Positions 1 through 32,624 of a DNA stretch of 32,624 nt are shown here, one piece after another (the first letter of the stretch is position 1; the number at the start of each line of letters is the position of its first letter). The translations under genes and the position numbers were made by a program. This DNA is from Verrucomicrobiota bacterium. GTDB taxonomy: Bacteria > Verrucomicrobiota > Verrucomicrobiia > Verrucomicrobiales > DEV007. The DNA lies in NCBI GenBank assembly GCA_020630975.1, contig JAHDID010000062.1:1-32624 (forward strand), in the 5' to 3' direction. Under the pieces are notes generated by a model. That model was not told the origin of the DNA. It saw nothing but the letters and a program-made list of their open reading frames with translations, and did not search any database.

Positions 1-330
1 CGAAATTCCTTTAGAAAAAAGTCGTGTTTGTATGGTTCCGTCTGGTGCAAAACAGCTTCTCAACCACTTTAGCAACCTTTTCGAGTGCTGCCTCGCGATC
101 TTCTTGGGCGTGTATAGCTTATAACTTTTAGTATCGCGCTACCCCCTTAACTTTGCTCTTCGCCACCATTTCCCTGACATTGCGATAAAAGATAAAAGGG
201 AACTGCACGTCGCTACCAGTAAACCTCTAGGTAAAACTCAGGTTAGAAAACCACTAGACCTAAACACTTATCACTCACCACTACTTTGACTTCGTCCAGA
301 CCTCTATTTTTGACGTAACGAAGGAACTTC
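1..330 (-). pseudogene. Decayed IS256-family (mutator) transposase fragment
   Basis: Read on the minus strand, broken frames give pieces resembling the catalytic half of IS256-type transposases. RGLDEVKVVVSD followed by CLGLV (about 315-247) matches the region around a conserved catalytic Asp. Further on, AIHAQEDREAALEKVAKVVE (about 125-65) matches the helical segment downstream. A piece reading APDGT near 40 may be the more C-terminal region after an internal deletion. Several frameshifts and stops separate the pieces, and the N-terminal half is missing because the TIR gene ends at 352. The rest may lie outside the window. The family call is from recognised motifs only. It suggests that the neighbouring TIR genes sit in a region that has hosted mobile DNA. 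Confidence 0.68.
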
Positions 331-351
331 AAAAATAAGCAACGACTTTTA

Positions 352-2391
352 TTAGCTCAGAAAAAATTCCATACCTGGGTGCATTGTCAGGCAAGGAAGA
401 ACAGAAATATCTCGCCCATCAACAACCCGATTGTGGACAGGGTCACTAGCATTTTGAAGAATTCCGAATCCAGCTAATCCATTGGAGATTAGAACTGCAG
501 CTATTCTTAGATTGAAATCCCTATATTGTTTCTCACGCACATCTAAAAGAACGCAACGATTATGAATAATAGCTTTTGTTCCGATTAGCGGTGAGATTTC
601 ATCTTCGATAAAATCTCCATACAGCTCTCCGGGATTCTCATACCAGAGTTCAAAAACTGCTACAGCTGATAAAAGTGAAAGATAACTTCCTGTGTTCTCA
701 ATGAACAAATTCACTTCGGCTATTCCACCTTCTAAAATGTGCCTTATAACGGATTCCACTTTATCTACTGATCGCCATACTAGACTTTCCGTAGCAACCG
801 TGACGTAACGCTTTGCAAAGAACATCATCAGAAACTGGCAAACTACACACCATCTTTCAACCGTGGCGTCAAAATCGTTATCGGCAGCCTCATGAAGCAG
901 CGGCTTGCCCAACCATTGAAAAATCTTCTCGAAAGTATGTCCCCCGCGAAAGAATCCCCCTCTATCGAGCTTTTCACCCAGAGTCTTTAGCTCCCTTTCA
1001 AGCTTAAAATTTGCACTGTTAGATGACAACGAATTAAGGTTTGGCGAGCGATTCGGATCACTCTGATTATCAATCAATTCTTCGAGCACAAAAACGCGTC
1101 GAACTCGTAGGACTCGTGGCTCAGAATTTTGATTTTCTGGAAGTTTTATCTTTAAGAAGGAATTCAAATCGGTTGATTCAACTCTCCAGTGCCCCAATTT
1201 TACCAACTGATCAGCGAACCACTTTTCCTTTCGACACCACTCCGAGCTATAGTAATTATCTGAGTCAATTATGGAAATGCAATTTGAACACGCAAGATTC
1301 TCAAATACAAATTTTCTGTTAATTACCCTCCGCGGCATGCACAAACAGTCGAGGAACACACCAGCAGGAGCTTCATTTGAGTCGTTGTTTAAAAGGTGCG
1401 AAATTAATTCTGCTTTCGAATCGCTACCGCGATGACTAAGAAAGACATCGTATTGAATTTCAGGTCTCTTGAAAGATTTTTTTTCTAGATGAATTTCTGG
1501 CCGACGAGCAATCCCTGAAGCCATCCACATCAAATCGCAGGCCGTAATTTCATCATTAGCCAGAGCAGCTTGAATAAGCTTAATAACTTTTTGCATAGAG
1601 TCACACTCAAACGGCTGAATTGACCTGGTATCACGCCCATAGGAAAGAACAAAACGGTTTCCACGCCTCCGATCCTCATATGGCGTATGCTCAGCAACAA
1701 AAATACATTCATCGACAAAGCTAACTAGCGCTGCAATTGTCCAAGATAATGAAACAACAATCTTCGATTCAATGGGGAACAATTTTTGCGCTTCCGAGAG
1801 TTCATCTTCAATCTCAATTTGATGCTTTAACTCGTCTAGAGATCCCCAACCGTCACGAGAAAATTCAAACAAGTTGAGAGTTGGTTGTTCTTTATCTTCG
1901 GAATCGAAATAAAGTAGGGCAAATTCTCCCAGAAGTGTAGTGAGAGTATGAGCAAAAGGAGTTTTTTCAACCAAAACAGAATTTCTGAAGATATTCATCA
2001 CCGGCACCTGTAGATGTCCGTTTTCTCCGCCTAGAGTAGCGGCTAACGAGAGCATATCAGGGTCTGAAGTTCTTTCCAGCCATGACAGGACCTCGTATTG
2101 GGAAGTTTGTAAATCCGCTCCTAGATGCTTGAGAATAGCTCCTATCTGGACTGTACTATCATTGACCGCCTGGATTAAGTTCTCTGGAAGTTGATCGATT
2201 TTTTCTTGCAGTTTCGATATGGCGCCAGGCTTATCCAAAATGTGTCCAACCCCTCCAAGACCCTCTTCTTGAGTCATTGGATCCAATTCTGTAATGTCTG
2301 TGCTAGTGGGCTTGAACCCAGCATCAAAGCTTGAAAGTGATTCAAAGCTAAATCTAACAAGATTTTGAATATTTGTTAGTTTTGTTGCCAT
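352..2391 (-). CDS. TIR-domain protein with large unknown N- and C-terminal regions
   Basis: This is a 679-residue protein if it starts at the ATG at 2391; an in-frame GTG at 2412 would add seven residues. A TIR domain lies in the middle, about residues 313-440. It opens with YDVFLSHRGSDS (from Y314) and has SSEWCRKEKWF, where E389 is at the usual position of the catalytic glutamate of NADase TIR domains. The first ~310 residues and the last ~230 residues match nothing I recognise, and no membrane segment or signal peptide is evident. A central TIR is unusual because most bacterial TIRs are terminal. The gene is visibly more AT-rich than the divergent TIR-CHAT-STAND gene, which suggests separate acquisition. 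The divergent arrangement suggests joint regulation. A role in anti-phage NAD depletion or signalling is inference. Confidence 0.85.
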   Translation of the reverse strand: MATKLTNIQNLVRFSFESLSSFDAGFKPTSTDITELDPMTQEEGLGGVGHILDKPGAISKLQEKIDQLPENLIQAVNDSTVQIGAILKHLGADLQTSQYEVLSWLERTSDPDMLSLAATLGGENGHLQVPVMNIFRNSVLVEKTPFAHTLTTLLGEFALLYFDSEDKEQPTLNLFEFSRDGWGSLDELKHQIEIEDELSEAQKLFPIESKIVVSLSWTIAALVSFVDECIFVAEHTPYEDRRRGNRFVLSYGRDTRSIQPFECDSMQKVIKLIQAALANDEITACDLMWMASGIARRPEIHLEKKSFKRPEIQYDVFLSHRGSDSKAELISHLLNNDSNEAPAGVFLDCLCMPRRVINRKFVFENLACSNCISIIDSDNYYSSEWCRKEKWFADQLVKLGHWRVESTDLNSFLKIKLPENQNSEPRVLRVRRVFVLEELIDNQSDPNRSPNLNSLSSNSANFKLERELKTLGEKLDRGGFFRGGHTFEKIFQWLGKPLLHEAADNDFDATVERWCVVCQFLMMFFAKRYVTVATESLVWRSVDKVESVIRHILEGGIAEVNLFIENTGSYLSLLSAVAVFELWYENPGELYGDFIEDEISPLIGTKAIIHNRCVLLDVREKQYRDFNLRIAAVLISNGLAGFGILQNASDPVHNRVVDGRDISVLPCLTMHPGMEFFLS

Positions 2392-2465
2392 AATAAATAA
2401 TAGCAAATCCACACTCTATGCCAAACAACATTTCAATTTTTCCCTTTGTAGACACATATTAAGGG

Positions 2466-2486
2466 CAGGAGGCAGCCAGGAGGCAG
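2466..2486. repeat. Tandem 10-bp direct repeat in the divergent TIR promoter region
   Basis: CAGGAGGCAG occurs at 2466-2475 and again at 2477-2486, one helical turn apart. It lies in the short region between the two divergent TIR genes. A TTGACA hexamer follows at 2497-2502 without a convincing -10 at normal spacing. The repeat could bind a regulator of both genes, but this is inference from position only. Confidence 0.45.
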
Positions 2487-2632
2487 ATTTAGTATTTTGA
2501 CATTTGTCTAAACAAGGATCAGATCTGGCCTATCCCTTCTACAATGGATTCTCAATCTCCGCTCCTCCGGAAAAGCTTGGCACAAAGAAAGATCACAGAT
2601 ATTCTTTGGGTGTTCGTTTTAGGACTGCACCC

Positions 2633-5600
2633 ATGAAGCCAAACTTACCTGTGTCGCCCGTCCCCACCGGCGAGCCGCTCACCATTTTTATCTCCCACAC
2701 ATCCGCAGACGACACGACCGTGGCTCGACTGCGCAGGGTGCTGCGGGCGGAGGGATACGTGGTGCGGGAGGATGGCACTTCTTTTGATGTCACTCAGACT
2801 CTGCCGACCCAAATCCAGGAGTTACTCGATCACTGCCATCGAGTTATCGTGCTGGTCAGCGAGGCTGCCGCAGAGTCTTCTTGGGTAGCTCGGGAGATTC
2901 GCTATGCGGTTCGCGATCGAAAGCTCGGCATCAAAAATGTGATCCCCATCCTCCTGCCAGAGGCCACTACCGACCATCTGCAAAAGGTGTTCAGCCTCGA
3001 AGAAAAAGAGGGCGAAGAAGACTTGTTGGAATATTACCCCGAGGAGCCTATCGCCATCGTTACCGATGGCACACCTCAAAATCCCAATCTCAGTGCTATT
3101 TTGCCGACTCTGAGCGAGCGGCTACGGGGGCGCTCTTTCTACGGGGAGGATACCGGTGGCGAGCAGCAGGTCGGCGAAGCCTTCGCCGAGCTGACCTTCG
3201 AGATCATCGAGCCGTTTATCGATGAGGAAGACCAAAGCTCCGCTCGGTGTCTACTGCATTTCACGCCTCCTGGCGATAGCGCCCCATCACTGTCCAGCGA
3301 GCCGTTCTGGTTTACCCCACCCATCGGCGTGATCGAGGCTGGCGAGATCAGCTTCTACCTAGAGCGCTACCACATCACTCCCTTTGGCCAGTTCACTGAG
3401 CGTAAGGAAAAAATCGAAGCCGCGCTGGCCCAGTGGGGCGAGCAGCTCTACCAGGCACTCGCCCCCAGCGTGCACGATGCGCTGTTTGGCCTGTGGGAGG
3501 AGCATGCCAGTGCGCCTCGGCGTTTCACCATCCTCACCCAAAAGGTGCCGCGCGATCCCGATATCCCCAATCCGCAGAAGCATCCGGTGGTGGCCGAGAT
3601 TCTGTCGCTACCCTGGGAGCTACTGCACGATGGCGATGCCTACTTTTTCAAAGACGGTCGCGGTGCCCGAGTACGCCGCTGTCTGCCCACTGCCAAGCGC
3701 CTGGCCGCCCCGCAGACATCGCACGTCGAGCCGCCACTGCGGGTGCTGATCGTCTGCTCCCGGCCAGAGAGCGATGCTGCTGGCTACATCGATCACCGGG
3801 TATCGGCGCGTCCGCTGGTCGAGGCGCTGGAGTCTCTCGGCGACCTCGCCACCTGGGACATCCTCGCCCCGGCGACATTGGCCAATCTCCGCGCCACCGT
3901 CGATGCTGCCTACGCGGAGCATCGTCCCTACCACATCGTCCATTTCGATGGCCACGGCATCTACGATCGGCACCTGGGGCTAGGCCAGCTGGTCTTCGAG
4001 GCGGCAGACGACGACAGCCTGCAGGATCGCAAGGATGAGTTAGTCGATGCCGAGACCCTCGGCGGCGAAATCTCTCGAAAGGGCGTGCGCCTTTTCTTCC
4101 TAGAGGCCTGCCAGAGCGCCCAGAGCGGCGACGAGACCGATTCCTCCGTGGCTGGTAAATTAATCGGTGCCGGGATACCCTCGGTGGCGGCGATGTCGCA
4201 CTCCGTTTTGGTCGAGACAGCCCGCCAGTTCACCAGCGTATTCTACCCCGCGCTGCTCCGTGGCCGCCGAGTTGGCTCGGCGATGCTCGAGGGGCAGCGA
4301 GCGCTGGCCGCCGATAGGATGCGCGATCCGCGGGTGCCGCTGGAGCTGGACGATTGGTTTGTGCCGATCCTATTCCAGCACAGCAGCGACGAGCCGGTGC
4401 TGGAGGTATCGCCACCATCGGAGCGGATCCAGCACGAGTTGGCGAAGCACCGCGCACTCTACTTCGGCGCTGTGCCACCGCCGCCGCAGCACAGCTTCAT
4501 CGGACGTAGCCGCCAGCTGCTGATGGCCGAGCGGCTGCTGATCGAGCGCGATCTGCCATGGGTCCTATTTCGTGGCGAGGGTGGCGAGGGCAAGACCACC
4601 ACCGCTGCGGAGCTGGCACGCTGGCTGGTGCAGAGCCGCCCCCGCCAATTGCCGCGCGCCGCCTTTGCCTCGGTGGAGTTAATCAGCGACCTGCGCGCCA
4701 TACTCTGCGAGTGGGGCGAGCAGCTACTGCCCAATGACTTTGTCAGCCGCGCCGAGACCGAGGAGGCAGCCATCGAGCTACTGATCGCAGTGCTCGACGA
4801 CACGCCAGCGGTATTGATCCTAGATAATCTCGAATCCATCCTGCCCGATCCCAGTGCCGAGGGCGACAGCAGCGACATCGCTGAGGAGCAGTCCCGACTG
4901 CTGCCCGCGATCCACCAGATCCTAGCACGCAGCCCACGTACCAAGCTGATCCTGACCTCGCGCGAGCTACCGCCCGAGTCGAGCCGCTACCGCAGTGCCG
5001 ACCAGACCATCGGCCTCGGCCGCCTAGCCCCGAGCGAGGCCAAGGAGCTGGTCGCCAATGTGCTAGCCGCCGAGGCGAAAAAGCGCGGCCAGCAGGTAAA
5101 GGCGCACCAGCTCGAGATCGAGAAAGAGGAGGAGATCTCCCACCTAGTCGAGCTGGTCCACGGCCATGCGCGGGCGATCTGTCTGCTCACCCCGGAGCTA
5201 TTTGATCGGGGCCTGCGGGCGACGGCTACTGATCTCGCCGAGATCATGGTCGAGATGCAGACACGCGAGGGCGCAGGCCGCGAGACTTCGTTGATGGCGA
5301 GCATGGAGCTATCTCTGCGGCGGCTACCGGCCGAGGTGCGGGCGGGGCTATTGCCACTGGGCGTGTTTCAAGGTGGGGCGAGTCTCATTGCCTTCGCCGA
5401 ATGCATCGGGGTGGATGTTTTCAAAGACGAAGCAGTGCCCTACGTGCGGGGCTTGTTGCAGACTGGGCTGGCCGAATATATCCCCCTAAAACTTCCCTAC
5501 CTTCGCTTCGATCCCGCCCTGGCTCCGGCCCTGCTCCACGAGCTGCGCCAGTCCAGCCCCGCAGCCGAGATCGATGCCCGCCGCAGCTGGATCGACGCCT

Positions 5601-7222
5601 ATCGGCAGCTAGCTGGATTTCTGGCGCAGCAACAAGGCTCAGACATTCATCTAGCCTACCAGCTGACTCGAATGGAGTTGCCCAATCTACTGGCCGCTCT
5701 AGATGCCTTTGCCAGCGATCAGGATGCCGAGGCGGTGGTTGCCTTTGCTACGGATTTGGAATCCCTCCTGGCTAGTCTGCATATACCGACAGCGATGGCT
5801 CGGGTGATCCGCATTCGCGAAGCGGCTGCCAGAGCCCTAGCAGGTGCTCCATGGTCGGAGGCTGCCTTCCTGGCGCAAAGACAGAAAATCGAACGATGCT
5901 GGGCAAACTCGCAGATCAGGGAAGCGCTCGCCCTGGCAGAGAACTTGGTAGAAAAAACGACCACAGCTGGACCGGCTGCCTATTCAGGGGCCGATTACGA
6001 TATAGCGGTGGCTTTTTTAACTCTAGGGCGCGCTCAGCGACTGGCTGGGCGAGCATCGCTGGCATTGGCCGCCCTCGAAAAAGCACAGGCAGAATTCGGG
6101 CGTATCGCCGAGGAGCGGGATAACCAGAATGCCGCCCGGATGGCATCGGTCTGCCTCACAGAGCGTGCGGACTGCCTATGCGACGAAAGGCAGCTGGATA
6201 AGGCAGCCGAATTGTATCAAGAAGCCATCGAACGAGCCCGAACATTGGAAGATCATCATGCCGTAGGTGCAGGGACCCACCAGCTGGCCACCTGTCGATT
6301 GCTGCAGCAGCAGTATGGCGAAGCGATTGCCTTGTATGAGAAAGCAAAAGACCTCTTCGAATCTCTCAATGAACCCAAAGAAGTCGCAATCTCCTGGCAT
6401 CAAGTCGGAATCGTTTTTGAACGAACTCGACAATGGGAGCAAGCGGAAAATGCCTACCAACAATCCCTCCGGATCAAGGTTCAAATAGCCGACCAGGCTG
6501 GCGAAGCCAGTAGCCGTGCCCAGCTTGGTAGTCTTTACATGAGAATGGGCCGATTAGAGGATTCGGTGGTGTTTCTCCGACGAGCTGCCGAGATCGACGT
6601 GGAGCTTGGCGATACCCAGAATGAAGGCCTAACACTCAGCAACCTCGCGCAAAGCCTGATCCTGCTGAATCGCCACGACGAAGCTCGTACCGCACTGAAT
6701 CGAGCTACCGCATGCAATTCCCAGTTTGGAATCTCCACCGAACCCTGGAAAACGTGGAACATCCTCGCCGATCTCGAGCAGGCTACCGGAAATCCCAGTG
6801 CCGCCACCCAAGCGAAACAAAAAGCCATCCATGCCTACGCCGAAGCCCGCCGCCGTGGCTGGCAGGAAACTAATGGAGCCGGGGCCGAACTCTGCGCAAC
6901 CACGCACGCCGTGATCACCCAGCAGCCCGAAGGCATACCCGAGACAAAGGCCCAACTCCAGCAACTCGCCAGCCAATCTGATGCCCCTGACTACTTCAAA
7001 GCCCTGATCCAGCAACTGCTGCTCCTGCTAGATGGCTCCCGCGACCCCTCGCTCTGGCAGCATCCCGATTTGGATTACGACGACGCCACCGAGATCCTGC
7101 TATTACTCGAAAAACTAGCTGCACCCGCCACCCCGTCGCTAGACGCAGGCCAGATACGCCAGATCGCAGAGGAAAACGACATCGATCTCGCTGCCCTATC
7201 TAGCGAGGAAAAGTCAGTCTGA
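2633..7222 (+). CDS. TIR-CHAT-STAND NTPase-TPR protein (NLR-like candidate immune receptor)
   Basis: This is a 1529-residue protein from the ATG at 2633; an in-frame TTG at 2504 would add 43 residues not needed for any domain. In order: a TIR domain (about 17-125; TIFISHTSADD, then SSWVAREIRYA with E88 at the catalytic position); a CHAT caspase-like protease domain (about 200-580; LPWELLHDGD, then HFDGHG with H441 and LEACQS with C493 as the likely His/Cys dyad); a STAND-type NTPase (about 620-960; Walker A GEGGEGKTT with K654, Walker B VLILDNLE with D731, sensor-like LILTSRE, and a GHARA motif); then TPR-like helical repeats (about 1120-1405). In known STAND proteins the repeats sense a trigger, the NTPase oligomerises and the N-terminal effector fires. 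Here two effectors, a possible NADase and a protease, are fused. Defence function is inferred from architecture. Confidence 0.93.
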   Translation: MKPNLPVSPVPTGEPLTIFISHTSADDTTVARLRRVLRAEGYVVREDGTSFDVTQTLPTQIQELLDHCHRVIVLVSEAAAESSWVAREIRYAVRDRKLGIKNVIPILLPEATTDHLQKVFSLEEKEGEEDLLEYYPEEPIAIVTDGTPQNPNLSAILPTLSERLRGRSFYGEDTGGEQQVGEAFAELTFEIIEPFIDEEDQSSARCLLHFTPPGDSAPSLSSEPFWFTPPIGVIEAGEISFYLERYHITPFGQFTERKEKIEAALAQWGEQLYQALAPSVHDALFGLWEEHASAPRRFTILTQKVPRDPDIPNPQKHPVVAEILSLPWELLHDGDAYFFKDGRGARVRRCLPTAKRLAAPQTSHVEPPLRVLIVCSRPESDAAGYIDHRVSARPLVEALESLGDLATWDILAPATLANLRATVDAAYAEHRPYHIVHFDGHGIYDRHLGLGQLVFEAADDDSLQDRKDELVDAETLGGEISRKGVRLFFLEACQSAQSGDETDSSVAGKLIGAGIPSVAAMSHSVLVETARQFTSVFYPALLRGRRVGSAMLEGQRALAADRMRDPRVPLELDDWFVPILFQHSSDEPVLEVSPPSERIQHELAKHRALYFGAVPPPPQHSFIGRSRQLLMAERLLIERDLPWVLFRGEGGEGKTTTAAELARWLVQSRPRQLPRAAFASVELISDLRAILCEWGEQLLPNDFVSRAETEEAAIELLIAVLDDTPAVLILDNLESILPDPSAEGDSSDIAEEQSRLLPAIHQILARSPRTKLILTSRELPPESSRYRSADQTIGLGRLAPSEAKELVANVLAAEAKKRGQQVKAHQLEIEKEEEISHLVELVHGHARAICLLTPELFDRGLRATATDLAEIMVEMQTREGAGRETSLMASMELSLRRLPAEVRAGLLPLGVFQGGASLIAFAECIGVDVFKDEAVPYVRGLLQTGLAEYIPLKLPYLRFDPALAPALLHELRQSSPAAEIDARRSWIDAYRQLAGFLAQQQGSDIHLAYQLTRMELPNLLAALDAFASDQDAEAVVAFATDLESLLASLHIPTAMARVIRIREAAARALAGAPWSEAAFLAQRQKIERCWANSQIREALALAENLVEKTTTAGPAAYSGADYDIAVAFLTLGRAQRLAGRASLALAALEKAQAEFGRIAEERDNQNAARMASVCLTERADCLCDERQLDKAAELYQEAIERARTLEDHHAVGAGTHQLATCRLLQQQYGEAIALYEKAKDLFESLNEPKEVAISWHQVGIVFERTRQWEQAENAYQQSLRIKVQIADQAGEASSRAQLGSLYMRMGRLEDSVVFLRRAAEIDVELGDTQNEGLTLSNLAQSLILLNRHDEARTALNRATACNSQFGISTEPWKTWNILADLEQATGNPSAATQAKQKAIHAYAEARRRGWQETNGAGAELCATTHAVITQQPEGIPETKAQLQQLASQSDAPDYFKALIQQLLLLLDGSRDPSLWQHPDLDYDDATEILLLLEKLAAPATPSLDAGQIRQIAEENDIDLAALSSEEKSV

Positions 7223-7335
7223 CAGTCCAGCTCCTCCACCAGACCAGCAGCTCCACCATCGAACTCCAAGAACTCCCACCCGAACAACTCCAAACCCTAA
7301 TCGCCACCGCTGCAGGCATAGCGGAGGATTTGTAG
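7219..7335 (+). other. Out-of-frame coding-like tail after the TIR-CHAT-STAND gene
   Basis: A frame different from that of the upstream gene is open from 7204 to a TAG at 7333-7335. It reads IELQELPPEQLQTLIATAAG within a 38-codon stretch beginning at CTG 7219. That CTG overlaps the upstream TGA as CTGA. The composition looks coding-like rather than random. It could be a tiny CTG-initiated ORF, a remnant of a longer C-terminus lost by a frameshift, or a product of -1 shifting at the A-rich GAAAAG just upstream. No ATG, GTG or TTG start is present in frame. Confidence 0.25.
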
Positions 7336-7417
7336 CTAGCTAGAGTAGTGGTCGAGCTTGATGGTTCAATCAGATTCCCCTCTTTCCTAAAACCTATTTT
7401 AAGCCAAAGTGTCACCA

Positions 7418-8548
7418 ATGATTCAGCGGAACCTCAGTGCACTTGCTTTACTTTTGTGCCTAAGCCACATCGGGTACACTCAAGAAACAGAAGAGCCAAT
7501 AAAGACTCTCAAAGGCACTAATGTCATCATAGCCGTAGATGTTTCGAAGTCGATGCTGGCAGAAGACCTGAGTGATGGCGACGCAGCAGAAACTCGACTA
7601 CAAATCACCAAGAGAAGTGTAGCCGACCTAATCACCCGAAATCCAGACGTTGAATTTGGATTACTCGCGTTTGCAGGCAAGCCCTACGTAGTCAGCCCAC
7701 CAACGCTGTCGCATGACTACCTCCTAGGCCCTCTAGGATTAGGCCGTATCAGATGTGAGGGTGTGGTCGACGGCACAGCAATCGGACTAGCGATCACCTC
7801 CGCTTCTTACCTTTTCCAAAGTGAATCGTCTAACACAAATGCGATCATATTGGTGACTGATGGGAAAAATAATACAGGCGAAGTTTCGCCATCAATCGCC
7901 GCCGTATTAGCTAAAAAATCAAACCTCCCGATCCACACCATCGCAATCGGCAGCGATGGAGACACATTCATGATACAAACACCTCACGGACCGGTGAGGA
8001 TGAAAACCGATTATGACGAACCTACATTCATTCGCATCGCAGAAACAACAGGCGGATCATTTTCTCGAGCCAAAACTATCAGTGAACTAGAGCAGGCATT
8101 GAGCGCTACGCTAACCAAAATACCACAAAAACTGGTCAATCAACCAGCCGACCAGAAGGACCTTTGTTTCCTAGTCGACCTCAACAACACAGACTCAGAC
8201 CGCGCAACACTCCTCATCAAGCTACTGCTCAAGAGTTCGCCCCCACGTAAAGTCTCACTAGCTTTGCAGAAAGATGACCACATTTGGATACACACTCCCC
8301 CTACATCGAATCACAAAGCATTCGATGTGACCCTAGCGAAAATAAACAAGCCGATACCAAACGACAAAAAAACGCCCTTACAGGAAGACAGCATTTTGGA
8401 GAAAACCAGCATCATACATTTTTCGGAAACCCAGTCCACACCTGCTCTCCTTACCAATAGGCGATACGATCTTTTCACCTGCAACCCTGCAGCAACGACT
8501 CTTACTGAAGCGGCAGACCAGATCAAAGAATTTGCAGACCTCAAGTAA
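7418..8548 (+). CDS. Secreted vWA-domain protein (BatA/BatB-like)
   Basis: This is a 376-residue protein from the ATG at 7418; a GTG at 7409 is also in frame. It begins with a signal peptide (hydrophobic LSALALLLCLS, about residues 7-17), then a von Willebrand factor A domain, about 35-230. The metal-binding MIDAS is complete: DVSKS (D41, S43, S45), T120 in DGTAIG and D148 in LVTDG. The vWA resembles those of Bat proteins, which normally carry flanking membrane helices, but none is visible here. The C-terminal ~150 residues are unrecognised. The BatD-like gene follows after 11 bp, so the two probably form an operon. No MoxR ATPase or DUF58 gene, the usual partners, is present in the window. 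The base composition is more AT-rich than that of its upstream neighbour. Confidence 0.85.
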   Translation: MIQRNLSALALLLCLSHIGYTQETEEPIKTLKGTNVIIAVDVSKSMLAEDLSDGDAAETRLQITKRSVADLITRNPDVEFGLLAFAGKPYVVSPPTLSHDYLLGPLGLGRIRCEGVVDGTAIGLAITSASYLFQSESSNTNAIILVTDGKNNTGEVSPSIAAVLAKKSNLPIHTIAIGSDGDTFMIQTPHGPVRMKTDYDEPTFIRIAETTGGSFSRAKTISELEQALSATLTKIPQKLVNQPADQKDLCFLVDLNNTDSDRATLLIKLLLKSSPPRKVSLALQKDDHIWIHTPPTSNHKAFDVTLAKINKPIPNDKKTPLQEDSILEKTSIIHFSETQSTPALLTNRRYDLFTCNPAATTLTEAADQIKEFADLK

Positions 8549-8559
8549 CACCAAACATA

Positions 8560-9861
8560 ATGATGTCACGAAACACGCTTTCGATTCCAGCCTTACTCCT
8601 GCTCCTTGCCAGCACATGGCTTTGGTCAGGAAACTTGCCCCTACCCGCTCAGAGTCAAGATAGCACATCAAACCGATCACTTAGAGCCGTGCTCTCGGAG
8701 CCTTTGATAACCTTTGGCGAATCAACAACTCTTACCATTCACACAGGCGAGGAACTGACGGCACCAAAGAGCATCGCAGTCGAAAATCTGACGATATCAT
8801 ATCAGCAATCAATATCCTCCGTACATACTCGCATGATAAATGGCCACCTCGCGCAAACAAATTCCTATCAATACGTTTACAAAATCACCCCTCAAAAGGC
8901 GGGAAAGTTTACCATTCCTAAAACAGAGATCAAAAACTCAAATGAAATCTTCTCGTTTGGCCCAATCCAAATCACAGTGGAAGAGTCTGACAACCTTAAA
9001 CCTTCAAACAAACAGCCACCCAGATATGCCTTCATTAAAGCACCCAAAGATGTCATTTATGAACGGGAAATTTTTCCCATTTCTGTTGTAGTCCTGAACC
9101 AAGGCAGGAATTCCATTCAAAAAGTTTTAGGCATATCACTTGAGGCAAACAGCTTCGCCATGAATCGATTTACAGAGATGACTCTTGGCACTGAGCTAAT
9201 AGATGGAGTGCACTACTGCACAGCAACTCTACCATCTCAAGCCTATGCCTTCAGCCCTGGCCGCCACCTGATTGAATCGGCAAAAATAGATATATCTATC
9301 CCATCCCATACAAACATCAATTCTATTTTCAGCACCTATAAAACAGTAGAAGTTCGAGCCGAATCCTTGCAACTAAACATCACACCTCTACCCGACAACC
9401 GACCCAAATCGTTTTGCGGAGGAGTCGGAAAATTCAACCTAACGGTATCCCTCGCAGGGGACGCCCCTATGAAGGCTGGAGAGCCCATCAAGTTCACCCA
9501 TACGATCACTGGGGACGGCAACTTTGATTTTCTAGAATGTCCAAAATTAGTAGATCCAGATAATTGGCTAGTTATCGAGACTTTAAGAACGAAGGAAGCC
9601 GATGGGCCTTGCGTTTTCGAGCTCACTCTGATCCCTCAACTAGCAATAAGGAGCTTGCCTAGCTTTGATTTCACATACTTCGACCCAGCGGCCAGCTCCT
9701 ACCAGACAATCCGGGCACAACCTGTGGCAAACGATGCCGGAGATATCGAGTACATGTCAGCAAATCAAGATGCCATGGGCAGCAGCGACGCTCCGTCTAA
9801 AAGCCGTTTAGAGGCGATTATCAATGCTTTCGGAAGCCGGATAGAGGAAATGCCCTTTTAG
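8560..9861 (+). CDS. BatD-like exported protein
   Basis: This is a 433-residue protein with a signal peptide (SIPALLLLLASTWLWSG, about 8-24). The first half has the BatD pattern: SLRAVLSEPLITFGEST, a segment ending TRMINGHLAQTNSYQYVYK, then the strand KAGKFTIPKTEI. A second BatD-type unit follows, with GEPIKFTHTITGDGNFDF and LPSFDFTYFDPAASSYQT near residues 305-390. BatD proteins usually end with a transmembrane helix and a cytoplasmic tail; here the protein stops after a polar C-terminus without one. It follows the vWA gene by 11 bp and almost certainly works with it outside the cytoplasm. The function of Bat proteins is poorly defined (stress or oxygen tolerance in Bacteroides, envelope functions elsewhere), so none is assigned here. 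Confidence 0.82.
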   Translation: MMSRNTLSIPALLLLLASTWLWSGNLPLPAQSQDSTSNRSLRAVLSEPLITFGESTTLTIHTGEELTAPKSIAVENLTISYQQSISSVHTRMINGHLAQTNSYQYVYKITPQKAGKFTIPKTEIKNSNEIFSFGPIQITVEESDNLKPSNKQPPRYAFIKAPKDVIYEREIFPISVVVLNQGRNSIQKVLGISLEANSFAMNRFTEMTLGTELIDGVHYCTATLPSQAYAFSPGRHLIESAKIDISIPSHTNINSIFSTYKTVEVRAESLQLNITPLPDNRPKSFCGGVGKFNLTVSLAGDAPMKAGEPIKFTHTITGDGNFDFLECPKLVDPDNWLVIETLRTKEADGPCVFELTLIPQLAIRSLPSFDFTYFDPAASSYQTIRAQPVANDAGDIEYMSANQDAMGSSDAPSKSRLEAIINAFGSRIEEMPF

Positions 9862-9875
9862 AGAAAATTCAGTCG

Positions 9876-9897
9876 ACCGATCCAGTGCTCGATCGGT
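9876..9897 (+). terminator. Hairpin after the BatD-like gene, possible terminator
   Basis: ACCGATC (9876-9882) and GATCGGT (9891-9897) form a perfect 7-bp stem with an 8-nt loop, beginning 15 bases after the BatD-like stop. No proper U-tract follows, so intrinsic termination is uncertain. Between here and 10058 I see no gene. Confidence 0.35.
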
Positions 9898-10058
9898 AGC
9901 TTTCGACTCGCCTGTCACCGTCTACAAGATAGGCGCTGTTCTGACAGTGAGAAAAATATCGCTGCGCTGAAGGCGATGAAGAGTGCTCAGCCAGTCCGTC
10001 ACATGCTTCGCTGGATTCTCAGATTTGGGAGGATTGGGGTACAGATTCAATGATTTTT

Positions 10059-10157
10059 TCGAATGGTGAAACGACCAAACATGAAGGCTCATGAACCGAC
10101 AAAAAATGGTGACTCATCTGGCAGATTATGTTCTGATTCTCCCTGCGAGTATTCATG
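10059..10157 (+). repeat. ~100-bp dispersed repeat, copy 1
   Basis: This 99-bp stretch matches 27076-27175 at roughly 90% identity, with about nine substitutions and one single-base gap. It runs from TCGAATGGTGAAACGACC to CTGCGAGTATTCATG. The single-base gap breaks any shared reading frame, and most differences would change amino acids, so conservation looks DNA-level rather than protein-level. Just upstream, both copies also have related CAGATTT-rich sequence. Confidence 0.85.
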
Positions 10158-10330
10158 TCAATGAAACCTACAACCTAGCTACCACAGAACCGAAGAGACT
10201 CTCAGAACCAAAAGACAAACTCGAAGAAATCATCGCCAACGGCCACAGCACCCCAGAACCAAAACGATCCAACGATAGCAAAGTAAAACGCTACCCGGAA
10301 GCACCGTGCAAGTGGGATCGCCATGCGTAA
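10091..10330 (+). other. Doubtful 79-codon ORF arising from the dispersed repeat
   Basis: An ATG-initiated frame of 79 codons starts inside the dispersed repeat (MNRQKMVTHLADYV comes entirely from repeat sequence). It then continues into a Lys/Pro/Glu-rich, low-complexity stretch. Its end overlaps the next ORF by 8 bp. Because the N-terminus is repeat-derived and nothing is recognised in the rest, it is probably not a real gene. The downstream part could be the decayed 5' end of a larger gene that included the 116-codon ORF. Confidence 0.2.
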
Positions 10331-10673
10331 ATCAATGGAATTCATAGCCGAAATAAATCAAGGAACTCCCCCGTTTACCTATAATGACTGGGATACCGAG
10401 ATAAACAATAACCCTAATTTGATCAAAAGATCCGCACAAAGAAGGGGCATCAACCCTTTCACAGGTGAACCAATCGTATTCAAATCTGCACCGGGAAACG
10501 CTGATATCATCAAGAACGGAGAGCCTATTGGTTTCATCAGCAGGTCACAGGTTGATACCAGCCTTCTTGTAGAATCTGACAGTTCAGCGGTCGATGCAGT
10601 TTTTGAAATTGCTAGAGAGGTCGCAGAAAACTTAGGAGGCTTTGTCGCACCACCTACGTCTATGGAACCTTAA
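10323..10673 (+). CDS. Small hypothetical protein
   Basis: This is a 116-residue soluble protein; an ATG at 10335 would remove four residues. It contains NPFTGEPIVF followed by KNGEPIGFI, a short beta-rich pattern, then a C-terminal helix (VDAVFEIAREVAENLGG). There is no signal peptide or membrane segment. The layout resembles small uncharacterised proteins found near polymorphic toxin or other accessory genes, but I cannot name a family. It stands alone between the BatD-like gene and mfd, with a weak purine stretch before the start. Confidence 0.55.
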   Translation: MRKSMEFIAEINQGTPPFTYNDWDTEINNNPNLIKRSAQRRGINPFTGEPIVFKSAPGNADIIKNGEPIGFISRSQVDTSLLVESDSSAVDAVFEIAREVAENLGGFVAPPTSMEP

Positions 10674-10969
10674 GTTGAGTTTTGGCTGCAAGGCGCCCCT
10701 TCCATCAGGCGTCGAATTAGAGAGATGCAAATGGTGTCAGGCGAAACCTGCAAAAACTTCAGGGATTCTTAAGTGTGTTTATCCTTGTTAAAATTTCTCA
10801 GGCTTCGCTATCAAGCATGGATTGAACATGGATTTAGAAGGATGACATGGATTTCCCAATTTGACTGCAAATTTCAGATTTCAAAATCTGAGGTCGTAGA
10901 CCGTGCTCAGCAGAAAAATTGTTTCCTTCACCCCATTCTGAGACGAATGCTCTCTGGTCCACAGAATCG
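10674..10969. other. Intergenic region upstream of mfd with a short palindrome
   Basis: No gene is supported here. A palindrome CAGATTTCAAAATCTG at 10875-10890 (7-bp arms, 2-nt gap) lies about 80 bp before the preferred mfd start. Two copies of ACATGGATTT occur near 10827 and 10846. The palindrome may be an operator or simply part of the CAGATTT-rich sequence found in other spacers of this window. Confidence 0.4.
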
Positions 10970-14206
<3,237 letters not shown>

Positions 14207-14376
14207 TAATTTTGCTCATTGGCACAAAAAAGACATAATTGTTCTTTCTAATTTTGCCAAATTCGCTAGCGTCCTTTCATGAACCTCTAACCCATCCTCA
14301 CCGTTTACCTCCTCGTGAACAAAAAGACTCCGCATTCACCATAAACACCAACGTATCCACACAGAACCTAACGTTC

Positions 14377-15219
14377 ATGCACTCGAAAGGCTTGGACGTC
14401 CCCATCGAAGTCGTCCAGCTGAGTGAGCTCCGAGCTCGCCAGGCAGACAGCGCCTTCGACATGTATCTGCCCACTCGACAGGACTACCACATGCTCATGC
14501 TGGTCACCAGCGACCACGGCATCCACTGGGTCGATATGAGCTCAGTCGATCTCACCGCTGGGCAGATCCTCTACATCCGCCCCGGGCAGCTGCACTCTCA
14601 CGATGCTGATAGCGATCACGATGCCTGGCTGCTTTTCTTCAAGCCGGAGACCGTGGCGCTCGACCAGTTGCGCCATGTCATCAGTTCCTTGCCTGAGAGC
14701 TTCTCACCCAAGCGAAAGGACTTTCACATCCTCACCCAGCTCATGGAGCTGATCTTTCATGCCGAGCATGCCGGCGAGGACATCATGCTAAAAACGATGG
14801 CCCCCGGTCTACTCCAGGCGATCGTCGCCGGTCTTGAGAATATCATCTCGTCGACTTCAAAGAAAGCAGGCACACCCGTCTATCACCGAGCTACTGAGCT
14901 GGTGGTGAAGTTTGAAAACCTCGTATCAGAGAGAGAGAGCAACCACTCCATCTCCGCCTACGCAGAGAGTTTGCACGTTTCACCCAAAACTCTGGCTCGC
15001 GCCTGCCAACTGACGAGAGAGCTCAGTCCTAAACAACTCATAGACAAAAGAAAAGAGACAGAAGCTAAGCAAATGCTGCTGCAGACCGATGATACGGTAG
15101 AGTCGATCGGCCAAAAGGTTGGGTTCACTGAATCCACCAACTTTGTGAAGTTCTTCAAACGGATGTCTGGTCAGACTCCCGAGACCTATCGATCACTTTC
15201 GCGGCATAAAAATGTCTAG
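14377..15219 (+). CDS. AraC-family transcriptional regulator
   Basis: This is a 280-residue regulator from the ATG at 14377. A longer frame from TTG 14239 adds an unlikely 46-residue leader. The N-terminal half is a cupin-like sensing domain (about 20-120) with GQILYIRPGQLHSHD, the usual metal-free jelly-roll pattern of AraC sensors. The C-terminal ~90 residues form the double helix-turn-helix, with ISAYAESLHVSPKTLARACQ as the first HTH and ESIGQKVGFTESTNFVKFFK as the second, ending QTPETYRS. Members usually control carbohydrate or stress genes. The ligand cannot be read from sequence. Just downstream are pairs of TTGTCC boxes 21 bp apart, a spacing that fits AraC-type sites, so the regulator may act on that region or on a lost target. 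Confidence 0.9.
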   Translation: MHSKGLDVPIEVVQLSELRARQADSAFDMYLPTRQDYHMLMLVTSDHGIHWVDMSSVDLTAGQILYIRPGQLHSHDADSDHDAWLLFFKPETVALDQLRHVISSLPESFSPKRKDFHILTQLMELIFHAEHAGEDIMLKTMAPGLLQAIVAGLENIISSTSKKAGTPVYHRATELVVKFENLVSERESNHSISAYAESLHVSPKTLARACQLTRELSPKQLIDKRKETEAKQMLLQTDDTVESIGQKVGFTESTNFVKFFKRMSGQTPETYRSLSRHKNV

Positions 15220-15237
15220 TTTTTGTCTACAATGTCC

Positions 15238-15432
15238 GATTTGTCCCAATTCTACCACTTATTGTCCTCAACCGACCTTGTGAATCCTCCGTGAATCCGC
15301 TTTCATCCTTTCATACCCGAAAAACCCGCAAAAACTCCCGAAGAAATCCCCGTAAACTCCCGCAACAAAAAATCCCAATTCAACCTCGGAGGGCGAATCC
15401 AGTAATTATGACTGCTGGGTTCGCCCTTCTCC
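15238..15432 (+). repeat. 195-bp direct repeat, copy 1 (with hairpin)
   Basis: This starts GATTTGTCCCAATTCTACCA just after the AraC gene and matches 15553-15748 over its whole length with scattered differences. It ends with an imperfect palindrome at 15391-15426: GGGCGAATCCAG pairs with CTGGGTTCGCCC through 12 positions, including one T-G pair, around a 12-nt loop. The hairpin is the best conserved part. Shared phrases such as CCGCTTTCATCCTTTCATACC and AACTCCCGCAACAAAAAATC show a recent duplication. A 135-codon frame across both copies is an artefact of the repeat. Confidence 0.88.
15241..15267 (+). promoter_or_regulatory. Possible AraC-type operator, paired TTGTCC boxes
   Basis: TTGTCC at 15241-15246 and 15262-15267 are 21 bp apart, with ATGTCC a further 10 bp upstream. 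Direct half-sites two helical turns apart are the usual layout for AraC-family binding, and an AraC-type gene ends 20 bp upstream. Binding is inference. Confidence 0.35.
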
Positions 15433-15552
15433 TCGACGACGAGCATCACACCATCCACCATCTTCATCACGCGTGGCAAGCTACACGAGCCCTACGAGAC
15501 CGCCTACATCGAGGTCCTTTTTCAGATCCAAGCCCTCAACGTAAAGGCGTCA
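15433..15552 (+). other. Spacer between repeat copies with a coding-like fragment
   Basis: These 120 bp separate the two repeat copies. One frame reads TIFITRGKLHEPYETAYIEV and continues FQIQALNVKA without a stop or a start. Its GC-rich third positions look like a protein-coding relic, unlike the flanking repeat. I do not recognise the family. It may be the remnant of a gene that once lay between the copies. Confidence 0.3.
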
Positions 15553-15555
15553 GAT

Positions 15556-15582
15556 TTGTCCCAATTCTACCACTTCTTGTCC
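15556..15582 (+). promoter_or_regulatory. Possible AraC-type operator in repeat copy 2
   Basis: TTGTCC at 15556-15561 and 15577-15582 keep exactly the 21-bp spacing seen in copy 1. The base next to the second box differs between copies while both boxes are unchanged. Confidence 0.35.
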
Positions 15583-15706
15583 CCAACCGACCTTGTGAAT
15601 ACTTCGCAAATCCGCTTTCATCCTTTCATACCCAAAAGACCCCACGCCTAACTCCCGAAGAAAACCCCGTAAACTCCCGCAACAAAAAATCCCAATAAAC
15701 CTCGGA

Positions 15707-15742
15707 GGGCGAATCCAGTAATTATGACTGCTGGGTTCGCCC
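15707..15742 (+). terminator. Conserved hairpin ending repeat copy 2
   Basis: GGGCGAATCCAG and CTGGGTTCGCCC form a 12-position stem (one T-G pair) with loop TAATTATGACTG, followed by a pyrimidine run with five Ts. It could terminate transcription coming from the AraC gene. The same hairpin in copy 1 (15391-15426) lacks a run of five Ts directly after it. Confidence 0.45.
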
Positions 15743-15914
15743 TTCTCCTTTTTCAGATTAGCTCATTCGGGGATTTTTCTCTAAGATCCAGCCCCTAAGA
15801 TCGTGCCCTCTGTGGGCAAAACGATGCTTGAGCCTGAGCGCATTGCAGGGTATGCCTAGATGGGACATCTCCCTCCTTGGTTCCGCACTCACTGATACAC
15901 TCGTCTCATTTCCT

Positions 15915-16910
15915 ATGGCTGCTCTACGATACATCTTCTGCTGTTTATCCGTTTTCTCATTCGCCCTATTGTCTCTAGCCCCCTGCTCTGCTGCTCCCGT
16001 CGAGCTGACTCGCATCAAAGCGACAGTCAATGGCGAGCCTATCACCCAGGTCGATCTGAATGAGGCTGTCCGCACTCAGGTGCAGATGTTTCTCATGAAC
16101 AACCGGGTAGACACTGCGGACAAAGCAGCCGTCGAGATCAAAAGGCTCGAAGAGCGCGCCCTGAATGATCTGATCGATAAAAAACTGATTCTCAGTGAAT
16201 TCAAAGCCAAAGGCGGCACCATCCCAGACAAGTATGTCGATGAGCAGGTCGATCGCTTTGTGAATGGTCGCTACGGTGGCGATCGCAATAAGTTTATGGA
16301 GGCGCTGGCCAAGCAAGGGCTATCGCTCAACCAGTTTCGCAACATCCAGCGCGACCAGATAGCGGTGCAGGCACTACGCGCCCAGCAGGGTGGCGACAGC
16401 AAGAAAGTCTTCATCATGCCGCACGAGCGCGAGGCGATGTACAAAGAGATCCGCAGTGAATACACCTCAGAGGGTCGCGTGAAGCTGAGCCTGATCTCCA
16501 TCCCCAAATCCGTCGGCAATCGCACGCCCGAGCAGCAGAAGCAGCTGGCCAACGAAATCCGCAGCCGCATCGTCACTGGCAAGAGCAGCTTCTCAGCCGA
16601 GGCCAAGCGCTACTCTCACGACCAATTCTCTCAAAAAGGTGGCTACGTGGGCGAGATCGATCGCACCATGCTAAACCCCACCATCACCGATGTGGCCTAC
16701 CGCCTCAGCTCCAAGCAGGTATCTAGCGTGGTCGACGGTGGCGGCTTTTACCACATCCTCTACTCCGGCGGACGAGTCGGTAAAAAGACGCCTAGTAAGA
16801 AGGAACTCGAGAAAGAGATCGAACAGCGTATCCGGGTGAAGAAGAATCAGTCCAATATGGAGGGCTGGCTCAAAAAACTGCGCCGCGATGCCAATGTACG
16901 CATCTACTAA
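15915..16910 (+). CDS. Exported SurA-like peptidyl-prolyl cis-trans isomerase
   Basis: This is a 331-residue protein from the ATG at 15915; a longer frame from TTG 15828 would place 29 residues before the signal peptide and is unlikely. The signal peptide is YIFCCLSVFSFALLSLAPCS, with probable cleavage in SAAP near residue 27. A SurA N-terminal-like chaperone domain follows, beginning IKATVNGEPITQVDLNEAV. A parvulin-type PPIase domain covers about 195-300, with LSLISIPKSV, FSAEAKRYSHDQFSQKGGYV and the terminal strand FYHILYSGGRV. Such proteins fold outer-membrane or periplasmic clients. One parvulin domain is present, where E. coli SurA has two. Immediately downstream is a 21-bp-period repeat cluster. 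Confidence 0.9.
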   Translation: MAALRYIFCCLSVFSFALLSLAPCSAAPVELTRIKATVNGEPITQVDLNEAVRTQVQMFLMNNRVDTADKAAVEIKRLEERALNDLIDKKLILSEFKAKGGTIPDKYVDEQVDRFVNGRYGGDRNKFMEALAKQGLSLNQFRNIQRDQIAVQALRAQQGGDSKKVFIMPHEREAMYKEIRSEYTSEGRVKLSLISIPKSVGNRTPEQQKQLANEIRSRIVTGKSSFSAEAKRYSHDQFSQKGGYVGEIDRTMLNPTITDVAYRLSSKQVSSVVDGGGFYHILYSGGRVGKKTPSKKELEKEIEQRIRVKKNQSNMEGWLKKLRRDANVRIY

Positions 16911-16919
16911 GGCCCAAAT

Positions 16920-16974
16920 TCAATAGGGTACAGTCCTGATTCAATAGGGTACAATTTTGACTCAATAGGGTACA
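16920..16974. repeat. Three copies of a 13-bp motif at 21-bp period
   Basis: TCAATAGGGTACA occurs at 16920-16932, 16941-16953 and 16962-16974, exactly 21 bp apart, with different 8-bp spacers. The first copy follows the SurA-like stop by 9 bp and the last ends 7 bp before the next ATG. The same triplet with the same period follows the exbD gene at 32549-32603. The 13-bp unit is too short for a CRISPR repeat. Confidence 0.92.
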
Positions 16975-16981
16975 CTGCCCC

Positions 16982-17467
16982 ATGTCGACTGTTCTCAAGC
17001 GATTCGAGATATGGGTGCTCCTAGCACTCGTCGTGGCGGCCCTCTGGTGGGCGCTCAGCCTCGATCCCACAGACCCCGCGACAGGCCTAGTGGATAGCAC
17101 GACTCCTGTAGGGGCAGCCGATAGCACTACCGATGGACAGGCCACTGCCGAAGATACCGCCACCGCTCTACTCCAGGTACAGTCCATAGCTGTCGATGCC
17201 CTCGATAGCGGCAGCGTGCTCGAGGTCACCCTGCTAGGGCGCTCAGGTACCGACTCGGCTGTGGAGCTGACAGCCGATACCATAGAGCTACTGAACTCTG
17301 CTGGCGATCAGATCAACCGTTTCTTCCTGCCCTTCGATCAGCCCCCCTCACTGGACGCCACCGAGCCCTCGCTCGTCGTCCTGCGCTACTGGCTGCCGGA
17401 GCCCTCAGATGTCCTGTGGCTCACCTATCGAGATCAGACGCTCAAAGTCGAGCCCCCATCGGCCTGA
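16982..17467 (+). CDS. Small membrane-anchored hypothetical protein
   Basis: This is a 161-residue protein with one N-terminal membrane helix (WVLLALVVAALWWALSL, about 11-27) and no clear signal-peptidase site, so it is probably anchored with the rest in the periplasm. A Thr/Asp/Ala-rich linker (about 28-65) precedes a beta-rich domain of about 95 residues (LEVTLLGRSGTDSAVELTAD, then LVVLRYWLPE). I do not recognise the family. The pattern of short strands resembles an Ig-like or FxLYD-type fold, which is only an impression. coaX follows after 36 bp, so the genes may be co-transcribed. The ribosome binding region lies at the end of the repeat cluster and has no clear Shine-Dalgarno. Confidence 0.75.
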   Translation: MSTVLKRFEIWVLLALVVAALWWALSLDPTDPATGLVDSTTPVGAADSTTDGQATAEDTATALLQVQSIAVDALDSGSVLEVTLLGRSGTDSAVELTADTIELLNSAGDQINRFFLPFDQPPSLDATEPSLVVLRYWLPEPSDVLWLTYRDQTLKVEPPSA

Positions 17468-17503
17468 CACCGCTACCGCGCCGACCACGACCGAAGCTAG
17501 CCG

Positions 17504-18250
17504 ATGGACGCCGACTACCTACTCATCAACAACAACAACACGCGCACCAAGTTCGCCCTAGCGACTGGCCGCGAGTTGCTAGCGCACGAGGCCTGTCTCA
17601 CCTCAGAGCTCTCCACCTACAGCATCGGCCAGCTCACCGGCGGCTGGAGCTTTGAAAAAGTGGTGATCGCCTCGGTCGTGCCCAGCTGCATAGCCGAGCT
17701 CAGCGAGGCCTTTCGCGACTATCCCCTGCTCCAGATCGGCCACGACATCGATCTAGGAGTGCTCGTCGATTTCCCCGACCCGACTACAGTCGGAGCCGAC
17801 CGCCTGGCCAATGCCGCTGCCGTAGCCGCCGACTGCACCGAGCAGCCCGCCATCGTCGTCGATTTCGGCACCGCCGTCACCTTTGACATCGTAGACACTC
17901 GCCCTGCCTATATCGGCGGGGTGATCGCTCCTGGGCTCGACTCGATGACCCACTACCTACACCAGCGCACAGCCCTGCTCCCGCAGATCGAGATAGCCGA
18001 GCCCGATGGCCCTATCGGCAAGTCAACCGTACACGCCATGCAGTCAGGCGCCTACCATGGCTACCGCGGCCTAGTCATCGAGATCATCACGCAGATCGAG
18101 CAGCAGCTCGGCGCCAAAGCTCAAGTCATCGCCACCGGAGGATATGCGGAGTTGCTTTCCCGCGATCTCGCTGTAATCGACCGTGTCGAGACCTACTTGA
18201 CCATGGCTGGGCTGCGCCAGATCGCCGCCCGCAATTTCGAAGAAAACTAG
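17504..18250 (+). CDS. coaX: Type III pantothenate kinase
   Basis: CoaX phosphorylates pantothenate, the first step of coenzyme A synthesis. At 248 residues it has the usual family length. Recognisable motifs are TTVGADRLANA with the catalytic Asp D99, VVDFGTAVTFD (D120), and GGVIAPGLDSM, plus the late IATGGYAELL. The N-terminal phosphate motif, normally D-x-G-N-T, here reads INNNNTRTK, so the Asp and Gly are replaced by N9 and N11. The rest of the ASKHA fold is intact, so the enzyme is probably active with a variant site, but this is unproven. It lies in a tight plus-strand run with the upstream membrane protein and the downstream ROK kinase (25 bp). Confidence 0.93.
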   Translation: MDADYLLINNNNTRTKFALATGRELLAHEACLTSELSTYSIGQLTGGWSFEKVVIASVVPSCIAELSEAFRDYPLLQIGHDIDLGVLVDFPDPTTVGADRLANAAAVAADCTEQPAIVVDFGTAVTFDIVDTRPAYIGGVIAPGLDSMTHYLHQRTALLPQIEIAEPDGPIGKSTVHAMQSGAYHGYRGLVIEIITQIEQQLGAKAQVIATGGYAELLSRDLAVIDRVETYLTMAGLRQIAARNFEEN

Positions 18251-18275
18251 ACTTTCCCAAATCCAATCCACACAG

Positions 18276-19208
18276 ATGAGCGACATACCTACCATAGGCA
18301 TCGATTTCGGCGGCACTTCCATCAAGATAGCAGCAGCCCGGGGCGCGGACTTGATCAGTGATATCGCGCGCATCCCCACGCAGGATCACGACAGCCCAGA
18401 CACCCTGCTGGACGCCATCACCGACACGGTGTCCACACTCCGCGAGGCGCATCCCGACATCGGTGCCATCGGTATCGGCGTGCCGGGCGCGATCGACTTT
18501 GAGAAAGGAGTCACCTACAATCTGACCAACGTCCGCGGGTGGAATGATATGCCACTGCGCGACATCATCCGCGACAAGACTGGGCTACCCTCCGTGCTAG
18601 AGAACGACGCCAACTGCATGGCCTACGCCGAGTACCGCCACGGTGCCGGCCAGGGCTACCCCAATGTGGTCTGCGTGACTCTCGGCACGGGCGTAGGCGG
18701 TGGCCTCATCCTCAATGGCCAGCTCTACCGCGGCAGCCGCTATGCTGCTGGCGAGATCGGCCAGATGAGTGTCGACCTCTACGGTGTCGACGGCCCCTAT
18801 GGCAATCGCGGCGCTCTGGAGCGCTACATCGGCAATCGCCAGATCGAGGAAATGGCCGAGACCAAATACTACGACGCTGGCGGCGACGTGCCTGCCGACA
18901 TCTCGCCCGAGGGCCTCTGCAAGCTAGCCGAAGCCGGTGACCCTACCGCCATCGCGATCTGGGACACAGTCGCCACCTACCTCGGCAACTGTCTGATGAG
19001 CACCATCTACCTGCTCAATCCCGACGCCATCGTCATCGGCGGAGGTGTCGCCCACGCAGGCGGCGTACTGTTTGGCCCATTGCGCCAGAAGCTACAGTCA
19101 TCGCTCACATCCGAGTGCTTTGACTCTCTGGTCATCACCCAGGCGAAGTTTGGCAACACAGCTGGCATCATCGGCTGCTCCACCATGGCCCGCGAGCTAC
19201 TGGACTGA
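18276..19208 (+). CDS. ROK-family sugar kinase (glucokinase-like) without zinc site
   Basis: This is a 310-residue kinase of the ROK family, likely phosphorylating glucose or a related sugar at C6. Visible motifs are the ATP-binding IGIDFGGTSIK near the N-terminus, GVPGAID, the catalytic ENDANC with D111, TLGTGVGGG, and late IVIGGGVAHAG. There is no N-terminal winged helix, so it is an enzyme rather than a NagC/XylR-type repressor. The zinc module of ROK proteins is missing. The usual GE-x-GH His is Gln in GEIGQM, and the CxCGxxGC stretch is GPYGNRGALERY (from about 173) with no Cys. Substrate cannot be fixed from sequence. It sits 25 bp after coaX. Confidence 0.9.
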   Translation: MSDIPTIGIDFGGTSIKIAAARGADLISDIARIPTQDHDSPDTLLDAITDTVSTLREAHPDIGAIGIGVPGAIDFEKGVTYNLTNVRGWNDMPLRDIIRDKTGLPSVLENDANCMAYAEYRHGAGQGYPNVVCVTLGTGVGGGLILNGQLYRGSRYAAGEIGQMSVDLYGVDGPYGNRGALERYIGNRQIEEMAETKYYDAGGDVPADISPEGLCKLAEAGDPTAIAIWDTVATYLGNCLMSTIYLLNPDAIVIGGGVAHAGGVLFGPLRQKLQSSLTSECFDSLVITQAKFGNTAGIIGCSTMARELLD

Positions 19209-19240
19209 TTGCCTAAGAAAAGTTTATATAAAATTATAAT
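19209..19240 (+). promoter_or_regulatory. Possible promoter before the PSCyt1/DUF1549 gene
   Basis: TTGCCT at 19209-19214 and TATAAT at 19235-19240 are separated by 20 bp, longer than the ideal 17. The region is strikingly AT-rich compared with its surroundings. The following AAACTTAACAA also occurs upstream of the HTTM operon (from 26689), so it may be a shared element. Confidence 0.35.
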
Positions 19241-19288
19241 AAACTTAACAATTAGAAGAAATAGCCGTATCGTACCGTGTTTCGGTCG

Positions 19289-22042
19289 ATGCGGTTTTTC
19301 TGTTCCATCTTAGTTCTCACTTTTTTCACGGGACTCTCCTGGTGCCAAGATTCGCACCCAGCTATCGAGATCCTGCGCCAGAACTGTTGGGACTGCCATG
19401 GCAACAAGACCAAGGGAGGCTTCGATCTGCGCGACCCAGAGCTCCCCGATTACTTCTGGGACTCACTCATCAGCGACGATGAGGAAGAGCGCATGCCGAA
19501 GGACAAAAGCCCCCTCACCGAGACTGAACTAGCGATCGTAAAAGACTGGCTAGGTATGGCTGACCGCCCCCACTTTCCGGAGCACTGGGCGTTTCAAAAA
19601 CTGCCCGATCTCTCCTCCTCCGATCAGGGGAATCTGATCGATCGCTTCACCTCCGATATCGAGCTGCTACCCAGTCAGCCTTGGCCGCAGCTAGTCCGTC
19701 GCTACTATCTAGCGCTTACCGGCTTATACCCGACACCGGAGCAGGCCGCCATGTGGCACGACCCTGCACAAGCTACAGCGCTCGTGGATCACCTACTGAG
19801 CGCGTCCGCCTATGGCGAGCATCAGGCTGACTGGTGGCTAGATATCGCCCGCTATGCCGACACCAATGGCTATAGTCAGGACAAAGATATGCATCGGAAT
19901 GTCTGGCTCTATCGTGATTGGGTGATAGGCGCCTTCAATGCAGACATGCCATGGCGAGATTTCGTCCGCTACCAAATCGCAGGCGACCTACATGCCGAGG
20001 AACATGCACCAGCAGTGGGCTTTCTGAGGAACTCGATGGACAGCCTAGAGGGTGGTAGCGTCCCGGAGAAATTCAGAATCGAACAAATTCACGACCGCCT
20101 ACGCACTGTGGGACAGGGGCTATTAGGGCTCACTGTCCACTGCGCTCAATGTCACGATCACCGATTCGACCAGATCTCCCAGGCGGAATACTATCAGATG
20201 TTTGCCCTGCTCAATCAGGATACAGAAGCCTACGTGCTGCATCCTACTAAAGAACAAAAACAGCTGCAAAATCAGCTGAAGCAAAAAGTTCTCAAACAAG
20301 TACAGTTGGCCCAGTCCGACCCAAAACTCCAGATGGACTATCTCCACTGGACCACACAACGGGAATATTGGCACTACCCTGAGCCAACCAAAATTTTTTC
20401 CCTGGCCGGCTATGGCTTCGAACTTCAAGATAACCAAGAGATCTTCGCTCCCGTCGGCAGAAACGGTGGCGAGGTGGTCTACGAGATCAGTCTGGACACT
20501 CCAGTGCCAAATATCACAGCTCTGAAACTGCAGATCCTCCCAGACCCGGGTAATCCCTACGGTAGCCTAGGCCATTGTGTGAATGGAGAGGTATCTGTTT
20601 CATTGATCGAAGTATTGATAAAACCTGCAGGGTCTGCCGATTCAGAATTCGAAGTCGTTCGCCTATCCAGCGCCGAAACTAGCTATCAAGGAGCGGCCAA
20701 CCAAATCGTCGATGGCAAAAAAGACTCCCACTGGGGCTATCTCGGAAATGGTCCTATGCTACAGCGATCGGTAGATGTGATTGTACAATTCGCCAACCCT
20801 ATCCACCATCCTATAGGCTCAGAAATGAAAGTCTCCATCCACCAGCGCATGGGGTACAAACGCAACATCGGTAGATTTCGCCTGGGACTCACAGCACAAC
20901 CACCAGCCTACCAGACTGGTGTAGACGCCGTCCCTTATGAACTACAGAATCATATCGAAAATACCGACACCTCTATACAAGTAAACGACAATTATCGGGA
21001 TCAGATGTGGGAAGCATTCCTACAGAGGACTAATGTCCAACCCTACCGAGGTGAGATCGACAAACTCTACACCCAATGGCCCCATGGCAACACCTTCCTC
21101 GGTTTCGCTAATGGCCCTGTTCAGAGAAATCATCATATGCTAGACCAAGGTGAGTGGGATCAACCTCTCGACCAAGTCACCCCCGGTATACCCGTGAGCC
21201 TACACAAGGGCCAACCCAACACTCGCCTCGATTTCGCCGATTGGCTGGCTAGCGACCAAAACCAACTCACACCTAGAGTGCTGGTGAACCACGTCTGGCA
21301 GCAGGTATTCGGAACCGGATTCTCTACTACCCCAGGAGATCTCGGTCACAGCGGTGCTAGCCCGACACAGCTTCGACTCTTTGATGCATTAGCAGCAGAC
21401 TTCGCCCAGCACGGTAGCTTCAAACAATTGATTCGAACCATAGCCCTCTCCAAGCTATTTCAGCAAGAGACTCGCACTGGGAAGCAACCTACTACATACG
21501 AGATATCTGGCTTTCCCAGATTTCGCATGCGAGCCGAGGAGATCAGGGACAACGTGCTGCTCGTCCCCGGAGCCCTCAATCGACAAATCGGCGGCCCAAG
21601 TGTGATGCCCCCGATCAAAGGCACACTACCCATGGGGTCCTGGACCTTCCCCTGGAATACCAGGGATCATGATCGCTACCGCAGAGCCCTCTACACCTAT
21701 TGGCGACGCACCTCGCCCTACCCATTCCTAAATGTAATCGATGCTCCGGATGCCACTCAAATCTGTGTGCGCCGCGAGAGATCGGTATCCCCACTCCACG
21801 CTCTAGCTACACTCAACGAAGAAGTGCTAGACGAATGCGCCTACCGACTCGCACAACAAGTCCAGCAGCAACCCGAAAAAACTCGACTCGACTGGCTCTA
21901 TCTAAAGGTGCTAGGCAGAGAACCTAACACTGCAGAAAGAAACATCTGGCAAGACTACTCTCATTCCGAGGTCACCCACAAAGAGTGGTACCTAGCGTGC
22001 AAAGTATTACTAAATCTAGATGAATTCACACATCACCAATAA
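19289..22042 (+). CDS. PSCyt1-DUF1549-DUF1553 exported cytochrome-type protein
   Basis: This protein has 917 residues from the ATG at 19289; a GTG at 19277 adds four. A signal peptide (MRFFCSILVLTFFTGLSWC) leads to a haem-binding-type N-terminal domain with NCWDCHG (C33, C36, H37). DUF1549 follows, with LDIARYADTNGY and VHCAQCHDHRFDQIS (a second CxxCH, C285-H289). After a long beta-rich middle comes DUF1553 at the C-terminus, with RVLVNHVWQQVFGTG and RMRAEEIRDNVL. These proteins are abundant in Planctomycetota and Verrucomicrobiota, almost always beside a DUF1501 gene as here. They are thought to act in periplasmic breakdown of complex polymers, though the reaction is unknown. The last 23 bases overlap the DUF1501 start, showing translational coupling. 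Confidence 0.92.
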   Translation: MRFFCSILVLTFFTGLSWCQDSHPAIEILRQNCWDCHGNKTKGGFDLRDPELPDYFWDSLISDDEEERMPKDKSPLTETELAIVKDWLGMADRPHFPEHWAFQKLPDLSSSDQGNLIDRFTSDIELLPSQPWPQLVRRYYLALTGLYPTPEQAAMWHDPAQATALVDHLLSASAYGEHQADWWLDIARYADTNGYSQDKDMHRNVWLYRDWVIGAFNADMPWRDFVRYQIAGDLHAEEHAPAVGFLRNSMDSLEGGSVPEKFRIEQIHDRLRTVGQGLLGLTVHCAQCHDHRFDQISQAEYYQMFALLNQDTEAYVLHPTKEQKQLQNQLKQKVLKQVQLAQSDPKLQMDYLHWTTQREYWHYPEPTKIFSLAGYGFELQDNQEIFAPVGRNGGEVVYEISLDTPVPNITALKLQILPDPGNPYGSLGHCVNGEVSVSLIEVLIKPAGSADSEFEVVRLSSAETSYQGAANQIVDGKKDSHWGYLGNGPMLQRSVDVIVQFANPIHHPIGSEMKVSIHQRMGYKRNIGRFRLGLTAQPPAYQTGVDAVPYELQNHIENTDTSIQVNDNYRDQMWEAFLQRTNVQPYRGEIDKLYTQWPHGNTFLGFANGPVQRNHHMLDQGEWDQPLDQVTPGIPVSLHKGQPNTRLDFADWLASDQNQLTPRVLVNHVWQQVFGTGFSTTPGDLGHSGASPTQLRLFDALAADFAQHGSFKQLIRTIALSKLFQQETRTGKQPTTYEISGFPRFRMRAEEIRDNVLLVPGALNRQIGGPSVMPPIKGTLPMGSWTFPWNTRDHDRYRRALYTYWRRTSPYPFLNVIDAPDATQICVRRERSVSPLHALATLNEEVLDECAYRLAQQVQQQPEKTRLDWLYLKVLGREPNTAERNIWQDYSHSEVTHKEWYLACKVLLNLDEFTHHQ

Positions 22043-23399
22043 TCTGTGGTCATCTCGCAGAAGATTTCTTCAAGGTTCAGGCTTGGGCATGCTCAATATT
22101 GCCCTCGCTAACATCCTCTCTGCCAAGCCAGAGGCAGGATTACCACGAGCCAAGCGAATCATCTACCTGTTTCAAAATGGCGGCCCCAGCCAGCTGGACA
22201 TGTTTTGCTACAAGCCCATGTTGGAAAAATTCGCTGGTCAACCTCTGCCCGAAAGCCTCCAGAAAAATCAGAGCGCAACCTTCATCGATACCAATGCAGC
22301 CGTCCTAGCCAGTCGTTTCTCCTGGAGTCAGGACAGATATGGGAATTGGTATTCCGATCCCGCCAAGCCGCTGATGAAAGTGGCTGACGATCTGCTTTTC
22401 CTACACAACGTAAAGACCGACGTCGTCAATCACGGGCCCGCACAGACCATGTTGCACACAGGAATGCCGATCCCTGGCAGACCCAGCCTAGGCTCATGGA
22501 TCTCATATGGACTGGGCTCAGAAGCGAAAGACTTACCTGACTACGTCGTCCTCAATTCAGGAAGGCCCAGTTTCGGAGGCATGAGCCTATATGGATCAGG
22601 TTTTCTCCCAGCGGAACTCCAAGGCGTCCCCTTTGCCGGCACCGGTGAGCCTGTCCCCTATCTAGATTATCCTCGAGATATCACGACTAGCGACCAGCAA
22701 CAAGTGGTCCAACGCATCGCGAAACTCAATCAAGTTCACTTCAACCAATTCCGAGATCCGAAGATCATTGCCCGTACCAAGGCCATGGAACTTGCGGCCC
22801 AGATGCAATTAAGCATTCCTGATCTACTCGATTTATCTGAAGAATCCACCGACACGCTCGAGCTATACGGTGCGGATCCACAAGTTCACTCCTTTGCCAG
22901 AAACTGCCTCTATGCCCGCCGCCTCCTTGAACGAGGCAGCCGGATCGTTCACCTCGTAAACGGCGACTGGGACATGCACACAGCCGTACACTCCGGTACC
23001 GAGCATCAATGTGAACTGTCCATGCGCCCCATCGCAGGACTTATCACAGATCTCAAACGATGCGGACTCCTCGACGACACCCTAGTCGTATGGGGCGGCG
23101 AATTCGGTCGTACACCTCAGACCGAAGTGAGCCCCCTAGGCTACAAAGAAGTCGGTCGTGACCACCATCCAGACGCCTTTACCATGTTTCTAGCGGGTGC
23201 CGGCATACAGGGCGGAAGAGCCATCGGCCAAACAGACGATTTTGGAATGTATGCTACCGATGGATCTACACACATCCACGATCTCAATGCAACCATTCTC
23301 CACTTACTCGGATTCGATCATGAAAAACTCACTTACCGAGCAGAAGGACGCGAATTTCGACTTACCGACGTCCATGGCACTGTGATGGAGAATGTGTAA
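22020..23399 (+). CDS. DUF1501 (sulfatase-like) Tat-exported protein
   Basis: This is a 459-residue protein with a twin-arginine signal SSRRRFLQGSG (residues 11-21) followed by a short hydrophobic stretch, so it is exported folded. The body has the DUF1501 pattern of the alkaline phosphatase/sulfatase fold: IYLFQNGGPSQLDMF near the start, LVNGDWDMHT in the middle, then VVWGGEFGRTPQ and GRDHHPDAF. These supply the metal-ligand-like Asp and His residues. It starts inside the upstream DUF1553 gene, and the two are a common pair. The substrate is unknown and the sulfatase fold is from family knowledge. It converges with the minus-strand HTTM operon, with 82 bp between stops and no strong terminator. 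Confidence 0.92.
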   Translation: MNSHITNNLWSSRRRFLQGSGLGMLNIALANILSAKPEAGLPRAKRIIYLFQNGGPSQLDMFCYKPMLEKFAGQPLPESLQKNQSATFIDTNAAVLASRFSWSQDRYGNWYSDPAKPLMKVADDLLFLHNVKTDVVNHGPAQTMLHTGMPIPGRPSLGSWISYGLGSEAKDLPDYVVLNSGRPSFGGMSLYGSGFLPAELQGVPFAGTGEPVPYLDYPRDITTSDQQQVVQRIAKLNQVHFNQFRDPKIIARTKAMELAAQMQLSIPDLLDLSEESTDTLELYGADPQVHSFARNCLYARRLLERGSRIVHLVNGDWDMHTAVHSGTEHQCELSMRPIAGLITDLKRCGLLDDTLVVWGGEFGRTPQTEVSPLGYKEVGRDHHPDAFTMFLAGAGIQGGRAIGQTDDFGMYATDGSTHIHDLNATILHLLGFDHEKLTYRAEGREFRLTDVHGTVMENV

Positions 23400-23481
23400 C
23401 CACCGGAACTACCTGCGAATCGGATTCAATAGGTGAATAAATATAAACTAAGTGGCAGCTCTCTCAGAGATGTGCCCTGTA

Positions 23482-24996
23482 CTAATCGACCTGAACAATC
23501 GACGGTTGATCTGTGATTCCCGAGCGCGCCCAGACACGCTTCCAGTGGTCTGCCTCTCCCCCTCGATGACTGAACCCGATCCAGATCCCCATAAAGGTCA
23601 ATGGATCCTCAGGGTGGGAATGATTGTACCTTTTGATAATGGCATCCCCGGCTGAGGTAAGTCTTTTGTGATCATTATTCTCATACATACTATTGACCGC
23701 GTACCAAAACTTTTGGATATGAGACTCCTTTATCATCGCCGTGTGCTTCCATTCAGGCTCTTCACCGGTCTGTAGGTCAATTATTTTCCCTGACGACGTG
23801 ACGCCCTGTATCACGGGCAAAATAGCCCATTGAGCACCGCCCGTAGTAGCGAAGAAACTCCAATGCTGCTTAATACCAGTCGCCCCCCTAAACGCCACCT
23901 CCACCTGTTTCTTTCTGTAATTCGGCAACTCCACATTCCACTTGGCCAAGTGAGAGATACAAAAACTGGTATACACATCAGAAAGCACACAAAAACACAA
24001 AAATATAGAAACCACCCATGCGGTAATCAGACGTGGTAAAGCAGGAATACGTAACTGCCAGACACCGTTCCGAGGCACGATAAATTTCTCGATATCCACG
24101 ATAAAGGTCAGCATGCAGCGCAGGTTCGCCCCCACCGCATTCAACTTCGCTTGTACCTTAGGCAAGCATGTCAGGAACAATGCTCCCACACGCCTAAAAA
24201 CCCAGCTATCCGAATCCAACACTAACACTAATGCCCCTAGCAGAAACACCGGAAATTCGGAAAGCCGCATCGTGAGAATAAGATAGGCATGAAAGCCAAT
24301 CAGACACAGTGCTAGCGGAGTACGCAGAGGCTTCACAAAAAAGAATAAAACGGCCACAGACTCGATAAACAAAGTAAACCAAGTCAAGGGATGGGTGATC
24401 CAGTCTGGACTGCGACCGACAAATCGACCCAATTCATTGGTCATACTATGCCCCTGAGTCACCAAAGACAGCGCATCTCCAGAGAGCCACTCCGATCCAG
24501 GAGCGATCTTGCAGATACCAGCCATAGAATAGATGATCCCCAACTGCAGTAAGAACCCCCAGAAGAACGGCCCCGTCCTCTGGCTCGGCTTCATAAAAAC
24601 CATCCAGAGTAAGACGGCCGAGTAAATCATGCCCGCGTAGATCACATACGGATTGGCATTGATATGTGAAATCTGAAACAGCAGTACAGCCAACGCTGAT
24701 AAGCGCGGCATAATGCAGGTCATAAACCAAACAATCACTACCAGCCAAACTAGAAAGAGAGTCGTAACAAGTGCCGGAGTATCCGACAGATAGAACAGCG
24801 ACCAATGAAAAGAATCATTAATCGATGGATTTAAACTACGAGGCAAACTCCCGTCGGCCCCATACCAATAGTCACGAAACTTGAAACGAACGGCCCAATC
24901 AAACAGAAAAGCGAATCCGATAATCAGTCGACCAAAAAAATAGAGCCCAGGCAGGCTGCTATCTTTTGATTCTAAATTAATATTTTCTCTCATCAT
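23482..24996 (-). CDS. HTTM-domain membrane protein (distal paralogue)
   Basis: This is a 504-residue multi-pass membrane protein from the ATG at 24996, with GGGGGA seven bases upstream. A TTG at 25011 would add five residues. The first ~290 residues contain about seven hydrophobic helices in the HTTM pattern shared with vitamin K-dependent gamma-carboxylases. This includes MAGICKIAPGSEWLSGDALS and a late FHAYLILTMRLSEFPVFLLG. A further membrane helix near 325-345 precedes a soluble C-terminal domain of about 150 residues (QHWSFFATTGGAQWAIL). It is the second gene of a two-gene minus operon, 57 bp after its paralogue. Carboxylase activity is not established for bacterial HTTM proteins. Confidence 0.88.
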   Translation of the reverse strand: MMRENINLESKDSSLPGLYFFGRLIIGFAFLFDWAVRFKFRDYWYGADGSLPRSLNPSINDSFHWSLFYLSDTPALVTTLFLVWLVVIVWFMTCIMPRLSALAVLLFQISHINANPYVIYAGMIYSAVLLWMVFMKPSQRTGPFFWGFLLQLGIIYSMAGICKIAPGSEWLSGDALSLVTQGHSMTNELGRFVGRSPDWITHPLTWFTLFIESVAVLFFFVKPLRTPLALCLIGFHAYLILTMRLSEFPVFLLGALVLVLDSDSWVFRRVGALFLTCLPKVQAKLNAVGANLRCMLTFIVDIEKFIVPRNGVWQLRIPALPRLITAWVVSIFLCFCVLSDVYTSFCISHLAKWNVELPNYRKKQVEVAFRGATGIKQHWSFFATTGGAQWAILPVIQGVTSSGKIIDLQTGEEPEWKHTAMIKESHIQKFWYAVNSMYENNDHKRLTSAGDAIIKRYNHSHPEDPLTFMGIWIGFSHRGGEADHWKRVWARSGITDQPSIVQVD

Positions 24997-25053
24997 TTTG
25001 AGATCCCCCAAACTAGAAAAGTCTACACACTCAGAGCTACTATTCTGATTAGG

Positions 25054-26637
25054 TTACGTATCAGTCGGCACCTGCTCCATCTCCATAGGCTCCGATTCGC
25101 CCCAGACTTTCCATCCATGGTGATCTTTCCCCTCGATCGGGACATGCTTCCACATTTGGTAGATCACCACCGATTCGATCTTTTCATCGTAGTAGCGCTG
25201 ACTCTTAGCTATCAGCGACTGGCTATACCGCTCGGTCAGTTCATTTCGCAGACGGTCGTCTTTGATCGCACCGATGCTCACCGTCAGGCGCTGCCACATA
25301 TTATTGTATTGGTAGAAATGACTCTGCCCTCTGCGGTATTCATACTCCACCTCTGCGCCATCCTGATACAGATCGACATACTCACCAGATGTGAGCCTAG
25401 CTTTTGCCACCCACCAGTAGGAGTAAGGAGGCAGATCGACGAACAATCCCCAGTTCTGATAAAGATTCAGCGCCCTGATCGTATTGAAGGCGAAGGTAGG
25501 CATCTTGTACTCCACGATCTTCATCGATTTCACCGCCGAGGAGATCATCATCAGAGCCATCAGGCCAGCGAGGCTCACACGAGTGATATACCAAGCGCGC
25601 TGAGGTACCACTTTGGGAAAATGAAACGGCGACTGCCAAGTGAAAGAGATCTTGGGCAACCAAGCCCACAGAGCACTGCGCCGCTGCCAGGCCGATTCGG
25701 CCCGAGCAAAGAACGCAGCTAGCTTTTCCGAGCGCCCACAGGCCCAAGCTTTCAGACGCAGCACATCCTCCCAGAAAGAGGTAGGCAGCAGCCCAATGAG
25801 CGCGGCGCTAGCGTAAGGCATGAAGAAAGCGACCTGCAGTATCGAGTAGATGCCGAGATTCAGTCCCAGCAGCATGAGAATCGCCAGGGTGCGGCATCTC
25901 TGTCTAAAAAATGGCACCAGTATCAAAAGTGGCAAATAAGCCTCGATAGGCGGAGTTACCTTGGTGATGAACTGCAGCAATCCCTCAAACTGGCACATCC
26001 AGATACCGATCGGCTTCACGATCTGAGTCGTGTGCAGCGCATTGAAGAGCGCCGTCCCCTCCTGCCAGAACGACTCGTCCATCTTGGCCACACCAGACGC
26101 GCAGTAGAGGATCACCACCTGCACAGCGAGCAGCATCCCACCCCACTTGGTGATGCCCCAGTCGAGGCCCGCCCTTGCTGCGGCTGCATTCTTCTTTTTC
26201 GACGCCACCGGCAGTTTTGAAGGCACGAGAAACGCCCCGATCAGCAACAGCGCAGTGAGCAGCTTCTCCCCGCCATAGCTCATGATCGGATTGCGCAGGA
26301 TGAGAGACAGCATCAGAATGGCGCTCAGCGCGAAAGCCGGACGCAGCCACACGCCACGGATCAGGCATGCCACCAGCGCGAACTGGATAGCCAGCAAAAC
26401 GTAAGTGACCCACAGCGCACCAGGCTGCAGGTGAAAGCTCCAGTAATACGGCTGCGATCCATAGAGCTCCTGCCAGGCCGACGAGCTCATCACTCCCAGC
26501 TCAGAGAAAAGGTACTCGACCTCCAGAGTCTTCTGAGTCAGGTCAATCAACACGCTGACGCCCAATATGATGCGAAACAGAAAGAACGACCGTGGATCGA
26601 TTTGAAATGCAGAACCAATAGCGCTTATGAACTTCAT
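25054..26637 (-). CDS. HTTM-domain membrane protein (proximal paralogue)
   Basis: This is a 527-residue protein, first gene of the minus operon, starting ATG at 26637. The N-terminus FFLFRIILGVSVLIDL opens the HTTM region, followed by several helices. The diagnostic ASGVAKMDESFWQEGTALF lies near 195, in the same place as the Lys-Trp-Gly motif of its neighbour. A long Arg/Ala-rich loop (about 295-345) leads to one more membrane helix and a soluble C-terminal domain beginning NLYQNWGLFVDLPPYSYWWV. That domain aligns in layout with the paralogue, so the two arose by duplication. Such C-terminal domains usually face the periplasm. The start lies 3 bp from a strong inverted repeat (26641-26691), the only regulatory signal seen. 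Confidence 0.88.
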   Translation of the reverse strand: MKFISAIGSAFQIDPRSFFLFRIILGVSVLIDLTQKTLEVEYLFSELGVMSSSAWQELYGSQPYYWSFHLQPGALWVTYVLLAIQFALVACLIRGVWLRPAFALSAILMLSLILRNPIMSYGGEKLLTALLLIGAFLVPSKLPVASKKKNAAAARAGLDWGITKWGGMLLAVQVVILYCASGVAKMDESFWQEGTALFNALHTTQIVKPIGIWMCQFEGLLQFITKVTPPIEAYLPLLILVPFFRQRCRTLAILMLLGLNLGIYSILQVAFFMPYASAALIGLLPTSFWEDVLRLKAWACGRSEKLAAFFARAESAWQRRSALWAWLPKISFTWQSPFHFPKVVPQRAWYITRVSLAGLMALMMISSAVKSMKIVEYKMPTFAFNTIRALNLYQNWGLFVDLPPYSYWWVAKARLTSGEYVDLYQDGAEVEYEYRRGQSHFYQYNNMWQRLTVSIGAIKDDRLRNELTERYSQSLIAKSQRYYDEKIESVVIYQMWKHVPIEGKDHHGWKVWGESEPMEMEQVPTDT

Positions 26638-26640
26638 TAT

Positions 26641-26691
26641 TTTTATAAAATATCATAAAAATAAGGCCGTAAAACCTGATATTTTATAAAA
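26641..26691. promoter_or_regulatory. Perfect 15-bp inverted repeat before the HTTM operon
   Basis: TTTTATAAAATATCA (26641-26655) and TGATATTTTATAAAA (26677-26691) are exact inverse complements around a 21-bp centre. The arms lie directly upstream of the minus-strand ATG at 26637. Each arm also contains the palindrome TTTTATAAAA. It could be an operator, a promoter with symmetrical -10-like boxes, or a leader-RNA hairpin controlling translation. Confidence 0.8.
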
Positions 26692-26712
26692 CTTAACAAA
26701 ATTTCGATAATC

Positions 26713-26838
26713 TCAAGACCAGCCCATCGGCTTCAAGAGCAGAAAATCCAGCAAAGCATGCAGGATAGGGGCATCCGCTTCGTAACCTAGGTAGCCACCT
26801 CTACCATCACCACTTCCTAATTGCGTCTGTTCTGGAGT
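26713..26838 (-). pseudogene. Coding-like gene fragment, unidentified
   Basis: On the minus strand a 41-codon frame with no start reads DGRGGYLGYEADAPILHALL and ends LLLKPMGWS then TGA. Composition and periodicity look like the C-terminal tail of a protein. A stop precedes it at 26839-26841. It is not recognised and may be a relic cut off by the repeat that begins near 26860. Confidence 0.25.
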
Positions 26839-26859
26839 TCAGCCAGACGAATACTGATC

Positions 26860-26896
26860 CTACATAGAGTTAGCCTTCAACTGACTGACTTCCCTC
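26860..26896 (+). repeat. 37-bp palindromic repeat, copy 1
   Basis: This stretch, from CTACATAGAGTTAGCC to GACTTCCCTC, matches 30403-30439 at 32 of 37 positions. All five differences are transitions. The core is a hairpin with loop around CTTCA, imperfect in this copy. Both copies lie upstream of genes of the TPR/ExbBD cluster. Confidence 0.8.
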
Positions 26897-26985
26897 CTGC
26901 TGGCCGTAGGCTCTGCTGGGATTCACAGATTTGGAGATTCTACAAATTTTCCCGAATGCTCTGCCCAAGCACACTGCTTGAGAAA

Positions 26986-27024
26986 AATCTGTGTAATCTG
27001 TGCCCAATCCCCAATAAATCTGTG
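26986..27024 (+). repeat. Three AATCTGTG repeats in the spacer before the TPR gene
   Basis: AATCTGTG occurs at 26986-26993, 26995-27002 and 27017-27024. This kind of sequence is common in spacers of several bacterial phyla. The whole 26638-27172 spacer has repeats and one possible relic, and no complete gene; a frame at 26821-27273 is built from repeat sequence. Confidence 0.6.
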
Positions 27025-27075
27025 AAAAACCTGCAGAGCATCACGGCTAACGAATCACTGATGGCACAGATTTTC

Positions 27076-27175
27076 TCGAAGGGTGAAACGACCAAACACG
27101 AAGCCCTCATGAGCCAACAAAAGATGGTGACTCATTCGGCAGATTATGTTGTGATTCTCCCTGCGAGTATTCATG
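27076..27175 (+). repeat. ~100-bp dispersed repeat, copy 2
   Basis: This is the second copy of the 10059-10157 repeat. Its last three bases are the ATG start codon of the TPR gene at 27173, so the repeat supplies the whole translation initiation region of that gene. No Shine-Dalgarno is evident within it. Confidence 0.85.
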
Positions 27176-30049
27176 CCTCGATATTCTCCAGCCCTATTTG
27201 TCTTCCTGCTGCTTGCCTGTCTGGGCATCTGCTCCGCTGCAGTCGAGGTGCCAGCGCCGGGGGCCTTTCTTGAGCTAGATCTGCGCAACCAAGCGGTAGC
27301 GGCTTTCCAGCAGGGCGACTTCGAAAAAGCCGAGGGCCTGCTGCTGGCTTATGAGCGGGACTTTGGCGAGGAGACCTCTGAGGAGATCGCCACTTTCATC
27401 AAAAAGAGCTACGCGCTGATCGCGCTCTGCCAGATCACCAATGGCCGCCCTGCCGATGCGGCGCCCTACATCGATAAAGCGCTACAGCACAAAGAGTTGC
27501 TGACGCTACCCGTCTACGAGGAGCTATCCTACTGGCAGGCCGTCCTGCTCCTCCAGGCAGGGGACTTCCGCGCTGCGCAGCAGGCTTTTGGCGAGTTTTT
27601 CGCGCAGAGTCGCTTCCCGCTCGCTCGCCGACTCGAGGCGCTTTCGATCTTTGGTACCTGCTATGTCATGCAGGGCTATCACCGCACGGCAGCAGAATTT
27701 TTCGCCCACCAGATCCCCAATCTGCGCAAAGCCAAAGGTGGCGCAGCCTACGTATCGCGCGCCACAGTGCTGCGCATGATCTCGCTAGTACAGGCCGAGC
27801 AGTACGACGAGGCCTTTGCCTGGATGCTAGAGGTCTACCCACGCCTGGAGGAGCTCGACCAGATGGTCACCTTCCAGATGATGGCGCTATCCCTCGCCTC
27901 TCACTACATGGATGAGGAAAAGCCCTACCAGGCCATCGCCTGCATGCAGCGTATCTGGCCCGCAGAGCGGCTCCTCACCCGCCAGCGCGAAAAGCTCTCC
28001 GCCCTCGAGCAGAGCTACGAGGAGCTAAAAGAAAACAGCCCACTCGAGCAGGCAAAACTCTTCCAGCTAGATGGCACCATCCAGCGGATCAAACGCGAGA
28101 TCGAAAACTTCGAGTCCATCCCCGACTTCGATGCCGCACTGCGCCTGCGCATGGCCATGGCCTTTCAGCAGCTCGAGCGCTACCGCGAGGCAGCTCTGAT
28201 CATGGAGGACATGCTGCAGCGCATGGAGCCCAGCCCCGTCGTGGAGTCCGCCTCCCTAGCCGTCATCCAGTGCTGGAGTCAGCTGCAGCGCTGGCCCCGC
28301 GCGGTGAAAGCTGCGGAAAACTACCTGCAGGCATTTGGCGACGATGCGACCAATAAAAACCTACCTCAGGTGCTCTTCATGCAGGCCGATGCCATGATGC
28401 AGCAGGAGCTACCGCGCGATGCCGAGGGCGTCTTTGCCAATATCGCCCGCTCGTTTCCCGATCATCCATTGTCCAATAAAGCACGCTTCATGAGCGGTTT
28501 CTGCCAGCTACAGCAGGATGACAATGAGAAAGCTATCCAGACCTTTTCCACCGTGATGGAGAATGAGGCCAAAGACTCCTCCCTCTACGAGGATGCCTTT
28601 TTCTGGACCGGCAATGCCTACTCCTACTCCCAGCTCTATGCCGAGGCCAAAGCGCACATGGCTGACTACCTGGAAACTTTTGGCAAAGGCAAGGCACGCT
28701 ACGAGAGCCAGGCGGCCTTTCGCATGGCCTACTGCACCTTCTGCGAGGCCGACTACCCCGCATCGATCAGCGAGTTTCGCACCTTTCTAGCCGACTATGG
28801 CCCCTCCGCCCCCGACCGCGACGAGGCCTACCTGCTACTCGGCGATGCCCTGCTCGGCGAGGGCGAGGCAGACGATGGCATCGCCGCCTACTCGACCATC
28901 CGCCCCGAGTCGACACGCTTTTTCGAGGATGGCTACTTCAAGACGGGCAAAGCCTACAAGCTACTCGAGGAGGTGCCCACCATGCGCCAGCACTACCAGG
29001 ACTTTCTAGAAAAATATCCCGACTCCAAGCGCATGCCCGAGGCCGTCTACTGGATCGGCTGGACCCATGTGCACACAGGTGAGCTAGACCTAGCCAAAAA
29101 AGCCTACTGGGATACCATCGTAGCCCACGGCGACAATCCCGAGCTCTACGCCATCGAGGAGCTGCTGATGGGTCTGCCAAAGATCTACAAACGCGGCGGC
29201 CCCGATGCCATGTCCGAGCTATCCAGCGCACTTTTCTCCCAGCAGATCGCCGCCGAAAAGGCCAAAAAAGCCACCCTGCACCTGCGCCTGCTCTGGGCCA
29301 ATGCCATGCTCAAGCGGCGCGAGGGCAAAGACCAAGATGCTGCCATCCTCCTGCTCCGCGTGGCTCATCTCGTCGATCCCGAGATCCACAATCCCCAGAT
29401 CGTAGCCGATGCCGCCGACGCTCTCGCTGCTAAAGGCGACTACAAAGTCGCCACCAAACTCTACCACGAGCTGCGCAAGTGGAACCCTATCTCCTTTCTC
29501 AAAGCCCGCGCCTACAAAGGCCTCGGCATGATCGCCCAACAGCAAAAAGACTACGACGAAGCCATCCGCCAGTACCGCGCCTTTGAGAAACAAGCCGCCG
29601 CCTCCACCGAGCTGGCCGACATCCAGCTGCGCCGCATAGGCCTACAGATGCAGCAGAAAGACAACGCCTCGTCCGACGTAGTAGCCGATCTCGAGGCGCT
29701 CCTAGAGAATCCCGTCGCCTCCTCCGAGCACAAGGCAAAGGCCATTTATCTGATCGGCGAAAAGCTCTACTCCGATGGCGCCTACCTCAAGTCCACCGCC
29801 TACTACGAGCGTGTCTATGTGATCTATGGCAAATACCGAGACCTAGTCGCCAAAAGCTACTACCGCCGTGGCGAGGCCCTCGAGCAGCTCGACGAAAAGA
29901 CCAAAGCCTACGAGGTCTACCACGAGCTAGCCCACCGCAAAGATCTCGCCGACTACCGCGAAGCCCAGCTAGGCCGCCGCCGCATGGATGCCCTCAGCGC
30001 CTTTGCACCGACCGAGGAAGAAGACGATGAGAAAGGAGGCCAGCCATGA
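27173..30049 (+). CDS. Exported TPR-repeat protein of an ExbB/ExbD cluster
   Basis: This is a 958-residue protein with a signal peptide (PALFVFLLLACLGICSA, about residues 6-22) and an otherwise helical body of TPR-like units to near residue 930. Examples are AVAAFQQGDFEKAEGLLLAY (about 36), MAFQQLERYREAALIMEDML (about 330) and MSGFCQLQQDDNEKAIQTFS (about 440), with further units such as ARAYKGLGMIAQQQKDYDEA (about 780). It should act as a periplasmic scaffold. In this lineage such proteins are often encoded with ExbB and ExbD, as here, and may work with TonB- or Tol-type energy transduction; that link is inference. The start is the ATG at the end of the dispersed repeat. Its last codons contain AAAGGAGG, and its stop overlaps the next start as ATGA. 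Confidence 0.9.
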   Translation: MPRYSPALFVFLLLACLGICSAAVEVPAPGAFLELDLRNQAVAAFQQGDFEKAEGLLLAYERDFGEETSEEIATFIKKSYALIALCQITNGRPADAAPYIDKALQHKELLTLPVYEELSYWQAVLLLQAGDFRAAQQAFGEFFAQSRFPLARRLEALSIFGTCYVMQGYHRTAAEFFAHQIPNLRKAKGGAAYVSRATVLRMISLVQAEQYDEAFAWMLEVYPRLEELDQMVTFQMMALSLASHYMDEEKPYQAIACMQRIWPAERLLTRQREKLSALEQSYEELKENSPLEQAKLFQLDGTIQRIKREIENFESIPDFDAALRLRMAMAFQQLERYREAALIMEDMLQRMEPSPVVESASLAVIQCWSQLQRWPRAVKAAENYLQAFGDDATNKNLPQVLFMQADAMMQQELPRDAEGVFANIARSFPDHPLSNKARFMSGFCQLQQDDNEKAIQTFSTVMENEAKDSSLYEDAFFWTGNAYSYSQLYAEAKAHMADYLETFGKGKARYESQAAFRMAYCTFCEADYPASISEFRTFLADYGPSAPDRDEAYLLLGDALLGEGEADDGIAAYSTIRPESTRFFEDGYFKTGKAYKLLEEVPTMRQHYQDFLEKYPDSKRMPEAVYWIGWTHVHTGELDLAKKAYWDTIVAHGDNPELYAIEELLMGLPKIYKRGGPDAMSELSSALFSQQIAAEKAKKATLHLRLLWANAMLKRREGKDQDAAILLLRVAHLVDPEIHNPQIVADAADALAAKGDYKVATKLYHELRKWNPISFLKARAYKGLGMIAQQQKDYDEAIRQYRAFEKQAAASTELADIQLRRIGLQMQQKDNASSDVVADLEALLENPVASSEHKAKAIYLIGEKLYSDGAYLKSTAYYERVYVIYGKYRDLVAKSYYRRGEALEQLDEKTKAYEVYHELAHRKDLADYREAQLGRRRMDALSAFAPTEEEDDEKGGQP
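30032..30039 (+). promoter_or_regulatory. Strong Shine-Dalgarno fixing the start at 30046
   Basis: AAAGGAGG lies six bases before ATG 30046, inside the end of the TPR gene, and the ATG overlaps its stop (ATGA). This is the best ribosome binding site in the window. It shows that 30046 is, or originally was, the start of the next gene even though repeat sequence follows it. Confidence 0.85.
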
Positions 30050-31344
30050 TCGATCGACGCGACTTTTCGGCCGATGCAAATGCCCCAGCCTGCTGGGCAG
30101 CTAAAGGCAGCCCCTCCTTGACCGAGAGTCTCCGCAAAATAGCGAAGCGCCCCAAGGAGCGGCGACGTCTCGTCGCTGGGCAACCTCGGCCATCGGGCTG
30201 GTGCGCCATACTCGGCCAGAGCTTCACGACGCTGCTCGATTCTTTGGCTCAGCCTGCCGGGCGACGAGACGTACGCCCCTCCTTGAGCTTCACATCTCGA
30301 TCAAACAAAGGGTTCCAAAGAATTAAGCCCCAAGGAGGGGCTGCCTTCAGCTGCCCGGCTACCTCGGCCGCAACACATGCCTCCACCCACCAACCTTCCG
30401 GCCTACGTAGGGTCAGCCTTCAGCTGACCGACTTCCCTCTACCCCAGCTCAGCTACACCCTCCCCCTCCTTACCATCCTCCTATTCCTCACCACTCTCAT
30501 CACCTCCGCTCAGGAGACCATCCACCTCCGCGATGGCCGCTCCCAGTCAGGCACCATCCTCTCGCAGGCAGACAAAGGCCTCGCCTTCGAGTTCACCAAC
30601 CAGACCACTGGCAAAAAGGTGCAGATGAATATCCTCTGGGAAAATATCGAGCGCATCGAGTTTCCCAGTAGCCTGCTGCTAATCGACGCACTCTCCAAGC
30701 CCACTCGCACCGAGCTGCGCATCTACGCCCAGCTATGGCAAGAGCTAGAGCCATGGCTCAGCCGACCCGATTCTCGCACTGCCGAGCTCGGCCTCGTCTA
30801 TGCCAAGCGTCTCGCCACCTCCGGCGAGCAGATGGCCCCCGAGCAGGCACTCGATCTCTACCACCTCATCGCCGAGCACGCCTGGAGCGCCCAGCATCGC
30901 ACCACCGCCGCCCGCGAGAAGTTCACCCTCATGCTCGATATGGGGCAGCAGCGCAAAGCCCTAAAGGAACTGGAAGCCCTAGCCCAGACCTACGACGATC
31001 CTGGCTATGTCATCGAGGCCAAATATGTACTCGCCAGCCGCGCCTTTGAGAAACTCAAAACCCTCGAGGCCGAAAACCCTCGCTGGCAGCTGGACGATGA
31101 TATCCGCCCCGTCCGCCACCAGACCTTCAATGAAGCCATCGACCAGGCGCTCTACCCACTACTCTTCCACGGACATCTGGCCGATCCCACTGCCCGCGGG
31201 CTACTACTCATCTCAGAGGTGTATGAGTACGTCGAGGATTACCCCAAAGCAAAAACCTACGCCGGCGACGTGATCCGGCTCTACTCAGAGTCCAGCTACG
31301 AACCCGCCGCCCAAGAGCAAAGCAAAAGCCTTTCAAAGAAATAA
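30046..31344 (+). CDS. Exported helical-repeat protein with REP-like array inside its N-terminal frame
   Basis: The 432-codon frame begins at an ATG with an excellent Shine-Dalgarno and ATGA overlap. Residues ~10-135 are translated from REP-like and palindromic repeat DNA (basic, Arg/Ser/Pro-rich). A hydrophobic stretch LPLLTILLFLTTLITSA (139-155) followed by QE looks like the original signal peptide, now internal. After it comes a small beta-rich unit (TIHLRDGRSQSGTIL, then ILWENIERIEF, about 158-205) and a mainly helical part with TPR-like character to the end. No ATG, GTG or TTG lies in frame between 30286 and the beta unit, so the repeat probably expanded inside the gene. The product either has a long cytoplasmic leader or is impaired. 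It sits 6 bp before exbB. Family unrecognised. Confidence 0.7.
   Translation: MIDRRDFSADANAPACWAAKGSPSLTESLRKIAKRPKERRRLVAGQPRPSGWCAILGQSFTTLLDSLAQPAGRRDVRPSLSFTSRSNKGFQRIKPQGGAAFSCPATSAATHASTHQPSGLRRVSLQLTDFPLPQLSYTLPLLTILLFLTTLITSAQETIHLRDGRSQSGTILSQADKGLAFEFTNQTTGKKVQMNILWENIERIEFPSSLLLIDALSKPTRTELRIYAQLWQELEPWLSRPDSRTAELGLVYAKRLATSGEQMAPEQALDLYHLIAEHAWSAQHRTTAAREKFTLMLDMGQQRKALKELEALAQTYDDPGYVIEAKYVLASRAFEKLKTLEAENPRWQLDDDIRPVRHQTFNEAIDQALYPLLFHGHLADPTARGLLLISEVYEYVEDYPKAKTYAGDVIRLYSESSYEPAAQEQSKSLSKK
30093..30358. repeat. REP-like palindrome array (four units, alternating orientation)
   Basis: Four units headed by CAAGGAG: 30093-30120 (minus), 30152-30181 (plus), 30256-30285 (minus) and 30331-30358 (plus). 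The outer two agree at 26 of 28 positions when one is inverted; their core is GGGGCTGCCTTCAGCTGCCC. The inner two share the head and a hairpin around ACGTCTCGTCGC. A GGAG-containing head followed by an imperfect palindrome, in inverted pairs, is the layout of REP/BIME elements mobilised by RAYT (TnpA-REP) enzymes. No RAYT gene lies in the window, so a mobile origin is inference. Confidence 0.75.
30403..30439 (+). repeat. 37-bp palindromic repeat, copy 2
   Basis: This is the partner of 26860-26896. Here the hairpin is perfect: GGTCAGC and GCTGACC (30411-30429) around loop CTTCA, preceded by GTAG. It reads through in the N-terminal frame of the 30046 gene. The loop and flanking AGC/GCT resemble those of the outer REP-like units. 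Confidence 0.8.
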
Positions 31345-31350
31345 TACTCA

Positions 31351-32133
31351 ATGAATACCAGAGCCATATTGACCCTAGCGTTACTACTCGGTGCGTTCTT
31401 TACCCTGCCCGATCTGGCGCTCGCCCAGGACGCAGCTGGAGACATCGTCGAAAAAAAGACCATCATCACCTACTACAAAGATGGTGGCCCTACGATGCAC
31501 GTGCTACTCATCGGCCTGATCGCTACCGTCGCACTCACCATCTACCTATTCATCGCCATCAGCGCGTCGAAGATGGTACCCAAAAAGCTAGTCGACAGTG
31601 TCAACGTAGCCATGGCCAATCGCGATATCCAAGGCGCCTACGATCTGGTCAATCAAACTCCGTGCTCCTACTCCAAATGCATGAGCAATGCCCTACTGAT
31701 GGTCAACTTTGAGCGCGACCTAGCCAACAAAGCCTCCATGGTGGTCGCTGCCGAAGACACACTCGATCAGGAGGAGACCAAAGTGACCGGCCTGATCAAC
31801 TACCTCAATACCATCTCCACCCTAGCTCCCATGGTCGGACTCTTTGGCACCGTCATCGGTATGATCACAGCCTTTGGCCAGCTGACTGCCGGAAAGGCAG
31901 AGCCATCCGATCTAGCAGGCGGTATCGGTACCGCCATGCTCACCACGGCAGGCGGGCTACTGGTCGGCATCCCGGCGATGTTCTTTTACTTCTTCTTCAA
32001 AAACCGCCTAGCCGCTGTCACCACCGAGATCCAAAAGCAGTTCAGCTACGCGATCGACGTGCTCTCCGGCGAGATCCAGCTACAGCAACCTCAGCAACAA
32101 CCCGATACTACACCACCACAAACCGTTGATTAA
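31351..32133 (+). CDS. exbB: ExbB/TolQ/MotA-family proton channel protein
   Basis: This is the inner-membrane subunit of an Exb/Tol-type proton channel that powers outer-membrane processes with ExbD. It has 260 residues. An apparent cleavable signal (ILTLALLLGAFFTLPDLALA, ending AQD) is followed by membrane helix MHVLLIGLIATVALTIYLFI (about 49-68), a cytoplasmic domain, and the conserved pair of helices. These read YLNTISTLAPMVGLFGTVIG (about 150-170) and GIGTAMLTTAGGLLVGIPAM (about 190-210), typical of MotA/TolQ/ExbB proteins. The C-terminus is Gln/Pro-rich. The extra N-terminal signal is common in this lineage. It lies 6 bp after the repeat-bearing gene and 2 bp before exbD. The exact paralogue (ExbB or TolQ) cannot be fixed from sequence, so the symbol is provisional. 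Confidence 0.9.
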   Translation: MNTRAILTLALLLGAFFTLPDLALAQDAAGDIVEKKTIITYYKDGGPTMHVLLIGLIATVALTIYLFIAISASKMVPKKLVDSVNVAMANRDIQGAYDLVNQTPCSYSKCMSNALLMVNFERDLANKASMVVAAEDTLDQEETKVTGLINYLNTISTLAPMVGLFGTVIGMITAFGQLTAGKAEPSDLAGGIGTAMLTTAGGLLVGIPAMFFYFFFKNRLAAVTTEIQKQFSYAIDVLSGEIQLQQPQQQPDTTPPQTVD

Positions 32134-32135
32134 TT

Positions 32136-32546
32136 TTGAGTAGGCGAAAGAAAAAGTCCGACGCTCCGGTCAGCTTTCAGATCACTCCGATGATCGATAT
32201 GACCTTTTTGCTACTGGTATTCTTCATGGTCACCTCCGTACTGACCGAGCAGAAGACCAATAAAGATATCGACCTACCCGAGGCCACCGCCTCCATCGCC
32301 CCAAAGAACCATACTCTCCGAGAAGTCATTAATATTGACAAAAAAGGCAACTACTCACTATCCAATAAAACGGTAACCAAAGAAGACCTATCCGCCTATC
32401 TGAAAAAACGCTTCGGCGTGACCACTCCTTACGTCGTCTACCTCCGTGCCGATAAAAACATGCACGCCGAAAAGATCGGCGAATTCATGGAGATCGCCAC
32501 CGAGGCCAGAGTAGAGAAAGTGATCTTTGGCGTGCTGAATGACTAA
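32136..32546 (+). CDS. exbD: ExbD/TolR-family protein
   Basis: This is a 136-residue partner of ExbB, starting at TTG 32136, two bases after the exbB stop; no upstream ATG is available. A basic cytoplasmic head (SRRKKKSDAPVSFQITPMID) leads to the single membrane helix MTFLLLVFFMVTSVL. D21 in TPMIDMTF, at the start of the helix, is the conserved proton-carrying Asp. The periplasmic domain ends VVYLRADKNMHAEKIGEFME and VEKVIFGVLND, as expected for ExbD. It directly follows ExbB, so the pair is complete. No TonB is seen; further genes may lie beyond the window. The 21-bp-period repeat cluster begins directly after its stop. Confidence 0.92.
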   Translation: MSRRKKKSDAPVSFQITPMIDMTFLLLVFFMVTSVLTEQKTNKDIDLPEATASIAPKNHTLREVINIDKKGNYSLSNKTVTKEDLSAYLKKRFGVTTPYVVYLRADKNMHAEKIGEFMEIATEARVEKVIFGVLND

Positions 32547-32548
32547 AT

Positions 32549-32603
32549 TCAATAGGGTACAATAAACACTCAATAGGGTACAATAAACACTCAATAGGGT
32601 ACA
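32549..32603. repeat. Three copies of the 13-bp motif at 21-bp period (second cluster)
   Basis: TCAATAGGGTACA is at 32549-32561, 32570-32582 and 32591-32603. The period is 21 bp, as at 16920-16974. Here the spacers are nearly identical (ATAAACAC), so this cluster looks younger or more homogenised. It begins 3 bp after the exbD stop. Confidence 0.92.
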
Positions 32604-32624
32604 ATCGCTTGAACAGACGCAGAA

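What the first reader, a model, noticed from the sequence alone, without database searches (positions are those of the whole stretch)
30046..30439. REP-like array embedded in a reading frame between a strong RBS/ATG and the signal peptide
A perfect Shine-Dalgarno and ATGA overlap mark 30046 as the gene start. About 390 bp of palindromic repeats then follow in frame before the signal-peptide segment, and no other canonical start is usable close to it. In-frame growth of a mobile palindrome inside an exported protein is rare and may have created a new cytoplasmic N-terminal domain or a regulated start.
Basis: partly seen in the sequence, partly recalled or inferred. Interest (0 to 1): 0.65.

Follow-up and report, generated by a model that had tools for sequence, protein, structure and literature searches.

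The report
Mobile palindromes inside cleaved signal peptides
In this bacterium small mobile DNA palindromes have repeatedly inserted, in reading frame, into the throw-away export tag at the start of secreted proteins, where the extra peptide they encode is probably cut off and does no harm.

Summary
At 30046-30439 a Shine-Dalgarno/ATG overlapping the previous gene's stop is followed by about 370 bp of palindromic repeats, open in frame, then a signal-peptide core. The repeats are a REP/REPIN family (128 exact heads in this genome, 0 in the control) with a RAYT gene flanked by perfect copies. Orthologues before ExbB lack the array: their mature part begins 18-26 residues after the start (16 of 19 loci read); here 155.

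It is not isolated. Among 107 arrays in 1.03 Mb of this genome, 17 sit in a gene's 5' end directly before a signal-peptide core (11 with no ATG/GTG in between, 6 ambiguous). All 17 frames are open through the repeat, and three reading frames are used. No array lies well inside a called gene. A related REPIN in another family's genome sits in a prepilin leader, also a cleaved tag.

Best reading: REPINs survive inside genes here mainly where the encoded peptide is discarded with the leader. Translation through the array is inferred, not measured, and three related genomes show one or no leader case. REPs, REPINs and in-frame palindromes are known; I found no paper on a signal-peptide habitat.

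The parts
27173..30049 (+). Upstream gene: TPR protein (signal peptide by eye), its stop overlaps the next ATG
   Evidence: ORF; TPR Pfam matches
30032..30039 (+). Shine-Dalgarno AAAGGAGG
   Evidence: sequence; AGGAGG/GGAGG before the start also in 16 of 19 orthologue loci
30046..31344 (+). Gene with the in-frame array; 432 aa, exported protein of unknown function upstream of ExbB/ExbD
   Evidence: no Pfam family; only sub-cut-off NCBIfam matches, one to tol-pal YbgF
30064..30120 (-). Truncated A-type REPIN: loop and right palindrome A' (GCTGGGCAGCTAAAGGCAGCCCCTCCTTG)
   Evidence: boundary 30064 by eye against full A-REPINs
30153..30285 (+). B-type REPIN: left palindrome 30153-30180, right about 30252-30285 (degenerate, 7 mismatches)
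   Evidence: hairpin with unpaired CAAGGAG head
30331..30369 (+). A-type REP with the start of its loop; right half missing
30402..30436 (+). C-type REP: GTAG head plus perfect 7-bp stem; a second family
   Evidence: z -3.97
30454..30510 (+). Signal-peptide hydrophobic core and site (YTLPLLTILLFLTTLITSA / QETIHL, residue 156)
   Evidence: cleavage site by a simple rule and by eye
31351..32133 (+). ExbB/TolQ-type proton channel gene (operon context)
   Evidence: PF01618; ExbB motif follows the gene in 18 of 19 orthologue loci
32136..32546 (+). ExbD/TolR-type gene (operon context)
   Evidence: PF02472

Best explanation
The array is a cluster of REP/REPIN elements, copied by a RAYT (family match and linkage shown; mobilisation inferred). 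They inserted just after the start codon of an exported protein's gene. The ribosome starts at ATG 30046, reads through about 124 codons of repeat and then makes a normal signal-peptide core (inferred from frame, start position and orthologues). The repeat-coded residues become an oversized cytoplasmic n-region and are cut off with the signal peptide, so the mature protein is unchanged (inferred). Because the leader is disposable, insertions there survive when the frame is kept. This makes signal peptides, and once in a related genome a prepilin leader, a tolerated habitat for REPINs inside genes.
For: (1) REP family and RAYT; RAYT over the NF047646 cut-off (83.2 vs 80; 76.4 in the six-frame search), flanked on both sides by B REPINs with 0 mismatches. 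(2) Empty sites: 16 of 19 orthologue loci have a Shine-Dalgarno-preceded start 18-26 residues before the mature motif; ExbB follows in 18 of 19. (3) Recurrence: 17 genes with a REP array directly before a signal-peptide core. By one rule 17 of 17 have the core against 190 of 444 other genes (Fisher 8e-7; strict set 11 of 11, 1e-4). (4) All 11 strict cases, with no ATG/GTG between array and core (TTGs occur), are open through the array to an upstream ATG (in the L057 sulfatase that ATG lies between an older degenerate repeat and the array). The three longest arrays (542, 384, 335 nt) each have one open frame of three, and it is the one in use. (5) In 12 of 17 genes (8 of 11 strict) an upstream ATG lies within -13 to +11 nt of the last base of the previous gene's stop, and in several the codons before the array read like a basic n-region: MKNRFRHQHSR, MKRFFHNVIA, MMKRSFRN. 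(6) 14 of the 16 genes besides the window's match Pfam families: sulfatase, PSCyt1/DUF1553, DUF1592, ASST and others, mostly exported as far as I recall. (7) 0 of 107 arrays lie more than 60 nt inside a called coding segment and 0 hold a gene's stop, although 81% of the sample is called coding. (8) G236: REPIN in a prepilin leader, MRNTN-KEG...PLLG/FTLTELLVVIAIIA.
Against: No protein, transcript or ribosome data. The leader bias is strong only in this genome: related families gave 1 leader case among the 14 unit places (10 arrays) of G236 and none among the 52 places of G239 or the 16 of G044. There, what look like in-frame insertions also sit in gene interiors (L235, L255, L268, L334). Frame conservation alone is modest: chance 0.003 over the 9 strict multi-unit arrays. 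Six of 17 cases have an ATG or GTG after the array that could be the start, and L060 has a Shine-Dalgarno/GTG 17 nt before its array as an alternative to the ATG. In L057 sulfatase, L076, L119, L122 and L125 the ATG does not have tight operon spacing. The signal-peptide rule is home-made; with its n-region clause only 12 of 17 pass when the array is removed, this gene failing, against 167 of 444. The case list was drawn up after looking at the data. The RAYT is a non-exported gene whose frame also runs through an array (so 17 of 18 through-read genes are exported), and one doubtful ORF (L058, negative codon score) overlaps a C unit.
Confidence: 0.7

Rival explanations
1. Misannotated start: the array is a 5' leader of the mRNA and translation begins after it at a weak codon (CTG 30424 here, TTG or GTG elsewhere). 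This is how PMC3733652 reads most N-terminal REPs.
For: Six of 17 cases have an ATG or GTG after the array. PMC3733652 argues this for most 5'-end REPs of P. putida, C. koseri and S. maltophilia (section 15 read).
Against: All 11 strict cases stay open to an upstream ATG; the three longest arrays use their only open frame. Starts right after an array would lack a Shine-Dalgarno (the repeat ends in CCCCTCC) and often a basic n-region. Many upstream ATGs have operon spacing (12 of 17), and orthologues have the same Shine-Dalgarno type before their start.
Confidence: 0.18
2. Regulated start or new domain: the array's CCUCCUU ends mask the Shine-Dalgarno, or the encoded peptide has a cytoplasmic role.
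For: In the short 5' fold AAGGAGG pairs with CCUCCUU of the first repeat; the whole array folds very stably.
Against: The short fold is no better than shuffles (z 0.53). Three different frames are translated across genes, so no shared peptide is kept.
Confidence: 0.06
3. The insertions reflect where RAYT inserts (gene 5' ends) rather than what selection tolerates.
For: A rough estimate gives n-regions at least the REP density of intergenic DNA (my arithmetic, no call). Flanks of element ends show a weak shared bias.
Against: I saw no shared target next to the leader insertions (by eye); 17 of 18 through-read genes are exported, which a 5'-end target would not predict. Not exclusive of the best explanation.
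Confidence: 0.15
4. Assembly chimera or dead gene: the repeat joined unrelated contigs, or the gene is broken.
For: The genome is a 158-contig draft and several contig ends lie in REPs (for example C57, C82, C112, C119, C154).
Against: Wrong joins would not repeatedly give ATG plus basic residues, repeat in frame, then signal core. The gene is followed by ExbB as in relatives and most array genes match known families.
Confidence: 0.04

Closest known systems
REP / REPIN elements with RAYT (TnpA-REP) transposases
   Same: Unpaired head plus hairpin, inverted pairs with a loop, clustered arrays, over 100 copies in one genome, mostly between convergent or co-directional genes, RAYT flanked by perfect copies.
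   Different: Main head is CAAGGAG, not GTAG or CGTC (the minor C type has GTAG). A sizeable share lies in frame inside leader-coding DNA; PMC3116915 reports that of 1,067 core 16-mers only 14 overlap genes in P. fluorescens SBW25 (passages).
Intragenic GTAG/CGTC REPs (PMC3733652, 2013)
   Same: In-frame REPs inside ORFs, including many in the verrucomicrobium Opitutus terrae.
   Different: They report insertions along many ORFs, many in DNA-repair genes, and suspect many N-terminal ones to be misannotation. The main text holds no 'leader', 'secreted' or 'export', and 'signal' twice in other senses; its Additional file 3, which lists the ORFs, I could not read.
Rickettsia palindromic elements (RPE)
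   Same: Palindromic mobile repeats translated in frame inside host proteins (PMC10969869, passages).
   Different: In unrelated metabolic genes with a conserved encoded peptide, per that review; here three frames are used and the genes are mostly exported ones.
Extended signal peptides of autotransporters (recalled, no call)
   Same: Long N-terminal extension before a Sec core.
   Different: Those extensions are conserved host sequence; these are repeat insertions.

Membership tests
REP/REPIN | Short palindrome with an unpaired conserved head, dispersed in many copies | tested here: met
   (single A unit z only -0.72; B -2.86; C -3.97)
REP/REPIN | Inverted pairs forming a long hairpin (REPIN) | tested here: met
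   AA' 87 nt z -8.77 and BB' 100 nt z -12.00, one example each
REP/REPIN | GTAG or CGTC head (two super-families of PMC3733652) | tested here: not met
   A and B units have CAAGGAG; only C units have GTAG. The super-family label is withheld for A and B.
REP/REPIN | Cognate RAYT gene flanked by the same repeats | tested here: met
   G000:C57:68.7 kb, B units with 0 mismatches on both sides; the 15 other match loci carry none. Further matches seen only (such as C25:10445) were not examined.
REP/REPIN | Extragenic location | tested here: inconclusive
   0 of 107 deep in called genes, but 11 strict and 6 ambiguous cases inside 5' coding ends
REP/REPIN | Mobilised by the RAYT protein | not testable with these tools
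   needs biochemistry
Rickettsia palindromic element | Conserved encoded peptide across insertions | tested here: not met
   QGG, KEG and RRG frames all used

The most novel reading that the evidence does not exclude
Leader-coding DNA (signal peptides, prepilin leaders) is a general safe harbour for selfish palindromes: the element is transcribed, translated and thrown away with the cleaved leader, so exported-protein genes can carry REPINs invisibly, and leader lengths in such genomes are set partly by selfish DNA.
Probability: 0.35. Interest if true: 0.75.

Novelty: new variant of a known kind. Interest (0 to 1): 0.6.

Why it matters
REPs are by name extragenic, and N-terminal REPs have been put down largely to misannotation. 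Here frame use, start position and orthologues point to real translation and to a simple rule for where mobile palindromes can live inside genes. It predicts signal peptides of roughly 40 to 200 residues that are ordinary after cleavage, warns that signal-peptide predictors and start-site callers may fail on these genes, and gives a natural set for asking how long an n-region the Sec system tolerates.

Tried and rejected
They are enriched for repeats by design, and the background genes come from the same stretches. Naming the organism: the first genome scan found nothing; Mfd relatives are mostly Verrucomicrobia MAGs, best 88% over part of the protein; the window's own genome has no name here. 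Same family elsewhere: at most 5 heads in each of the 32 other same-genus genomes against 142 here; 4 of 288 genomes drawn from the order, the own one included, match the A REPIN at DNA level. Idea that RAYT inserts at Shine-Dalgarno sequences because the head AAGGAG looks like one: not supported for the leader cases, whose arrays start 14-112 nt after an ATG with no such sequence directly at the left edge, by eye. A second REP family (C type and a few stray A/B places, 20 further stretches with 21 arrays): no new leader case; L287 and L292 have a start after the repeat. Shine-Dalgarno masking: not above shuffles. A first, stricter signal-peptide rule gave 12 of 17; the later core-only rule 17 of 17; both are told. 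An automatic start-codon table (after the array a start 12 open/7 closed, none 9 open/6 closed) was too coarse, since it missed starts lying behind a stop after the array; it was replaced by reading each case. Density of REPs in n-regions against intergenic DNA was only estimated by hand. A Haloquadratum paper holding MITE and N-terminal extension terms (PMC3119063, 12 of 23 passages read) does not join the two.

Full report
What is there. The window is contig C89 of a 7.14 Mb, 158-contig draft genome. Its Mfd protein is closest to Verrucomicrobia MAGs. A TPR gene ends at 30049; the next gene starts at ATG 30046 behind AAAGGAGG and runs to 31344. ExbB and ExbD genes follow. From about 30064 to 30436 the frame runs through palindromes: a truncated A-type REPIN, a B-type REPIN, an A-type half and a C-type unit. 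A home-made codon-usage score calls coding only from 30421. Then comes a hydrophobic core and the mature start QETIHL at residue 156.

It is a REP/REPIN family. The array has 140 matches in its own genome. The exact head occurs 128 times, the reversed control 0. A and B units fold as hairpins with an unpaired CAAGGAG head, and an AA' and a BB' pair as long hairpins with z -8.77 and -12.00. C units carry GTAG (28 places with up to 3 mismatches). In 81 stretches (1,031,643 bases) I counted 107 arrays with 187 units, 101 A, 78 B and 8 C. Of 16 Y1_Tnp match loci one, at C57:68.7 kb, lies between two B REPINs with 0 mismatches; the 15 others have no unit in the stretch held. Its protein passes the NCBIfam model for REP-associated tyrosine transposases (83.2 against 80; the six-frame search scores it 76.4).

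Orthologues lack it. 23 of 36 genomes searched, the own one included, have the protein, at 27-36% identity outside this genome. Of 22 matches in other genomes 19 came with loci, and I read those: 16 have a start with AGGAGG or GGAGG 18-26 residues before the mature motif; L037, L038 and L039 do not fit this description, L039 being cut by its contig end. The ExbB motif follows in 18 of 19; the one without (L033) has only 444 nt left.

It is recurrent. From the 34 arrays lying at most 160 nt upstream of a called gene and a separate frame scan, 17 abut a signal-peptide core with the frame open through the array. Eleven have no ATG or GTG between the last repeat and the core: L057 sulfatase, L057 DUF1553, L059, L060, L081 WD40/PSCyt1, L105, L108, L119, L122, L130 and the window. 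Three have only a GTG there (L061, L076, L106) and three an ATG (L081 PD40, L099, L125). In many the codons before the array read like n-regions: MKNRFRHQHSR, MGKKFHNSKA, MKRFFHNVIA, MMKRSFRN, MRTFRQRSKFRD, MMRNRISLDSQA; others (MANSEF, MNLPSL, MIDRRDF) are less typical. In 12 of 17 an upstream ATG lies within -13 to +11 nt of the last base of the previous gene's stop. Pfam places 14 of the 16 genes other than the window's in families, mostly ones I recall as exported; L099 and L108 have no match. The RAYT is the one non-exported gene whose frame also runs through an array. In the other 5'-adjacent cases (16 arrays besides these 17 and the RAYT) a start codon lies after the array.

Statistics. 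With one rule applied to both sides, 17 of 17 array genes have the core and site, against 190 of 444 other genes (Fisher 8e-7; strict 11 of 11, 1e-4). A stricter earlier rule on the joined sequence gave 12 of 17 against 167 of 444. A random frame would be open in all 9 strict multi-unit arrays with chance 0.003; L059 (542 nt), L060 (384) and the window (335) each use their only open frame. Over arrays of two or more units, 99 of 300 frames are open. No array of 107 lies more than 60 nt inside a called gene or holds a gene's stop; flanking genes are convergent 35, co-directional 53, divergent 3, contig edge or no gene 16. Five arrays touch a called coding segment: the window, L105 and L098 by 9 nt, the RAYT by 64, and a doubtful ORF in L058 by 23. 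The case list was drawn up after looking, so these p-values are descriptive.

Other genomes. A related REPIN in G236, another family of the order, sits in a prepilin: MRNTN, then the repeat, then G/FTLTELLVVIAIIAAL. That leader is also cut off (established for type IV prepilins; recalled). But this is 1 case among the 14 unit places (10 arrays) of G236. The 52 places of G239 (16 loci and 20 stretches) and the 16 places of G044 gave none; two G236/G239 arrays (L243, L240) lie before exported-looking genes that have their own ATG after the repeat. L255 and L235 (G236), L268 (G239, Mfd-like by eye) and L334 (G044, DUF1553-like by eye) look like in-frame interior insertions. So the leader bias is seen in one genome only.

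Mechanism. RAYTs copy REPINs (inferred from family knowledge). Most insertions into genes are lost. In the first codons of an exported protein an in-frame insertion only lengthens the n-region; the Sec core and cleavage site stay intact and the repeat peptide is discarded (inferred). The frames and orthologues are shown; translation, cleavage and neutrality are not.

Known work. PMC3733652 (section 15, part 1 of section 17, and passages) describes intragenic REPs, notes Opitutus terrae as richest in intragenic GTAG repeats, and suspects many N-terminal ones to be misannotation; its supplement was out of reach. PMC3116915 (passages) finds REPs almost wholly extragenic. PMC10969869 (passages) reviews Rickettsia palindromic elements in genes. 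Searches for REPIN/RAYT or REP with signal peptide, Rickettsia palindromic element with signal peptide, REP with Verrucomicrobia, n-region with repeats, MITE with signal peptide, and REP element with signal sequence gave no paper on this habitat, judged from listings (with 10 of 74 listed, 72, 80) and passages of PMC3119063; the library lacks most subscription journals.

Noticed in passing
window 16921-16976 and 32550-32605: CAATAGGGTACAAT repeated three times at 21-nt spacing at two places; 95 copies with at most 1 mismatch in 999,019 bases of the same genome. A second, non-palindromic dispersed repeat.
   Followed up: partly
window 26864-26886: A degenerate C-type REP (5 mismatches) upstream of the TPR gene.
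   Followed up: partly
L313 (G000) and L314 (G044): The RAYT lies in both genomes next to a DUF1501-like gene (by eye) and is flanked by CAAGGAG REPINs, but with different hairpins: perhaps a conserved RAYT locus with diverged repeats.
   Followed up: partly
L268 (G239:C37:113252): A REP in frame inside an Mfd-like gene (by eye), in line with PMC3733652's remark on DNA-repair genes.
   Followed up: no
L103 (G000:C65:16150): REP-rich open frame of nearly 200 codons before a signal-peptide gene that has its own ATG; may be a leader in the making or chance.
   Followed up: no
window 352-2412 (-) and 2504-7222 (+): Two large neighbouring ORFs on opposite strands; both have a TIR-like stretch by eye, the second also CHAT- and TPR-like parts (no family search).
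   Followed up: no
L298-L318 (RAYT loci of same-genus genomes): Several same-genus genomes carry RAYTs flanked by quite different REP hairpins (for example G004, G005, G007, G008, G015, G040): a ready set for testing the leader habitat in unrelated REP families.
   Followed up: no
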